From positions 32,727 to 96,726 of the forward strand of contig JAGWTZ010000005.1 in the NCBI GenBank assembly GCA_028868695.1: DNA of 64,000 nucleotides, written 5' to 3'. The position numbers and the translations under genes are program-made. The notes under the pieces are model-generated. The model ran no database searches and was not told the DNA's origin. It worked only from the letters and a program-made list of their open reading frames with translations. Within the stretch, counting starts at the first letter, position 1. Each line of letters opens with the position of its first letter. Below, piece by piece: positions 1 to 64,000 of the stretch. Source of the stretch: Alphaproteobacteria bacterium. Its GTDB lineage: Bacteria > Pseudomonadota > Alphaproteobacteria > Rhizobiales > Aestuariivirgaceae.

Positions 1-1
1 C

Positions 2-184
2 ATCGCGCTGCGCGATGCCGGCAAGGCGATCCTGCTTGTCTCGGTTGAGCTTGATGAAATCCGCTCGCTGTCCGACCGCATCCTGGTGATGTTTGCAGGG
101 CGCGTGATGGGTGAGCGCGGGCCGGATGCCACGGAAGGCGATCTGGGCCTGCTGATGGCCGGCGTTTCGAAGGAGGCGGCGTGA
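2..184 (+). CDS. Nucleoside ABC transporter ATP-binding protein, C-terminal end (partial)
   Basis: Only the last 60 codons are present; the gene starts upstream of the window. The frame reads without a stop to TGA. The segment [20 protein letters not shown] is the H-loop region and final strand of the second nucleotide-binding domain of RbsA/NupA-type double ATPases, which power import of sugars or nucleosides. The stop overlaps the start of the first permease gene (TGATG), so the two are translationally coupled. Nucleoside rather than sugar specificity is inferred from the downstream salvage enzymes. Confidence 0.85.
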
Positions 185-1296
185 TGCAGCGGGGCGAGCT
201 TCCAACCTGGGTGGACGTGGGCCTCATTCCGCTCATCAACCTCACCATTGCCTTCATCGTTGCGGGGCTTGTCGTTCTCATCATCGGCGAGAACCCATTC
301 CAGGCGATCTGGATTTTGCTGTCCACGCCGCTGTCGTCGCTCTCCGGCTGGTTCAACATCATCTATTACGCCACCAACTTCATCTTCACCGGCCTGTGCG
401 TCGCGGTGGCCTTCCATGCCGGGCTGTTCAACATCGGCGGCGAAGGCCAGGCCTATATCGGCGGCCTGGGTGCCGCCACGCCGGGGCTTCTCATTGGCGG
501 TGTGCTGGCCTCGGCCCTGCCGTTCTGGGTGTCGCAGCCCATCACGCTACTGCTGTGCCTGATCGCCAGCTTCGCCATTGGCGCGCTGTGGGGCTGGTTC
601 CCCGGCTATCTGCAGGCCAAGCGCGGCAGCCACATCGTGATCACCACCATCATGCTGAACTACATCACCTCCAGCGTGATGGTTTACATGATCAACATGG
701 TGTTCCGCCCGGTGGGCAAGATGGCCGTGGAAAGCCGCGCCATTGATGATGCCTATATCATGAATGCCCGCGAGATCGGCCGGGTGATCGGCCTCAAGCT
801 TCCCGCCTCGCCACTGAACCCCGGCCTGTTCGTGGCGCTGGCCGCCGCCTGGGGCGTTTGGTATCTCCTGTGGCGCACCAAGCTGGGCTATGAAATCCGC
901 GCCGTGGGCGCCAACATGGATGCCTCGATCTATGCCGGCATCAACCCTTCGCGCATCATCATGATCACCATGGCCATCTCCGGCGGCCTTGCGGGCCTCA
1001 TGGCCTTCCATGAAGTGCTGGGCGCGCAGCACCGGCTGGTTCTCGAATATGTGCAGGGCGCTGGCTTTGTGGGCATCGCGGTTGCCCTTATGGGCCGCTC
1101 CCACCCCCTGGGCATCGTGCTGGCGGCGCTGCTGTTCGGGTTGCTCTATCAGGGCGGCACAGAGCTTTCCTTCGCCAACCAGAACATCAACCGCGACATG
1201 GTGGTGGTGATCCAGGGCCTTGTGATCCTGTTCATGGGGGCGCTGGAGCAAACCTTCCGGCCCTATCTTGCCGCCGTTTTCGCGAAGGTGGAGTGA
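184..1296 (+). CDS. Nucleoside ABC transporter permease 1 (BPD_transp_2 family)
   Basis: Inner-membrane channel subunit of an importer of the simple sugar/nucleoside type. The 370-residue protein has about nine hydrophobic segments and the family signature region GGEGQAYIGGLGAA in its N-terminal third, with a cytoplasmic loop reading GYEIRAVGANMDASIYAGI that contacts the ATPase. The ORF track starts at GTG 181, but ATG 184 overlaps the ATPase stop and is the likelier start. It is followed after 4 nt by the second permease; the pair forms a heterodimeric channel. Family assignment is firm. Nucleoside specificity rests on the operon partners cdd, punA, deoA and deoB. Confidence 0.9.
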   Translation: MQRGELPTWVDVGLIPLINLTIAFIVAGLVVLIIGENPFQAIWILLSTPLSSLSGWFNIIYYATNFIFTGLCVAVAFHAGLFNIGGEGQAYIGGLGAATPGLLIGGVLASALPFWVSQPITLLLCLIASFAIGALWGWFPGYLQAKRGSHIVITTIMLNYITSSVMVYMINMVFRPVGKMAVESRAIDDAYIMNAREIGRVIGLKLPASPLNPGLFVALAAAWGVWYLLWRTKLGYEIRAVGANMDASIYAGINPSRIIMITMAISGGLAGLMAFHEVLGAQHRLVLEYVQGAGFVGIAVALMGRSHPLGIVLAALLFGLLYQGGTELSFANQNINRDMVVVIQGLVILFMGALEQTFRPYLAAVFAKVE

Positions 1297-1300
1297 GATC

Positions 1301-2263
1301 ATGGATTTCTCCATTCTTCCTGAAATTCTCTCCTCCACCATCCGCATGTCGGTGCCGCTCATCCTTGCCTGCCTCGCGGGCCTTTGGAGCGAGCGTTCTG
1401 GCGTTGTCGACATTGGCCTTGAAGGCAAGATGCTGGCGGGCGCCTTTGTGGCGGCCTCGGCGGCGGCCACCTTCCATTCGCCATGGATCGGCCTTGCGCT
1501 GGCCATTGCCGTTTCGATCGCCTTCTCGCTGATCCATGGCTATGCCGCCATCAACCAGCGCGGCAACCAGGTGGTTTCCGGTGTCGCCATCAACATGCTG
1601 GCTGCCGGGCTGGCCGTGGTGATCGGCCATTCATGGTTCAAGCAGGGCGGGCGCACGCCGCAACTCGATGATGCCTCGCGCTTCCTCGCCATTGATTTTC
1701 CGGGCAAGGATGCGCTGGTGAACATGGAAGGCCTGGGCCCCTACATGCGCATCCTTTTCGATCACTCCATCCTCACCTATGCCGCGCTGGCGCTGGTGCC
1801 GCTTTCGGCCTGGACACTGGCCAAAACCCGCTTCGGCTTGCGGCTGCGCGCCGTGGGTGAAAACCCGCAAGCAGTGGATACCGCCGGCATCAGCGTGGCC
1901 AAGCTGCGCTATCAGGCGGTGATCATCGCCGGCGTGCTGTGCGGCATCGCCGGGGCCTATCTTTCCACGGCGCTGCAAACCAGCTTTGTGCGCGACATGT
2001 CCGGCGGGCGCGGCTTTCTTGCGCTCACCGCGCTGATCTTTGCCAATTGGCGGGCCTGGCCGGCGCTGTGGGCCTGCCTGCTGTTTGGCTTCCTGCAGGC
2101 GGTGGCCAACTTCATGCAAGGCGCACATTTCATGGGCATCGACATCCCCGTTCAGGTGTTCAACTCCCTGCCCTATGTGATGACCATCGTGCTGCTGGCG
2201 GGCTTCATCGGCAAATCCGTGCCGCCCAAGGCCGACGGCGTGCCCTACACCAAAGACAGGTGA
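1301..2263 (+). CDS. Nucleoside ABC transporter permease 2 (BPD_transp_2 family)
   Basis: Second channel subunit, 320 residues, shorter than permease 1 as is usual for NupB/NupC-like pairs. It has the conserved N-terminal stretch SGVVDIGLEGKMLAGAF and the ATPase-contact loop FGLRLRAVGENPQAVDTAGI. The track ORF begins at 1268 inside permease 1; the ATG at 1301 gives the normal N-terminus MDFSILPEIL. Four nucleotides separate it from cdd, so the transporter and the catabolic enzymes form one transcription unit. No substrate-binding lipoprotein is visible; it is probably encoded upstream of the window. Confidence 0.9.
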   Translation: MDFSILPEILSSTIRMSVPLILACLAGLWSERSGVVDIGLEGKMLAGAFVAASAAATFHSPWIGLALAIAVSIAFSLIHGYAAINQRGNQVVSGVAINMLAAGLAVVIGHSWFKQGGRTPQLDDASRFLAIDFPGKDALVNMEGLGPYMRILFDHSILTYAALALVPLSAWTLAKTRFGLRLRAVGENPQAVDTAGISVAKLRYQAVIIAGVLCGIAGAYLSTALQTSFVRDMSGGRGFLALTALIFANWRAWPALWACLLFGFLQAVANFMQGAHFMGIDIPVQVFNSLPYVMTIVLLAGFIGKSVPPKADGVPYTKDR

Positions 2264-2266
2264 TCC

Positions 2267-2659
2267 ATGCGCGACCTTGTTGAAGCCGCAATGGCGGCGC
2301 GCAAAAAGGCCCACGCGCCCTATTCCAAATTCTATGTGGGCGCTGCCATGCGCGATGAAAAGGGCCGCGTTCATGCCGGGGCCAACATGGAAAACGCCGC
2401 CTATCCGCAGGGCTGGTGCGCCGAATGTTCGGCCATCGCCCACCTCATCATGGCGGGCAGCACGCGCATCACCGAAGTGGCGGTGATGGGCAATGGCGAG
2501 GCCCTGTGCACGCCTTGCGGCGGCTGCCGCCAGAAGATCCGCGAGTTTGCAGGCGGAGATGTGAAAATCCACTGCTGCACGGAAAGCGGGCGCCTTTTGC
2601 AAACCTTCACCCTGGAAGAACTGTTGCCCGCAAGCTTCGGGCCGGAGCATTTGAAATGA
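2267..2659 (+). CDS. cdd: Cytidine deaminase
   Basis: Hydrolytic deamination of cytidine and deoxycytidine to uridine and deoxyuridine in the cytosol. At 130 residues it matches the short homotetrameric type. Zinc ligands are Cys51 (in CAE) and Cys84 and Cys87 (in PCGGCRQ); Glu53 is the proton shuttle, and NMENAAY near residue 40 binds the ribose. All key residues are intact. It sits directly behind the nucleoside importer and overlaps punA by 4 nt (ATGA), which places it in salvage of imported nucleosides. Confidence 0.95.
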   Translation: MRDLVEAAMAARKKAHAPYSKFYVGAAMRDEKGRVHAGANMENAAYPQGWCAECSAIAHLIMAGSTRITEVAVMGNGEALCTPCGGCRQKIREFAGGDVKIHCCTESGRLLQTFTLEELLPASFGPEHLK

Positions 2660-3441
2660 GCAACCTGAAATCCCGCCTCGCCGGCCGTGCGCCCAAACAT
2701 GCCATCATCCTCGGCTCTGCCCTTGGCAGCGTGGTCGATGCGGTGCAGGACCCGCTGGATATTCCGTACACGGAGCTTTCCGGCTTTCCGGTGCCGAAGA
2801 TTTCCGGCCATGCCGGCAAGGTTGTGGTGGGCAGGCTGGGCGGCAGGGAAGTGGCGGTGCTTGCAGGCCGCGCGCACCCTTATGAAAGCGGCAATGCCGC
2901 CGTCATGCGCCCGGCGTTGGAGCAACTCAAGGATGCCGGGATTGAAACCCTCATCCTCACCAATGCGGCAGGCTCTCTCAAGCTTTCAATGAAGCCCGGC
3001 GCGCTGATGCTGATCACCGACCACATCAACTATTCCGGGATGAACCCACTGATCGGCCAGCATGGCGACGAGAATTTCGTGCCGATGACCAACGCCTATG
3101 ACCCGGTTCTGCGCAAGGCTTTCCTCGCGGCGGCAAAGAAGGAAAAGATTGCGCTGAAGCAGGGTGTCTATTGCTGGTATTCCGGGCCTTCCTTCGAGAC
3201 GCCTGCGGAAATCCGCATGTTCCAGATCATTGGCGGCACGGCTGTGGGCATGTCCACCGCGCCCGAATGCATCCTGGCGCGCAGGCTTGGGCTGAAGGTG
3301 GCAGGCATTTCGACGATCACCAACCTCGCGGCGGGCCTCAAGGGCGCTTCGCCATCGCATGAGGAAACCAAGCGCGAAGGCATGAAGGCCGCGGCGGCGA
3401 TGCAGCGGCTGCTGACGCGGTTCTTCAGGGACATGAAGTGA
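2656..3441 (+). CDS. punA: Purine-nucleoside phosphorylase
   Basis: Phosphorolysis of purine (deoxy)nucleosides to free base and (deoxy)ribose 1-phosphate. The track ORF opens at 2416 inside cdd; the ATG overlapping the cdd stop gives a 261-residue protein of usual length for the trimeric class. Visible motifs are the phosphate loop GSALG near residue 20, AGRAHPYESG near 70, LTNAAGSL near 100, the base/ribose site YSGPSFETPAEIRM near 178, and STITNLAAG near 222. The product ribose 1-phosphate is the substrate of the phosphopentomutase encoded downstream. Confidence 0.93.
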   Translation: MSNLKSRLAGRAPKHAIILGSALGSVVDAVQDPLDIPYTELSGFPVPKISGHAGKVVVGRLGGREVAVLAGRAHPYESGNAAVMRPALEQLKDAGIETLILTNAAGSLKLSMKPGALMLITDHINYSGMNPLIGQHGDENFVPMTNAYDPVLRKAFLAAAKKEKIALKQGVYCWYSGPSFETPAEIRMFQIIGGTAVGMSTAPECILARRLGLKVAGISTITNLAAGLKGASPSHEETKREGMKAAAAMQRLLTRFFRDMK

Positions 3442-3480
3442 GGATGGGTAGCGCTGATTTTCCCCACGCCTTCTGCCGAT

Positions 3481-3554
3481 CGTCATGGCCCGCTTTCACG
3501 CGGGCCATCCATGGCGGGTATAGGTGGGTGGCCCGCTTGAAGCGGGCCATGACG
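3481..3554. repeat. Intergenic palindromic repeat (CGTCATGGCCCGC family)
   Basis: A 74-bp inverted repeat whose arms read cgtcatggcccgc and gcgggccatgacg, each containing a smaller hairpin. It fills the punA-deoA gap (3442-3571). Related elements lie at 6091-6178, 10590-10672, 21738-21830 and around 37.1-37.8 kb. It looks like a small non-coding mobile palindrome. In the mRNA it would form a stable hairpin between punA and deoA. Confidence 0.85.
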
Positions 3555-3571
3555 TGTAAGGAGAAGCAACC

Positions 3572-4885
3572 ATGAGCCTCCTCCCCCAGGAAGTCATCCG
3601 CGCCAAGCGGGATGGCCGCGCGCTGACCACGGCGGAGGTGAAGGACTTCATTGAAGGCCTAACCAAAGGCACGGTTTCGGAAGGCCAGGTGGCGGCCTTT
3701 GCCATGGCGGTGTTTTTCAAGGGCATGAGTGCCGATGAGGCCGTGGGCCTCACACTGGCCATGCGCGATTCGGGCACCGTGCTGAAGTGGGATTTGCCTG
3801 GCCCGGTGGTGGACAAGCATTCAACAGGTGGCATCGGCGACAATGTCTCGCTGATGCTCGCGCCGATGCTGGCGGCTTGTGGATGTTATGTGCCGATGAT
3901 CTCGGGCCGTGGCCTCGGGCACACCGGCGGCACGCTGGACAAGCTCGACTCCATCCCCGGCTACACCACAGCGCCGGACAATGATCTCTTCCGCAAGGAA
4001 ACGCGCGAAGTGGGCTGCGCCATCATCGGGCAGACGGCGGATCTCGCCCCCGCCGACAAGCGGCTCTATGGCATCCGCGATGTGACGGCCACGGTGGAAA
4101 GCGTGCCGCTGATCACCGCCTCCATCCTCTCAAAGAAGCTGGCGGCCGGGCTGCAATATCTCGTCATGGATGTGAAGACAGGCAGCGGCGCCTTCATGGC
4201 CAAGCGCGAGGATGCGCAGACATTGGCGAAATCGCTGGTTTCAGTGGCCAATGGCGCGGGCCTCAAGACCACAGCCCTGATCACCGACATGGATGAACCC
4301 TTGGCCAAATGCGCGGGCAATGCGCTGGAGGTTCTACATGCCGTGCGCTTTCTCCAGAATGAGCTCACAGACTCCCGCGTGCATGAGGTGACGGTGCGGC
4401 TGGGCATGGAATTGCTGGTGGCCACCAAGATCGCGGCATCACCTGATGATGCGCGTAAAAAGCTAGAAACGTCGCTCACCTCGGGCAAGGCGGCGGAGAT
4501 TTTTGGGCGCATGGTGGCCGCTTTGGGCGGGCCAAAGGATTTCATGGCCGCGCCCCAGAAGCATTTGCGCGCCGCCCCGGTCATCAGGCCGGTTTATGCG
4601 GATGGCGAAGGCACCGTCTCCTCCATCGCCACGCGCGAGCTTGGCCTTGCCGTCATCGAACTGGGCGGCGGCCGCCGCCGCGCCGAAGACAAGATTGACC
4701 ATGCCGTGGGGCTGGACAACCTGCTCGGCAAGAACTTCCGCGTGGACATGAACACGCCGCTGGCCATGATCCACGCGGCAGATGAAGCCGGCTTTGCCCG
4801 CGCCGCCGCCATCGTGAAGGCCGCCTATGCGATCGGCGGCAAGGCCACAGAATTGCCACCCATTCTTGAAACGGTAACAGCATGA
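3572..4885 (+). CDS. deoA: Thymidine phosphorylase
   Basis: Converts thymidine (and deoxyuridine from cytidine deaminase) plus phosphate to base and 2-deoxyribose 1-phosphate. The 437 residues equal the usual length of the dimeric family. The glycosyl transferase signature [12 protein letters not shown] lies near residue 84, followed by [20 protein letters not shown] and the phosphate-binding KTGSGAF near 205. A clear Shine-Dalgarno AAGGAG precedes the ATG. The gene is separated from punA by the 74-bp palindrome and overlaps deoB by 4 nt. Confidence 0.95.
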
Positions 4886-6054
4886 GCCGCGCTTTTCTCT
4901 TCATCATGGATGGCTTCGGCGTTGGCCATGCGCCGGATGCGAGCGCCTTTGGCGATGAAGGCAGCAACACCTTCGGCCATCTCTGGGCGCGGCAGAAGCC
5001 CAACATTCCCACCCTCGCCCGGCTGGGGCTTGGCGGTGCCGCAGCCTTGGCAGGCGGGGAAAACCCGTTCCCGGTCCAAGAGGCCATTGCGCGCTTTGGC
5101 GCGGCCACCGAAACCTCAAAGGGCAAGGACACGATCACCGGGCATTGGGAAATTGCCGGCGTGCCGCTGGCCAAGGATTGGGGCTATTTCCCCAACACCA
5201 ACCCCGCTTTCCCGGCGGAACTTGTGCAAGCCATCATCAGCGGCGCCAAACTGCCGGGGCTCTTGTGCCTCACCCATGCCTCGGGCACCCAGGTGATCGA
5301 GGATTTCGGCGAGGAGTGCCTGCGCACGGGCAAGCCCATCATGTACACCAGCGCCGACAGCGTGATCCAAATCGCGGCGCATGAAGAGCATTTCGGACTG
5401 CAGCGGCTTTATGATGTGTGCAAGGTGGCGCGCGAGCTTTCCTTCGCGCTCAATATCGGCCGGGTGATCGCGCGGCCCTTTGTGGGCGAAACGGCCAAGA
5501 CCTTCACGCGCACCGGCAACCGCAAGGATTATTCGGTGCTACCGCCGCAGCCCACGCTGCTGGATGTGCTTTCCAAGGCCGGGCGCGACGTCTGCGCCAT
5601 CGGCAAGATCGGTGACATCTATGCCCATTCCGGCACGGGCCGCGAGATCAAGGTGGCGGGCATGGACAAGCTCACCGCCACCACGGAAGCCGAGATGCCC
5701 AAGCTGAAGGACGGCGGCTTCCTGATGGTGAACTTCGTCAATTTCGACACCGACTTCGGCCACCGGCGCGATCCCGCCGGCTATGCCGGTCTGCTGGAGG
5801 AATTTGACCGCTGGCTGGGCAAGGCGCTGCATCTCATTGGGCCGCAGGACCATCTCTTCATCACCGCCGACCATGGCAATGATCCCACCTTCAAGGGCAC
5901 GGATCACACGCGCGAGCGCATTCCCGTTTTGTGGTTCAACCCGGCGCAAAGCCCGGGCAGCATTGGCCTGCGCGGAACATTCAGTGACATTGGCCAGACC
6001 ATCGCCAGCGTGCTGGGCGTGGGGCCGCTGGGGGCGGGAAAGAGTTTCGGGTAG
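4882..6054 (+). CDS. deoB: Phosphopentomutase
   Basis: Interconverts (deoxy)ribose 1-phosphate and 5-phosphate, linking nucleoside phosphorolysis to the pentose phosphate pool. The 390-residue protein belongs to the alkaline phosphatase-like metalloenzymes: metal ligands are seen in [13 protein letters not shown] at the N-terminus and in TADHGNDP and [12 protein letters not shown] near the C-terminus, and the phosphorylated Thr lies in [12 protein letters not shown] near residue 83. It is the last gene of the nucleoside operon. Deoxyribose-phosphate aldolase (deoC) is not in the window. Confidence 0.95.
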
Positions 6055-6090
6055 GCACTGAGATTAATCCCCCTCAACAATCCTTACAGC

Positions 6091-6178
6091 CGTCATTCCC
6101 GCGAAAGCGGGATTCTCGGTTTTCCTTGGACTCGGTGCTGTTTCGCAAACACGGATTCCCGCTTTCGCGGGAATGACA
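6091..6178. repeat. Intergenic palindromic repeat (GTCATTCCCGCGAAAGCGGG family)
   Basis: Arms cgtcattcccgcgaaagcggga and tcccgctttcgcgggaatgac flank an AT-richer middle, so the element forms one long hairpin with two sub-hairpins. It follows deoB and may act as a bidirectional structural barrier between the converging deoB and cho transcripts. Confidence 0.85.
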
Positions 6179-6227
6179 GCCTGTTGATATTCTCAATCAA
6201 GTGGGATCAGGCCAAAGCCAACGACCA

Positions 6228-6275
6228 CCAACCCCTCCGGCCCTTCGGGCCACCTCCCCCGAAGGGGAGGATAAG
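6228..6275. repeat. RIME-like palindrome fragment
   Basis: The stretch cggcccttcgggcc followed by cctcccccgaaggggagg is a short version of the elements at 17046, 20750, 23367, 30893 and 34232. It abuts the 3' end of the cho ATPase gene, which reads toward it. Confidence 0.7.
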
Positions 6276-7466
6276 TCAACTCTCCCGCTTCAACACCGCG
6301 CGCAGCACATCCTTCACGCCAATGGCCCCGGCGAAAGTGTTGTCGTCGTTGAACAGGGCCACGGGTGCCGTCTCGCTCTTGTGCATGGCCAGCATCACGG
6401 TTTTCAGGCTGGTGCCCGGCGTGGCCCAGAACACCGGGTGGTCCTTGGCGGTGAAAGCCTTTTCGGCCTCGGCGCAAGACACCCATTCGGCCTCCTGGCC
6501 ATCGCGCTCCACCACGGTCACACGCCTGTCCTCGCCCAGCTTGAAGCGCGTGGTCTTGCGCCTGTCCAGCCAGATCCAGCCGCCCTTGTCCTTCTCCAAC
6601 TCGTGCGTGGCGCGCATCACGTTCCAGGCGGTGAGAACCGAGAGCGGATTCACATTGGCGATGAAGTCACGCACATAGGCATTGGCGGGGCGCAGAACGA
6701 TGTCTTCCGGCCGGCCGGATTGCACAATGCGCCCGCCCTCCATGATAGTGATGGTGTTGCCGATCTTGAGGGCTTCTTCCAGATCATGGCTGACGAAGAT
6801 GATGGTTTTCTTCAGCGTCTTCTGGAGTTGCAGCAGCTCGTCCTGCAGCTTGGTGCGGATCAGCGGGTCCAGCGCCGAGAAGGGCTCATCCATCAGCAGG
6901 ATGGGCGCTTCGGTGGCGAAGGCGCGGGCCAAGCCCACACGCTGCTGCATGCCACCCGAAAGCTCATGCGCATGCTTGCCCGCCCATTGGTCAAGGCCCA
7001 CCAGCTTCAATTGGCGCGCCACCTTTTCCTTGCGCTCGGCTTCGGGCACGCCCGCCAGCTCCAGGCCGAAGCCGACATTCTCGGCCACCGTGCGCCAGGG
7101 CAGAAGGCCAAATTGCTGGAACACCATGGCCACATTCTTCTGGCGGATGCGGCGCAGGGTTGCCTCATCGCAGGAAACCACGTCCACCATCTTCGTGCCG
7201 TCAAACACCTCAATGGCGCCGCGGGTGACATGGTTGAGGCCGTTGACGCCGCGCAGCAGCGTGGATTTGCCAGAGCCGGAAAGGCCCATCAGCACGCTGA
7301 TTTCGCCTTCCTTCACCTCGAGCGAGGCCCCGGCGCAGCCCAGCACGGTGTGGGTCTTTTCAAGGATCTCGCTGCGCGCCGCGCCCTTGTCATACATGGC
7401 CAGCGCCTCGGGCACATTGGCGCCGAAGAAGATGTCAACGTTCTTGAATGCTACAGCCGTTCTCAT
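6276..7466 (-). CDS. choV: Choline/glycine betaine ABC transporter ATP-binding protein
   Basis: Energises the betaine-type importer. The 396 residues carry Walker A GLSGSGKSTLL near 60, Q-loop FQQFGLLPWRT, signature LSGGMQQRVGLARA, Walker B ILLMDEPFSALD and the switch histidine in FVSHDLEEAL. A C-terminal extension of about 120 residues replaces or degenerates the CBS pair of ProV/OpuAA, as in the rhizobial ChoV type. It overlaps the permease gene by 4 nt. Choline preference is inferred from the binding protein. Confidence 0.9.
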   Translation of the reverse strand: MRTAVAFKNVDIFFGANVPEALAMYDKGAARSEILEKTHTVLGCAGASLEVKEGEISVLMGLSGSGKSTLLRGVNGLNHVTRGAIEVFDGTKMVDVVSCDEATLRRIRQKNVAMVFQQFGLLPWRTVAENVGFGLELAGVPEAERKEKVARQLKLVGLDQWAGKHAHELSGGMQQRVGLARAFATEAPILLMDEPFSALDPLIRTKLQDELLQLQKTLKKTIIFVSHDLEEALKIGNTITIMEGGRIVQSGRPEDIVLRPANAYVRDFIANVNPLSVLTAWNVMRATHELEKDKGGWIWLDRRKTTRFKLGEDRRVTVVERDGQEAEWVSCAEAEKAFTAKDHPVFWATPGTSLKTVMLAMHKSETAPVALFNDDNTFAGAIGVKDVLRAVLKRES

Positions 7467-8320
7467 TTTGCGGCTCCTGTGGAAAGGCGGGTCACGCGGT
7501 CAAGGATGATGGCGAGGATGACGATGCAGGTGCCGGATTCGATCCCGAGCGGTATGCCATTTGGGCCATTGTTGAGTGCCCGGACAACTTGGGTGCCAAG
7601 GCCTGCAGCACCGATCAGGCCCGCGATCACCACCATGGAGAGCGACAGCATGATGCATTGCGTCACACCCGCCATGATCGTTGGCAAGGCGGCGGGCAGT
7701 TCCACCTTCCAGAGCAACTGGCGCTTTGTCGCCCCAAAACTCTGGCCCGCTTCAATCAATGCCTTGGGAATGGAAGTGAGGCCGAGATAGGTCATGCGCA
7801 GCGGCGCTGGCGCACAAAAGATGATGGTGACGAGCATGCCGGAAGGCATCCCCAGGCCGAAAAGAATGAGTGCCGGAATGAGGTAGACATAGGTCGGCAT
7901 GGTTTGCATGAGATCGAGGATCGGGTTCAGCACACGCCAGACCTTGGGGCTGTGCGCCGCCCAAATGCCCATGGGCACACCGACGGCCATCGAGACCACT
8001 GTGGAGGCGCAAACCAGCACGAGCGTCTGAATCGTGTCTTTCCACAGTCCCTGATTATACATCAAGAGAAAGCCCAGAAGCGTGCCCAGCGCCAGCTTCC
8101 AGGACTTCTGCAGGGCATAGGCAATGCCGGCGAAAACGACAATCAGCAGCAACGGCGGAACGGCCAGCAGGATATTGACCAGCCCGTCCAGAATGATGCC
8201 GATCGCCCAGGCCAGGCCGCGGAAAAACCAGTCGAAGTTGTCGGTGATCCATTTGAAGACCACCTTGCCCCAAAGGCCCAGTGGAATCTTCGTGGTGAAG
8301 AAACTCGTGATTTGATCCAT
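7463..8320 (-). CDS. choW: Choline/glycine betaine ABC transporter permease
   Basis: Inner-membrane channel of 285 residues with an N-terminal extension and about six or seven membrane spans. The ATPase-contact loop is EAGQSFGATKRQLLWKVELPAALPTIMAG, typical of the ProW/OpuAB branch (the first part EAGQSFGATKRQLLW is diagnostic). It lies between the binding protein and the ATPase genes, and the gap to the former holds a terminator-like hairpin. Confidence 0.9.
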   Translation of the reverse strand: MDQITSFFTTKIPLGLWGKVVFKWITDNFDWFFRGLAWAIGIILDGLVNILLAVPPLLLIVVFAGIAYALQKSWKLALGTLLGFLLMYNQGLWKDTIQTLVLVCASTVVSMAVGVPMGIWAAHSPKVWRVLNPILDLMQTMPTYVYLIPALILFGLGMPSGMLVTIIFCAPAPLRMTYLGLTSIPKALIEAGQSFGATKRQLLWKVELPAALPTIMAGVTQCIMLSLSMVVIAGLIGAAGLGTQVVRALNNGPNGIPLGIESGTCIVILAIILDRVTRLSTGAAK

Positions 8321-8374
8321 GGCGCTCCCTGCCCCTTGTTTTGTCCCTCCCCATCTCGCGGGGGAGTTGAACCG

Positions 8375-8403
8375 AAAAAGGCGGGCCTTGCGGGGCCCGC
8401 CTT
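8375..8403 (-). terminator. Intrinsic terminator-like hairpin between choX and choW
   Basis: Read on the minus strand, AAGGCGGGCC and GGCCCGCCTT form a perfect 10-bp stem with a 6-nt loop followed by TTTTT. It lies downstream of choX and upstream of choW, so it can end most transcripts after the binding protein gene and allow limited readthrough. Confidence 0.8.
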
Positions 8404-8424
8404 CAACTTTGTCATTAAATCAGA

Positions 8425-9387
8425 TTAGAGGCCAAGGCCTTTTTTCACGGCAGCTTCCGCCGGGCCCTTGCCATCAAACGTGGTCACGCCATCAAACCAG
8501 CCCTTCATCACTTCCGGATGGGCTTTGACGTAAGCCACGGCGGCCACCTTGGGGTCCACGCTCTTGTCGAGGATCTGGCCCATCACTTCGTTTTCCATGC
8601 CCACTTCAAACTTGAGCTGCTTCACCAGCTTGCCCACATTCGGGCATTCGGCGAGATAGCCCTTGCGCACGGTGGAGTTGACCACGGCAGCGCCCATGTT
8701 GGGGCCAAAGAGGTCATCGCCGCCAGTCAGATACTTCATCTTGAAGTTGGCGTTCATCGGGTGCGGGGCCCAGCCCAGCCAGATGATGTCTTCCTTGTTC
8801 TGGGTGGCCTTGGCCACTTCCGAAAGCATGCCGGCCTCAGAGCTTTCCACCAGTTCGAAGCCGTCAAGTTTGAACTTCGGGTCTTTGATCATGTCGAGGA
8901 TGTGGCGGTTGCCGTCATTGCCCGGCTCGATGCCATAGAACTTGGCGTGCAGGCTGTCCTTGAACTTGGCAATGTCGGCGAAGTCATGCAGGCCCTTGGC
9001 GTAGGTGTAGTCCGGCACGGCCAGCGTGTAGAAGGCGCCGGTGGGCAGGTTGGCGGCAACGGTTTCAACCGACTTGTCGTCGAGATAGGCGCGGATGTCG
9101 CCTTCCATCGAAGGCATCCAGTTGCCGAGGAACACGTCAATGTCCTTGTTCTTCATCGAGGCGAAGGTGACCGGAACGGCCAGCTGCTTAATGTCCGACT
9201 TGTAGCCCATGGCGTCAAGGATGGCGCCGGTCAGGGCCGTCACGGCGGTCACGTCGGTCCAGCCCACATCCGACATTTTCACGCTCTGGCACGAGGCGGC
9301 ATCGCCGGCCTGGGCCGCGGCCGAAAGGCCAAACAGGCTCGAGGCAACAGCCAGGGCGCCAATGGTTTTCTTGATGATCGAGGTCAT
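8425..9387 (-). CDS. choX: Choline/glycine betaine ABC transporter substrate-binding protein
   Basis: Periplasmic receptor for quaternary amines. The ATG at 9387 is chosen over the track start at 9450 because it gives a clean signal peptide (MTSIIKK, hydrophobic core, AQA cleavage site near residue 27) behind a good Shine-Dalgarno (AGGGAGAA). The mature protein has the family segments VGWTDVTAVTALTGAIL, DVFLGNWMPSMEGDI and WLGWAPHPMNANFKMKYL, which supply the aromatic box that binds trimethylammonium groups. Length is 320 residues. Resemblance is closest to rhizobial ChoX, but glycine betaine as ligand cannot be excluded. Confidence 0.88.
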   Translation of the reverse strand: MTSIIKKTIGALAVASSLFGLSAAAQAGDAASCQSVKMSDVGWTDVTAVTALTGAILDAMGYKSDIKQLAVPVTFASMKNKDIDVFLGNWMPSMEGDIRAYLDDKSVETVAANLPTGAFYTLAVPDYTYAKGLHDFADIAKFKDSLHAKFYGIEPGNDGNRHILDMIKDPKFKLDGFELVESSEAGMLSEVAKATQNKEDIIWLGWAPHPMNANFKMKYLTGGDDLFGPNMGAAVVNSTVRKGYLAECPNVGKLVKQLKFEVGMENEVMGQILDKSVDPKVAAVAYVKAHPEVMKGWFDGVTTFDGKGPAEAAVKKGLGL

Positions 9388-9549
9388 GTCGTTTCTCCCT
9401 AATGACATGGTGAGATAAAACGACAGTGGGTGAAGCGCGTCAAGCGGCACACGCGCCGGTTTCGGGGCAAAACCGTCATGGCGCCATTGGTTTGCGACAG
9501 AAGCTCCGCTACAATGGAATCTAACAGAAAAGTAAGTGAGGACCAGAGA

Positions 9550-10551
9550 ATGGCGAACGGCAAGGGCCCGGTGAAGTGGGGCGTGATTTCAACAGCCAAT
9601 ATCGGCGTGGCCAAGGTGCTGCCGGGCATGCTGAAAAGCAAGGACATCGAAATTGCCGCCATTTCCTCACGCAAGTTGAAATCCGCGCAGGAATGGGCGG
9701 GCAAGCTGGGCATCGCCAAGGCTTACGGCTCCTATGAGGAGATGCTGGCCGACCCGGAGATTGAATGCGTCTACAACCCGCTGCCCAACCACCTGCATGT
9801 GCCGCTCACCCTGGCGGCCGCCAGGGCGGGCAAGCATGTGCTGTGCGAAAAGCCCATTGCAATAACTGCAAAGGAAGCGGCCAAGCTGAAAAAGGCGCCG
9901 CGCGGCATCCAGATCGCCGAGGCCTTCATGGTGCGCCACGCCCTGCAGTGGATCGACGCGCGCGAACGGGTGAAGCGCGGCGAGATCGGCGAAGTGCGCG
10001 CCATGCAGGTGATGTTCTCCTATTTCAACCGCGACCCCAAGAACGTGCGCAATGACGCCTCGATCGGCGGCGGCGGGCTGTTGGACATCGGCTGCTATCC
10101 CATCACCGTGGCGCGCTTCATCTTTGGGGGAGATCCGGTGCGCGTCACTGGCACCATCGACCGCGACCCCAAGTTCAAGACTGACCGGCTGATGGGTGGC
10201 CTTGCCGATTTCGGCAAGGGCCGGCATTTGAGCTTCACCATCTCAACCCAGCTTGCGCCTTATCAGCGCGTGCAGATCATGGGCACCAAGGGGCGCATCG
10301 AGGTGGAAATTCCCTTCAACGCCCCGCCCGACAAGCCCAACCGTATTTTCGTGCAGGGCACGCAGATGAATGTGGGCGAGTGGCATTCCTATCCGGTGAG
10401 CGATCAATACCAGCTGCAGGCGGAAGCCTTTGGTGCGGCGGTGCGCGCCAAGAAGAAACAGCCCTGGGGCGTGGATGACGCGATCATGAACATGAAGGTG
10501 ATCGACGCGTTCTTCAAAAGCGAGAGGAGCGGGAAGTGGGAGAAGGTGTGA
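9550..10551 (+). CDS. Gfo/Idh/MocA family NAD(P)-dependent oxidoreductase
   Basis: Sugar or polyol dehydrogenase-like protein of 333 residues. The ATG at 9550 follows GAGGA and gives the standard N-terminus KWGVISTANIGVAKVLPGM, a Rossmann fold variant. The conserved EKP motif is in GKHVLCEKPIAITAKEAA near residue 95, and the C-terminal substrate domain has GGGGLLDIGCYPITVARFIFG with the usual D and Y/H positions. The track ORF starts 120 nt earlier without support. It stands alone, divergent from choX. Substrate unknown; glucose-fructose oxidoreductase-like or trans-dihydrodiol dehydrogenase-like activities are possible. Confidence 0.85.
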   Translation: MANGKGPVKWGVISTANIGVAKVLPGMLKSKDIEIAAISSRKLKSAQEWAGKLGIAKAYGSYEEMLADPEIECVYNPLPNHLHVPLTLAAARAGKHVLCEKPIAITAKEAAKLKKAPRGIQIAEAFMVRHALQWIDARERVKRGEIGEVRAMQVMFSYFNRDPKNVRNDASIGGGGLLDIGCYPITVARFIFGGDPVRVTGTIDRDPKFKTDRLMGGLADFGKGRHLSFTISTQLAPYQRVQIMGTKGRIEVEIPFNAPPDKPNRIFVQGTQMNVGEWHSYPVSDQYQLQAEAFGAAVRAKKKQPWGVDDAIMNMKVIDAFFKSERSGKWEKV

Positions 10552-10589
10552 GTTTTCTCTGATCTGCATATCGCAGGTTTCACCAACAC

Positions 10590-10672
10590 CGTCATGCCCG
10601 CGCAACCGGGCATCTCTGTTTCTGGTGGCAATTCACCGAAAACGCAGATTCCCGCTTTCGCGGGAATGACGG
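10590..10672. repeat. Intergenic palindromic repeat (GTCATTCCCGCG family)
   Basis: Arms ccgtcatgcccgcgcaaccggg and attcccgctttcgcgggaatgacgg; same family as 6091-6178. It lies just after the oxidoreductase gene. Confidence 0.8.
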
Positions 10673-10701
10673 AACTGCGGTAAGTTTATCTGACGATGAT
10701 T

Positions 10702-10753
10702 ACCCCCACAGCCTTGCTGCACCCCGCACGCCGCTGTTGCCGCCCCATTTGGC
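10702..10753 (-). repeat. ROK gene 3'-end repeat, copy C
   Basis: This 52-bp stretch is nearly identical to the last codons of the ROK kinase gene at 11735-11786 (encoding AKWGGNSGVRGAARLWG). It differs by only about two bases and has no kinase gene attached. It directly adjoins the higA remnant at 10751-10790. See copies A and B. Confidence 0.9.
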
Positions 10754-10828
10754 GCAGGCGCAGGTCGGTGTCCGCCGTGATGCCGCACTTCGCCTCTCAG
10801 GTCGCGGTGATCTCACTTCTTTTCCCTC
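10751..10828 (-). pseudogene. Remnant of a second higA-like module
   Basis: Bases 10751-10790 match 11158-11197 inside higA at 36 of 40 positions (encoding ITADTDLRLCR). Bases 10782-10828 then match the spacer 11688-11734 that follows the ROK gene, with about eight differences over 47 bp. The piece is therefore a shrunken duplicate of the ROK-spacer-higBA unit in which higB and both ends of higA have been lost. It is too short to encode a working antitoxin. Confidence 0.75.
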
Positions 10829-10941
10829 CCCCTTGTGGGGAGGGATCAAGGGTGGGGGTCGCCCGGGGCAACCACCGGCACTCGGCCAGAACTGCAAAGC
10901 CAGTGCAACCCCCACCCCGGCCCTCCCCACAAGGGGGAGGG
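10824..10941. repeat. Long inverted repeat (RIME-like)
   Basis: Outer arms ccctcccccttgtggggaggg (10824-10844) and its exact complement (10921-10941) are perfect over 21 bp; gtgggggt and acccccac continue the pairing imperfectly. The element sits between the higA remnant and ROK-end copy B, so a mobile palindrome has landed inside the repeat array. Confidence 0.85.
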
Positions 10942-10949
10942 GGAATTTC

Positions 10950-11001
10950 ACCCCCACAGCCTTGCGGCACCCCGCACGCCGCTGTTGCCGCCCCATTTGG
11001 C
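10950..11001 (-). repeat. ROK gene 3'-end repeat, copy B
   Basis: A second orphan 52-bp copy of the ROK kinase gene end, lying 34 bp beyond the higA stop. With copy A it brackets higBA as a direct repeat; with copy C it brackets the higA remnant. Confidence 0.9.
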
Positions 11002-11035
11002 GCTGGTGAATTACAAGTCGCTTGGAGCCAGCGGC

Positions 11036-11341
11036 TCATGCCGCTGTCTTGTTCGGCACAATTTTTGCCAATTCCGCTGCCAGCTTCCGCTTGGCCAGTG
11101 CTGTGTCATGGCTGGCCTGCAAGCGCAACCACCAGCCATCTGACAAGCCGAAGAAACGGCACAGGCGCAAGTCGGTGTCTGCCGTGATGCCGCGCTTGCC
11201 GGCAATGATATCACCGATGCGCTGGGCTGGCACACCGATGCTTTTGGCAAGGCGGTACTTGGTCATGCCAAGAGGCAAAAGGAATTCCTCCTCCAGCATT
11301 TCTCCCGGAGAAACGGGCTTCAGAACTTTTCCCATGCTCAT
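11036..11341 (-). CDS. higA: HigA-family antitoxin (XRE helix-turn-helix)
   Basis: Antidote of a type II toxin-antitoxin pair: it binds HigB and represses the operon. The 101-residue protein begins KPVSPGEMLEEEFLLPLGMTK and has the helix-turn-helix YRLAKSIGVPAQRIGDIIAGKRGITADTDLRLCRFF of the VapI/HigA (TIGR02607) group. It follows the toxin gene by 6 nt, the toxin-first order typical of higBA. Sequence elements of this gene recur in the remnant at 10751-10790. Confidence 0.93.
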   Translation of the reverse strand: MSMGKVLKPVSPGEMLEEEFLLPLGMTKYRLAKSIGVPAQRIGDIIAGKRGITADTDLRLCRFFGLSDGWWLRLQASHDTALAKRKLAAELAKIVPNKTAA

Positions 11342-11347
11342 TCTCCT

Positions 11348-11626
11348 TCAGTGATAATCCACAATCTCAACATCTGCGGGGCCTTCGTCTGTCCACCGGA
11401 AGCAAACGCGAAACTGATCGTTGATGCGTATGCTCCACTGGCCCTTGCGGTTGCCGCCCAAGGCCTCCAGCCTGTTTCCCGGCGGAACGCGCATGTCACC
11501 CAGTGTTTGCGCCAAATCAAGCTGAACCAATTTCCGCAAAGCCTGGCGTTCAATATTCGCCCAGCGGCGCACATGGCCGAGTTCAAACAGCTTTTGCGTG
11601 TCGGCGTCCGCAAACGACCTGATCAT
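11348..11626 (-). CDS. higB: HigB-family toxin (RelE/ParE-like mRNA interferase)
   Basis: A 92-residue protein of the HigB/RelE fold that cleaves mRNA at the ribosome when not bound by HigA. The segments ALRKLVQLDLAQTL and NRLEALGGNRKGQWSIRINDQ, then FRVCFRWTDEGPADVEIVDYH, match the conserved core, including the C-terminal basic/aromatic catalytic region (R, W, Y, H). The operon starts here, with a palindromic operator 10-47 bp upstream. The toxin appears intact, which implies that the antitoxin is functional. Confidence 0.93.
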   Translation of the reverse strand: MIRSFADADTQKLFELGHVRRWANIERQALRKLVQLDLAQTLGDMRVPPGNRLEALGGNRKGQWSIRINDQFRVCFRWTDEGPADVEIVDYH

Positions 11627-11635
11627 GAAATCTTC

Positions 11636-11673
11636 TAATAACGCGTTTCGTTATTAACGTCAACCGTTATTAA
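11636..11673 (-). promoter_or_regulatory. Candidate HigA operator (three half-sites)
   Basis: TAATAACG (11636-11643) and CGTTATTA (11649-11656) are a perfect inverted repeat separated by 5 bp, and a third half-site CGTTATTAA follows at 11665-11673. The block lies just upstream of higB and is AT-rich in a GC-rich setting, as expected for the autoregulatory operator of a TA operon. Confidence 0.75.
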
Positions 11674-11732
11674 TCTCACCCGCCACGGCCGCACTTTGCC
11701 TCATATGCCGTGGTGATCTCACTTCTTTTCCC

Positions 11733-12647
11733 TCACCCCCACAGCCTTGCCGCGCCCCGCACGCCGCTGTTGCCGCCCCATTTGGCCCTTGCGATCTTGG
11801 GCACGGCGGTGCCGCTGAAGGTAAAGGGCGCCACCAGCGGGGGCAAATCCTCGACCAGCTCTGTAAGGCTGGAGAGGCCGCCGCCCATCACGAAGATGTC
11901 GGGGTCCACGATATTGAGCATTTGCGCGCAGATGCGGGCAAAGCGGGCCTGCAGGCGCTGGATGGCGGCGATGCCCTTGGGATCGCCTGCCCGGGCGCGG
12001 GCGATGATTTCCGGCCCGCGCAAGTCTTCGCCAGTCACGCGCCTGAAATCACCCTCCAGCCCGGTGCCGGAGACATACATTTCGGCACAGCCCGCCTTGC
12101 CGCAGGGGCAAGGCACGGGCGGCCAATCCTGCGCTGTCATCCAGGGCAGGCTGGTGTGGCCGAATTCGGCGGCTTCGGCATGCGCGCCGCGGATGACCTT
12201 GCCATCCACCACCAGGCCACCGCCCAGCCCGGTGCCCAGCGTGAAGAAGGCCACCGTGCCGAAGCCCGCGCCCGCGCCATCCGCGGCCTCGGAAAGGGCA
12301 AAGCAGTTGGCATCATTCTCGATGCGGATGGGCTGGCCAATGGCTGCCTCAAGATCGCGCTGCAGGGGCTTGCCGTTGGAAGAGACAAAGGGCGAGTTGC
12401 GCCACAGGCCGGTTTCGGGCTGGCCGGAGCCTGGGGCACCCACGCCCACAGGGCCTGCGCCTGCATCCCTCACCAATGCAGCAACGGCGCGCACCATCTC
12501 ATGATAGTCCTTGGGCGTGTCGAGGCGCTTTTCGAAGATGATGCGGTCGGCCGGGTCAAAAACGATGGCGTCAATCTTGGTGCCGCCGATGTCGATGCCG
12601 ATGCGGCGCGAAGCCTTGGCGTCAGCTGCGGGCATAGGCATCGTCAT
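11733..12647 (-). CDS. ROK family sugar kinase, mannofructokinase-like
   Basis: ATP-dependent phosphorylation of a hexose, probably fructose or mannose. ATP loop GIDIGGTKIDAIVFD near residue 20; sugar-site ENDANCFALSEA; phosphate motif TLGTGLGGGLVVDG; ROK zinc motif EFGHTSL followed by PCPCGKAGCAEMYVSG; C-terminus SGVRGAARLW as in Mak. About 304 residues, normal length. The start is uncertain among ATGs at 12647, 12641 and 12635, all overlapping or touching the end of the cupin gene. With a mannose-6-phosphate isomerase-like gene upstream, a mannose-to-fructose-6-phosphate route is plausible. Confidence 0.85.
   Translation of the reverse strand: MTMPMPAADAKASRRIGIDIGGTKIDAIVFDPADRIIFEKRLDTPKDYHEMVRAVAALVRDAGAGPVGVGAPGSGQPETGLWRNSPFVSSNGKPLQRDLEAAIGQPIRIENDANCFALSEAADGAGAGFGTVAFFTLGTGLGGGLVVDGKVIRGAHAEAAEFGHTSLPWMTAQDWPPVPCPCGKAGCAEMYVSGTGLEGDFRRVTGEDLRGPEIIARARAGDPKGIAAIQRLQARFARICAQMLNIVDPDIFVMGGGLSSLTELVEDLPPLVAPFTFSGTAVPKIARAKWGGNSGVRGAARLWG
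11735..11786 (-). repeat. ROK gene 3'-end repeat, copy A (within the intact gene)
   Basis: The genuine end of the ROK kinase gene. Its last residues SGVRGAARLW match the natural C-terminus of mannofructokinases such as E. coli Mak (from memory, ...SGVRGAAWLW), so this is the parental copy and copies B and C are duplicates. Confidence 0.9.
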
Positions 12648-12969
12648 AGCGGATGATGTCATCCTCGCCGAGGTAATCACCGAATTGCACTTCGATCACC
12701 GTCACCTCGCCCTTGTGCAGGTTCTCGAGGCGGTGCCTGGCATGGAGCGGAATGTCGATGGACTGGCTGCGCGTCAGGGCCACCACCTTGTCATCCACCG
12801 TCACCGTGGCGGTGCCTTCGACAACCGTCCAGTGTTCATGGCGGTGCAGGTGGCTTTGCAGGGACAGGCGCCCCCCTTCCTTCACCACAATGCGCTTGAC
12901 CTTGAAGCCAGGCTGCTCCTCAATCACGTGGAAGGAGCCCCAGGGGCGGTTTTCACTGTAAAGCGGCAC
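12622..12969 (-). CDS. Cupin, mannose-6-phosphate isomerase (type II-like domain)
   Basis: A free-standing cupin of 115 residues, equivalent to the C-terminal isomerase domain of ManC/AlgA proteins. Metal-binding cupin motif 1 is [17 protein letters not shown] and motif 2 lies in [17 protein letters not shown]; the ending [19 protein letters not shown] is diagnostic of this group. The start codon is GTG. It overlaps the start of the ROK gene, indicating coupled expression. The likely reaction is mannose 6-phosphate to fructose 6-phosphate; a sugar epimerase role is the alternative. Confidence 0.82.
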
Positions 12970-13006
12970 TCTCTATATCCTGGTTCTCATGGGCCGGAAT
13001 CGGCGG

Positions 13007-13035
13007 TTGACGGGGCTGATTTGCCTTACTATAAG
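13007..13035 (+). promoter_or_regulatory. Sigma-70-type promoter of rpsT
   Basis: TTGACG (13007-13012) and TATAAG (13030-13035) are separated by 17 bp, close to consensus. Transcription would begin near 13043 and give a leader of about 100 nt before rpsT. Confidence 0.8.
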
Positions 13036-13141
13036 CCCGCCATTCAAAGGCTGTGAAGGGTTTCGTGGGCATAAGCCCCTGGGGCCGCCCCGGCCCGGAT
13101 TTCAAACAGACAACCGTTTCAAGGAATTACACGGAACACCC

Positions 13142-13408
13142 ATGGCCAATACCTCTTCCGCCAAGAAAGCCACCCGCGTTTCGGCCCGCCGCGCCGTTGT
13201 GAACAAGAACCGCATCAGCAAGGTGCGCACCTCCGTGCGCAAGGTTGAAGAAGCCATCTCCGGCGGCAAGAAGGCTGATGCCGAAGGCGCCCTGAAGGCC
13301 GCCACCACCGAACTGATGCGCGGCGCCAACAAGGGCGTGATGCACAAGAACGCCGCCTCGCGCAAGGTTTCGCGCCTGACGCTGCGTGTGCGCGGGATGA
13401 AGGGCTAA
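13142..13408 (+). CDS. rpsT: 30S ribosomal protein S20
   Basis: Binds 16S rRNA early in 30S assembly. The 88 residues start [18 protein letters not shown] and contain [21 protein letters not shown] at the end, the S20 signature. The track ORF opens at 12989; ATG 13142 gives the family N-terminus. It sits upstream of dnaA in the same orientation, an arrangement common in Hyphomicrobiales. It has a strong promoter and a strong terminator of its own. Confidence 0.97.
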
Positions 13409-13463
13409 GCCCAGCCCGCCTGGGGCGCGCCTTGGCGCCCGAAAAATCAAGAGATTCAAGTTC

Positions 13464-13499
13464 AACGCCGTGAAGCCCGCTTCGCGGCGTTAATTTTTT
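13464..13499 (+). terminator. Intrinsic terminator after rpsT
   Basis: AACGCCG-T-GAAG, loop CCCG, CTTC-G-CGGCGTT forms an 11-bp stem plus one G-T wobble, followed by TAATTTTTT. A smaller GGGCGC/GCGCCC hairpin with an A-rich tail precedes it at about 13424-13445. Confidence 0.88.
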
Positions 13500-14060
13500 G
13501 CTCCGGGCACGGACTTAAGCTGGCAGAAAAAATGTTTTAAAATCAGTGCTTTGGCAAAAAGGCCGGATGAACTGTAACAAAAACTTTAAGAATTGATGAA
13601 AGCGAATGGGCCATTGCAGAGGCCAAAGCCGCCGCCCCGCCGCCTGCGCTGCTTCCTGGGGCCTAAAATCTGCAATTAGAATCAAATCTTTAGAAAGCCA
13701 TTCCCAAAGCGGGACGCGGCTTCATGCAAAGCTTCATCTTCCGTGTACGGACCTTCCTCTGAATCCTGTTGCGCGGGTGCGGGCTGCTTGACTAGCGTTT
13801 TTTTGAAGTTGACGGGCGGGAGGCAAAACCACCCCAAGATCAACGTGAAGTTCAGGGCCGGGGCCAAAAGCTCCGGAGAGGCAAAGTGCGTAAGGCGGAA
13901 CAGGGCGGCCCCGGTCAGGGCTGTTTTTGGGGAATAGTCATGAATATGGACGCGGATTTTTAGTCTGTAGCTTGTGTCGGGGCGGCGTGCCCCATTTTCA
14001 GAAATGATGACAAATGCCCGAGCAGGCCACAAGGCCAGCGCCGGACAGCTATGGATTGGG
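13500..14060. other. rpsT-dnaA intergenic region, no convincing gene
   Basis: About 560 bp, more AT-rich than the neighbouring genes. I see no DnaA box matching TTATCCACA, no tRNA and no CtrA site TTAA-N7-TTAA. The antisense ORF 13682-14134 and the 64-codon ORF 13743-13937 lack recognisable domains and credible starts. The stretch probably holds the dnaA promoter and leader. Confidence 0.6.
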
Positions 14061-15503
14061 ATGATGAAACAGGTTGCATTGAAAATTGAAGCGGCAGAGG
14101 GAGGCCTTGATCTCAAGGGCAAATGGCAGCGCATTGCCGCGCGGCTGAAGGCCGAGCTGGGCGACGACCTCTATAACAGCTGGTTTGCGCGCATGGAGGC
14201 CGAAGACCTGGCGCAGGGCCACTTGACGGTTTCCGTTCCCACCCGTTTCCTCAAGAGCTGGATTGAGAACCATTACGTCACCAAGCTACGCAAGATCGCC
14301 GAGGGTGAATTTGCCGGCCTCAAGGGCGTTGCCGTGCGCGTGCGCCAGCAGGGCGAGGCGGTGCGCGCAGTGGCCACCGAGGCCGCGCGCCCGGCGCCAG
14401 CCGAGCGTGACGGTGCCACCGCCGCGCAAATCCATTCGCTGCTGACCGCCGACCGCGGCGGGGCGGGCGATGAGAGCCAGAGCTTTGACAGCTTCGTTGT
14501 GGGCACCTCCAACCAATTGGCGCATGCCGCCGTAATGCGCGTGGCGGGTGCGGCCTCGGGCCAGAACCTCAGCTTCAACCCGCTTTACATCCATTCCGCC
14601 GCAGGCCTGGGCAAGACGCATCTGCTCAACGCGCTGGCCAAGCGCATCCGCGACACGCAAGGCGGCCGCAAGGTGCTGATGCTTACGGCAGAGCGCTTCA
14701 TGTATGGCTTCATTCACGCCATCCGCAGCCGCGACACGCTGGCCTTCAAGGACCAGTTCCAGAACATTGACGTGCTGCTGATCGACGATTTCCAGTTCCT
14801 GCAGGGCAAGGCCATGCAGCAGGAATTCTGCCACGCCTTCAATTCGCTGGTGGATGCCAAGCGCCAGGTGGTGGTGGCGGCGGATGTGCCGCCGGCCCAG
14901 CTTGACACCATCGACCAGCGCATGCGCTCGCGCCTGATGGGCGGGCTGGTGGTGGACATTGAAACGCCGGACCTGATCCAGCGCCGCAAGATTCTCGACA
15001 ACAAGCACTTGGTGATGCTGCACAATGATCCGGCTGCGGCCATCGCCCCGGAAATCCTCGACCTGATCGCCGAGCGCATCACCGGCGGCGGGCGTGAGCT
15101 GGAAGGGGCGCTGAACAAGATCGCCGCCTATCAGCAGTTCAACAAGTCTGCCATCACGGTGGACCTTGCCTCAATGGTGCTGCGCGATGCCGCCGGCGCC
15201 AGCGACACGGGCCGCATCAAGATCGAAGACATTCTCAAGGTGGTCAGCCGCCACTTCAATGTCGGGCGCAATGACCTGCTGTCAGCCCGGCGCGCCCGCG
15301 AGGTGGTGATGCCGCGCCAGATCGGCATGTATCTGGCCAAGAAACTCACCGCCCGCTCGCTGCCGGAAATCGGCCGCCGCTTCGGGGGCCGCGACCATTC
15401 CACCGTTCTGCACGCCGTGCGCAAGATCGACGAGCAGATGAAAGGCGACGAAAAACTGGCCCGCGAACTGGCCTTGTTGATAAGGCTGGTGGAACAGCAA
15501 TAG
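14061..15503 (+). CDS. dnaA: Chromosomal replication initiator protein DnaA
   Basis: AAA+ initiator that melts oriC and recruits the helicase. Domain I ([19 protein letters not shown]) is followed by a short variable domain II, then the AAA+ domain with Walker [11 protein letters not shown], Walker [14 protein letters not shown] and sensor motifs ([12 protein letters not shown]), and domain IV with the DNA-binding signature [19 protein letters not shown]. The track ORF begins at 13974; ATG 14061 or 14064 gives the usual N-terminus (480 or 479 residues), though no strong Shine-Dalgarno decides between them. It is followed by dnaN after 58 bp. Confidence 0.96.
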
Positions 15504-15561
15504 GCGTTGAAATCCGCGGATTTTTTCGCCATTGTCGCCCCCTCTCAGGGGATAAGGGACT

Positions 15562-16671
15562 ATGCGCGTCACACTTGAAAAATCCGGCTTCTTGAAAGCG
15601 CTCAACCATGTGCAAAGCGTGGTGGAGCGGCGCAACACCATCCCCATCCTGTCCAATGTCATGGTGCAGGCCAAGGCCGGGGAAGTGAAGCTGACGGCCA
15701 CAGACCTCGACATCGAAATCGTTGAATCGGTTCCTGCCGAGGTGGCGCAGGAAGGTGCTGCCACCGTGCCCGCCCACATGCTCTACGACATCGTGCGCAA
15801 GCTGCCGGATGGCGCGCAGCTGGAACTGAACCAGGCGGGAGACAAGGGCCGCATATCGATCATCGCCGGGCGCTCGCGCTTTGCGCTGCAGGCCCTGCCG
15901 CCGGAGGATTTCCCCGATCTCTCGTCGGGCGAGTTCGGCAACACCTTCGCGCTGGGTGCAGAAGCCCTGCGTTTCCTCATTGAGCGCACGCGCTTTGCCA
16001 TCTCCACGGAAGAGACGCGCTATTATCTCAACGGCATCTATTTCCATGAGGTGGGCGGCAAAACCCTGCGCGCCGTGGCCACCGACGGCCACCGCCTGGC
16101 GCAGAGCCAGATGGAGCTTCCTGCCGGTGCGGCGGGCATGCCCGGCATCATCGTGCCGCGCAAGACGGTGCTGGAGCTGGTGAAACTCCTGGAAGGCGAG
16201 GACGGCGAGGTTGAAGTGGCCATCTCCTCCTCCAAGATCAGGCTTTCCTTCGGGCGGCTGGTGCTCACCTCAAAGCTCATCGACGGCACTTTCCCGGATT
16301 ATGAGCGGGTGATCCCGCGCGGCAATGACAAGGTGCTGGAGGCCGACACCAGACAGTTCGCCGAGGCGGTGGACCGCGTCTCGACCATCTCCTTCGAAAA
16401 GAGCCGCGCGGTGAAGCTGTCGCTCAGCCAGGGCAAGCTTGCCATGGTGGTGAACAACCCGGATTCCGGCTCGGCCGAGGAAGAAATTGCCGTGGGCTAT
16501 GAGCGCGAGCCGATCGAGATCGGCTTCAACTCGCGCTATCTTCTCGACGTGGCCGCGCAGGTGAAGGCCGAAACCATGCGTTTCGAATTCAATGACGCCG
16601 GCTCCCCCACCGTGATCCGCGACCCGAAGGACGAACAATCGCTCTATGTGCTGATGCCGATGCGGGTGTGA
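15562..16671 (+). CDS. dnaN: DNA polymerase III beta sliding clamp
   Basis: Ring-shaped processivity factor for the replicase; 369 residues, normal for the three-domain dimeric clamp. The N-terminus MRVTLEKSGFLKALNHVQSVVERRNTIPILSN and the C-terminus PKDEQSLYVLMPMRV (hydrophobic cleft that binds partner peptides, PMR ending) are diagnostic. A Shine-Dalgarno-like AAGGGA lies just upstream. It is followed after 7 nt by the DUF559 gene and then by recF. Confidence 0.97.
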   Translation: MRVTLEKSGFLKALNHVQSVVERRNTIPILSNVMVQAKAGEVKLTATDLDIEIVESVPAEVAQEGAATVPAHMLYDIVRKLPDGAQLELNQAGDKGRISIIAGRSRFALQALPPEDFPDLSSGEFGNTFALGAEALRFLIERTRFAISTEETRYYLNGIYFHEVGGKTLRAVATDGHRLAQSQMELPAGAAGMPGIIVPRKTVLELVKLLEGEDGEVEVAISSSKIRLSFGRLVLTSKLIDGTFPDYERVIPRGNDKVLEADTRQFAEAVDRVSTISFEKSRAVKLSLSQGKLAMVVNNPDSGSAEEEIAVGYEREPIEIGFNSRYLLDVAAQVKAETMRFEFNDAGSPTVIRDPKDEQSLYVLMPMRV

Positions 16672-16678
16672 GGGGCGC

Positions 16679-17041
16679 TTGAAGCGCATCTACACGCGAT
16701 CAAAATCACTGAAGCGGGCGCGGGATTTGCGCCACGCACAAACCGAGGCCGAAAAGCGGCTTTGGGGCTATCTGCGGGACAGCCGCCTGCAAGGATGGAA
16801 ATTTCGAAGGCAAGTTCCGATTGGCCCGTTCTTTGTGGATTTCCTGTGTGAAGAGGCCAAGCTGGCCGTTGAAGTCGATGGCGCCACCCATGGAAGCGCC
16901 GATGAAGCGAGCTACGATGAGAGGCGAACCCAATATCTGCAATCAGCGGGTTTTGAAGTGTTCCGCTGCAACAATATGGACGTTTTTGAAAATCTGAATG
17001 GTGTGCTGGACGGACTCTTGCTCAAACTCCGCGGGCATTGA
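16679..17041 (+). CDS. DUF559 domain protein (Vsr-like endonuclease fold)
   Basis: A 120-residue protein of the DUF559 group, related in fold to very-short-patch-repair endonucleases. Conserved parts are RDLRHAQTEAEKRLWGYLR, the core FRRQVPIGPFFVDFLCEEAKLAVEVDG with the D...E-V-D active-site pattern, and YLQSAGFEVFRCNNMDVFEN. The start codon is TTG behind GAGGGG, only 7 nt after dnaN, so it is co-transcribed with the replication genes. Biological role unknown. In this order it separates dnaN from recF, which normally adjoin. Confidence 0.85.
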   Translation: MKRIYTRSKSLKRARDLRHAQTEAEKRLWGYLRDSRLQGWKFRRQVPIGPFFVDFLCEEAKLAVEVDGATHGSADEASYDERRTQYLQSAGFEVFRCNNMDVFENLNGVLDGLLLKLRGH

Positions 17042-17045
17042 CCTG

Positions 17046-17200
17046 CCCTTCCCCCCTCGGGGGAAGGTGCCCGGAGGGCGGATGAGGGCCGATGCGGAGC
17101 ATCGGTCTTTGCATCAGCGTGTTTTGAGCCAAAGACCGCAGGCAAGCGCCTGCGGCCCTCATCCGCCCCTTCGGGGCACCTTCTCCCCAAGGGAGAAGGG
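17046..17200. repeat. RIME-like mosaic palindrome
   Basis: Outer arms ccttcccccctcgggggaagg...gcggatgagggcc and ggccctcatccgccccttcgg...gagaagg pair over about 45 bp, enclosing inner hairpins (ccgatgcggagcatcgg; cgcaggcaagcgcctgcg). It fills the gap before recF, and its right end (GGAG, 17192-17195) is placed 8 nt before the recF ATG. Confidence 0.88.
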
Positions 17201-17203
17201 CAG

Positions 17204-20744
<3,541 letters not shown>

Positions 20745-20749
20745 GGCCC

Positions 20750-20882
20750 AGCGGCCCCTCACCCGCGCCTCCGGCGATCCCTCTCCCCTGAAGGGGAGAG
20801 GGGCAGATGCGGTCTTTCCTGCTCTTCTCCCCTTCAGGGGAGAAGGTGCCGCAAGCGCAGCGGCGCGGCGGATGAGGGGCCG
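20750..20882. repeat. RIME-like palindrome
   Basis: Arms ggcccctcacccgcgcctccgg and gcggcggatgaggggcc bracket the hairpins ccctctcccctgaaggggagaggg and cttctccccttcaggggagaag. It fills the gyrB-DMT gap, and its end (GAGGGG) forms the Shine-Dalgarno of the next gene, 5 nt before a GTG start. Confidence 0.87.
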
Positions 20883-20885
20883 CCT

Positions 20886-21722
20886 GTGACTCCCCTGCTC
20901 TTTGCCCTCGTCATCCTTGCGGCTTTCCTGCATGCGTCGTGGAACCTGCTGGTCAAGATCACCGATGACCGGGTTCTGGCCATGTATCTGCTGCAAACGC
21001 TGATGGGCGTGATGGGGCTGGCCATGCTGCTGGTCTTTCCCTTCCCGAAGGCCGCGGCGGTTCCCTTTGCCATCACCTCGGGGCTGTTGCACACCAGCTA
21101 TAACCTGTTCCTCGCCCGCAGTTACCGGCATGGTGATTTGAGCGTGGTTTACCCCGTGGCGCGGGGCACGGCCCCCCTGCTCACCCTCATTGCAACACAT
21201 CTGTTCACCGCCGATGTGATTTCGACCCAGGCGACACTCGGCGTGGTGGTGCTGATCATCGGCATCTGGCTGATCGCACTGTCCAGCAACATCTGGAAGC
21301 AAGACCGGCTCACCTTCATCTACGCCCTCATCACCTCCTGCTTCATCGGCGCCTATACGGTTGTCGATGGGCTTGGCGGCCGCGCCTCGGGCAATGCATC
21401 GGGCTATACGGGCCTGGTGTTTGTGCTCGACGCCCTGGGCATGGTGCTGGCGGGGGCTTACCTGCGTGGCTGGCCGATCTTTGCCGCTGCTGCGCGGATC
21501 TGGAAGCGCGGCATTGCCGGGGCGGTGATGTCGGGCAGTGCCTATTGGATCGTCATCTGGGCCATGGCGCAGGCGCCCATTGCCGCCGTGGCAGCGCTGC
21601 GCGAAACCAGCATTCTTTTTGCGCTGGTGTTTTCACACCGCGTGCTGAATGAGCAGATGGGCTGGCGGCGGCTCGCGGGCGTCATCTGCGTTGTGGCCGG
21701 CGCCATGGCTTTGCGGGGGTAA
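20886..21722 (+). CDS. DMT superfamily transporter (EamA domains)
   Basis: Ten-span inner-membrane protein of 278 residues built from two EamA repeats, family of metabolite exporters. N-terminal repeat starts PLLFALVILAAFLHASWNLLVK; SVVYPVARGTAPLLT in the first half and ALRETSILFALVFSHRVLNEQMGWRRL in the second half are typical end-of-repeat motifs. The start is GTG. Substrate unknown; it is unrelated in context to gyrB upstream and is followed by a palindromic repeat. Confidence 0.85.
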   Translation: MTPLLFALVILAAFLHASWNLLVKITDDRVLAMYLLQTLMGVMGLAMLLVFPFPKAAAVPFAITSGLLHTSYNLFLARSYRHGDLSVVYPVARGTAPLLTLIATHLFTADVISTQATLGVVVLIIGIWLIALSSNIWKQDRLTFIYALITSCFIGAYTVVDGLGGRASGNASGYTGLVFVLDALGMVLAGAYLRGWPIFAAAARIWKRGIAGAVMSGSAYWIVIWAMAQAPIAAVAALRETSILFALVFSHRVLNEQMGWRRLAGVICVVAGAMALRG

Positions 21723-21737
21723 AACCTTTTCAGAACC

Positions 21738-21830
21738 GTCATGGCCCGCTTCAGGCGGGCCACCCATAAGCTGCCGCGACACAAACCCGACGGCGCAAAT
21801 GGGTCGCCCGCTTAAAGCGGGCGATGACGA
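21738..21830. repeat. Intergenic palindromic repeat (CGTCATGGCCCGC family)
   Basis: Arms cgtcatggcccgcttcaggcgggcc and cgcccgcttaaagcgggcgatgacg; same family as 3481-3554. Confidence 0.83.
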
Positions 21831-21927
21831 ATGAAGGGGATCGAACATCCGGTTGAGCACGATTCCTTCCCTTCCACCCCACAATGCTGTATTCTATTTA
21901 TCATACAATTCAATCGGAGCACTGAAA

Positions 21928-23364
21928 ATGGCTGCAAAGCAAAACTTCATCGCGGGCGCATGGGTGGATGGTTCGGGTGTCACCGTGGACATCAACCCCT
22001 CGGATGTGTCCGACGTGGTAGGCGAATTCACGCAAGCCAACAAGGCGCAGACCGATGAGGCCGTGGCCGCCGCCAAGGCTGCCAGCGCGGCCTGGGGCCT
22101 TTCCACGCCGCAGCAGCGCGCCGATGCGCTGGAGATGATCGGCACGGAGCTTCTGGCCCGCAAGGACGAGATTGGCCGCATTCTCTCGCGCGAGGAAGGC
22201 AAGCCCCTGGCCAATGGCATTGCCGAGACAATGCGCGCCGCGCAGATCTTCAAGTTCTTCGCGCAGGAAGCGCTGCGCATCGAAGGCACGCAACTGGCCT
22301 CGGTGCGCCCCAATGTCGATGTGACGATCACGAGGGAGCCTGCCGGCGTTGTCGGCCTCATCTGCCCGTGGAATTTCCCCATCGCCATTCCGGCCTGGAA
22401 GATTGCCCCGGCGCTGGCCTATGGCAACACGGTGGTGTTCAAGCCTGCTGATCTCGTTCCCGCCACGGCCTGGGCACTTGCGGAAATCATTTCGCGCTCT
22501 GGCCTGCCCAAGGGTGTGTTCAACCTGGTCATGGGCCGCGGCAGCGTGGTGGGCCAGGCGATGCTCGACAACAAGGATGTGAATGCGCTGTCCTTCACCG
22601 GCTCGGTGCAGACGGGCGCGCGCATCGCCCAGGCCTGCGTGGCGCAGAACCGCAAGTTCCAGCTGGAAATGGGCGGCAAGAACCCGCTTGTGGTGCTGGA
22701 TGACGCCAATCTCGATGCTGCCGTGGCGGGTGCTGTGGATGGCGCGTTCTTCCAGACGGGCCAGCGCTGCACGGCCTCTTCGCGCCTCATCGTCCATTCC
22801 AAGGTGCATGATGCCTTTGTGGAAAAGGCCGTCACCATGCTCAAGGGCCTGAAGGTTGATCACGCGCTGAAGGAGGGCACGCAGATCGGACCGGTGGTGG
22901 ATGAAAGCCAGATGAAGCAGGATGAAGACTATATCCGCATCGCCCGCGAGGAAGGCGGCGAGCTGGCCTGGGGCGGCGAACGCCTGAACCGCGACACCAA
23001 GGGCTTCTATCTCTCGCCCGCGCTGTTCACCAACACCAAGAATGACATGCGCATCAACCGCGAGGAAGTGTTTGGCCCGGTGGCGTCTGTCATCAAGGTG
23101 GACAGCTACGACGAAGCCCTTGCCGTGGCCAATGACACAGCCTTTGGCCTGTCTTCCGGCATCTACACGCAGTCCCTCAAGGCCGCGAATGATTTCCGCC
23201 GCAAGAGCCAGGCCGGCATGGTGATGGTGAACCTGCCCACGGCGGGTGTGGATTATCATGTGCCGTTCGGCGGGCGGAAGGGCTCCAGCTTCGGCCCGCG
23301 CGAACAGGGGCGCTATGCCGCCGAGTTCTACACCACGGTGAAGACGGCCTATGTGAGCGCGTGA
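21928..23364 (+). CDS. NAD(P)-dependent aldehyde dehydrogenase, possibly 2-oxoglutarate semialdehyde dehydrogenase
   Basis: Oxidises an aldehyde to the acid. 478 residues from ATG 21928 (the track start at 21853 adds a low-complexity leader). Motifs: PWNFPIAIPAWKIAPALAYGN, cofactor FTGSVQTGARIAQA, catalytic Glu in LEMGGKN, catalytic Cys in FQTGQRCTASSRL, and EEVFGPVASVIK. The sequence style, especially the C-terminal PTAGVDYHVPFGGRKGSSFG, resembles 2-oxoglutarate semialdehyde dehydrogenases of pentose/glucarate degradation. No pathway partner lies beside it, so the substrate is an inference. Confidence 0.85.
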   Translation: MAAKQNFIAGAWVDGSGVTVDINPSDVSDVVGEFTQANKAQTDEAVAAAKAASAAWGLSTPQQRADALEMIGTELLARKDEIGRILSREEGKPLANGIAETMRAAQIFKFFAQEALRIEGTQLASVRPNVDVTITREPAGVVGLICPWNFPIAIPAWKIAPALAYGNTVVFKPADLVPATAWALAEIISRSGLPKGVFNLVMGRGSVVGQAMLDNKDVNALSFTGSVQTGARIAQACVAQNRKFQLEMGGKNPLVVLDDANLDAAVAGAVDGAFFQTGQRCTASSRLIVHSKVHDAFVEKAVTMLKGLKVDHALKEGTQIGPVVDESQMKQDEDYIRIAREEGGELAWGGERLNRDTKGFYLSPALFTNTKNDMRINREEVFGPVASVIKVDSYDEALAVANDTAFGLSSGIYTQSLKAANDFRRKSQAGMVMVNLPTAGVDYHVPFGGRKGSSFGPREQGRYAAEFYTTVKTAYVSA

Positions 23365-23366
23365 TT

Positions 23367-23480
23367 TATCCTCCCCCTTCACGGGGGAGGTGTCGGCGCA
23401 GCCGGCGGAGGGGGTTCGGTGCTCCGGCCCCCACCCGCCTTGCTTCGCAAGGCACCCTCCCCGCAGAGGGGGAGGGATGA
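23367..23480. repeat. RIME-like palindrome
   Basis: Arms atcctcccccttcacgggggagg and caccctccccgcagagggggaggga, with inner hairpin cgccttgcttcgcaaggc. It occupies the convergent gap between the aldehyde dehydrogenase and the DMT gene and could act as a two-way terminator. Confidence 0.83.
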
Positions 23481-23484
23481 AACC

Positions 23485-24372
23485 TCAATCCGCCACAATC
23501 GTTGCGTCGGCGAACTCGCCGCGCAGCCGCTCGCGGTGCCAGACGTAAAGCCCGCTGGCGATGATGATGGCAGCCCCCAGCAAAGTGAAATGGTCCGGCC
23601 AGTCACCAAACACGGCGATGCCGGAAAGCGTCATCCACACAATCTGGGTATAGCCGAAAGGCGCAAGCAGCGAGGCGGGGGCGAGGCGCAGCGCATGCGA
23701 CATCACCAGATGAGCGAGCAGGCCGCAGGACCCCATGAGCAGCGCCACGGCCCACAGCCAGCCGAAAGGCGGCGGTGCAAAGCCCTGCGGCAGCGCCGCG
23801 CCTGAAATCGCCAGCCCCACCGCAAAAACCCAGAGCAAGCCTGTTTCCGGCGCGTCATGGAAGCCGGCGCGGCGCGTGAAGACCTGATAATTGGCCATCA
23901 CAAAGGCGTTGAACAGGCTGACCAGCATCGCCGGCTGGAAACTTTCGCTGCCCGGCCGCACGATCAGCAGCATGCCACAAAAGCCAACACCCACCGCGGC
24001 CCAGCGGCGCGGCCCCACATGCTCGCCCAGCAGGAAGGGCGCCAGCGCGCAGGAGATCAAGGGTGCGGCGAAATTGATGCTGACCACCAGGGCCAGTGGC
24101 AAATGCCCCACCGCATAGAAGTTGGCGAAGGTTGAGGAGGTGAGCAGCGCGCCGCGCAGCAGGTTCACCTTCACATTGCGGCTTCGCGGTGGCCATTCAC
24201 GCCGCCAGGCGAGGATGGCCAGCAAGGTGGAGAGCGCAATGGCATAGCGCAGGAACACCACGGTGAAGATGGGCACGCCATTGTGCTGCAGGAACTTGGC
24301 TGGCGCATCCACCAGCGTGCCGAAAAACACATTGGCGCAAAACAGCAGGATGCCGCGGCTGGTGTTGCTCAC
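23485..24372 (-). CDS. DMT superfamily transporter (EamA domains)
   Basis: 295 residues, ten predicted spans, two EamA repeats. N-terminal half has FLRYAIALSTLLAILAW and LRGALLTSSTFANFYAVGHLPLALVVSINFAAPL; C-terminal half has RLAPASLLAPFGYTQIVWMTLSGIAVFGDWPD, typical of the RhaT/EamA exporters seen in alphaproteobacteria. The start is GTG, overlapping the pncA stop by 4 nt, so it is expressed with nicotinamidase. Substrate unknown. Confidence 0.85.
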   Translation of the reverse strand: MSNTSRGILLFCANVFFGTLVDAPAKFLQHNGVPIFTVVFLRYAIALSTLLAILAWRREWPPRSRNVKVNLLRGALLTSSTFANFYAVGHLPLALVVSINFAAPLISCALAPFLLGEHVGPRRWAAVGVGFCGMLLIVRPGSESFQPAMLVSLFNAFVMANYQVFTRRAGFHDAPETGLLWVFAVGLAISGAALPQGFAPPPFGWLWAVALLMGSCGLLAHLVMSHALRLAPASLLAPFGYTQIVWMTLSGIAVFGDWPDHFTLLGAAIIIASGLYVWHRERLRGEFADATIVAD

Positions 24373-24968
24373 GAGAGGCGGATGCCGTGCTTCACAAAGC
24401 TCTTCTTGGTGTCTTCGGCCGAGCCATCAAGATCAATGGCGCGGGTGGCGGCTTCCACCACCTCAACCTCAAAGCCCAGCTTGCGCGCATCCTCGGCGGA
24501 ATAGCGCACGCAAAAATCAAAGGCGAGGCCAACAAGGCGCAAGCGCTCAAAGCCGCGCTCACGCAGATAGCCGCCAAGGCCGGTGGGCGTGAGGTGGTCA
24601 TTCTCGAAAAAGGCCGAGTAGGAATCAATCGCCTTGCGGAAGCCCTTGCGGATGATGAGCTCGGCATGCGGCACATCCAGCGCGGCGTGGAAGGCCGCAC
24701 CCTGGGTGCCGATGACGCAATGGTCCGGCCACAGGGTTTGCGGGCCATAGGCCATTTGCACCTGGGTGAAAGGGGCAGCGCCGGGGTGCTGCGAAGCGAA
24801 TGAGGAATGCTGCGGCGGATGCCAATCCTGGGTGAGGATGACATGGGCATGCTCACGCGCCAGCTCATTGATCACGGGCACAATCCTGTCACCGCCCTTC
24901 ACCGCCAGCGAACCGCCGGGGCAGAAATCATTCTGCATGTCGATGATGATCAGGGCGGAAGGCTTCAT
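24369..24968 (-). CDS. pncA: Nicotinamidase
   Basis: Hydrolyses nicotinamide to nicotinate for NAD salvage. 199 residues. The catalytic triad is visible: Asp10 in IIIDMQNDFCPGG, a Lys in the IRKGFRKAIDSYSAF segment, and Cys153 in LAFDFCVRYSAEDA. The metal site is in LTQDWHPPQHSSF. It lies 9 nt downstream of glucokinase on the same strand and overlaps the DMT gene, forming a three-gene unit glk-pncA-DMT. Confidence 0.93.
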   Translation of the reverse strand: MKPSALIIIDMQNDFCPGGSLAVKGGDRIVPVINELAREHAHVILTQDWHPPQHSSFASQHPGAAPFTQVQMAYGPQTLWPDHCVIGTQGAAFHAALDVPHAELIIRKGFRKAIDSYSAFFENDHLTPTGLGGYLRERGFERLRLVGLAFDFCVRYSAEDARKLGFEVEVVEAATRAIDLDGSAEDTKKSFVKHGIRLS

Positions 24969-24977
24969 GGCTGCACC

Positions 24978-25922
24978 TCAGGGCGCATTCAGGGCAGCGG
25001 CACACCCCTTGAAGGCGGGGAAGGGATCGGTGATCACAAACAGCGGCATGTGCTTCATCACTTCCGAAAGCCGGCCCTTTTCCTCGAACACCGCGCGGTA
25101 TTGCGGGGCCTTGAGTTTTTCCGCCAGCGAAGGGGCAATGCCGCCCGCGAGATAGACGCCGCCGCGGGCCTGCAGGGCCATGGCCATGTCGCCTGCAAGG
25201 CGCATCAGGAAGGTCATGAAATGGTCGAGTGTCTTGACGGCCGCCGGGTCGGTTCCCGCAAGGCCGGCCTTCATCACCTGTTCGGGCGATTGTTGCACGG
25301 GCGTTGCCGCCACGGCCTTGTACAGCGCAAAGAGGCCGGGGCCTGTCAGCACATCCTCCACCTCGGCGAACTTGTCCTTGCCCATGATCTTGTCTTTCAG
25401 GGCCAGTTCCTCGGCGGTCTTGACCGGCAGGGTCACATGGCCGCCTTCGCCGGGAATGGGCATCCAGCCGCCGCCCGGCAGCGGCGCCAAAGTGGCCATG
25501 CCAAGGCCGGTGCCGGGGCCCAGAACCACCTTGGTCATCGGCTGGGCCTTCACTTCGCCGCCAAGCTGCACCAGGTCTGCCGCCGCGATGTGCGGCAGGC
25601 TCCAGGCCAGGGCCTCGAAATCATTGAGCAGGCGGAAGCGCCTGGCATGGGCCGCCTGGCGCAGGCTTTCGGCCGAAAAGGTCCAGGCCCGGTTGGTCAG
25701 GGTGATTTGTTCACGGTCCACCGGGGCGGCCACGTCCACCGCCGCGGCGGCCAGTTCGGTGATGCCGCGCTTGCCGAGATAGGCCGAAATCGCCGCTTCC
25801 AGGCCGGGGAAATTGTCGTTCTTGAGAACCTCAACATCACGCACGGCCATGCTGCCCAATTCCAGAACGCCAAAGCGCGAATTGGTGCCGCCAATATCGC
25901 CCACAAGTGCCAGTTTTGTCAT
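24978..25922 (-). CDS. glk: Glucokinase (bacterial Glk family)
   Basis: ATP-dependent phosphorylation of glucose, feeding the Entner-Doudoroff genes encoded 3-8 kb away. The ATG at 25922 gives the normal N-terminus LALVGDIGGTNSRFGVL; the track start at 26018 is within the divergent intergenic region. Other motifs: DFEALAWSLP, VVLGPGTGLGMATL, GEGGHVTLP and VLTGPGLFALYKAV. 314 residues, normal length. It belongs to the non-ROK glucokinase family, in contrast to the ROK kinase at 11733-12647. Confidence 0.93.
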   Translation of the reverse strand: MTKLALVGDIGGTNSRFGVLELGSMAVRDVEVLKNDNFPGLEAAISAYLGKRGITELAAAAVDVAAPVDREQITLTNRAWTFSAESLRQAAHARRFRLLNDFEALAWSLPHIAAADLVQLGGEVKAQPMTKVVLGPGTGLGMATLAPLPGGGWMPIPGEGGHVTLPVKTAEELALKDKIMGKDKFAEVEDVLTGPGLFALYKAVAATPVQQSPEQVMKAGLAGTDPAAVKTLDHFMTFLMRLAGDMAMALQARGGVYLAGGIAPSLAEKLKAPQYRAVFEEKGRLSEVMKHMPLFVITDPFPAFKGCAAALNAP

Positions 25923-26007
25923 GGCCAAGGTGTGCCACAGCTGGCCCTTTTGGGCAAGGCAGAAGCCTTTACTCCCCCCTTCCCGACCGCTATTGCCAGC
26001 GCCAACC

Positions 26008-27579
26008 ATGGCTGACATTCAAACTGAATCCCAACGGCGGCGCACCTTCGCCATCATCTCGCACCCTGACGCGGGCAAAACCACGCTCACTGAAAAGCTG
26101 CTGCTGTTCGGCGGCGCCATCCAGCTGGCGGGCCAGGTGCGCGCCAAGGGCGACAGGCGGCGCACACGGTCTGACTGGATGGCCATCGAGCGGGCGCGCG
26201 GCATTTCCGTGGTCACCTCGGTGATGACCTTCGAATACAACAATGTGGTGTTCAACCTTTTGGATACGCCGGGCCACGAGGACTTCTCCGAAGACACCTA
26301 CCGCACGCTGACGGCGGTGGACGCCGCGGTGATGGTGATCGACGGCGCCAAAGGCATTGAAGACCGCACGCGCAAGCTGTTTGAAATCTGCCGCTTGCGC
26401 GACATTCCCATCATCACCTTCATCAACAAGTTTGACCGCGAGGCGCAGGAACCGCTGGCCCTGCTCGACGAGATCGAGAAGGGCCTGGCGCTCACTGTCG
26501 TTCCCATGGTCTGGCCCATCGGCATCGGCAAGACCTTTGCCGGCACCTATGACCTCATTCACCACAGGGTGCGCCGCGTGGATGAAGACCCGGCCGGCGT
26601 TGCCGTTTCCGGGCCGGGGGACAAGCTGATCGATGAGATCCTGCCGCAGGGGGCCGCACATTTCCGCGAGGAGATTGAGCTGCAAAGCATGGCCGGGCAC
26701 AGCTTTGACCAGACGGCCTTCCTCGAGGGCCATCTCAGCCCGGTGTTTTTCGGTTCGGCGATCAAGAATTTCGGCGTGCGCGACTTGCTCGACGCGCTCA
26801 TCGCCTATGCGCCCAGCCCGCGCGACCAGAAGGCCAGGCAACGGGTGGTCAAGGCCACCGAGCCCAAGCTCACCGGCGTGGTGTTCAAGATCCAGGCCAA
26901 CATGGACCCCAACCACCGCGACCGCATCGCCTTCATGCGCGTGTGCTCCGGCAAGCTGACGCGTGGCATGAAGACCAAGATCGTGCGCACCGGCAAGCAG
27001 CTGGCGCTGAACGCGCCGCAATTCTTCTTTGCGCAGGACCGTTCGCTGGCCGAAGAAGCCTTTGCGGGCGATGTGGTGGGCATTCCCAACCATGGCGTGC
27101 TGCGCATCGGCGACACGCTGAGCGAGGGCGAGGACGTGGTGTTCACCGGCGTTCCAAGCTTCGCCCCGGAAATCCTGCGCCGGGTGCGGCTGGGAGACCC
27201 GATGAAGGCCAAGAAGCTGAAATCGGCGCTGGAAGAGCTGGCCGAAGAAGGTGTCGTTCAGCTGTTCACGCCGATTGACGGCTCCGGCGCCATCGTGGGC
27301 GTGGTGGGCGCGCTGCAGCTTGACGTGCTGGCCGACCGGCTGGAGCATGAATATGGCGTTCCGGCCTCCTTCGAGACCACGCGCTTTGAAATCCTGCGCT
27401 GGATCACCGCGCCCGATTCCCGCACGCTGGAAGGCTTTGTCGACTCCAACAAGTCCGGCATTGCCCATGACCTTGACGGCGCGCCGGTTTTCATGGCCTC
27501 CTCGGCTTTCAACCTGAACTATGCGCTGGAGCGGGCGCCCGGCATTGCCGCGGCCACCATCAAGGAAATTCACGCATGA
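26008..27579 (+). CDS. prfC: Peptide chain release factor 3
   Basis: Translational GTPase that recycles release factors 1 and 2. 523 residues from ATG 26008. GTPase motifs are ISHPDAGKTTLTEKL (G1), ARGISVVTSVM (G2), LDTPGHEDFSEDTYRTL (G3) and FINKFDREAQEP (G4), followed by domains II and III with RVCSGKLTRGMKTKIVRTGK. The switch spelling distinguishes it from EF-G. It diverges from glk and overlaps the next membrane protein gene by 4 nt. Confidence 0.95.
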   Translation: MADIQTESQRRRTFAIISHPDAGKTTLTEKLLLFGGAIQLAGQVRAKGDRRRTRSDWMAIERARGISVVTSVMTFEYNNVVFNLLDTPGHEDFSEDTYRTLTAVDAAVMVIDGAKGIEDRTRKLFEICRLRDIPIITFINKFDREAQEPLALLDEIEKGLALTVVPMVWPIGIGKTFAGTYDLIHHRVRRVDEDPAGVAVSGPGDKLIDEILPQGAAHFREEIELQSMAGHSFDQTAFLEGHLSPVFFGSAIKNFGVRDLLDALIAYAPSPRDQKARQRVVKATEPKLTGVVFKIQANMDPNHRDRIAFMRVCSGKLTRGMKTKIVRTGKQLALNAPQFFFAQDRSLAEEAFAGDVVGIPNHGVLRIGDTLSEGEDVVFTGVPSFAPEILRRVRLGDPMKAKKLKSALEELAEEGVVQLFTPIDGSGAIVGVVGALQLDVLADRLEHEYGVPASFETTRFEILRWITAPDSRTLEGFVDSNKSGIAHDLDGAPVFMASSAFNLNYALERAPGIAAATIKEIHA

Positions 27580-28301
27580 GCATAGCCGAGATGCCCTATG
27601 ATTTTGACCTGCTGCATTTCACGGCGGTGGGCCTGATCTTCGTGATGTGGTGGCTTTACGGGCCGGTGCTGCGGCTTCTCGGGCGCGGCACGCTGAATGC
27701 GCAGCTGCATGTGGTGCGCCTCAAATGGATGATGATGATGATCAACGCGCGCCGCGAAAACCGCGTGTTTGACGCCATCATGCTGGGGCAGATTTCAAGC
27801 TCGATGAGCTATTTCGGCTCGGCCACGCTGATCGTTCTTGCCGGGCTTGTGGGCACGCTGGCCTCGATCAACCATGTGCATGCCTCGCTCACCCAGATGG
27901 CGTTTTTCCCGGCGGTCAGCCTTGGCATGTTCACCATCTATTTCACGGCGCTCACGGTGATGATGGCGGTGTGCTTCTTCGCCTTCACCTACGGCCTGCG
28001 CAAGATGGCCTATACGCTGGCGCTGATCGGCGGGCTGGATGATGCGCCCGCCGCCACGCCGCAGGCGCAGGTGATGATTGCGCAAACCGCCACGGTTCTC
28101 ACCGAGGCGGTGAAGAGCATGAACAACGGCATCCGCGGCTATTATTTCGCGGTGGCCGGGCTGTTCCTGTTTGCCGGGCCGTTTGTGTCGATCATCGCCA
28201 CGCTGCTGTTCAGCTTCATGCTCTATTACCGGCAGGGGCTTTCCACCGAAGCACTGGCCATCGAACGCTATGTGAAGGCGCTGCGCGAAGAGCAGAAGTG
28301 A
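27576..28301 (+). CDS. DUF599 family membrane protein
   Basis: A 241-residue protein with about four or five membrane spans. The stretch RENRVFDAIMLGQISSSMSYFGSATLIVLAGLVG is the DUF599 signature. Function unknown. It overlaps prfC by 4 nt. It ends 6 nt before the 3' end of eda, which converges on it. Confidence 0.8.
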   Translation: MSIAEMPYDFDLLHFTAVGLIFVMWWLYGPVLRLLGRGTLNAQLHVVRLKWMMMMINARRENRVFDAIMLGQISSSMSYFGSATLIVLAGLVGTLASINHVHASLTQMAFFPAVSLGMFTIYFTALTVMMAVCFFAFTYGLRKMAYTLALIGGLDDAPAATPQAQVMIAQTATVLTEAVKSMNNGIRGYYFAVAGLFLFAGPFVSIIATLLFSFMLYYRQGLSTEALAIERYVKALREEQK

Positions 28302-28307
28302 AAGCCT

Positions 28308-28952
28308 TCAGCGCTGGCGCAGGCCTGCCGCCTCGCGCGCCAGCTTTTCAATCTCGTCCCACTTGCCTTCATTCACCATGGCCTTGGGCGCCATCCAGGA
28401 GCCGCCCAGCGTGATCACATTGGCCAGCTTCAGATAGCTGGGCGCCAGCGCTGGCGTGATGCCGCCGGTGGGGCAGAACTTGATGCGCGGCAGAACCGTG
28501 GAGAGCGAGTTCAGATAGGGCGCGCCGCCCTTCTGCTCGGCGGGGAAGAATTTCTGCAGTTCATAGCCATGCTCCAGAAGCTTCATGGCTTCGGATGGCG
28601 AGGCCGAGGCCGGCAGCAGGGCGATCTTCTCATCCTTGGCAGCCTTCAGCAACTTGTCGGTGCAGCCCGGCGAGACGGCGAACACGCAGCCCGCCTTTTC
28701 CGAGGCCTTGAGCTGCCTTGCATCCAGCACGGTGCCGGAGCCCACAATGGCGCCTTCCACCTCATTCACGATGGCCTTGATGCACTCCAGCGCGGCTGCC
28801 GTGCGCAGGGTGATTTCGAGCACCGGCAAGCCGCCCTCCACCAGCGCGCGGGCCAGCGGCACGGCATCCTTCAGGTTCTCAATGACCATTACCGGAACGA
28901 CCGGGGCTTTCTTCAAGTTGGCCTCCAGGCCCTTCTGCGGGTTCTTGCTCAT
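28308..28952 (-). CDS. eda: 2-dehydro-3-deoxy-6-phosphogluconate aldolase
   Basis: Splits KDPG to pyruvate and glyceraldehyde 3-phosphate, the last step of the Entner-Doudoroff route. 214 residues. Substrate-site Glu/Arg are in LEITLRTAAALE near 46-50, GSGTVLD near 81, and the Schiff-base Lys134 in QKFFPAE. The usual LLPG.xTPSE segment reads LLPASASPSEA here, a small deviation. It lies 96 bp after edd in the same direction and is probably the last gene of the zwf-pgl-edd-eda unit. Confidence 0.93.
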   Translation of the reverse strand: MSKNPQKGLEANLKKAPVVPVMVIENLKDAVPLARALVEGGLPVLEITLRTAAALECIKAIVNEVEGAIVGSGTVLDARQLKASEKAGCVFAVSPGCTDKLLKAAKDEKIALLPASASPSEAMKLLEHGYELQKFFPAEQKGGAPYLNSLSTVLPRIKFCPTGGITPALAPSYLKLANVITLGGSWMAPKAMVNEGKWDEIEKLAREAAGLRQR

Positions 28953-29048
28953 TCACCAGTTCCTTCCATCAAGCTTCAATCACATCAATTGCGTTCTGCG
29001 GGAATGACGGCAAGAGGTGCGTCCCATGGCGTCCCGCGTGAGAGGCTA

Positions 29049-30866
29049 TCAAGCGCCAAACACCGTGGCGCCGTGGTCGGCGGGGCCGGCGTGGTGGCGG
29101 AACAGCTTGAACAGCTCACGGCCCACGCCCTCCTCATTCACGCTCAAATCCTTGTGGGCCAGTGGGCGCGCCGCAAAGTGCTTGGGGTCCACCAGCACCT
29201 TGATCACACCCTTGTCGCAATCCAGCCGGATCACATCGCCATCGCGCAGCCGGGCGATGGGGCCGCCGTCTGCCGCCTCCGGCGTCACGTGAATGGCGGC
29301 CGGCACCTTGCCCGAAGCGCCAGACATGCGGCCATCGGTGATCAGCGCCACCTTGAAGCCCAGATCCTGCAGCACTGCCAAAGGCGGCGTCATGCGGTGC
29401 AGCTCGGGCATGCCATTGGCCTTGGGGCCCTGGAAGCGCACCACGGCCACCACATCCTTGTGCAGTTCGCCGCGCTTGAAGGCCTCGCCCAGTTCTTCCT
29501 GGGAATGGAACACGCGGCAGGGCGCCTCGATCACGTGCCGGTCGGCCGGGATGGAGGAAGACTTGATCACCGCCCGGCCCAGCACGCCTTCGAGCACATT
29601 GAGGCCGCCGGTCTGCTGGAACGGCTCGGCCACGCCGCGCAACACCGATGTGTCATGCGATGTGGTTTCGGCGGGCTTCCAATCCAGCTCGCCGTCCTTC
29701 AGCACAGGCTCCACGGTATAGGCCGAGAGGCCCTGGCCCATGATGGTGGTGACATCCTCATGCAACAGGCCGGCTTTCAGCAATTCGCCAATCAGCAAGC
29801 CCATGCCGCCGGCGGCGTGGAAGTGGTTCACATCGGCCTTGCCATTGGGATAGATGCGGGTGAGCAGCGGCACGGCGGCGGAAAGATCAGCGATGTCATC
29901 CCATGTCAGGTGGATGCCGGCCGCAGCCGCCATGGCCACCAGATGCATGGTGTGGTTGGTGGAGCCGCCGGTGGCCAACAGGCCCACCACGCCGTTCACC
30001 ACCGCCTTCTCATCATAGATCTTGCCGATCGGCGTATAGCGGTTGCCCAGCGTTGAAATGGCCAGCGCCTGCTTGGCCGAGGCCTTGGTGATGGCATCGC
30101 GCAGCGCCGTGCCGGGGTTCACGAAGGTCGAGCCCGGCAGGTGCAGGCCCATGATTTCCATCAGCATCTGGTTGGAATTGGCGGTGCCGTAGAAGGTGCA
30201 GGTGCCGGGGCCGTGATAGGCTTGGGATTCGGCTTCGAGAAGCGCCTCCCGGCCCACCTTGCCCTGGGCATAGAGCATGCGCACCTTGGATTTCTCATCA
30301 TTGGAAAGGCCAGAGGTCATCGGCCCCGCTGGCACGAAAACCGAAGGCAAGTGCCCGAAGGTAAGCGCCCCGATGATCAGGCCCGGCACGATCTTGTCGC
30401 ATACGCCGAGATAGACCGCGGCATCAAACATCTGGTGCGACAGGGCGACAGCGGTGGACATGGCGATGATGTCGCGGCTGAACAGCGAAAGCTCCATGCC
30501 GGTTTCGCCCTGGGTCACGCCATCGCACATGGCGGGCACGCCGCCGGCCACCTGCGCTGTTCCGCCCGCCTCGCGCGCCGCGGCGCGGATCAGCTCGGGG
30601 TAGAACTCGAAAGGCTGGTGGGCCGAGAGCATGTCGTTGTAGCTGGTGATGATGCCGAGGTTCGGCGCATCGCTGTTGCGAAGCGCGTCCTTGTCATGGG
30701 CGTTGCAGGCGGCAAAGCCATGGGCCAGGTTGGCGCAGCCCAGCGCCTTGCGCTTTGGCTTGCCATCATGCGCCTTGGCGATCTTGTCGAGATAGCGGGC
30801 GCGGCTTTCGGCGCTGCGCTTGATGATGGCCTCAGTGACGGCGGCGATGGATTTTTGCACGGACAT
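29049..30866 (-). CDS. edd: 6-phosphogluconate dehydratase
   Basis: Iron-sulfur dehydratase making KDPG from 6-phosphogluconate. 605 residues, the length of Edd rather than IlvD. Motifs: [21 protein letters not shown], the cluster region [34 protein letters not shown], and the conserved [21 protein letters not shown] (first part). It is preceded by a RIME-like element and pgl, and followed by eda. Confidence 0.95.
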
Positions 30867-30892
30867 TGTTCTGATCTCACTTGTGGAAAAGA

Positions 30893-31015
30893 GCCCTCAC
30901 CCGCCCTTCGGGCACCCTCTCCCACGCGTGCCGCGCAGGCGAGGGGCGCTGTCACTTCGCCCTTCTCCCATTCGAAGGATGGGAGAAGGTGGCCGAAGGC
31001 CGGATGAGGGCCCTT
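30893..31015. repeat. RIME-like palindrome
   Basis: Outer arms ccctcacccgcccttcgggcac and gtggccgaaggccggatgaggg enclose cttctcccattcgaaggatgggagaag. It separates pgl from edd within the ED gene cluster. Confidence 0.85.
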
Positions 31016-31028
31016 GGTTCAACATGAA

Positions 31029-31682
31029 CTAGGGGCACCAATAAGTCTCAACTTGATGGCCGGATTGCAGGACGCTGCGCACCGGCATCTCCAAAACATC
31101 ATTTCCAGCCTGCGCCTTTTCCAGCGTGGCCGCCTTGTCGGCGCCCTGGATGTGCAGGATGATTTCCTTCGCTGCCAGCAGCTTGCGCAGGGAGAAAGTC
31201 AGGCGCGGCTCACCCGCGCCGGGGGCGGAAATGGCCAGCAGCGGCGGGGCGGTGGGTGACAGGGCCTCGGCCAGCCTGTCACCGCCGGGGAAGAAGCTCG
31301 CGGTGTGGCCATCATTGCCCATGCCGAGGATCACCACATCAAAATCCGGCAGGGCGGCGGCGGTGGGGTTCTGGAAAAGCGGCACAAAGCGCGCGGCGGC
31401 GGCCTCATTCTGGATCAGGGCGGCCTTCACCAGCCGCGCGTTGGAGCGGTCAGAGGTTTCCGGAACCTGCCGCTCATCCACCAGCGTCACCGTCACTTGC
31501 GCCCAATCCAGCTTCTGCTTTGAGAGGGCCTCAAAGAATTTCTGCGGCGTGGTGCCGCCGGAAACGGCAAGCGTTGCCCGCTGCGCTCCGGCCAATGCCT
31601 GCCGCAAGCTTGCGGCCACATTTACAGCCAGCATGCGGGCCAGCGCGTCAGCGCCCGCGAAATGGTGCTGCCCGGTGATCAT
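31029..31682 (-). CDS. pgl: 6-phosphogluconolactonase
   Basis: Hydrolyses 6-phosphogluconolactone after Zwf. 217 residues of the NagB-like/DevB family; LAVSGGTTPQKFFEAL binds phosphate, and VTLVDERQVPETSDRSNARLVK plus VILGMGNDGHTASFFPG are the two family signatures. Its ATG overlaps the zwf stop by 4 nt. Confidence 0.94.
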   Translation of the reverse strand: MITGQHHFAGADALARMLAVNVAASLRQALAGAQRATLAVSGGTTPQKFFEALSKQKLDWAQVTVTLVDERQVPETSDRSNARLVKAALIQNEAAAARFVPLFQNPTAAALPDFDVVILGMGNDGHTASFFPGGDRLAEALSPTAPPLLAISAPGAGEPRLTFSLRKLLAAKEIILHIQGADKAATLEKAQAGNDVLEMPVRSVLQSGHQVETYWCP

Positions 31683-33160
31683 TCGACGTGCGGCTCATAC
31701 CAGGTGCGCTGGTCACGCTCGATCAGGGAGATGGCGGCGGTGGGGCCCCAGGAGCCGGATTGATACGGCTTGGGCGGCTCGCTGGAATCGCGCCAGGCCT
31801 CAAGGATCGGGTCGATGTAGCGCCAGGCGGCGGCCACCTCGTCGCGGCGCATGAACAGCGTCTGGTTGCCGCGCACCACGTCAGTCAGCAGGCGTTCATA
31901 GGCCTCAGGCTGGCGGCCGGCGAAGGCTTCGGCAAAGCTCATGTCGAGGGGCACATGCTTGAAGCGCAAGCCGCCCGGCCCAGGTTCCTTGATCGAAAGG
32001 AACAGTTCCACGCCTTCATCCGGCTGCAGGCGGATGAGCAGGCGGTTCGGCTTCAGGCTGCCAGCGGTGGCCTGGAACACGTTGTAGGGGATGGGCTTGA
32101 ACTCAACGACGATTTCGGAAACGCGCTCGGCCAGGCGCTTGCCGGTGCGCAGGTAGAAAGGCACATTGGCCCAGCGCCAGGAATTGATCTCGGCCTTCAG
32201 GGCCACAAAGGTTTCAGTGCGCGAATCCGGATTGCCCAGGTCTTCAAGATAGCTCTTGAGCTGGCCGTTGTTGGACGGTCCGCCGCGGTATTGGCCGCGC
32301 ACCACCGAATGCTCAATGTCGGCGGCGGTGATCGGCTTCAGCGATTTCAACACTTTCAGCTTTTCATCGCGCACCGCGTCGGCGTCCATGGCGCTGGGCG
32401 GCTCCATGGCCACAAGGCAGAGAAGCTGCAGCATGTGGTTCTGCACCATGTCGCGCAGCGCGCCCGAGGTGTCATAGTAGCCAGCGCGGGTTTCCACGCC
32501 CAGGGTTTCGGCCACGGTGATCTGCACATGGTCAATATGCATGCCGTTCCACAAGGGCTCGAACAAGGCGTTGGCAAAGCGCAGGGCCATCAGGTTCTGC
32601 ACCGTTTCCTTGCCGAGATAATGGTCGATGCGGTAGATCGCGGGCTCCGGGAACACCTTGCCGATCTCGTCATTGAGGGCATCGGCGGAAGCGCCGCTCT
32701 TGCCCACCGGCTTTTCCACGACCACGCGCGATTGCGGCGTCACCAGCTTGTGGGTGCCCAGCCGGTCGCAGATCGGGCCGAAGAGATCGGGGCCGACGGC
32801 GAGGTAAAACACGCGGATGCGCTCCGGGTGCTGGCCCAGCACCTGCTCCAGTTTCAGCCAGCCGTCATCCAGCGTGGCCTCGGCCGAGACATAGGACAGG
32901 CGGCCGAGGAAGCGCTCCATCAATTCATCGGTGCGGGATTTCTCCTCGACGAACTTTTCCAGCGCATCCTTGGCGAAGGCGCGGAATTCCGCATCGCTCA
33001 TGGCGCGGCGCGAGGTGCCGATGATGCGGGCCTCGGGCGGCAGCTGGCCCTGCTCGTCGCGGTGGAACAAGGCGGGGATCAGCTTGCGCTGGGAGAGATC
33101 ACCGGTGGCGCCAAACACAACAAGATCAAAGACATCGACTGGAATGATGCGGGTTGTCAC
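31679..33160 (-). CDS. zwf: Glucose-6-phosphate 1-dehydrogenase
   Basis: NAD(P)-dependent oxidation of glucose 6-phosphate, entry into the Entner-Doudoroff and pentose phosphate routes. The start is a GTG at 33160 preceded by GGAG, giving 493 residues and the N-terminus [26 protein letters not shown] (nucleotide fold in the latter part). The track start at 33343 would run through the promoter region. The catalytic signature [13 protein letters not shown] is intact near residue 180. The gene diverges from a fructokinase. Confidence 0.95.
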
Positions 33161-33300
33161 ATAATTCTCCGAAAAAGAGGTACGTACATCAAATTTCACT
33201 TGGCGCGACGCATACACCGCCCTTATGACGGTTGCAACAAAGCAAGTGCAGGCCAGAGGCAGCCTGTATATCATGCCCTTGAGGCGGGGAGGAGAGAACA

Positions 33301-34224
33301 ATGATTTTGTGTTGTGGTGAAGCGCTGATTGACTGTCTGCCACGCAAGGGTGCGGATGGCGCGGATGTGTTCCAGCCGGTGAATGGCGGGTCGATCTACA
33401 ATACCGCCATCGCGTTGGGGCGGCTGGGTGAAAAGGTGGGGCTGTTTGCCGGCATCTCGAAGGATTTCTTCGGCGACAGCCTGCGCGCCGGCCTTGCGGC
33501 CTCGCATGTCTCGCCCAAATACCTGCGGCTGAAGGACAACCACACCACGCTGGCGCTGGTTAAGCTGGTGGATGGCCATGCGCGCTATTCCTTCATCGAT
33601 GATGCCTCGGCCGGGCGCAACCTGGTGAAGGCTGATCTGCCCAAGCTGCCCAAGGCGGTGACAGCGCTGCATTTCGGCTCGATCAGCCTGATCCCCGAGC
33701 CTTGCGCCACAACCTATGAGACACTGCTCAAGCAGGCGTCGAAAAGCCGGGTGATCTCGCTCGATCCCAACATCCGCCCCACCCTGATCAAGGACAAGGC
33801 CGGGCATGTGAAACGCCTCACGCGGTTGATCGCACTTGCCGATGTTCTCAAGATTTCCGATGAAGACGTGCAGTGGATGACAGGTTCGAAGAACCTGGAA
33901 AAGGCGGCGCGCGCCTGGCTGAAGAAGGGTGCCAAGATCGTGGCCATCACACGTGGCGGCGAGGGCTGCAGCGTGTTCACCAGGCGCTTCGCCTTTGAGG
34001 CGCTGGCGCCCAAGGTGAAGGTGGCCGACACGGTGGGGGCCGGCGACACCTTCACGGCGGGCCTTTTGCATTATTTCCACAGCCACGGCCTGCTCTCGAA
34101 GAAGGCGCTGGCGGCAATCAGCGATGAAGACCTGAAGGCCGCCGCCTTCTATGCCATGAAGGCCGCCGCCGTCACCGTCTCACGCCCCGGCGCCGACCCG
34201 CCCTGGGCCAAGGAAATGGCGTGA
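33301..34224 (+). CDS. PfkB family carbohydrate kinase, probable fructokinase
   Basis: ATP-dependent sugar kinase of 307 residues. N-terminal MILCCGEALIDCLP and the GGSIYNTAIALGRLGEKVGLF region match bacterial fructokinases; the C-terminal signature DTVGAGDTFTAGLL holds the catalytic Asp. The ATG follows GGGAGGAGAG. It is divergent from zwf with a 140-bp shared promoter region, and the product fructose 6-phosphate can isomerise to the Zwf substrate. Fructose is the likeliest substrate; other ketoses cannot be excluded. Confidence 0.87.
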   Translation: MILCCGEALIDCLPRKGADGADVFQPVNGGSIYNTAIALGRLGEKVGLFAGISKDFFGDSLRAGLAASHVSPKYLRLKDNHTTLALVKLVDGHARYSFIDDASAGRNLVKADLPKLPKAVTALHFGSISLIPEPCATTYETLLKQASKSRVISLDPNIRPTLIKDKAGHVKRLTRLIALADVLKISDEDVQWMTGSKNLEKAARAWLKKGAKIVAITRGGEGCSVFTRRFAFEALAPKVKVADTVGAGDTFTAGLLHYFHSHGLLSKKALAAISDEDLKAAAFYAMKAAAVTVSRPGADPPWAKEMA

Positions 34225-34231
34225 CACATTC

Positions 34232-34390
34232 TGCCTTCTCCCTCTGGGAGAAGGTGCCCGAAGGGCGGATGAGGGCCACAGGCCCTTTGCCTGTGGCCTT
34301 TTGGTTGCACGAATGCGGAGGCAAAGACCGATGCTGCGCATCGGCCCTCATCCGGCGCTTTGCGCCACCTTCCCCCAAGGGGGGAAGGAT
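34232..34390. repeat. RIME-like mosaic palindrome
   Basis: Arms ccttctccctctgggagaagg..gcggatgagggcc and ggccctcatccggcgc..ccttcccccaagggggg enclose cacaggccctttgcctgtgg and ccgatgctgcgcatcgg. The inner module with the ccgatgc/gcatcgg hairpin and caaagacc is shared with 17046-17200, showing a mosaic build. Confidence 0.87.
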
Positions 34391-34404
34391 GATAGCCACA
34401 GCCC

Positions 34405-36846
34405 ATGCACTTCCCCGTTGATGACATCGTCCCCGAGCTGAAAGCCGCGCTGGCGCAGAAATCTGCAGCCATCCTGGTGGCTGAGCCGGGTGCGGGCAAG
34501 ACCACGCGGGTGCCGCTGGCGCTTCTCGATGAGCCTTGGGCGGCGGGACAGAAAATCGTGATGCTGGAGCCGCGCCGCCTTGCCGCGCGCGCCGCCGCCA
34601 CGCGCATGGCGCAGACACTGGATGAAGAGGTAGGGCAGACTGTCGGCTATGCCGTGCGCATGGAGCGCAAGGTCTCCAAGGCCACGCGCATCGAAGTCGT
34701 CACCGAAGGCCTGCTCACCCGGCGTTTGCAGAATGATCCGGAACTGGCCGATACTGCGCTCATCATCTTCGATGAATTCCACGAGCGCAGCCTTGATGGC
34801 GATCTGGCGCTGGCCCTGGCGCTGGATGTGCAGCGCGGCCTGCGGCCTGATTTGAAAATCCTCGTCATGTCCGCCACCCTGGATGTGGAAGCCTTGCGCG
34901 CGCAATTGGGCGATGCGCCAGAGATCACCTCGCGCGGCCGCATGTTCCCGGTGGAAACACGCTATCTCGACAAGGCCACGCGGCAGACAATTGTGCAGGA
35001 TGCCACCAAGGCCGTGCTCAAGGCGGCGCGGGATGTGAAGGGCTCGCTTCTCGTCTTCCTGCCTGGCGAGAGTGAAATCCGCCGCGTGGCCAGTGAGCTG
35101 GAGAATGCCGCCCTGCCCGGCACCGCCATCCGCCCGCTTTATGGCGCGATGCCGCTGGCCGAGCAGGATGCCGCGATCAAGCCTTCACCGCCGGGCACGC
35201 GCAAGATCGTTTTGGCCACCACCATTGCCGAAACCTCGCTCACCATTGATGGCATCGAGGCCGTGGTGGACACTGGCCTCAAGCGCGCGCCGCGATTTGA
35301 TCCCGCCTCCGGCATGACCGGGCTGGAAACCGTGCGTGTCTCCGCCGCTTCCGCCGAACAGCGCAAGGGCCGCGCCGGCCGCTTGGGCCCCGGCTTCTGC
35401 TACCGCCTGTGGCCGGAAGAAGAGATGCGCGCGCTCAGCCCGCATGATGAGCCGGAAATCCGCATCGCGGATTTGTCCTCGCTGGTGCTGGAGCTTGCCG
35501 CCTGGGGCGTTGCCACGCGGGATGGTCTGCCCTTTGTGGAAATGCCGCCGGCCGGCGCCTTTGCCCAGGCGCAGGAATTGCTGCGCGAGCTTGAGGCGCT
35601 GGACGATGGCAACCGCATCACGCCGCATGGCAAGGCCATGGCGCGCCTGCCCTTGCATCCGCGCCTTGCCCATATGGTGATCAAGGCCAAGGCTTTGGGT
35701 GCGGGCACGCATGCCGCAGATATCGCCGCGCTGATTTCAGAACGTGACGGGTTGCCCCGCGATGCACCCATTGATGTCGAACAGCGCCTGATGTTTGTGC
35801 GTGGCAGCGCGCGCGACCGCATCCGCCAAACAGCAAGGCAGATCGCCAGCCTTGCCGCTTTGGGTGAGAGCCAGAGTGACGTTGGCGCCGGCATCATTCT
35901 CGCCCTCGCCTATCCGGACCGCATTGCGCAGAAACGCGGCGGCCTTGGGCGCTTCCGCATGGCCTCGGGTGCTGGTGCTGTGGTGGCCGGGCATGACGGC
36001 TTGGCCAAGAAGGACTTCATCGCCATTGCGCTGCTTGATGGCAGCGGCATGGAAGCCCGCGTGCAGCTTGCGGCCGAACTTTCCGAAGGCGAGATCGAGA
36101 AGCACTTTGCCCATCTCATCACCACCAAGGCCGATGTGTTCTGGGATGCCAAGGCCAATGCTGTCTCTGCCGCGGAAGTGAAGAAGCTGGGCGCGCTGGT
36201 GCTGGCCGAGCGGCCGCTCGCCGATGTGCCGCCGGAAAGGATTTCCGAAGCCATGCTGCAAGGTTTGGCGCAGCTTGGCCTCGGCGCGCTGCCGTGGAGC
36301 GATGCCGCGCAGATGTTCCGTTCACGGATCAATTTCCTGCACCGCGTCATGCCGGAGGCAGGCTTTCCCGATCTGTCGGATGAGGCGCTGATGGCCAGCA
36401 TGGGCGAATGGCTGCTGCCCTATCTCTCCGGCATCAGCCGCAAGAGCCATCTGGAGCGGCTGGACATGCTAGCCATCCTGCGCAGCCTGGTGCCGCATGA
36501 ACTGTCCTCGCGGATTGAAATGCTTGCGCCATCGCGCATGGAAGTGCCCGGCGGCGGGCACTACCAGATTGACTATACGGTGGAGGGAGACCCCACCTTG
36601 CGCGTGCGCCTGCAGGAAATGTTCGGCCTCACCTCCGCCCCGCAAATCGCCGATGGCCGGGCACGCCTCAAGATCGAACTGCTTTCGCCGGCTGGCCGCC
36701 CTGTGGCGGTGACGCAGTCGCTCGAAACATTCTGGGTGAACGCCTACCCTGATGTGCGCAAGGACCTTCGCGGGCGTTACCCCAAGCACTTCTGGCCCGA
36801 AGACCCGCTCACCGCCCAAGCCGTGGCCCCGAGGCGGCTGCGGTAG
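34405..36846 (+). CDS. hrpB: ATP-dependent helicase HrpB
   Basis: DEAH-box RNA helicase-like protein of 813 residues, full length. Motif I AEPGAGKTTRVPLALLD, Ia LEPRRLAARAAATRMA, II IIFDEFHERSLDGDLALAL (DEFH), III LVMSATLD, V TTIAETSLTIDGI and VI QRKGRAGRLGPG are all present, followed by the HA2 domain and the HrpB-specific C-terminal domain (MEVPGGGHYQIDYTVEGDP). Cellular role is poorly defined. It stands alone behind a RIME-like element. Confidence 0.95.
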   Translation: MHFPVDDIVPELKAALAQKSAAILVAEPGAGKTTRVPLALLDEPWAAGQKIVMLEPRRLAARAAATRMAQTLDEEVGQTVGYAVRMERKVSKATRIEVVTEGLLTRRLQNDPELADTALIIFDEFHERSLDGDLALALALDVQRGLRPDLKILVMSATLDVEALRAQLGDAPEITSRGRMFPVETRYLDKATRQTIVQDATKAVLKAARDVKGSLLVFLPGESEIRRVASELENAALPGTAIRPLYGAMPLAEQDAAIKPSPPGTRKIVLATTIAETSLTIDGIEAVVDTGLKRAPRFDPASGMTGLETVRVSAASAEQRKGRAGRLGPGFCYRLWPEEEMRALSPHDEPEIRIADLSSLVLELAAWGVATRDGLPFVEMPPAGAFAQAQELLRELEALDDGNRITPHGKAMARLPLHPRLAHMVIKAKALGAGTHAADIAALISERDGLPRDAPIDVEQRLMFVRGSARDRIRQTARQIASLAALGESQSDVGAGIILALAYPDRIAQKRGGLGRFRMASGAGAVVAGHDGLAKKDFIAIALLDGSGMEARVQLAAELSEGEIEKHFAHLITTKADVFWDAKANAVSAAEVKKLGALVLAERPLADVPPERISEAMLQGLAQLGLGALPWSDAAQMFRSRINFLHRVMPEAGFPDLSDEALMASMGEWLLPYLSGISRKSHLERLDMLAILRSLVPHELSSRIEMLAPSRMEVPGGGHYQIDYTVEGDPTLRVRLQEMFGLTSAPQIADGRARLKIELLSPAGRPVAVTQSLETFWVNAYPDVRKDLRGRYPKHFWPEDPLTAQAVAPRRLR

Positions 36847-36861
36847 GTGGGCCATTGCCGC

Positions 36862-36982
36862 ACCTTCCTGCTCCCCGGAGGGGGAGCTGCCGGCGGAGCC
36901 GGCTGAGGGGCGATGGGTTCAGACATTCAAAGCGCCACGCTCAACGTCCCACCCCACCCTTCCCCCAAGGAGAGAAGGGCAT
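36862..36982. repeat. RIME-like palindrome, degraded
   Basis: Contains ctccccggagggggag, gccggcggagccggc and ccttcccccaaggagagaagg. It starts the 1.2-kb gene-free stretch behind hrpB. Confidence 0.7.
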
Positions 36983-36992
36983 GGGCTTTGCT

Positions 36993-37066
36993 CCCGTCAA
37001 TCCGTGCAAGCGCCGCAGCTTTCGCCCCCACCCACTCCCCACTCCCGTCATTCCGTGCAAGCGCCG
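36993..37066 (+). repeat. Direct repeat pair CCCGTCAWTCCGTGCAAGCGCCG
   Basis: A 23-bp unit occurs at 36993-37015 and again at 37044-37066 with one mismatch (caatcc versus cattcc). The second copy merges into a CGTCATTCC-type palindrome (cgggcgaagcccg; catcattgcaaagcaatgatg). Probably stacked insertions of small mobile repeats. Confidence 0.75.
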
Positions 37067-37112
37067 GGCGAAGCCCGCCCATCATTGCAAAGCAATGATG
37101 GGTCTGCGCGCG

Positions 37113-37186
37113 ACACGGAATCCCGCTTGGCCGCAGGCTCCGCACCCGGCCCAAGCTGGGCCCCTGCTTTCGCAGGGGTGACGGAG
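37113..37186 (+). repeat. Left inverted repeat flanking the structured RNA locus
   Basis: Ends with agctgggcccctgctttcgcaggggtgacggag. Its complement recurs at 37694-37727 with about two mismatches over 34 bp, and weaker similarity continues outward (caagcgggattccg). The two copies face each other around the structured element. Confidence 0.82.
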
Positions 37187-37210
37187 TGTGTGAGAGGGAC
37201 AGAGAATTAA

Positions 37211-37239
37211 CTTGCTTTTATTCCTAGGATGTGCTAGCT
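37211..37239 (+). promoter_or_regulatory. Candidate promoter of the structured RNA
   Basis: CTTGCT (37211-37216) and CTAGCT (37234-37239) spaced by 17 bp resemble the alphaproteobacterial CTTGAC/CTATAT consensus. Transcription would start near 37246, at the base of the first long hairpin. No protein gene follows at a normal distance. Confidence 0.5.
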
Positions 37240-37240
37240 G

Positions 37241-37620
37241 CCTTCCGCTCCCTCGCACTGGGGTCCGGTTCATGACGGTGAACCCGGATGCGAGGGAGTG
37301 GCAGGCCTGCTGGAAGGGATAACGTATCCCATCTCCACCGGGAGCCAGGTTTGAACTTCCTCGGGCACTAAGACCCGGGCTGCTATGGCAAGGCCTCTGG
37401 TGTCCCCCATCAGGCTTCCCCCATGTGGGAAGTGAGATGGATCACCTCGGGTGGAGGGAATCTCCCATCAAGATGGGAGAAACCCGGTGAAACCCCAGAC
37501 CCATAGGGGCGGACTGACAGTTCACCTGATGCTCAATTCCTGCCGGCGCGTGGGGCAACCCAACGCATCAGTAATGCGACTCTAAACACAGTCGCACCCG
37601 CGTGAGTTACCCCACGCGTC
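37241..37620 (+). ncRNA. Unidentified large structured RNA element (about 380 nt)
   Basis: Dense pairing: CCTTCC 37241-37246 with GGAAGG 37312-37317; GCTCCCTCGCA 37247-37257 with TGCGAGGGAGT 37289-37299; inner GGTTC/GAACC; CACCGGG 37336-37342 with CCCGGTG 37483-37489 (long range); CTTCCC/GGGAAG 37415-37432; TCTCCCAT-CAAG-ATGGGAGA 37461-37480; CCCC/GGGG 37493-37509; CGCGTGGGG 37547-37555 with CCCCACGCG 37610-37618 enclosing CGCAT/ATGCG and GACT/AGTC hairpins. There is no long ORF on either strand. I do not recognise it: motifs of RNase P, tmRNA, SRP RNA, 6S RNA and cobalamin riboswitches were not found. The strand is set by the candidate promoter only and could be wrong. Confidence 0.6.
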
Positions 37621-37693
37621 TCCCTTCTACCTTCTGCCCCGCACGCCACGGGGCAACCAAGGGCGAAGCCATGACCAAATCCAACTCACCCAC

Positions 37694-37774
37694 CTCCGTC
37701 ACCCCTGCGAAGGCAGGGGCCCAGCTAGGCCGCAGGCTCTGCGCTCTCCGCGCCCAGACCAAGCGGGATTCCGG
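37694..37774 (-). repeat. Right inverted repeat flanking the structured RNA locus
   Basis: Begins ctccgtcacccctgcgaaggcaggggcccagct, the complement of the left copy ending at 37186. The encoded nonsense peptide TPAKAGAQ in the ORF track is a translation of this palindrome, not a gene. Downstream (37774-37925) further cgtcattccgg-type pieces follow up to the sdaA 3' end. Confidence 0.82.
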
Positions 37775-38005
37775 CTCGCAGACTTCGCCACGATTGCCGT
37801 GCAATCGCGGCCGGGCTTCGCCCGGTCCTTGGCCGGAATGACGGTTGGTGGGTGCGGTGCCGGATAGTAACGGGCGAGTCGGCGCACGTGGCCGGAATGA
37901 CGGCGGGAGAGGGCGGGGCCTGAGCGATGGTGGACTGGAATCAGCGGCGGAGTGAAAGTGCTGAAAACGGCGCAAGCCTGCAGCTCATTCAGCGCAAGCT
38001 TCTGC

Positions 38006-39373
38006 TCAGCACTCCACCACATTGACGGCGAGGCCGCCTTGCGAGGTTTCCTTGTAGCGCTCGCTCATGTCCACGCCGGTCTGGCGCATGGTCTCGATGC
38101 AGCCATCCAGCGGCACCACATGCTTGCCATCGCCGCGCAGCGCCAGCGAGGCAGCGGTGACGGCCTTCACCGCGCCAAAGGCATTGCGCTCGATGCAGGG
38201 CACCTGCACGAGGCCGCCCACCGGGTCGCAGGTCATGCCCAAATGATGCTCCAGCGCGATCTCGGCGGCGTTCTCCACTTGCGCATTGTTGCCGCCCAGT
38301 GCCGCGCACAGGCCCGCCGCCGCCATGGCCGAAGCCGAGCCCACTTCGCCCTGGCAGCCCACTTCGGCGCCGGAGATCGAGGCATTGTGCTTGATGATGC
38401 CGCCGATGGCCGCCGCCGCCAGCAGGAAGCTGCGCACGCCTGCGCGGTCTGCGCCGACGCAATGGTCGAGATAGTAGCGGATGACGGCAGGCACCACGCC
38501 GGCCGCGCCATTGGTGGGCGCAGTGACAATCTTGCCGCCAGCCGCATTCTCCTCATTCACGGCCATGGCATAGACCGAGAGATAATCCATCACCTGATGC
38601 GGATAGACCATGTTGGAGCCGTGCTCGGCCTTGAGCTGGGCCAGCACATCGGCGGCGCGGCGCTTCACCTTCAGGCCGCCGGGCAGCGTGCCCCTCTGGC
38701 GCAGGCCCCGGTTGATGCAGGCTTCCATCACGCCCCAGATGCGGTCAAGATTGGCGTTGAGCGCCTCGTCACTTTGCGCCACCGTCTCGTTGGCGCGCTT
38801 CATCTCGGTGATCGACAGACCCGAGGCCTCGCCCATCTGCAACATGCTGGCGGCATTGTTGAAAGGATAAGGCACGGCCAGCATCGCCGGCTTCTCGCGC
38901 AGGCTGGCCTCGCGCTCGGCCGCCGTCTGCACAAAGCCGCCGCCGATGGAATAATAGGTCTCGGAGAAAAGCTCCGCGCCCTCTGCATCCAGCAGGCGCA
39001 TCACCATGCCATTGGCGTGGCCCTTGAGGGCGGGGCCGAAATCGAAAACCACATCCGTGGCGGCATTGAAGGCGATGCGGCGCTGGCCCAGGTCTACCGA
39101 GGTCATGCCCGCAAGCAGGCCATCGACAGCGTCGGGATCCAGCGTGTCCGGCGTTTGGCCGGCGAGGCCAAGAATCACTGCCCTGTCCGTGCCGTGGCCC
39201 TTGCCGGTGAAGGCAAGAGAGCCATGCAATGTGGTGACGAGGCGCTGCGCCCTGGCCTTGTGGGCGGGCGTCAATGCCGCAAGGAAGCGGCCAGCCGCCA
39301 CCATCGGCCCCATGGTGTGCGAGGAGGACGGGCCAACACCAATCTTGAAAACGTCAAAGACAGAAAGGAACAT
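38006..39373 (-). CDS. sdaA: L-serine ammonia-lyase (iron-sulfur type, single chain)
   Basis: Deaminates L-serine to pyruvate and ammonia. 455 residues, both domains in one chain. The beta domain has [16 protein letters not shown] at the N-terminus; the alpha domain has [31 protein letters not shown] and [18 protein letters not shown], which carry the cysteines of the 4Fe-4S cluster. Serine hydroxymethylation products from one-carbon metabolism could feed it, but no operon partner is present. Confidence 0.95.
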
Positions 39374-39475
39374 GAGGCCACGATAGATAGCACAGCGCGG
39401 TGGACTTGTCGTTTCCAGCCAGCTGGCAGGCCGAAACCGTCATAATTTCATGCCGCATCTGCTAAGTGTCGACCC

Positions 39476-40333
39476 ATGGCTTTGCTTCTCGGACTATTCG
39501 CCGCCCTGTGCTGGGCCGTGCATGATCTTGCCGCCCGGCACTTCGCGCCCCACATGGGTGCCGCGCGGCTGGGCCTGCGCACCGAGCTCGCAGGCTTCGT
39601 GCTGCTGTTGCCGCTGATGTTCAGCCTGCCTGCCGCAAGCCTCAAGGATTGGCTGGCGGTGCTGGCGCTTGGCATTGTCTATGGCTTTGCCATCATCGGG
39701 CTGTTCAAGGCCTTCGCCATGGCGCCCGTCTCGGTGGTGGGGCCCTTCACGGCCGGCTATCCCTCACTGGTCGTGGTGTGGGGCATGCTGCATGGCGATG
39801 TTCCAACCGCAGCGCAATTCCTCGCCATTGCCGCCATTCTGGCGGGCGCGGTGACCGTCGGGCGCAGCGGGCATCATGATGGCGGCATGAACCGGGTGGC
39901 CAGGGGCAAGGTGCCGCTGCTGATGTTCTGGATCATCCTGGCCGATTGCTGCTTTGCCGCCTCGATCGTCATGGGCCAGGCGCTAGGGCCAGTGTTCGGC
40001 GACATGCGCACCGCCGCCTTGCTGCGCATTCCAGCCGCCCTGGTGCTGCTGCCCTTCGCACTGGCGGAGAAATCGCCGCGGATGCCGCTGAACCGCACCG
40101 CGGTTCTCGTGGTGCTGGGCATGGGCGGGCTCGATGCGCTGGCCCTCACCGGCGTCAACGCCATGGGCCTGCTGCCCTACAAGGAACTCGGCGCGATGGG
40201 CATCTCGGCCTATGGCGCCATTGCCGTGCCGCTCGCCATGGTCTGGCTGAAGGAGAAAGTCTCCAAGGGGGAATGGCTGGGCGTGGCGCTGATCGCGGCG
40301 GGTGTTGCCGGTCTTGGCGTTCAAACCGGCTGA
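39476..40333 (+). CDS. DMT superfamily transporter (EamA domains)
   Basis: 285 residues with two EamA repeats and about ten spans. It begins MALLLGLFAALCWAVHDLAARHFAPHMGA; repeat ends read FAMAPVSVVGPFTAGYPSLVVVWGMLHGD and KELGAMGISAYGAIAVPLAMVWLKEKVS. It diverges from sdaA, and its 3' end overlaps the converging histidine kinase gene by 13 nt. Substrate unknown. Confidence 0.85.
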   Translation: MALLLGLFAALCWAVHDLAARHFAPHMGAARLGLRTELAGFVLLLPLMFSLPAASLKDWLAVLALGIVYGFAIIGLFKAFAMAPVSVVGPFTAGYPSLVVVWGMLHGDVPTAAQFLAIAAILAGAVTVGRSGHHDGGMNRVARGKVPLLMFWIILADCCFAASIVMGQALGPVFGDMRTAALLRIPAALVLLPFALAEKSPRMPLNRTAVLVVLGMGGLDALALTGVNAMGLLPYKELGAMGISAYGAIAVPLAMVWLKEKVSKGEWLGVALIAAGVAGLGVQTG

Positions 40334-41679
40334 AGCGCCACCCGCACCTTGAGGCCCGGGCGGTTGTCGCGCAAATCAACCTTGGTGTCATGCAAGGTGG
40401 CAATGGCGGAAACCAGCGCCAGCCCGAGGCCAGAGCCCGGCGTGGTGCGCGATTGTTCCAGCCGGAAGAAGCGTTCCATCACCTTGCTGCGCTGGGCGGC
40501 GGGAATGCCGGGCCCGTTGTCGGCCACCTCGATCGTGGCGGGGCTTGCGATCCGCAGCACGATCCCGGTTCCCTTCGGCGTGTGGCGGATGGCGTTTTCC
40601 ACCAGATTGACAATGAGCTGCAACAGCAACTCAGCATCCCCCGTGCAAAAAACGCCGGATGTGATCTCGGCGCCCAGTTTCTTGCCATCATCTTCTGCTA
40701 CAGCACCATAGATGCTGGCCACGCGTTCGCCCAGTTCAGACAGGTTTACCCTTGCAAAGGCTTTTTTGCGCGAGCCGGATTCGATCTGGGCAATGCGCAG
40801 GAGCGCCGCAAAGGTTGCAAGCAGCTGGTCGGATTCTGCAATGGCCGCGCCAATCTCGCCACGCAAGTCATCCACCGAGGAAGCGCCGGTGTGGGCCTCT
40901 TCCAGCCGGTTGCGCAAGCGGCTGAGCGGGGTGCGCAAGTCATGGGCGATGTTGGTGGTCACCTGCTTCAGGCTTTCAAGCAGCGCTTGGTTGGAATCAA
41001 ACAGCCGGTTCAAATTGCCCGAGAGCCTGTCGATCTCATCCGACGTGCCCCGCAGAGGAATGCGCTCCTTCAAATGACCCTGCATGATGGCAAGGCTGGT
41101 CTTGTTGATGTCATCAATGCGGTGGAGGAACCCGCGGCTGAGCACAAGGCCCGCAAGCAATGACATCAGCCCCGCGAGAAGGCCCGACCAGACATAGGCG
41201 AGCACAAGGCTGCGCTGGGCCGTCACCACGCGGTAGGCATCCTGCCCGACGAAAATGAAAATGCCGCCGGGGAAAATCTTGCCCTGGCCCCACACTTCAT
41301 GCGCCGTCTCCGCCGCAGGCCGGCCTGCGGCACTGGCCGAAAGTTTCTGCCAGCCCGGAATCACCGGAACGGCATCGAGATTGCCGATGAGCTTGTGGCC
41401 GGAGGAATCCGCCACAAAGAAATAGCTGCCGGGCGCGGTGGGCTTCACGATGCGCTCGTCAATCTCCTTCACCACGGCGTCGGCGCCTTCGGAATCCACT
41501 TCTTCCGAAAAGGTCGTGAACTCATCCTTCACGCGGGCGCGCAACTGGTCTTCCAACGCGTGGCTGGTGGTAAAATAGGTGAAGACCAGAAGCACCGCCA
41601 AGATGACCGCGAACAGCACCGCGCAGAGCGCCGCCAGACGGAAGCTGATGGTGTTGAATAGCCGGCCGCTACGCAACAA
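40321..41679 (-). CDS. Sensor histidine kinase
   Basis: Inner-membrane sensor, 452 residues. One N-terminal span (FRLAALCAVLFAVILAVLLVF), a periplasmic sensor of about 130 residues, a second span near residue 165 followed by a HAMP domain (LKERIPLRGTSDEIDRLSGNLNRL), the H box NIAHDLRTPLSRL, N box NLVENAIRHTP, G1 VADNGPGIP and G2 GSGLGLALVSAI. The start codon is TTG and overlaps the response regulator gene by 11 nt. The last gene of a polA-regulator-kinase string. Signal unknown. Confidence 0.9.
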   Translation of the reverse strand: MLRSGRLFNTISFRLAALCAVLFAVILAVLLVFTYFTTSHALEDQLRARVKDEFTTFSEEVDSEGADAVVKEIDERIVKPTAPGSYFFVADSSGHKLIGNLDAVPVIPGWQKLSASAAGRPAAETAHEVWGQGKIFPGGIFIFVGQDAYRVVTAQRSLVLAYVWSGLLAGLMSLLAGLVLSRGFLHRIDDINKTSLAIMQGHLKERIPLRGTSDEIDRLSGNLNRLFDSNQALLESLKQVTTNIAHDLRTPLSRLRNRLEEAHTGASSVDDLRGEIGAAIAESDQLLATFAALLRIAQIESGSRKKAFARVNLSELGERVASIYGAVAEDDGKKLGAEITSGVFCTGDAELLLQLIVNLVENAIRHTPKGTGIVLRIASPATIEVADNGPGIPAAQRSKVMERFFRLEQSRTTPGSGLGLALVSAIATLHDTKVDLRDNRPGLKVRVALQPV

Positions 41680-42340
41680 GGCGGTAGCCCACGCCGCGCT
41701 GGGTGACGATCATCTGGTGGTCATGGCCCTTGTCGAGCTTGGCGCGCAGGCGGCTCATGTGGGTTTCCACCACCGTGGTCTGCGGATCGAAGTGAAAACC
41801 CCAGACATGCTCAAGCAGCATGGTCTTGGTGACGATGCGCCCATCCGAGCGCAGCAGATATTCCAGCAGCTTGAATTCCTGCGGCTGCAGGTCCAGCAGC
41901 TTGCCGGCGCGGCGCACCTCGCGGCGCAGCAGGTCCATCTCAAGCTCACCGGCGCGCAAGGTGGTTTGCACGGCACTGACATGGGGCCGGCGCGCCAAGG
42001 CATTGAGGCGGGCCAGAAGCTCAGGCATGGCAAAGGGCTTGACCAGATAATCGTCAGCGCCTGCTTCGAGGCCTTCGACACGGTCATCCAGCCCGCTCAT
42101 GGTGGTGAGGAACAGGATGGGCGTGTGGTTGCCAGTGGCGCGCAGGCGTTTGACGATGCTGAGGCCATCAAGTTCCGGCAGCATGCGGTCTATGATCAGG
42201 GCATCGAAGCTGGCGGCGCTGGCTTTCTCGAGGCCTTGGCGGCCATCGCTGGCGATCGACACGCTGTGGCCTGTTTCACTCAATCCACGGCGCACATGCT
42301 CGGCCGTGGCCTGATCATCCTCAATCACCAGAAGTTTCAT
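41669..42340 (-). CDS. OmpR-family response regulator
   Basis: 223 residues. Receiver domain with the acidic pocket IEDDQ, phospho-acceptor Asp51 (IIDRMLPELDG), switch Thr (FLTTMSG) and Lys (YLVKPFAMPELLARL), then a winged-helix DNA-binding domain (LLEYLLRSDGRIVTKTMLLEHVWG, VVETHMSRLRAKLD). Its ATG begins immediately after the polA stop (TGA-ATG), so translation is likely coupled to polA. It is the cognate partner of the kinase at 40321-41679. Targets unknown. Confidence 0.93.
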   Translation of the reverse strand: MKLLVIEDDQATAEHVRRGLSETGHSVSIASDGRQGLEKASAASFDALIIDRMLPELDGLSIVKRLRATGNHTPILFLTTMSGLDDRVEGLEAGADDYLVKPFAMPELLARLNALARRPHVSAVQTTLRAGELEMDLLRREVRRAGKLLDLQPQEFKLLEYLLRSDGRIVTKTMLLEHVWGFHFDPQTTVVETHMSRLRAKLDKGHDHQMIVTQRGVGYRLVA

Positions 42341-45301
42341 TCAATGGGCCTCATCCCAGTTCTGCGCGGCCCGCGCATCCACCTGCAGGGGCACGGCCAA
42401 TTTAACCGCGGGCTCTGGCGCACCCACCATTACTTTTCTGACAAGTTCACATGTGGCCGCAGCTTCTTGTGCCGGACATTCAAAGATCAATTCGTCATGC
42501 ACCTGCAAAAGCATGCGGGCCTTCAAGCCAGCGGCCGAGAGGGCGGGCATCATGCGCACCATGGCGCGGCGGATGATGTCGGCAGCCGAGCCCTGGATGG
42601 GCGCGTTGATCGAGGCGCGCTCCAAAAACGCCTTTTCCGACGGGTTGGGCGAATTGATGCGCGGGAAATGCATGCGGCGGCCAAAGATGGTTTCAACAAA
42701 GCCCTGGGCGCGAGCCTTGGCCTTGGTGTCTTCCATATAGTCCTTGATGCCTGGGAAACGCTTGAAATAGGTGCGGATGTATTCGCCCGCCTCTTCGCGG
42801 CTGATGGAAAGCTGGTTGGCCAAGCCGAAAGCCGAAATGCCATAGATGATGCCGAAGTTGATGGCCTTGGCGCGGCGGCGCACCGCGGGGTCCATGCCCT
42901 TCACCGGCACGCCAAACATTTCACTGGCCGTCATGGCATGAATGTCCAGCCCATCGGCAAAGGCCTTGGTGAGCTGCGGGATGTGAGCCACATGGGCCAG
43001 CACGCGCAATTCAATCTGCGAATAGTCGGCGCTGATCAGGCTGTTGCCCGGGGCGGCGACAAATGCCGTGCGGATGCGGCGGCCATCATCGGTGCGCACC
43101 GGAATGTTTTGCAAATTCGGGTCAGTCGACGACAGGCGGCCCGTGGAGGTGGAAGCCATGGCGTAAGATGTGTGCACACGGCCTGTCTTGGGGTTGATGT
43201 AGGTTGGCAAAGCTTCGGTGTAGGTGGAGCGCAGCTTCGAGAGCTGGCGCCAATCGACAACCCGCTTGGCGAGATCAACACCCTGGGCGGCAAGGTCATC
43301 CAGCGTGTCTTGGTCAGTGCTCCAGGCGCCCGTTGCTGTCTTGCGGCCGCCGGGCAGGCCCATCTTGCCGAAAAGGATGTCCCCCAGCTGCTTGGGCGAG
43401 CCGATGTTGAAGCTTTGGCCGGCAAGGCCGTGAATGTCCTTCTCGATTTCGGCCTGCTTGTGGGCGAACTCGCCGGAGAGGCGTGCCAGCGTGGCGCGGT
43501 CCACGGTGATGCCAGCGTTTTCCATCTCGAGGAGCACGGGCACCAAGGGCCGTTCCAGCGTTTCATAAACGGTGACCTTGTGCATCGCTTGCAGCTTGTG
43601 TTTCAGCAGCAGCCAAAGCCGCAGGGTGATATCGGCATCTTCGGCGGCATAATGCGTGGCGCGGTCAATGGGCACACGGTCAAAGGTCACAGCGCTCTTG
43701 CCGCTGCCCGCCACCTCCTTGAAGGAAATGGGCTTGTGCCCGAGATGCCGTTCCGACAACTCATCCATGCCGTGGCCCACATCACCGGACTCGACCACAT
43801 AAGAAAGCAACATGGTGTCATCAATCGGCGCCACGCTGATGCCCAACTGCTTCAGGGCCAGCATGTCGTACTTCAGGTTCTGGCCGATCTTGAGAATATG
43901 CGGGGCTTCAAACAGCGGCTTCAGCCTGGCCATGGCGGCCTCGAACGGAACCTGCCCCTCTATCAAGCCACTGCCAAACAGGCCGTCGCCGGGGCCTTGG
44001 TGGCGCAGTGGAACATAGCAGGCCTTTCCCGGGGCAGTGGCCAGCGAAACGCCCACGATATTGGCCTGCATGGCGTCGAGTGAATCGGTTTCGGTGTCAA
44101 TGCAGACATGGGCCTGCGCCATGGCGGCAGCGATCCATTTGTCCAGCGCGGCAAGGCTGGTGACGGTTTCATATTCGCCGTGCACCACTGGAATGGCGCG
44201 CAGCGCCGCGGCCACATCATCCTCACCGGAAGCTTCGGGCTTGCGGTGCTCCCTGTACATGCCGGCCATCAAGGCCTTGGGTGCATCGGCCTGCGCGGCG
44301 GGCGCATCAGGCGCCTCTGCCCCTTCGGGCGGCCAGAATTTCACCTCGACAGGCACGGGATCAATCGCCGCCATGTCAGCCTCAAGCGCGGTGGCGATGG
44401 CCTTGGTGATGGTGGTGAATTCCATGGCCTTGAGGAAGCCGATCAATTCCGAGGCACGCGGCGCTTCAACCGCGAAAGAACCGATATGGTCCTTCACCGG
44501 CACATGCTGATCCAGCGTGACAAGGCGTTTGGAAAGCCTCGCCTGATCGGCAAAGTTGATGAGATTTTCACGGCGCTTCTGCTGCTTGATTTCTGGCGCA
44601 CGGGCCAAAAGCTCTTCAAGTGTTCCATAGGTGTTGATCAATTCAGCGCCGGTTTTCACGCCAATGCCCGGCACGCCGGGCACGTTGTCAACACTGTCTC
44701 CGGCCAGGGATTGCACATCAATCACCTTGTCCGGCGTGACGCCGAATTTTTCAAGCACCTCGGCCTCGCCCACCACCTTGTCCTTGCCGGGGTCAAAGAG
44801 CTCAACACCCGGCTGGATCAACTGCATCAGATCCTTGTCCGATGTGATGATGCGCACGGTGGCGCCGGCCTTCACGGCCTGCCTGGCATAGGTGGCGATC
44901 AGGTCATCCGCCTCGTAATTCTCCATTTCGATGGAAGGCAGGTTGAAGGCGCGCGTGGCCTGGCGGATGAGGCCGAATTGCGGGCGCATGTCGGCTGGCG
45001 GCTCTGGCCTGTGGGCCTTGTATTCGGGGAAGAACTCGTTGCGGAAGGATTTCGAAGAGGTGTCGAAAATCACCGCGATGTGGGTGGGCTTGGTGGCGGC
45101 TTTTTTGTCCTTCAGCATGCCCCACAGCATGTTGCAGTAAAGCCGCACTGCGCCAACGGGCAGGCCATCGGTGCGCTTGTTGTATTTCGGATCCTGGTTG
45201 GCGGATTGGAAATAGGCGCGGAAAATGAAGCCGGAGCCGTCAATGAGATAGAGATGGTCCCCGGGCTTGAGGCTGGAAGGTTGATGCAGGTTTTCGGACA
45301 T
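42341..45301 (-). CDS. polA: DNA polymerase I
   Basis: Repair and Okazaki fragment processing enzyme of 986 residues from ATG 45301 (the track start at 45415 runs into the upstream gene). The 5' nuclease domain has LYLIDGSGFIFRAYF and VQSLAGDSVDNVPGVPGIGVKTG; the proofreading domain is active-looking (CIDTETDSLD, NLKYDMLALK, YAAEDADITLRLW); the polymerase domain has motif A ISADYSQIELRVLAHV, motif B RRRAKAINFGIIYGIS and motif C LLQVHDELIFE. The gene directly abuts a response regulator gene. Confidence 0.96.
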   Translation of the reverse strand: MSENLHQPSSLKPGDHLYLIDGSGFIFRAYFQSANQDPKYNKRTDGLPVGAVRLYCNMLWGMLKDKKAATKPTHIAVIFDTSSKSFRNEFFPEYKAHRPEPPADMRPQFGLIRQATRAFNLPSIEMENYEADDLIATYARQAVKAGATVRIITSDKDLMQLIQPGVELFDPGKDKVVGEAEVLEKFGVTPDKVIDVQSLAGDSVDNVPGVPGIGVKTGAELINTYGTLEELLARAPEIKQQKRRENLINFADQARLSKRLVTLDQHVPVKDHIGSFAVEAPRASELIGFLKAMEFTTITKAIATALEADMAAIDPVPVEVKFWPPEGAEAPDAPAAQADAPKALMAGMYREHRKPEASGEDDVAAALRAIPVVHGEYETVTSLAALDKWIAAAMAQAHVCIDTETDSLDAMQANIVGVSLATAPGKACYVPLRHQGPGDGLFGSGLIEGQVPFEAAMARLKPLFEAPHILKIGQNLKYDMLALKQLGISVAPIDDTMLLSYVVESGDVGHGMDELSERHLGHKPISFKEVAGSGKSAVTFDRVPIDRATHYAAEDADITLRLWLLLKHKLQAMHKVTVYETLERPLVPVLLEMENAGITVDRATLARLSGEFAHKQAEIEKDIHGLAGQSFNIGSPKQLGDILFGKMGLPGGRKTATGAWSTDQDTLDDLAAQGVDLAKRVVDWRQLSKLRSTYTEALPTYINPKTGRVHTSYAMASTSTGRLSSTDPNLQNIPVRTDDGRRIRTAFVAAPGNSLISADYSQIELRVLAHVAHIPQLTKAFADGLDIHAMTASEMFGVPVKGMDPAVRRRAKAINFGIIYGISAFGLANQLSISREEAGEYIRTYFKRFPGIKDYMEDTKAKARAQGFVETIFGRRMHFPRINSPNPSEKAFLERASINAPIQGSAADIIRRAMVRMMPALSAAGLKARMLLQVHDELIFECPAQEAAATCELVRKVMVGAPEPAVKLAVPLQVDARAAQNWDEAH

Positions 45302-46340
45302 GGGTGTCACTATGCCATCCCTTGCCGGGCTCCGCCAGCCTTGCCCAAGCCGGGCGCTTGAAGAGGAAATCAAGCCTTGTGCCACGCGTGGCCCAGAACA
45401 GCAGCACCGGCCCAATGACGCCAGCCATGGTGGTCAAGAGGGAGATGGCATTGAGGCCGAGGCCCGGCGCAAATTTCAGCAGCACGGTGCGCGTTGAGGC
45501 CATGAACAGGAAGAAGGACAGGTAAATGACGATGGAATTCTCGCCGCAATAGCGCAGCGGATCAGCAGCCTTGAACTTTGAAAGCAGCACGCCGGAGGAA
45601 ACCACGGCCATGGCGCCCACCAAGCCCAGGCACAAGCTGACGCCCGGCAGTTGGCTCCAGCCCGCCTGCACGAAGACCAGATTGGCCGCCGCCCAAACAA
45701 GAAGGCCAGACAAGATCTGGAACGGAGAAAAGCCGTCAACGCCCGCAGCGAGGGCGAAGACACGATTGGCCAGCCAATAGCCTGTGAAGAAATAGACAAA
45801 GCGCGCGGCAAATTCGTCAATCAGCGTGGCGCTGGTGTGAATGTGCGCGGCTTCGAGAAGCGCCGCCACGGCGAAGATCGCCAGCGGCGGCACCTTGCGC
45901 AGCGCCTTCACCACCACAAAGAACACGGCCAGCATGTAGATGAACCACAGGGTGCCGAATGGCTCCACAAAGCCCAGAAGATATTCCCGGCCAAGGCCGG
46001 CAAGGCCTTCGCCGGCATAGATGCCATAGCCCTTGGTGAGGAACTGGATGGTCATCCACAGCACATAGAAATAGGCGAAATGCAGGAACTTGGTGTCGAG
46101 ATAGGCGCGCCAGGGGCGGTTGATGCGGCTGGCCAGGAACAGGCCGGAAATCATGAAGAAATCCGGCATGCGGAATGGCTTGGCCCATTCAATGAAGCTG
46201 TTCAGGGCCGAAATGGCGCCGGCTTCCTTCTGCACGCCCGCCGTGGAATGCATGGCTACGACCAAAATGATGCAGATGCCCTTGGCGTAGTCCACCCAAT
46301 CGATGCGCGTCTTGACGGCTTGCATGTCGGCCATTCCCAT
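45240..46340 (-). CDS. Acyltransferase 3 family membrane protein
   Basis: Multi-span inner-membrane acyltransferase of 366 residues, which as a family acetylates surface glycans or other extracytoplasmic targets. The first span region RIDWVDYAKGICIILVVAMHS carries the conserved His; PFRMPDFFMISGLFLASRI and EPFGTLWFIYMLAVFFVV are further family segments; about ten spans in total. The last 20 codons run in a different frame over the first 62 nt of polA, an unusually long same-strand overlap. Target unknown. Confidence 0.85.
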   Translation of the reverse strand: MGMADMQAVKTRIDWVDYAKGICIILVVAMHSTAGVQKEAGAISALNSFIEWAKPFRMPDFFMISGLFLASRINRPWRAYLDTKFLHFAYFYVLWMTIQFLTKGYGIYAGEGLAGLGREYLLGFVEPFGTLWFIYMLAVFFVVVKALRKVPPLAIFAVAALLEAAHIHTSATLIDEFAARFVYFFTGYWLANRVFALAAGVDGFSPFQILSGLLVWAAANLVFVQAGWSQLPGVSLCLGLVGAMAVVSSGVLLSKFKAADPLRYCGENSIVIYLSFFLFMASTRTVLLKFAPGLGLNAISLLTTMAGVIGPVLLFWATRGTRLDFLFKRPAWARLAEPGKGWHSDTHVRKPASTFQPQARGPSLSH

Positions 46341-46419
46341 TTCGGCACAAATCCGTGCCCAAGGGCAAAAGTTGCAATTTGCGCGCCAAGATGCTCTGGG
46401 CTATAGGCTTGGCGCTGAT

Positions 46420-46497
46420 GCACCCGTAGCTCAGCTGGATCAGAGCGCTGCCCTCCGAAGGCAGAGGTCAGGGGTTCGAATCCCTTCGGGTGCGCCA
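46420..46497 (+). tRNA. tRNA-Arg (anticodon CCG)
   Basis: Cloverleaf: acceptor GCACCCG/CGGGTGC, D arm AGCTCAGCTGGATCAGAGC, anticodon stem CTGCC/GGCAG with loop CTCCGAA (anticodon CCG), T arm AGGGG-TTCGAAT-CCCTT, and an encoded CCA end. A CTATAG -10 element lies at 46401-46406. It reads CGG codons and is the only tRNA in the window. Confidence 0.96.
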
Positions 46498-46510
46498 AAT
46501 TTCCTTGGAT

Positions 46511-48136
46511 TCAAATCGCTTCAGCGACCATCTCTATCGCGCCGCAGGGGCATTCGGCGGCGCAGAGGCCGCAGCCTTTGCAATAATCATAGTCAATGCG
46601 GAAGCGGTTGCCAGCGCCCAGCTTGATCACCGCATTGTCCGGGCACACACCGTAGCAATTGTCGCATTCAAAGCAGTTGCCGCAAGAGAGGCAGCGCCGC
46701 GCCTCATAGAGCGCGTTGGTTTCATCCAGTCCGCCCTGCACTTCCGCAAAGCTTTGCACGCGGCGGGCAGCTTCCAGCATGGGCCTCACGGTGGCGGGCG
46801 CATCCTCGTAATACCAGCTGTTCAAACGGTCGAAGCTCGCCAGCCCGTGCCTTGGCGCGGGCACATAGGGCTGGCCGCGCAGATAGCCATCAATAAAGCG
46901 CGCCGCCTTCTTGCCATGGCCCACAGCCACAGTGACGGTGCGCTCCGATGGCGCCATGTCGCCGCCAGCAAAAACGCCAGCGCGGCCAGTCATCATGTCC
47001 GGACCCACTTTGACGACACCGTTCTCAATCACGATGCCCGGCACGTTGTTGAGAAGCGAGAGATCGACATCTTGCCCAAGGGCCAGCACCAAGCTGTCGG
47101 CCTCGAGCGTCTCGAATTCTCCGGTGGGCTGGGGAAAGCCCTTTTCATCAAGCGCCATCTTTTCAATTTGCATCGTGCCGCCATCAATGTTCTTGATGGT
47201 GGAAAGCCACTTCATGGAGACGCCCTCTTCCAGAGCCTCTTCCACCTCGAAATCATGGGCCGGCATTTTTTCCCGGGTGCGGCGGTAAACGATGATGGCT
47301 TCTTGCGCGCCGAGGCGCCGGGCGGTGCGGGCCACGTCTATGGCCGTGTTTCCTCCGCCATACACAACCACCTTGCGGCCCAGAAGGGGCGGCGCCTCAC
47401 CTTCCATGGAACGCAGCAATTGCACGGCGTCGAGAACCTTGGCAGCGCCTGCAGCAGGGATGTAGGCGCGCTTGGCAATATGTGCGCCCACGGCAAGGAA
47501 GGCGGCATCGAACGGGCCATCCACCATCGCCTTCTCAATATCGCCGACCTTGCTGTTCAATTCCAGCGCCACGCCCATGGCGGTGATGCGCGCCACTTCG
47601 GCATCTATGATGTTACGCGGCAGGCGGTATTTCGGAATGCCGAAACGCATCATGCCGCCGGCCAGCGGCCCGGCCTCGCGCAGCGTGACCCAGTGGCCGA
47701 GGCGGCGCAGATGATAGGCCGCCGAAAGGCCCGCCGGCCCGGCGCCGACAACAAGGACCTTCTTGCCACTCTCTGTGGCGGGCAATGCAAACTGCCAGCC
47801 CTTTTCAATCGCCAGATCGCCGAGGAAGCGCTCAACCGAATTGATGCCCACCGTTTCATCAATGCTGGCCCGGTTACAGGCATTTTCGCAGGGATGATAG
47901 CAGACGCGGCCCATGATGGCGGGCAGCGGGTTGTTGGCCGTCAGCGCGCGCCAGGCTGCCTCATAGCCGCCGGATTCGGCATGCGAGAGCCAGCCCTGAA
48001 TGTCCTCACCCGCCGGGCAGGCATTGTTGCAGGGCGGCAGGCGGTCAACATATTCCGGGCGCAGGGTGCGCCATGAACCTGTGAGGTTCTTGCGGCTGGT
48101 GCCCACGTCTAGCGTGATGGCATAGGGATGTTTCAT
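46511..48136 (-). CDS. FAD/NAD(P)-dependent oxidoreductase with C-terminal 2x[4Fe-4S] ferredoxin domain (POR partner)
   Basis: 541 residues. N-terminal GltD-like iron-sulfur domain (PPCNNACPAGEDIQGW, CYHPCENACNRASID), FAD site KKVLVVGAGPAGLSAAYHL, NAD(P) site KVVVYGGGNTAIDVARTARR, and at the C-terminus two cluster motifs (CLSCGNCFECDNCYGVCP and CKGCGLCAAECPCGAIE). It is the last gene of the gamma-alpha-beta operon and overlaps the beta gene by 1 nt. It most likely receives electrons from the 2-oxoacid oxidoreductase and passes them to NAD(P), taking over the role of the PorD ferredoxin subunit. That coupling is an inference. Confidence 0.85.
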   Translation of the reverse strand: MKHPYAITLDVGTSRKNLTGSWRTLRPEYVDRLPPCNNACPAGEDIQGWLSHAESGGYEAAWRALTANNPLPAIMGRVCYHPCENACNRASIDETVGINSVERFLGDLAIEKGWQFALPATESGKKVLVVGAGPAGLSAAYHLRRLGHWVTLREAGPLAGGMMRFGIPKYRLPRNIIDAEVARITAMGVALELNSKVGDIEKAMVDGPFDAAFLAVGAHIAKRAYIPAAGAAKVLDAVQLLRSMEGEAPPLLGRKVVVYGGGNTAIDVARTARRLGAQEAIIVYRRTREKMPAHDFEVEEALEEGVSMKWLSTIKNIDGGTMQIEKMALDEKGFPQPTGEFETLEADSLVLALGQDVDLSLLNNVPGIVIENGVVKVGPDMMTGRAGVFAGGDMAPSERTVTVAVGHGKKAARFIDGYLRGQPYVPAPRHGLASFDRLNSWYYEDAPATVRPMLEAARRVQSFAEVQGGLDETNALYEARRCLSCGNCFECDNCYGVCPDNAVIKLGAGNRFRIDYDYCKGCGLCAAECPCGAIEMVAEAI

Positions 48137-49146
48137 CAGGCTGCTCCCGCCACGGGTTCAAGAAGGCCGTATTCGGCAATGTGCCTATCCGCGATGGCTT
48201 GCATGCGGGCCACGCGCGGGTCTTCCACGCCGCCCTTGAAGAGATGGGCAAAGCGGCGCTGCAGTTTGAGATATTCAACCACCGGCACCTGGCTCCTGAT
48301 CTTGCGAACATGGGTGATGCGCCCATGCTCTGCCTCGAAAATGGGGAACAGGCCGGTTTCAATCGCCAGGCGCGCCAGCCGGATGGTGTCATGAGATGCC
48401 GCGCCCCAGCCCAGCGGGCAAGGCACATTGATCTGGATGTAGCGGGCGCCATGCATGGACATGGCCTTGGTGATCTTGGCCTCAAGATCATGAAGATCAG
48501 CCACGCTGGCCGTCGCCACATAGGGGATTTCATGAGCCACGGCGATCTTGGGGACGAATTTGCCGGTGCCGAACACATTGCCGGTTTCCTTGCCAAGAGG
48601 GGGCGTGGTGGCGGTGCGCGCGGTTGGCGGCGTGGCCGATGAACGCTGCACGCCGGTGTTCATGTAGCCTTCGTTATCATAACATATGTAGAGCACGTCA
48701 TCATTGCGCTCGAACATGCCGGAAAGACAGCCAAAGCCAATGTCTGTGGTGCCGCCGTCTCCGCCCTGCGCCACAACGCGCGTGGCGGGCTTGCCTGTGA
48801 CCCGCATGGCGGCCGCCACGCCTGTGGCCACGGCGGCTGCATTGCCAAACAGAGAATGCATCCACGGCATTTGCCAGGATGTTTCAGGGTAAGGTGTGGT
48901 GAAAACTTCAAGGCAGCCGGTGGCATTCACCGCGATGAGGTTGCGGTTGCTGGCCCGCATGGCGGCATCAATGGCATAGCGGGCGCCAAGCGCCTCACCG
49001 CAGCCCTGGCAGGCACGGTGGCCGCAGGTTAGCGAGTTGGAGCGGTCGAGGCTGGCCTGCACGTTGCGGCTGGCCTCATCCACCAGCCGGTTGCCGACGG
49101 TGAGCGTGCCTTTCTGATAGAACTTCAGCTTCTGCATCTCGTTCAT
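48136..49146 (-). CDS. 2-oxoacid:ferredoxin oxidoreductase, beta subunit
   Basis: Thiamine diphosphate-binding subunit of pyruvate:ferredoxin oxidoreductase-type enzymes, 336 residues. CGHRACQGCGEALGARYAID near residue 45 carries the cluster-binding cysteines; GGDGGTTDIGFGCLSGMFERNDDVLYICYDNEGYMNTG is the TPP fold with the GDG...N motif (spread over residues 130-170). The substrate is most likely pyruvate by similarity in the alpha subunit, but other 2-oxoacids are possible. It overlaps both neighbours by a few bases. Confidence 0.88.
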   Translation of the reverse strand: MNEMQKLKFYQKGTLTVGNRLVDEASRNVQASLDRSNSLTCGHRACQGCGEALGARYAIDAAMRASNRNLIAVNATGCLEVFTTPYPETSWQMPWMHSLFGNAAAVATGVAAAMRVTGKPATRVVAQGGDGGTTDIGFGCLSGMFERNDDVLYICYDNEGYMNTGVQRSSATPPTARTATTPPLGKETGNVFGTGKFVPKIAVAHEIPYVATASVADLHDLEAKITKAMSMHGARYIQINVPCPLGWGAASHDTIRLARLAIETGLFPIFEAEHGRITHVRKIRSQVPVVEYLKLQRRFAHLFKGGVEDPRVARMQAIADRHIAEYGLLEPVAGAA

Positions 49147-50423
49147 GGCCGGGTCTCCGTCGGGATGATCGCGGCTTCGCGTTCACTCTCCAATATCTTC
49201 AGAATGTTTTCGGCAGCCGGGCCAGAGCGCCTGGCCTTGCCGCGGCGATGAATTTCGCGGGCAATCACCCGGTCATTGAGGTCAAGGAAATGCGAGCCCT
49301 CCCACGGCTGGATCATTGCCTGGCGGAACACACGATGCAGCGCAGCCTTGGTGACGGGCCGCCCGCCGAGGCCCACGATCACCGAATGCATCTTGGGCGC
49401 ATGCGCCAGATCCCGCAGCGCCAGGGCAATATTACTGGCGAGAGGGCCGCCCATCCCGGTATCAAGGCTCTTGTCGATGACGATCACGTCCTTTGCCTGG
49501 GTCAAGGCCTGTTGCAGGGCGCGCGTCGGGAAGGGACGGAAAGTGACAAGGCTGACAAGACCTATGGACAGGCCTTCGCTGCGCATTTCATCGATCACGT
49601 CCTTGATGGTGCCATTCACCGAACCCATGGCAACCACCACCGTTTCCACATCGGCCATCTCATAGTTGCGCAGCAGGCCGCCAGACTCGCGCCCGAATTC
49701 GCGCTTGAATTCGCGTGACAGCTCCTCGATCAGACGGAAGGATGTTTGCTGCTTGTAATATTGCAGATAGCGCACTTCGGTGAAGGCATCGGGGCCGACC
49801 ATGGCGCCGATGGAGATCGGGTCTTCCGGGTCCAGCACCTGCACAGGCTCATAGGGCGGCAGGTATTTGTCCACCATGGCCTGATCCGGTATGTCGATGC
49901 GCTCCATCGCATGGGTGAGAATGAAACCATCGACGCAGACCATCACGGGCACGGACAATTGCTCGGCCAGGCGGAAGGCGATGATGTGCAGGTCCGCTGC
50001 TTCCTGATTGGTTTCGGCAAAGAGCTGCAGCCAGCCCGACTCTCGCAGGGCCATGGCATCTGAATGGTCGTTCCAGATGTTGATGGGCGCGCCGATTGCC
50101 CGGTTGCCAAGCGTCATCACAATGGGCAGGCCCAGGCCTGCGGCGTTGTAAACCGCCTCGGCCATGAACAGCAGGCCCTGACTGGCGGTTGCGGTATAGG
50201 CGCGTGCGCCCGCAGCGGAGGCGCCAATGGCTACCGAGAGGGCCGCAAACTCGCTTTCCACATTGATGAATTCACAGTTCTGCACGTCACCGGTGCGCAC
50301 CAATTCACCCAAGCCTTCCACAATGTGGGTTTGCGGTGTGATGGGATAGGCACAAACCACCTGCGGCCGGCACAAGCCGATGACCTTGGCCATGGCCTTT
50401 GAGCCTTCGATCTGTTCAAGCAT
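49143..50423 (-). CDS. 2-oxoacid:ferredoxin oxidoreductase, alpha subunit
   Basis: 426 residues from ATG 50423 (preceded by AAAGG); the track start two codons earlier is a TTG. Domain I has CAYPITPQTHIVEGLGELV, and ASQGLLFMAEAVYNAAGLGLPIVM plus GAPINIWNDHSDAMALRESGW are typical of PorA. The C-terminal part (SLVTFRPFPTRALQQAL, VIDKSLDTGMGGPL) is domain II. It overlaps the gamma gene and, by 4 nt, the beta gene. Confidence 0.88.
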   Translation of the reverse strand: MLEQIEGSKAMAKVIGLCRPQVVCAYPITPQTHIVEGLGELVRTGDVQNCEFINVESEFAALSVAIGASAAGARAYTATASQGLLFMAEAVYNAAGLGLPIVMTLGNRAIGAPINIWNDHSDAMALRESGWLQLFAETNQEAADLHIIAFRLAEQLSVPVMVCVDGFILTHAMERIDIPDQAMVDKYLPPYEPVQVLDPEDPISIGAMVGPDAFTEVRYLQYYKQQTSFRLIEELSREFKREFGRESGGLLRNYEMADVETVVVAMGSVNGTIKDVIDEMRSEGLSIGLVSLVTFRPFPTRALQQALTQAKDVIVIDKSLDTGMGGPLASNIALALRDLAHAPKMHSVIVGLGGRPVTKAALHRVFRQAMIQPWEGSHFLDLNDRVIAREIHRRGKARRSGPAAENILKILESEREAAIIPTETRP

Positions 50424-51018
50424 GGGCAAGACCTTTCACTGCGGCGGCTTCAGCACTCAACCTTGCGGCGACGATGGCGTGAGCTTCGCGGGCGGCAAGC
50501 ACATTGGCTTCCCCCACCTTGCCCGGAAAAGTCTCGCGGATGGCCTGCAGCACGGCTCCCAGCGAAACAATGGAGGCGATGGCAGTGAAGGCGCCAAGCA
50601 ATGCCGTGTTGGGTGAAGGCCGGCCGACATGGATCAGCGCCAGTTCAGTGGCGCCCACCGTTTGCGCATGACCGGGGCGCAGCCGCGCCACGACCGCCTG
50701 CTGGTGAATGTCTTCAAAGCTCTTGCTGGTGTTGGCCAGCAAATAGCCATCGTCACTTAAGCCCTCCAGCACGTTGAGCGCCTTGAACAGCGTGACATCC
50801 TGCACGATCAGGGCATCTGGAGTCTGGACGGGCTCGCGCAAGCGGATTTCACGGTCAGAAATCCGGCAGAAGGCCACAACGGGTGCTCCCATGCGCTCCG
50901 AGCCGAAACTGGGGAAGGCCTGGGCATGCTTGCCTTCGATGAAGGCAGCGAGGGACAACATTTCTGCCGCCGTCACCACACCTTGGCCACCACGGCCATG
51001 AATCCGGACCTGAAACAT
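50416..51018 (-). CDS. 2-oxoacid:ferredoxin oxidoreductase, gamma subunit
   Basis: 200 residues with the classic N-terminus FQVRIHGRGGQGVVTAAEMLS and the segment AFPSFGSERMGAPVVAFCRIS of the PorG/CoA-binding gamma domain. It is the first gene of the four-gene POR unit and starts 139 bp downstream of the SorC-type regulator gene; that gap could hold its own promoter. The operon order gamma-alpha-beta-flavoprotein lacks a separate delta ferredoxin gene. Confidence 0.9.
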   Translation of the reverse strand: MFQVRIHGRGGQGVVTAAEMLSLAAFIEGKHAQAFPSFGSERMGAPVVAFCRISDREIRLREPVQTPDALIVQDVTLFKALNVLEGLSDDGYLLANTSKSFEDIHQQAVVARLRPGHAQTVGATELALIHVGRPSPNTALLGAFTAIASIVSLGAVLQAIRETFPGKVGEANVLAAREAHAIVAARLSAEAAAVKGLAHA

Positions 51019-51157
51019 TCACACCCCACTGGTGTCTGGCATTGGCAAACCCATGATTCAGCCTGCAAAAACCCGCAGGACAAAACATCCTCAAACGGGA
51101 ATCCAGTGGCCAGCTTGGGGGTTCTGCGGCCCTGGGTCATTGATTTAGCGCAAATGG

Positions 51158-52141
51158 CTATGCGCGGGCGGATTGGACAAGGCCAAGAATGGCGCGGGCG
51201 GCGGCCTCGTCGGTAATCAAGGTGTGGCAGCGGATGCGCCGGGCTGTGGCGAGAATGGCGGCGGCGCGGTGACGGCCGCCTGTGGCCAGCACCACATGCC
51301 TGGCCTTGCCGAGGCTCTCGAGATCCACCGACATGATGCGGCTGTTGACCGGGTGATCAACAGTGTTGCCCTTGGCATCAATGAAATTGCAGAGAACGTC
51401 GCCAACGCTGCCCAGCTTGATCAACTCCGCATGTTCGCGGCCGCTGACCAGATGGCGAACATAGGAACCTGACTTGTGATCTATGCCAGCGGCGCTGACC
51501 ACGGCGAGGTCAATCTTTGCCGCCATGCGGAAGATGGGATGCAGGCCACACTCTTCGATCAGGGTGCGGCGCGTCTGTGCCGAGTTCACGATGAGCGGGG
51601 CTGGAAACAGGTAGCACTCAGCGTTCAATGCCGAGGCAAATTTCCAGGCAAATTCGCCGGGATTGGAAAATCGGGTATCCACGGCTCCGCCCAGCAATGA
51701 GAGCACCTTCACGCCGCTGCGCGCCGGCGGGTGGAAGCTCGCCAGCGATGCAGTGAGCGAGCGGCCCCAGCCGACACCGATGGTGGAGTCATCGGTGATC
51801 TTGCCCGAGAGATATTTGCCCAAGGCCAAGCCAACTGATTTCGCCGCATCCTCAAAGCTGTCTGCGCCGGGCACCACAATCACCTCGCCAATGCCGAGGG
51901 CATTTTCCAGCTGCAGGGCGAGACCGATGAGATCAGCCTCGCCGCCTTCAATCCAAATCTTCACTTCGCCGCGGCGCATGGCTTCTTCCAACAGGCGGAT
52001 GACCGTGCTGCGGCCGAGGCCAAGCTTGTCCGCCACATCATTCTGGGTGAGGCCATGGGCATGGTAAAGCCAGGCGGCGCGCAGGCGCAGGGATTTGCCA
52101 TCGGCGGCATTTGCGGAAGCGGCGCGGCCGCGCTTTGCCAT
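51158..52141 (-). CDS. SorC/DeoR-type sugar-binding transcriptional regulator
   Basis: 327 residues: an N-terminal helix-turn-helix (RAAWLYHAHGLTQNDVADKLGLGRSTVIRLLEEA) and a C-terminal phosphosugar-isomerase-like effector domain (GVGWGRSLTASLASF, VLSLLGGAVDTRF, AHVV-like end with ITDEAAARAIL). Effectors in this family are usually phosphorylated sugars or polyols. The gene is the last of the E1-lipoyl-hydrolase unit (3 nt gap), suggesting it controls that unit and perhaps the POR genes. A candidate operator lies at 55691-55724. Confidence 0.88.
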   Translation of the reverse strand: MAKRGRAASANAADGKSLRLRAAWLYHAHGLTQNDVADKLGLGRSTVIRLLEEAMRRGEVKIWIEGGEADLIGLALQLENALGIGEVIVVPGADSFEDAAKSVGLALGKYLSGKITDDSTIGVGWGRSLTASLASFHPPARSGVKVLSLLGGAVDTRFSNPGEFAWKFASALNAECYLFPAPLIVNSAQTRRTLIEECGLHPIFRMAAKIDLAVVSAAGIDHKSGSYVRHLVSGREHAELIKLGSVGDVLCNFIDAKGNTVDHPVNSRIMSVDLESLGKARHVVLATGGRHRAAAILATARRIRCHTLITDEAAARAILGLVQSARA

Positions 52142-52144
52142 GTG

Positions 52145-52915
52145 TCACTCTCCCTGAATCAGGCTGGCCAGCGCCTTGTTGACGACCAATGCCTTTTCAA
52201 CATGCGGCATGTGACCCGCCTGATGCTGGACCAGCACATTGTGCGTGAAAGCGGAAACCTTGGCCGTATCCATGGCATTGATGTGATCATCCGCGCCCCA
52301 AATCACCAGTCGTGGAATGCTGGCCGGAACACGCTCGCAAAGCGCAGGCAGCGCGGCGCCTTCCCAGTGTTGCATGAGGTGCGAGAGGGCCCTCAACGCG
52401 GCGCGGATGCCCGTCTTGTTCAAGTGGTCCACCAGCCGCTGGCCGAAGGCGAGGCTTGCAAGCTGCTGGCGCACAAACAGGCGCTGCAACACGGCATGGC
52501 CCTCTTCGGCGCTGTGCGCACCAAGCAAAGCATGGAGGAACAGATGATCCACACCATGGCCAAGGCCCAGTGGCGCGATCAATGAAAGTGAGCGCACGGC
52601 TTCAGGCACCGTTGCAGCCAGGGCGATTGCAAAGGCCGCGCCAAGCGAATGGCCAACGAAATGGGCCGGGCCGACGCCGGAGGCCAACAGGTCTTGGCGC
52701 AGCTGCAGCGCAAACTCCTCCAAGCCCAAATCCACCTTCAGGCTTGGGTTGCTGCCATGGGCCGGCAGTTCGACGGTGTGCACGCTTGCCAGGGGCAGCA
52801 AGGCCGGAAGATTGCCCCCCCACGAGAGGGCGTCGGAACCAAAGCCGTGCAACAACAGGACTTGCGGCCCGCTGCCGCCCTGATGCCTGACCTTGAACAG
52901 CGGCGTGGCACTCAT
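52145..52915 (-). CDS. Alpha/beta hydrolase, AcoC C-terminal domain-like
   Basis: 256 residues. LLHGFGSDALSWGGNLPAL (oxyanion region), VGHSLGAAFAIALAA with nucleophile Ser, IWGADDHINAM with Asp, and HQAGHMPHVEKA with His make a complete triad. It starts 5 nt after the free lipoyl protein gene. In acetoin dehydrogenase systems of Pseudomonas and Cupriavidus, AcoC consists of a lipoyl domain followed by an alpha/beta hydrolase domain; here the two parts are separate genes in that order. An independent thioesterase or esterase function is the alternative. Confidence 0.82.
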   Translation of the reverse strand: MSATPLFKVRHQGGSGPQVLLLHGFGSDALSWGGNLPALLPLASVHTVELPAHGSNPSLKVDLGLEEFALQLRQDLLASGVGPAHFVGHSLGAAFAIALAATVPEAVRSLSLIAPLGLGHGVDHLFLHALLGAHSAEEGHAVLQRLFVRQQLASLAFGQRLVDHLNKTGIRAALRALSHLMQHWEGAALPALCERVPASIPRLVIWGADDHINAMDTAKVSAFTHNVLVQHQAGHMPHVEKALVVNKALASLIQGE

Positions 52916-52920
52916 GGTGG

Positions 52921-53157
52921 TCAGGACGTGATGGTCATCAGTGTTGCGCCGATGGGGGCAAGGTCATCAAGGCTGACATGCAGGGCGCTCACAGTTCCCG
53001 CCACTGGCGCCTCGATTTCGATAGCGATCTTGGGCGTGGTGATTTCAAGCACCGCCTCACCTGCGGCAACCTTGTCACCGACCTGCTTCAGAATTCCGGT
53101 GATCTGGGCCTCTTCGATCTCATTGCCGAGTTGCGGCATGACGACTGCGGTTTCCAT
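52921..53157 (-). CDS. Free-standing lipoyl domain protein
   Basis: A 78-residue biotin/lipoyl-attachment domain and nothing else. The sequence runs PQLGNEIEEAQITGILKQVG, then EITTPKIAIEIEAPVAG with Lys43 as the lipoylation site at the hairpin tip. No E3-binding or catalytic E2 domain follows; the next gene is an alpha/beta hydrolase. It would serve as the swinging arm accepting the acyl group from the fused E1 enzyme. Biotinylation is less likely because the motif lacks AMKM. Confidence 0.9.
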   Translation of the reverse strand: METAVVMPQLGNEIEEAQITGILKQVGDKVAAGEAVLEITTPKIAIEIEAPVAGTVSALHVSLDDLAPIGATLMTITS

Positions 53158-53186
53158 TTTTCGACCTCACAAACTCTTGTTTCGTT

Positions 53187-55652
53187 TCAAAGCCCAAGGC
53201 GCGCCAGCTCAATGTGATCCCAGTTGCGCAAGCCTTTCTGGTTGCTGTCCTTGCCGGGGAAAAACTCTGACGTGACCAGATGGATGATGTCTTCAACCTG
53301 CGGGAAATAGGTGGTCTCCATGTCAGCGCCAGGCACAATCCAGTTGGGTGTGCCCAGCACACGCGGCGCGGCCTGCAAATGTCCAAAGGCGAAACGCGCA
53401 ACATTGGCGGCAATGGTATTGGTGAAAGCACCGCGCTCGGAAGCCTCGGACACGAGCAGGAGCCGGCCAGTTTTCTTCACCGAGGCGAGCAGCGTCTCAT
53501 AGTTGAAAGGCACGAGCGAGCGGGCATCAATTACTTCAGCCGAAATGCCACTGGTGGCATGCAACTGTTCCGCCGCCGCCAAGGCGGGATAGAGAGAAGG
53601 GCCGATGGTCAGGATGGTGAGATCAGTGCCCGGCCGCTTGATGTCCGGCTCGCCCAGCGGGATGCGGTAATAGTCCGCAGGCACGCCACCCTCATGGAAC
53701 AGCTCAACCGTGTCATAGAGGCGCTGGCTTTCGAAAAACACCACAGGGTCGTTGCTGGAAAGGGCCGAGGCCATCAGGCCCTTGGCGTCATAGGGCGTGG
53801 CGGGATAGACCACCTTGAGGCCGGGAATGTGGGTGACAAGTGCTGTCCAATCCTGCGAATGCTGCGCGCCATATTTGCTGCCCACCGAGAGGCGCAGCAC
53901 CACGGGAATTTTCAAGATGCCGGCCGACATGGCGTGCCACTTGGCGAGCTGGTTGAACACTTCATCGCCAGCACGGCCAATAAAATCGCCATACATCAGC
54001 TCCACCAGGCTGCGGCCGCCCGCCATGGCATGACCAACCGCCGTTGCGACGATGGCGGCCTCTGATATTGGCGAATTGAACAGCCGCTCATATGGAACGA
54101 TGTCGGACAGGCCGCGATAGACGCCAAAGGCCCCACCCCATTCGCGGCATTCCTCGCCATAGGCGATGAGGCTTTCGTCATGGATCATGTGATGCAGGAT
54201 CGATTCAAAAAGGCCATCGCGCAGGGTGATAGCGCGCAGGGGCGAAAGCTTTTCTCCCGCAGGGCCGCTGCCGGTGCGTGACTTCTTGGCGTCCTGCCGC
54301 ACACGGCCCGATGCATCGGCCGGGGCAAGAACCTTGGCTTCAGCCTGCGGCACGGGGATTTCCTCGTTGCTGAACATCAATTTGCCGATCAAAGTGGGGT
54401 CGGCATGAATGTTCACGGGCGGGGCGCAGGTGGGATCAACAGCCGCGGCGGTGATGGCCTTGATTGTGGCTTCCACCGACTGGCGCATGGCATCGACTTC
54501 GCTGCTGGTCAGCACGCCTGCGGCAGTCAATTGCGCGGAGAAACCGGCAATCGCGTCATGCTTTTCCCAGGCGGCAATTTCCTCCTTGGTCCGGTAGGCA
54601 TTGGCATCGGTGGTGGAGTGGCCGCTGATGCGGTAGCACTCCACATCCAGCAGCGCCGGGCCCTTGCCTTGGCGCAGCAATGCGCGTTTGCGGGAAACCG
54701 CGTCAGCTACTGCCAAGGGGTTCTGTCCATCGACGGTTTCAGCATGCATGGCTTGCGGGTTGATGGCGGCGCCGATGCGGGACAGCCTGTCCCAGCCCAT
54801 GGTTTCGCCGCTGGTCTGGCCGCCCATGGCGTAGAAATTATTGTTGAAGCAAAATAGCACTGGCAGGCCGCCCTTCTGGGCATCAGTCCACAATGTTTCA
54901 TACTGCGCCATGGCGGCGAAATTCATGGCTTCAAAAACCGGGCCGCAGCCCGTTGATCCATCGCCACTGAGTGCCACTGCAATGCTGGGGTGTTGCGCAA
55001 GCTTCAGCCGCAAAGCCGCGCCAGTGGCAATCCCCGCCGAGGCGCCGACAATGGCGTTGTTCGGGTAAGCGCCAAAAGGCGTGAAGAAGGCGTGCATGGA
55101 GCCGCCCATGCCGCCATTGAAGCCATTGGCCTTCATGAAAATTTCCGCCAGCAGGCCAAAGAGCAGGAAGCTCTCGGCCAAAGCCTTGGGGGTGTTGCCA
55201 GGCAAGGCCTTTTCCACCACGCGCATCAGCGCTCCGCCCTGATGCTGCTCCATGATGGCTTGCAATGACGAAGGCGGCAGCTTGGAAATGGCAGCCAGGC
55301 CCTTGGCGATGAATTCGCCATGGCTGCGGTGGCTGCCGAAAATCAGGTCCTCAGGCTCAAGCGCCAGCGCCATGCCAACCGCAGCCGCTTCCTGGCCAAT
55401 CGAGAGGTGGGCCGGGCCTTTGTAATTGTAAGCGATGCCCGCGTAGTTGCCCCGCGTCTTGAAGGCGTTGAGCATGGATTCAAATTCCCGCACCAGCAGC
55501 ATGTGGCGCAGAACTTCAATCAATGCCCCTTTACCGCGCGCCGCCACCTCGCTGGCGAAGGGCGTGTCATAGGCATGCAATGGAATTTCCGGGAAGGACA
55601 GGCGGCCCTTGCGGCGAGTGTGCTCAGGTTCAACGGCAATGGATTTTGGCAT
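53187..55652 (-). CDS. Fused E1 alpha-beta dehydrogenase (2-oxoacid or acetoin dehydrogenase type)
   Basis: 821 residues joining both E1 subunits. The alpha half (about 1-420) has GAYPNNAIVGASAGIATGAAL, the TPP motif GDGSTGCGPVFEAMNFAAM...FCFNNNFYAMGG and ISGHSTTDANAYRTKEEI; the beta half (about 475-821) has YGEECREWGGAFGVYRGL, LFNSPISEAAIVATAVGHA and GSKYGAQHSQDWTAL. Fused E1 proteins occur in branched-chain and acetoin-type complexes. With the split AcoC-like partners downstream, an acetoin- or 2-oxoacid-cleaving complex is likely. No E3 gene is in the window. Confidence 0.88.
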   Translation of the reverse strand: MPKSIAVEPEHTRRKGRLSFPEIPLHAYDTPFASEVAARGKGALIEVLRHMLLVREFESMLNAFKTRGNYAGIAYNYKGPAHLSIGQEAAAVGMALALEPEDLIFGSHRSHGEFIAKGLAAISKLPPSSLQAIMEQHQGGALMRVVEKALPGNTPKALAESFLLFGLLAEIFMKANGFNGGMGGSMHAFFTPFGAYPNNAIVGASAGIATGAALRLKLAQHPSIAVALSGDGSTGCGPVFEAMNFAAMAQYETLWTDAQKGGLPVLFCFNNNFYAMGGQTSGETMGWDRLSRIGAAINPQAMHAETVDGQNPLAVADAVSRKRALLRQGKGPALLDVECYRISGHSTTDANAYRTKEEIAAWEKHDAIAGFSAQLTAAGVLTSSEVDAMRQSVEATIKAITAAAVDPTCAPPVNIHADPTLIGKLMFSNEEIPVPQAEAKVLAPADASGRVRQDAKKSRTGSGPAGEKLSPLRAITLRDGLFESILHHMIHDESLIAYGEECREWGGAFGVYRGLSDIVPYERLFNSPISEAAIVATAVGHAMAGGRSLVELMYGDFIGRAGDEVFNQLAKWHAMSAGILKIPVVLRLSVGSKYGAQHSQDWTALVTHIPGLKVVYPATPYDAKGLMASALSSNDPVVFFESQRLYDTVELFHEGGVPADYYRIPLGEPDIKRPGTDLTILTIGPSLYPALAAAEQLHATSGISAEVIDARSLVPFNYETLLASVKKTGRLLLVSEASERGAFTNTIAANVARFAFGHLQAAPRVLGTPNWIVPGADMETTYFPQVEDIIHLVTSEFFPGKDSNQKGLRNWDHIELARLGL

Positions 55653-55690
55653 GGGGCACTGTTGTGAAATTGATGGTGCCGGATGCTACA

Positions 55691-55724
55691 ACATTTGTTT
55701 ATCAAAACAAACAATTGTTTTATT
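55691..55724. promoter_or_regulatory. Candidate operator of the fused E1 operon
   Basis: ACATTTGTTTATCAAAACAAACAATTGTTTTATT contains TTTGTTT, AAACAAA and TTGTTTT as alternating half-sites, a strikingly AT-rich symmetric block 39-72 bp upstream of the E1 start. It is a plausible binding site for the SorC-type regulator encoded at the end of the same unit. Confidence 0.5.
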
Positions 55725-55727
55725 CAT

Positions 55728-56714
55728 TCATCCGTGGTCTGCCGTGGTCACTGCCGCTTCACCCGTCTCACCCATGTGACGCCCAATCTGTTCCACCAGT
55801 TTGTTGCGCGACAGCTTCGCCACCTGTGCGGGATAATCGCCCAGTTCGCGTTCGCGCGACACAACCGTGATGGTGCGGGTGAGGCGCGCGGCGGGCAAGG
55901 GCAGGACGCGCAGTGGCATGCGCTCCACGAAGCCGTCAATCAGCAGCGTCGGGGTGAGCATAGTGAAACCCATGCCGCTGCACACGCAAGCGGTGACCAT
56001 GCTGGAACGGTCCGCCTGGATAACCTGTTGCGGGTTGATGCGCAGGCGGCGCAGATGCTGCGTCACTTGCCGCCCGACGCTGGTTGAATCCGCAAAGCGG
56101 ATCAACGGCAAGCGGCGTTGCACCGCTTCCAAGCTGTCCGTGGGCCCGCGATAGGCAGATGGCACCACCAGCAGGAAGGATTCCTGCAGCACACCATGCC
56201 GCTCCAGCCCCTCCATGTCATAAAAGGGGTTGGACGTGATGGCGAGATCAGCGCGTTTGGTGCGCAGCAAAGTTTCATGGTCGCCACTTTGGCCGGCATG
56301 CAGCGTCACATCGCGCACGCCGAAGCCCTTCTTGGCCAACGCCACAAGGCCTGGGGTGAGCGTGGTGGCAATGGAAGCGAGGATGCCGAGGCGCAGCACG
56401 CTGATGGGCGTTGGGCCCTGGTGGCGCATTTCCATCTCGAGATCGCCCACAACGTTCAGGATGCGCGCGGCGTGGCGGTGCAGCAGCGTGCCTGCCTGGG
56501 TGAGGCGTGAAGGGCGCACGCTGCGGTCAATGAGTGTCACGCCATAGGCCTTTTCCAGCGTGGCGATGTGCTGCGAGGCAGCCGACTGGGTCAGACCCAG
56601 CATGCGCGCCGCGGCAGTCATCTGGCCGGACTCGGCCACCGCCTCGAACACCTCCATCGCTTTCAGGAGATTTGACCCGGAGGAGACGGCGCTCTTGATC
56701 TTGGATTTTCGCAT
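55728..56714 (-). CDS. LysR-family transcriptional regulator
   Basis: 328 residues from ATG 56714 (the track start at 57101 lies inside the divergent gene). The N-terminal winged helix is clear: LKAMEVFEAVAESGQMTAAARMLGLTQSAASQHIATLEKAYGVTLIDRS, with the effector domain from about residue 100. It is divergent from the MttB-family operon and shares a 75-bp promoter region containing a perfect LysR-type box, so it likely controls that operon and itself. The effector could be the methylated substrate or an intermediate. Confidence 0.88.
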   Translation of the reverse strand: MRKSKIKSAVSSGSNLLKAMEVFEAVAESGQMTAAARMLGLTQSAASQHIATLEKAYGVTLIDRSVRPSRLTQAGTLLHRHAARILNVVGDLEMEMRHQGPTPISVLRLGILASIATTLTPGLVALAKKGFGVRDVTLHAGQSGDHETLLRTKRADLAITSNPFYDMEGLERHGVLQESFLLVVPSAYRGPTDSLEAVQRRLPLIRFADSTSVGRQVTQHLRRLRINPQQVIQADRSSMVTACVCSGMGFTMLTPTLLIDGFVERMPLRVLPLPAARLTRTITVVSRERELGDYPAQVAKLSRNKLVEQIGRHMGETGEAAVTTADHG

Positions 56715-56723
56715 GATGCCACC

Positions 56724-56738
56724 ATTAGAAATCCTAAT
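56724..56738. promoter_or_regulatory. LysR-type binding box
   Basis: ATTAGAAATCCTAAT is a 15-bp box with perfect 5-bp arms (ATTAG/CTAAT) and the T-N11-A pattern. It lies 10 bp upstream of the LysR ATG and 51 bp upstream of the MttB-family start, central in the divergent promoter region. Confidence 0.7.
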
Positions 56739-56789
56739 AGTGCATTCCGTCAATTGAGTTTTTTCTGTACCCATGGAATTCATCACGCC

Positions 56790-58322
56790 ATGGCGAGTGA
56801 GCAGGCATCGCGGCGCAGGCGCGCAACATCCGGCGCGGAAAGACAAGCCGCGCCACGCACACCCTATATTGACCGCAAGCTGGATACGTTCAGCGTGCTC
56901 AGCGAGGAAGGGCTGTCGCTCATAGAAGCCAATGCCGACACCATCCTGCATGAGACCGGCATGGACTTTGTGGGCGATCCCGAGATTCTCACGGTCTTCA
57001 AGGCGGCGGGTTGCGATGTGCGCGAAAGCCGCGTGCGCTTCGAGCGGGGCTTTTGCCGCCGGACGATCCAGGCAACGGCACCACGTGAGTTCATCCAACA
57101 CGCCCGCAACCCCGCCAACTCGGTAAAAATGGGCGGCAAGGCCACGGTGCTTTGCCCTTCATGGGGGCCGCCCTTTGTGCATGATCTCGACAAGGGCCGG
57201 CGCTATGCCACCTATGATGATTTCATCCGGCTGGTGAAGCTGCATCATGGCATTCCATGGCTGCACCATTCGGGCGGCGTGGTGTGCGAACCGGTCGATC
57301 TTCCCGCCAACAAGCGGCATCTGGACATGCTCTATGCCCATATCCGTTATTCTGACCGGGCCTTCATGGGTGCCTTTATCGGTGCCGAGCGCGCCGGCCA
57401 TGCCATCGACATGGCGCGCATCGTTTTTGGCGCGGATTATGTTGCGCAGAACCCGGTGCTTTATTGCGTCTCAAACACCAATGCACCGCTGGTGCTGGAT
57501 GCCAACATGTCCGGCGCGCTCAAGACCTATGCCCGCGCCAACCAGCCCGTGGCCTGCACGCCCTGGGTGCTCACTGGCGCAATGAGCCCGACCACCGTGG
57601 CCGGCACTTTGGCGCAAGTATTGGCCGAAGCCACCGCCTGTCTGGCCCTTGTGCAGCTCATCAACCCCGGCGCCCCCTGCCTGATGGGCAGCTTTGCCTC
57701 CACCATGTCGATGCAATCGGGTGCGCCAACATTTGGAACACCTGAAGCAGGCCTGATGGTTCTGGCGGCAGGGCAGTTGGCGCGGCGGCTGGGTGTGCCA
57801 CTGCATACCGTGGGCACGCTTTCGGCTTCCAAGCTTCCCGATGCGCAGAGCCAGCAGGAGGCAACCTGGGGCTTGCTCATGTCGATGTTCGCCGGGGCCA
57901 ATCTCATCAACCATGCCACAGGCTGGCTTGAGGGCGGGCTTGTGACTTCATTTGAGAAAACGATGATTGATGCAGACCTTTGCGGCAAGGTGGGCCGCTT
58001 CTTTGAGGGCATTGACTTGAGCGAGAACGCCCAGGCCATGAATGCCATCGCCGAAACCGGGCCGGGGCAGCATTTCCTTGGCAGCGATCACACGCGTCTC
58101 AATTTCATGTCGGCGCTGTTCCGTCCGCTCACGCCGGACAACAACTCATTCGAACAGTGGCAGGCGGAAGGCAGCAAGGATGCCGCCACGCGCGCCAATG
58201 TGCTTTGGAAACAAACGCTGGAACGCTACCAAGACCCGGGTCTCGACCCTGCAACGGATGAAGCCCTGAAAGACTATGTGGCGCGCGTGAAAGCCTCGCA
58301 GCCGGATGTGAATTACTTCTGA
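56790..58322 (+). CDS. MttB-superfamily methyltransferase, non-pyrrolysine
   Basis: 510 residues from ATG 56790; the track start is an upstream TTG. It belongs to the trimethylamine methyltransferase (MttB) family, which moves methyl groups from quaternary or tertiary amines to a corrinoid protein. Family segments include RKLDTFSVLSEEGLSLIEANA, CPSWGPPFVHDLDKGRRYAT, MSPTTVAGTLAQVLAEATACLALVQL and HTVGTLSASKLPDAQSQQE. There is no in-frame TAG, so it is the pyrrolysine-free type, like glycine betaine methyltransferases. No corrinoid protein gene is in the window, so the acceptor is unknown. First gene of a four-gene overlapping operon. Confidence 0.85.
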   Translation: MASEQASRRRRATSGAERQAAPRTPYIDRKLDTFSVLSEEGLSLIEANADTILHETGMDFVGDPEILTVFKAAGCDVRESRVRFERGFCRRTIQATAPREFIQHARNPANSVKMGGKATVLCPSWGPPFVHDLDKGRRYATYDDFIRLVKLHHGIPWLHHSGGVVCEPVDLPANKRHLDMLYAHIRYSDRAFMGAFIGAERAGHAIDMARIVFGADYVAQNPVLYCVSNTNAPLVLDANMSGALKTYARANQPVACTPWVLTGAMSPTTVAGTLAQVLAEATACLALVQLINPGAPCLMGSFASTMSMQSGAPTFGTPEAGLMVLAAGQLARRLGVPLHTVGTLSASKLPDAQSQQEATWGLLMSMFAGANLINHATGWLEGGLVTSFEKTMIDADLCGKVGRFFEGIDLSENAQAMNAIAETGPGQHFLGSDHTRLNFMSALFRPLTPDNNSFEQWQAEGSKDAATRANVLWKQTLERYQDPGLDPATDEALKDYVARVKASQPDVNYF

Positions 58323-60715
58323 TGAAAAAGATCATTGTCATTGGCGGCGGCGCTGTAGGCCTCAGTGTGGCCTATCACTTGGGCAAGCGCGGCGGCTGTT
58401 CCGTGACATTGCTTGAACGCAACCAACTCACATCTGGCACCAGCTGGCATGCCGCGGGCATTGTAGGGCCGCTGCGGGCCACGGCGGCGATGACCCGGCT
58501 GGCTTCGCACGCCCTCACCCTGTTCCCGCAGTTGGAAGCCGAGACCGGCATGAGCACCGGCTATCGCCGCACGGGCGGCTATTGGCTGGCGCGCCAGCCC
58601 GAGCGCATGGATGAACTGCAGCGCATTTGCGCCGTGGGCCGCCACATGGGGCTGACACCGCGCATTGTTGCGCCCGGAGAAGTGGCCGTGCCGCAACTTG
58701 ATCTTTCGGGCCATGTGGGGGCCCTGATGGTGCCGGAAGACGCCAATGTCAATCCGGTTGACCTCTGCATGGCTTATGCCCGCGCGGCGAAGAACCTTGG
58801 TGTTACAATCCGCGAGGGTGTGGAAGTGACGCGCTTCCTGAAACGGGATGGGCGGGCCTGTGGCGTCGCGCTGGCTGACGGCAGCGAGATGGCCGCCGAT
58901 GCCGTGGTTCTCTGCGGCGGGGCATGGTCCAAGAAGCTGGCCGATGAGGCGGGCGTGGCGCTGCCGCTCCAGGCAGTGGAACACATGTATATCGTCACCG
59001 AGCCCATTCCCGGCCTGCCCAACCCATTCCCCGTGGTGCGTGATCTCGACACCGGCATTTACGTCAAGGGCGATGCCGGGCGGCTGGTGATCGGCGGCTT
59101 TGAGCCCAACGCCAAGGCTTGGAACGCTTTTGGCCCCGAGGGCAACCGCGCCTTCCTTGAAATGCCGGAAGACTGGGACCAATTCGGCCCCTTCATGGAA
59201 GCGGCCTTGGCGCTCATGCCGCAGCTTGCGGAAGTGGGCATCCAGCGCTTCATGAACGGGCCGGAGAGCTTTACTGCTGACACCAGGCCCCTGGTGGGCG
59301 AGACGCCGGAACTGGACGGGCTCTATGTGGCCGCTGGCATGAACTCCGTTGGCATCATGAGCTCGGCAGGGATCGGCGCTGTTCTTGCCGATTGGATCAT
59401 GGATGGGGCCGAGCCTCGCGACCTGTGGGGCGTGGACATTGCGCGTATTGACCCCGCCACCGCCTCACCAGAACACATGAAGGTGCGCATGGAAGAAGCG
59501 GTCTCCGATCTCTTCGCGCTGCATTGGCCCTTCAAGCAGCCCACAGCGGGGCGCGGCTTGCGCAAATCAGCCTTGCATGAACACTGGGCGGCGCAAGGCG
59601 CGGTCTTCGGCCTCACTGTCGGCTGGGAACGCGGGCTTTGGTATGCCCGAAGCGACGCCGAGCGGAAGCTGCCCTATTCGGTGGGCGATCAGCCATGGCA
59701 GAAGATTGCCGAACGCGAAGCCGCAGAGATGCGCAATGGCGCGGTGCTGCTTGATCTCTCGCCCTTCACCAAGATCGATGTGGCTGGCCCTGACGCGCTG
59801 GCGCTGCTCAACCATCTCGCAACGGCGCAGATGGATGTGGAACTGGGCCGTGCGGTTTACACGCTGATGCTGAACGAAAAGGGCGGCATTGAAGCGGATG
59901 TGACCATCACGCGGCTGCAGAAGGACAGGTTCCGCGTGACGTCGGGTGCGGCGACGCGGCGGCGTGACTTTACCTTCCTGCGCCGTGCCGCCAAGGGCCG
60001 TGATGTTGATCTGCGCGATGCGACAGAAGATTTCTGCACCATCGGCGTGATGGGTGCGGCCTCGCGCAGCATCCTCGCGGGCCTGTCGCAGGATGATTGG
60101 ACTGGCTTTGCCTTCAGCACGGCACGCGAAGTTCAAATCGCGAGCACAGCCTGCATCGCCACACGCATTTCCTATGTTGGTGAATTGGGCTGGGAAATCA
60201 CAGTGGCCAACGCCCACGCTGCGGCAGTGTTCGATGCACTGATTGCAGCTGGGGCCAAGCTGATGGGGCATTATGCCCTGAATGGTTGCCGCATCGAAAA
60301 GGGCTTCCGTCACTGGGGTCATGACCTTGGGCCGCAAATCACACCGCTGGAGGCTGGCCTCAGCTTCGCGGTGGATTGGGGCAAGCCATTCCGCGGCAAG
60401 GAAGCGCTTCTCAAGCAGAGGCAAGATGGCATCAGGCAACGGTTGGTGCTGCTCGATGTGCAGGGCCATCCGCTGATCATTCATGATGAACCCATTCTGG
60501 AGAACGGCAAGGTGGTGGGTCTCACCACATCAGGCGCCAAGGGCGTGCGCACTGGCCTGACGCTGGCGCTGGCGCTTGTGACCATTTCAGCCGGCGAAAC
60601 ACTGGCGCAAACTGCGTCACGAAGCTTTTCGATCGAAGTGGCCGGCAAGACGTGCGCCGCCACGGTTCTCACCAAGCCGCCCTATGATGCTGGTGGCGAA
60701 AGGATGCGCGGATGA
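58322..60715 (+). CDS. Dimethylglycine dehydrogenase-like FAD/GcvT protein 1
   Basis: 797 residues. N-terminal FAD-dependent oxidase (DAO fold, IIVIGGGAVGLSVAYHLGKR) with SGTSWHAAGI, the motif whose His carries covalent FAD in dimethylglycine and sarcosine dehydrogenases. From about residue 400 follows a GcvT-like tetrahydrofolate domain (VLLDLSPFTKIDVAGPDAL, ISYVGELGWEITV, GCRIEKGFRHWGHDL). The reaction is probably oxidative N-demethylation with transfer of the one-carbon unit to THF. It overlaps both neighbours (TGATG, ATGA). Substrate not determined by sequence. Confidence 0.87.
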   Translation: MKKIIVIGGGAVGLSVAYHLGKRGGCSVTLLERNQLTSGTSWHAAGIVGPLRATAAMTRLASHALTLFPQLEAETGMSTGYRRTGGYWLARQPERMDELQRICAVGRHMGLTPRIVAPGEVAVPQLDLSGHVGALMVPEDANVNPVDLCMAYARAAKNLGVTIREGVEVTRFLKRDGRACGVALADGSEMAADAVVLCGGAWSKKLADEAGVALPLQAVEHMYIVTEPIPGLPNPFPVVRDLDTGIYVKGDAGRLVIGGFEPNAKAWNAFGPEGNRAFLEMPEDWDQFGPFMEAALALMPQLAEVGIQRFMNGPESFTADTRPLVGETPELDGLYVAAGMNSVGIMSSAGIGAVLADWIMDGAEPRDLWGVDIARIDPATASPEHMKVRMEEAVSDLFALHWPFKQPTAGRGLRKSALHEHWAAQGAVFGLTVGWERGLWYARSDAERKLPYSVGDQPWQKIAEREAAEMRNGAVLLDLSPFTKIDVAGPDALALLNHLATAQMDVELGRAVYTLMLNEKGGIEADVTITRLQKDRFRVTSGAATRRRDFTFLRRAAKGRDVDLRDATEDFCTIGVMGAASRSILAGLSQDDWTGFAFSTAREVQIASTACIATRISYVGELGWEITVANAHAAAVFDALIAAGAKLMGHYALNGCRIEKGFRHWGHDLGPQITPLEAGLSFAVDWGKPFRGKEALLKQRQDGIRQRLVLLDVQGHPLIIHDEPILENGKVVGLTTSGAKGVRTGLTLALALVTISAGETLAQTASRSFSIEVAGKTCAATVLTKPPYDAGGERMRG

Positions 60716-63129
60716 GCGAGTTCCAGGTTCTCATCATTGGCGGCGGGGCCATGGGCTGTTCGCTGCTCTATCATCTCACCAAGCTTGGTTGGCACGATGT
60801 GGTGCTGGTGGAGAAGAATGATCTCACCCACGGTTCCACCTGGCATGCGGCCGGCTTGTGCACGCACTTCGCCCATAACCCCACCATTCAGGAACTGCGT
60901 GCCACGTCGGTGCGCCTCTACCGGGATATTCTGCCTGCGGAAACAGGCGAGACCTGCGGCTTCCACCGCTCAGGCGCCATGCGGGTGACGCGCAACCCCG
61001 ACCGCATGGATGAATTCCGCCATGTGGCGGGATTGTCTGAGTTCACCGGATATCCATTGGAAATCTGCGCGCCGGACCGCATTGCAGAATTGCATCCGCT
61101 GGCCACGCTGGATGGCCTGATTGGCGGGATCTACGAACCCGATGACGGGCATGTTGACCCATCGCTTGCCACCAATGCCATGGCCAAGATGGCGGTGAAA
61201 AATGGCGCCACCATTCAACGCTACAACCCGGTGCATGCCATCCGCCGCGAAGGCGATGTGTGGATTGTGGAAGCAGCCAAGGGCACACTTCGCGCCAAGC
61301 ATATCGTAAACGCAGCCGGAACCTGGGGCTTTGAAGTGGGCCGCATGATGGGTGTGAATGTGCCTTCAGTGCCCGTGCTGCACCAATATCTCGTCACCGA
61401 CACCGTGCCTGAAATTGCCGCGCGCCAGAAAGCGGGCAAAGCTGAATTGCCGATCATCCGCGACCCCGAGGAAAGCTGGTATTGCCGGCAGGAGCGTGAT
61501 GGCTTCATCCTCGGCCCTTATGAAAAGCAGGCGCAGGTGTGGTCCATCGATGGTGTGCCGCCAGAATTTGGCGCGGAGTTGATGCCGCCTGATCTGGAAC
61601 GAGTGGAGCACATCATCGAGGCCGCCATGGCGCGCGTGCCCGCGCTGGGCACCGCCGGGGTGAAGACCGTGATCAACGGCCCAATCACCTTCACACCGGA
61701 CGCAAACCCCTTGATCGGCCCGGCCTTTGGAGTGGCAAACGCCTGGCTGCTCACCGGTTCATCCATGGGTGTCATGGAAGGCGGAGGGGCGGGCAAGTTC
61801 CTTGCCTATTGGATGGTGCATGGCGCACCGCCGATGGATGCGCTGGCTGTTGATCCGCGCCGCTTCGGGCCGTGGGCTGACCGTGACTTCCGCGTGGCCA
61901 AAGCCATTGAATGTTTCGGCCTGCAATTCGGCGTGCACTATCCGTTCGAAGAGCGGCCTGCGGGGCGCAAGCTTCGCGTCTCGCCGCTCTATGAAGCGAT
62001 GGTGAATCGCGGGGCGGTGATGGGTGCGGCACATGGGGCGGAGCGGCCCAATTGGTTCTCATCGCGCCCGCATGATGAAACACGCGATTCGTTCAAGCGC
62101 ACCAACTGGTTCAACGCCGTGGCCCGGGAAGTCGAGGCTGTGCAAAACCGGGTGGCCTTGGCTGATCTCTCGGTGTTTTCCAAATTCGAAGTGAAAGGCC
62201 GCGATACGCTGCGTTTCCTGGACGGGTTAGGCGCCAACAAGCCGCCCAAACCAGGCCGCATTGGCCTGACCCACACACTCACCCCGGCTGGCGGCGTGGC
62301 TTCGGAATTCACTGTGACCGTGCTCGATGAGACGCGCGTTTATCTCAACAGCGCCGCCGCTGCCGAGGAGATGGATTTTGACCTGCTGCGCGCCCGCGCC
62401 GCCGGGATGGATGTGATCATCACCAACCGCACCGATGAATTGGCTGCAATTGGCCTGATGGGGCCGCGGGCTGCCGATGTGCTGGGCCAGCTGACGGATG
62501 CGAAGCTCGGCGCTGATTTCCCTTGGCTCAGTGCGCGCGAGATCAGCCTGGCTGGCGTTAAGGCCCTGGCCTTGCGCGTGTCCTATGTGGGTGAGTTGGG
62601 CTGGGAGTTGCACCTGCCGTGCGCCGATGCCCTGAAATTGTTCTTGGCGTTGGAAGAGGCTGGCAAGACTTACGGCCTCGGGCACTATGGCGCCTATGCC
62701 GCCAATTCGATGCGCCTTGAAAAAGGCTATCGCGGCTGGGGCAGCGAACTCACCACCGAACGCACACCCTTGGAAAATGGCCTCGGCTTCCTGGTGAAAA
62801 CAGAGGGCCGCAGCTTCATTGGCCGCGACGCCATGCTGAAGCGGCAGCCGGGCTGGGACATGGTGCTGCTGGAGATCGACACCGAAGGCCGCGTTGAACC
62901 CTTCTATTCCCACACGGTTTTTGCGCAAGGGCGGCCAGTGGGTGTTGTCACGTCTGGCGCCTATGGGCACCGCGTCCGGAAATCCCTTGCCCTCGCCTTC
63001 CTGCGAGAGCCGGAGCATCGTGAAGGCCTGAGTGTGAAGCTGCTGGGCCGCGAGCGCCCGGCCCGTATTCTGCAGTCGCCTCCCTATGACCCGCAAAACC
63101 TGCGCCTGAAAGGAGAGATGCGTTCATGA
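60712..63129 (+). CDS. Dimethylglycine dehydrogenase-like FAD/GcvT protein 2
   Basis: 805 residues with the same architecture as the preceding protein: FAD fold QVLIIGGGAMGCSLLYHLTK, flavinylation motif HGSTWHAAGLCTHFAHNP, and a GcvT half with VALADLSVFSKFEVKGRDTL, VSYVGELGWELHLP and MRLEKGYRGWGSELT. The two proteins are clearly diverged paralogues, suggesting two successive demethylation steps (for instance dimethyl to monomethyl to free amine). 4-nt overlaps with both neighbours. Confidence 0.87.
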   Translation: MSEFQVLIIGGGAMGCSLLYHLTKLGWHDVVLVEKNDLTHGSTWHAAGLCTHFAHNPTIQELRATSVRLYRDILPAETGETCGFHRSGAMRVTRNPDRMDEFRHVAGLSEFTGYPLEICAPDRIAELHPLATLDGLIGGIYEPDDGHVDPSLATNAMAKMAVKNGATIQRYNPVHAIRREGDVWIVEAAKGTLRAKHIVNAAGTWGFEVGRMMGVNVPSVPVLHQYLVTDTVPEIAARQKAGKAELPIIRDPEESWYCRQERDGFILGPYEKQAQVWSIDGVPPEFGAELMPPDLERVEHIIEAAMARVPALGTAGVKTVINGPITFTPDANPLIGPAFGVANAWLLTGSSMGVMEGGGAGKFLAYWMVHGAPPMDALAVDPRRFGPWADRDFRVAKAIECFGLQFGVHYPFEERPAGRKLRVSPLYEAMVNRGAVMGAAHGAERPNWFSSRPHDETRDSFKRTNWFNAVAREVEAVQNRVALADLSVFSKFEVKGRDTLRFLDGLGANKPPKPGRIGLTHTLTPAGGVASEFTVTVLDETRVYLNSAAAAEEMDFDLLRARAAGMDVIITNRTDELAAIGLMGPRAADVLGQLTDAKLGADFPWLSAREISLAGVKALALRVSYVGELGWELHLPCADALKLFLALEEAGKTYGLGHYGAYAANSMRLEKGYRGWGSELTTERTPLENGLGFLVKTEGRSFIGRDAMLKRQPGWDMVLLEIDTEGRVEPFYSHTVFAQGRPVGVVTSGAYGHRVRKSLALAFLREPEHREGLSVKLLGRERPARILQSPPYDPQNLRLKGEMRS

Positions 63130-63890
63130 GCCATCCCATCATTGCGCTGTGGTCGCACCCGCGCTCCATGTCCACGGCCTTTGAGCGCATCATGCGGGCG
63201 CGTGGTGATCTTGAGTGCCTGCATGAACCCTTCATGTATGACTACTACATCAACCGCAGCAAGCGGGTGATGCCGCATTTCGATGCCATGGATGAGCATC
63301 CACGCAGCTATGAGGCAATCCGCGCCATGATTCTGGCCAAGGCGGAACAAGGCCCCTTGTTTTTCAAAGACATGAGCTATTATGTGATGCCGCACGTGCT
63401 GGAAGACACGCAGTTTCTCGGGCGCGTCACCCACAGTTTCCTGATCCGCGATCCCAAGGCTTCGCTCACTTCATATGCCAAGCTTGATCCTGAATTTACC
63501 TCCGAAGAACTGGGGCTGGAAGCGCAGTGGCAGCATTATGAGGGGATTGTGAAGCTCACCGGAAGAAAGCCTGTGGTGATCGAAAGCGAGAGCATTCAGG
63601 CCAATGCGCCGGCCGCGATGCAAAGCTATTGGCGCGGCGTTGGCCTCTCCGACAAGCCGGAAGCCCTGCAATGGGGCGAGGACATGCCTGCCGATTGGCA
63701 GCAGGTCTCCGGCTGGCATCAGGGCGTGTTGTCCAGCACCAGCGTGAAACCGGTGACTGACGCCAAACGCCAGGAAATCGAAGACGGCTTCAAGAAGCTG
63801 ATCGCCGCCAGCCCGCGCTTTGAGGGTATCTATCTCCATCACCTGCCCTATTACGAGAAGCTGCGAAAATCCGCGGCCGGCCACGGCTGA
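63126..63890 (+). CDS. Sulfotransferase-like protein
   Basis: 254 residues. The N-terminal PIIALWSHPRSMSTAFERIM is the P-loop-like phosphosulfate-binding motif of sulfotransferase-family proteins, and HSFLIRDPKASLTSYAKLDP is the second (3'-phosphate) motif with Arg and Ser. The rest is less conserved. It overlaps the second FAD/GcvT gene by 4 nt and must be co-expressed with the demethylation enzymes. Whether it transfers sulfate, or uses the fold for another role, is unclear; similar small proteins near amino acid or choline genes are often annotated only by family. Confidence 0.75.
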   Translation: MSHPIIALWSHPRSMSTAFERIMRARGDLECLHEPFMYDYYINRSKRVMPHFDAMDEHPRSYEAIRAMILAKAEQGPLFFKDMSYYVMPHVLEDTQFLGRVTHSFLIRDPKASLTSYAKLDPEFTSEELGLEAQWQHYEGIVKLTGRKPVVIESESIQANAPAAMQSYWRGVGLSDKPEALQWGEDMPADWQQVSGWHQGVLSSTSVKPVTDAKRQEIEDGFKKLIAASPRFEGIYLHHLPYYEKLRKSAAGHG

Positions 63891-63936
63891 GCGCAAGGCG
63901 GTTTCCTTGGGGCGCAAAGCATTCTAGGGTTTGGCC

Positions 63937-64000
63937 ATGGGAACTGTGGCGCAATTGCTTGAACAACGCAGCCAAGGCGAAGCCAAGCTTCGTTTTGGCC
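63937..64000 (+). CDS. Start of an unidentified gene, possibly AMP-ligase (partial)
   Basis: Twenty-one codons from ATG 63937 to the window edge, reading MGTVAQLLEQRSQGEAKLRF. The TVAQLLEQR beginning is common in acyl-CoA synthetases of the AMP-ligase type (CaiC-like), but 21 residues cannot prove it. It follows the sulfotransferase-like gene by 46 bp on the same strand. Confidence 0.4.
   Translation, partial: MGTVAQLLEQRSQGEAKLRFG

Follow-up and report, generated by a model that had tools for sequence, protein, structure and literature searches.

We describe a family of structured RNA genes, previously undescribed, one member of which lies in the window (the whole 64,000-nt stretch of an Alphaproteobacteria contig that was analysed, to which all coordinates refer; Table 1). 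The genes are about 400 nt long, bear a promoter candidate and are dispersed, and we lean, with slightly better than an even chance, towards the reading that they form the fixed edge of hotspots of defence gene exchange, where they would serve as recombination anchors. The preliminary description of this DNA had proposed a large structured RNA gene without a recognisable family, which is supported by negative Rfam searches and strong covariation. It had missed that the element is present about 18 times in its own genome, as a dispersed, mosaic and multicopy family with defence cargo upstream of many copies.

The dense set of helices reported at this site was recovered. The segment 37236–37632 folds with a minimum free energy of −186.7 kcal/mol (z −5.5), and the segment 37242–37667 reaches −200.6 kcal/mol (z −6.2); in both cases, 0 of 100 shuffled sequences was as low. 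Of the extent originally proposed, 37201–37640, the start holds, with homology between the copies beginning at approximately 37202, while the end falls short, as homology continues to approximately 37675. Comparison of the copies adds beyond the earlier end a terminal hairpin (37635–37655) and a conserved AAGGGCGAAGC-[A/G]TG end. The CTTGCT-N17-CTAGCT promoter candidate noted in front of the locus is found at 37211–37239 and is kept in nearly all copies of the same genome; relatives carry a better −35 box, CTTGAC, at the place of CTTGCT. The pairing CGCGTGGGG/CCCCACGCG was also correctly recognised as the closing helix of the 3´ domain (37546–37618), which is replaced by the GCGGGCGCTGC/GCAGCGCCCGC types in relatives. 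This domain was read by eye and the computed pairs were left unused, because the RNAalifold structure was poor and the closing stem was misregistered by MAFFT. As had been stated, the element contains no convincing reading frame of its own, and sdaA converges on it; the downstream genes vary between the copies and often converge.

Table 1. Features of the RNA locus and its surroundings in the window.
Feature	Position	Strand	Basis or composition
Upstream neighbour, 813-residue HrpB-type helicase	34405–36846		
Palindromic intergenic repeat left of the RNA	37151–37194	.	inverted copy of 37685–37729, 91% identity, blastn
Promoter candidate	37211–37239	+	−35 CTTGCT 37211–37216; 17-nt spacer with TTCCTA; −10 CTAGCT 37234–37239
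Structured RNA body, ~420 nt	37242–37660	+	fold z −6.2, covariation, homologous copies
Hairpin H1, conserved GACGG loop	37245–37301	+	copy comparison, covariation
Long-range helix P2, 5´ strand GGCAGG	37300–37305	+	partner 37539–37544
Hairpin H2, GGGATAACGTATCCC type	37312–37336	+	three covarying types within one genome
Hairpin H3, conserved loop CACTA[A/C]GA	37360–37379	+	6/6 pairs covary, 100% of cells paired
Variable-region hairpin	37405–37441	+	sequence and fold
Variable hairpin, other hairpins in its place in other copies	37462–37479	+	copy comparison
Long-range helix P2, 3´ strand CCTGCC	37539–37544	+	hand-read pairing, minimum-energy fold
3´ domain: closing helix CGCGTGGGG/CCCCACGCG, inner ACGC/GCGT, hairpin GCGACT/AGTCGC	37546–37618	+	
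Terminal hairpin GCCCC...GGGGC	37635–37655	+	copy comparison, fold
Conserved 3´ edge AAGGGCGAAGCCATG, Shine-Dalgarno-like and start-like codon	37659–37673	+	copy comparison
Palindromic intergenic repeat right of the RNA	37685–37729	.	also after the RNA in several other copies
Downstream neighbour sdaA, converging	38006–39373		

The arms of hairpin H1 occur in two types among the copies, with both arms switching together, and the terminal hairpin takes the form GGTTTCG...CGAAGCC in other copies. CATCAGG (37408–37414) could alternatively pair with CCTGATG (37525–37531), which is the 7-bp long-range pairing reported earlier. Past the 3´ edge the copies diverge within a few bases and share no reading frame. 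The window copy of the RNA lies between inverted palindromic repeats, as do several further copies of its genome.

In an alignment of 20 diverse copies, 26 of 32 pairs show compensatory changes on both sides, and 87% of the paired cells can pair compared with 70% after shuffling. The covariation score is 0.583, whereas shuffled controls score 0.270 ± 0.017 (0 of 500 shuffles reach the observed value) and partners slid by 1–3 columns score at most 0.226; the null formed by these shuffled and slid controls is not tree-aware. Helix P2 is paired in 141 of 144 cells from 24 sequences, a count that is biased towards pairing since the hexamers were picked by hand from their context. Its covarying types are GGCAGG/CCTGCC, GCGGCG/CGCCGC, CGCAGG/CCTGTG and GCAGCG/CGCTGC, and the helix is also present in the unconstrained minimum-energy fold of the window copy. 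On the plus strand, G-U cells outnumber A-C cells by 121 to 30, which is expected if this strand acts as RNA, with the caveat that structure prediction itself allows G-U. Covariation beyond both kinds of control strongly supports a structured RNA gene, and the compensatory changes between copies indicate that the fold is under selection.

No described RNA family that fits the element was found. Rfam 15 at the gathering threshold returned no match for the window or for 20 loci of other genera, and at a relaxed E-value the element region and 18 loci of the genus gave only below-cut-off chance matches to microRNA precursors or matches outside the element. The same window and loci do not match the Rfam models of GOLLD, ROOL and OLE, which are large ornate bacterial RNAs of unresolved function. 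The present RNA shares with them a length of several hundred nucleotides, many helices and long-range pairs, conserved loops and the lack of coding capacity; unlike them, it is chromosomal in the collections searched, reaches approximately 19 copies per genome, is nearly restricted to Hyphomicrobiales and adjoins defence cargo. The HEARO or IscB-IsrB omega RNA resembles it in being a structured RNA present in multiple copies, some of which stand alone, and in its Shine-Dalgarno-like 3´ edge. In contrast to omega RNA, the present RNA has its own predicted promoter and no common reading frame after the 3´ edge, and the HEARO model (RF02033) has no match in the window, the 18 genus loci or the 20 other loci. 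RRXRR (PF14239) had no match in 37 genomes of the genus in a search whose controls were equally silent. A retron or DRT noncoding RNA was rejected, since reverse transcriptases (DRT6, retron type VI and Drt9) belong to the cargo of just a few loci.

To our knowledge, no RNA family is known to form the wall of many defence hotspots. A literature search found no account of this one, which is weak evidence from the open literature only. The novelty lies in a repeated structured RNA family as a hotspot wall, both large ornate RNAs and core defence hotspots being known already. Two reports on Pseudomonas and E. coli describe core defence hotspots in which anti-phage systems are rapidly exchanged beside a fixed core flank (PMC10250203, PMC10121019). 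Compared with those hotspots, the ones described here differ in that one wall is a repeated structured RNA gene, which marks several hotspots per genome. REP-type palindromic repeats, termed 'mobile/repeat sequence candidates', are likewise dispersed, intergenic and capable of folding (PMC11109978); the RNA gene differs from them in being much longer and in having one defined strand, a promoter candidate, invariant loops and a long-range covarying helix.

A DNA search matched the element at 18 places of the genome of the window (genus Aestuariivirga). Eight matches are nearly complete, and many of the shorter ones break off where a contig ends, as is usual for repeats in draft assemblies. When named genomes were scanned with a pattern, relatives were detected in Aestuariivirga litoralis and in Hyphomicrobiales MAGs; scattered matches in unrelated taxa are probably due to chance. 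Covariance model R1, which covers the 5´ domain with 28 pairs, found copies in 32 of the 37 genomes of the genus, with approximately 18–19 copies in two of them (G000 and G005). Model R2, which was built from 20 diverse copies, matched 27 of 398 Hyphomicrobiales genomes, which belong to 14 of the 141 genera sampled and mostly contain several copies each, as well as 26 of 41 genomes of the genus g131. At the class level it gave one weak match beside the genome of the window among 289 genomes, and at the phylum level only this genome and one other Hyphomicrobiales genome among 299. The plasmid, phage and viral-contig collections contained no match for the queries used. Essentially all copies belong to Hyphomicrobiales, the order related to the rhizobia, and the rest of the phylum is almost free of them; in the collections searched, the family is chromosomal.

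Within the genome of the window, all six combinations of the two H1 types with the three H2 types are found, and most other pairs of helix types are also freely combined, which requires recombination between the copies. Copies that share a genome are mosaics built from interchangeable helices, and hence recombine. Copies are also gained and lost. The RNA lies upstream of lepA in 6 of the 30 Aestuariivirga species examined; at RNA-free sites, hrpB ends approximately 20–30 bp before the lepA promoter in at least four species, and two species keep only 3´ remnants of the RNA. The window copy also follows hrpB, and the lepA of its genome is located on another contig without the RNA. At two of 55 loci (L311 and L358), the full copy is directly preceded on its upstream side by the partial 5´ domain of a second RNA, possibly the scar of an earlier exchange. 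Occupied, empty and decayed sites all occur, but no target-site duplication was seen, no transposase or integrase consistently belongs to the loci, and an autonomous partner was not found. The arrangement of a composite transposon, with an RNA on either side of the cargo, was not seen.

Exchange of cargo is observed at the orthologous serC locus of the genus g131, where seven species contain seven different cargoes between serC and the RNA. The cargoes are 1.9–3.0 kb long and mutually non-homologous, and the left flank (serC) and the right flank (the RNA) are conserved. They consist of HEPN with GmrSD (NsnA-like) in G410, SIR2-STAND in G725, HTH-IrrE in G739, DUF2971 in G729, a D12 methylase in G751, DUF3800 in G350, and an unclassified 702-residue protein without a Pfam match in G736 (L309). 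A second hotspot adjoins uvrB in eight species, with DarTG as the cargo in G410. Further cargo found upstream of the RNA comprises AIPR/AbiU, DRT6, a retron type VI reverse transcriptase, a C5 methylase, Drt9, Lamassu genes and a dCTPase. One cargo is shared by G739 and G761, and in G761 it is approximately 1.1 kb away from the RNA. Non-homologous defence cargo between conserved flanks was seen at these g131 loci and not at the window copy. Unclassified AT-rich cargo also lies upstream of the RNA at L335, L341, L345, L371, L372 and other g131 loci; defence systems not yet described may be among this cargo, and the 702-residue protein of G736 may be one as well.

The cargo is AT-rich and one-sided. 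For 65 loci with both flanks available, the mean GC content is 0.583 in the 2.5 kb upstream and 0.629 in the 2 kb downstream, with lower values upstream at 46 loci (Wilcoxon p = 3.5e-6); loci from the same genome are not entirely independent of each other. A second set, collected afterwards from g131 specifically for this comparison, gives 0.591 upstream and 0.679 downstream (34 of 37 loci lower upstream, p = 1.6e-8); 18 of these loci are lower upstream by more than 0.08, and none is higher by that much. A fixed-rule test took, at 40 loci, the longest upstream and the longest downstream ORF lying within 1.95 kb; PADLOC matches (E ≤ 1e-8) were obtained for 8 upstream and 1 downstream ORFs (Fisher p = 0.029), a contrast that is weakened rather than created by the spurious frames that the longest-ORF rule takes on both sides. 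The sole downstream protein matches many helicase models. The window copy has no recognisable cargo and a GC content of 0.653 upstream and 0.655 downstream, and many other copies, including those of G408 that were examined, are likewise without recognisable cargo.

The explanation that we favour builds on the observed fold with its covariation, the copy number, the mosaics, the sites found empty or decayed, and cargo that lies on one side and contains defence genes. Copies would arise in intergenic regions not occupied before, decay at older sites and be homogenised by recombination with each other. The RNA gene would act as a fixed right-hand wall, and short AT-rich cargo, often anti-phage, would be replaced between a core gene and the promoter side of the RNA. 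As the likeliest mechanism, the repeated RNA gene would provide the shared homology that anchors recombination during cargo swapping, while the transcribed RNA would be retained by selection for a function of its own. We infer transcription, the anchor role and any function that the RNA may have in defence. Two observations favour an anchor, namely that at serC the RNA persists through changes of cargo and that the copies recombine. Against the favoured explanation, cargo modules also occur without an adjoining RNA border, as in G761, many copies bear no recognisable cargo, and neither a target-site duplication nor an autonomous partner nor cargo between two RNAs was found. The one-sidedness could result from selection that keeps the RNA and its downstream neighbour together. 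A stronger version, which we hold to be unlikely though worth entertaining, makes the RNA an active part of a new kind of system that captures or exchanges immunity genes, with the genes as landing pads and the transcript taking part in the insertion or control of the cargo.

The strongest rival to the anchor is a general cellular function with passive neighbours. The RNA would then have no part in defence and would work, for example, as a trans-acting regulator or a ribonucleoprotein scaffold, with insertion tolerated on its promoter side and the downstream linkage protected. The frequent cargo-free copies, in G408 and in the window, agree with this, the conserved promoters and loops point to a role of the RNA itself, and both edges of the serC hotspot are functional elements (the serC 5´ region and the RNA promoter). 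A general function alone nevertheless leaves unexplained why cargo is one-sided at many separate copies in several families and why presence is patchy (14 of 141 genera), and we grant it a limited chance. Closer to the cargo, the RNA could be a working part of the adjoining defence genes, namely a sensor or regulator of interchangeable effectors that is released or cleaved on phage attack. This is improbable in our view, as one RNA family would serve the mechanistically unrelated DarTG, SIR2, DRT, restriction-modification and AIPR, and many copies lack cargo, even though defence genes lie upstream at many loci, the conserved promoter is directed away from the cargo and relatives bear a possible operator, GGGGATA...TATCCCC. 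We are similarly doubtful that the RNA is the end of a transposon-like unit of cargo plus RNA that is moved in trans by an enzyme, in the manner of omega RNA/HEARO. Such a unit would agree with the dispersal of the copies, the sites found empty or decayed, the partial RNA in tandem at two hotspots and the sharp conserved 3´ edge AAGG...RTG. At serC, however, the RNA stays throughout the genus while the cargo changes, neither a consistent transposase or integrase nor a target duplication was seen, and the RRXRR protein was not found in the genus, although the controls were silent too.

Two further readings are far less probable than these. An untranscribed DNA repeat (a MITE or a REP-like palindrome cluster) that folds as single-stranded DNA would agree with an element that is repeated and flanked by palindromic intergenic repeats, and it is very improbable given the conserved promoter at a fixed distance, the invariant loops, the long-range helix P2 and the excess of G-U over A-C on one strand, even if prediction allows G-U. 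Least probable is a long leader or riboswitch, in which AAGG-N6-7-RTG, conserved at the 3´ edge, would be the Shine-Dalgarno sequence and start codon of the downstream gene. At two loci, lepA and one conserved gene do follow in the same direction. The frame after RTG is nevertheless unrelated between copies and usually short in every copy, and a coding reading of the edge was therefore rejected. A riboswitch or mRNA leader was likewise rejected, as no same-direction gene consistently follows and the downstream genes differ and often converge, as sdaA does in the window. Neither is there a common downstream gene, since lepA follows in six species only and the others are diverse.

How anti-phage systems are swapped in bacteria without visible recombinases is an open question, and a single RNA family whose copies mark many swap sites, in several families of bacteria, offers a handle on this exchange. 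The RNA may mark, or take part in, the exchange of immunity genes in these bacteria. A covariance model can locate the swap sites, their surroundings can reveal new defence systems, and deletion can probe the role of the RNA. The family would also add to the large structured RNAs a class that is absent from Rfam.

Several minor observations concern the copies outside the window. The promoter side is conserved across families as TTATCCCCGCCCTCCGAACCTCCC-N-TA (G350, G410, G408, G195 and G061; L214–L253). Some of the TTATCCCCGCCCTCCGAACCTCCC copies are preceded by GGGGATA and contain the resulting inverted repeat, for which the sequence suggests a possible operator or alternative promoter. IS1595-type transposase genes are located near three copies from three genera (G005:C84, G061:C27 and copy d of G408:C1). 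The genome of the window also contains a second, diverged subfamily of the RNA at G000:C43:11164, C44:3108, C65:7056 and C7:69524 (L156 and L162–L164). In some copies of this subfamily a palindrome-like ATATTCCTTgACAAGGAATAT extends over the −35 box, and the C44 copy has an AriA-like ATPase upstream.
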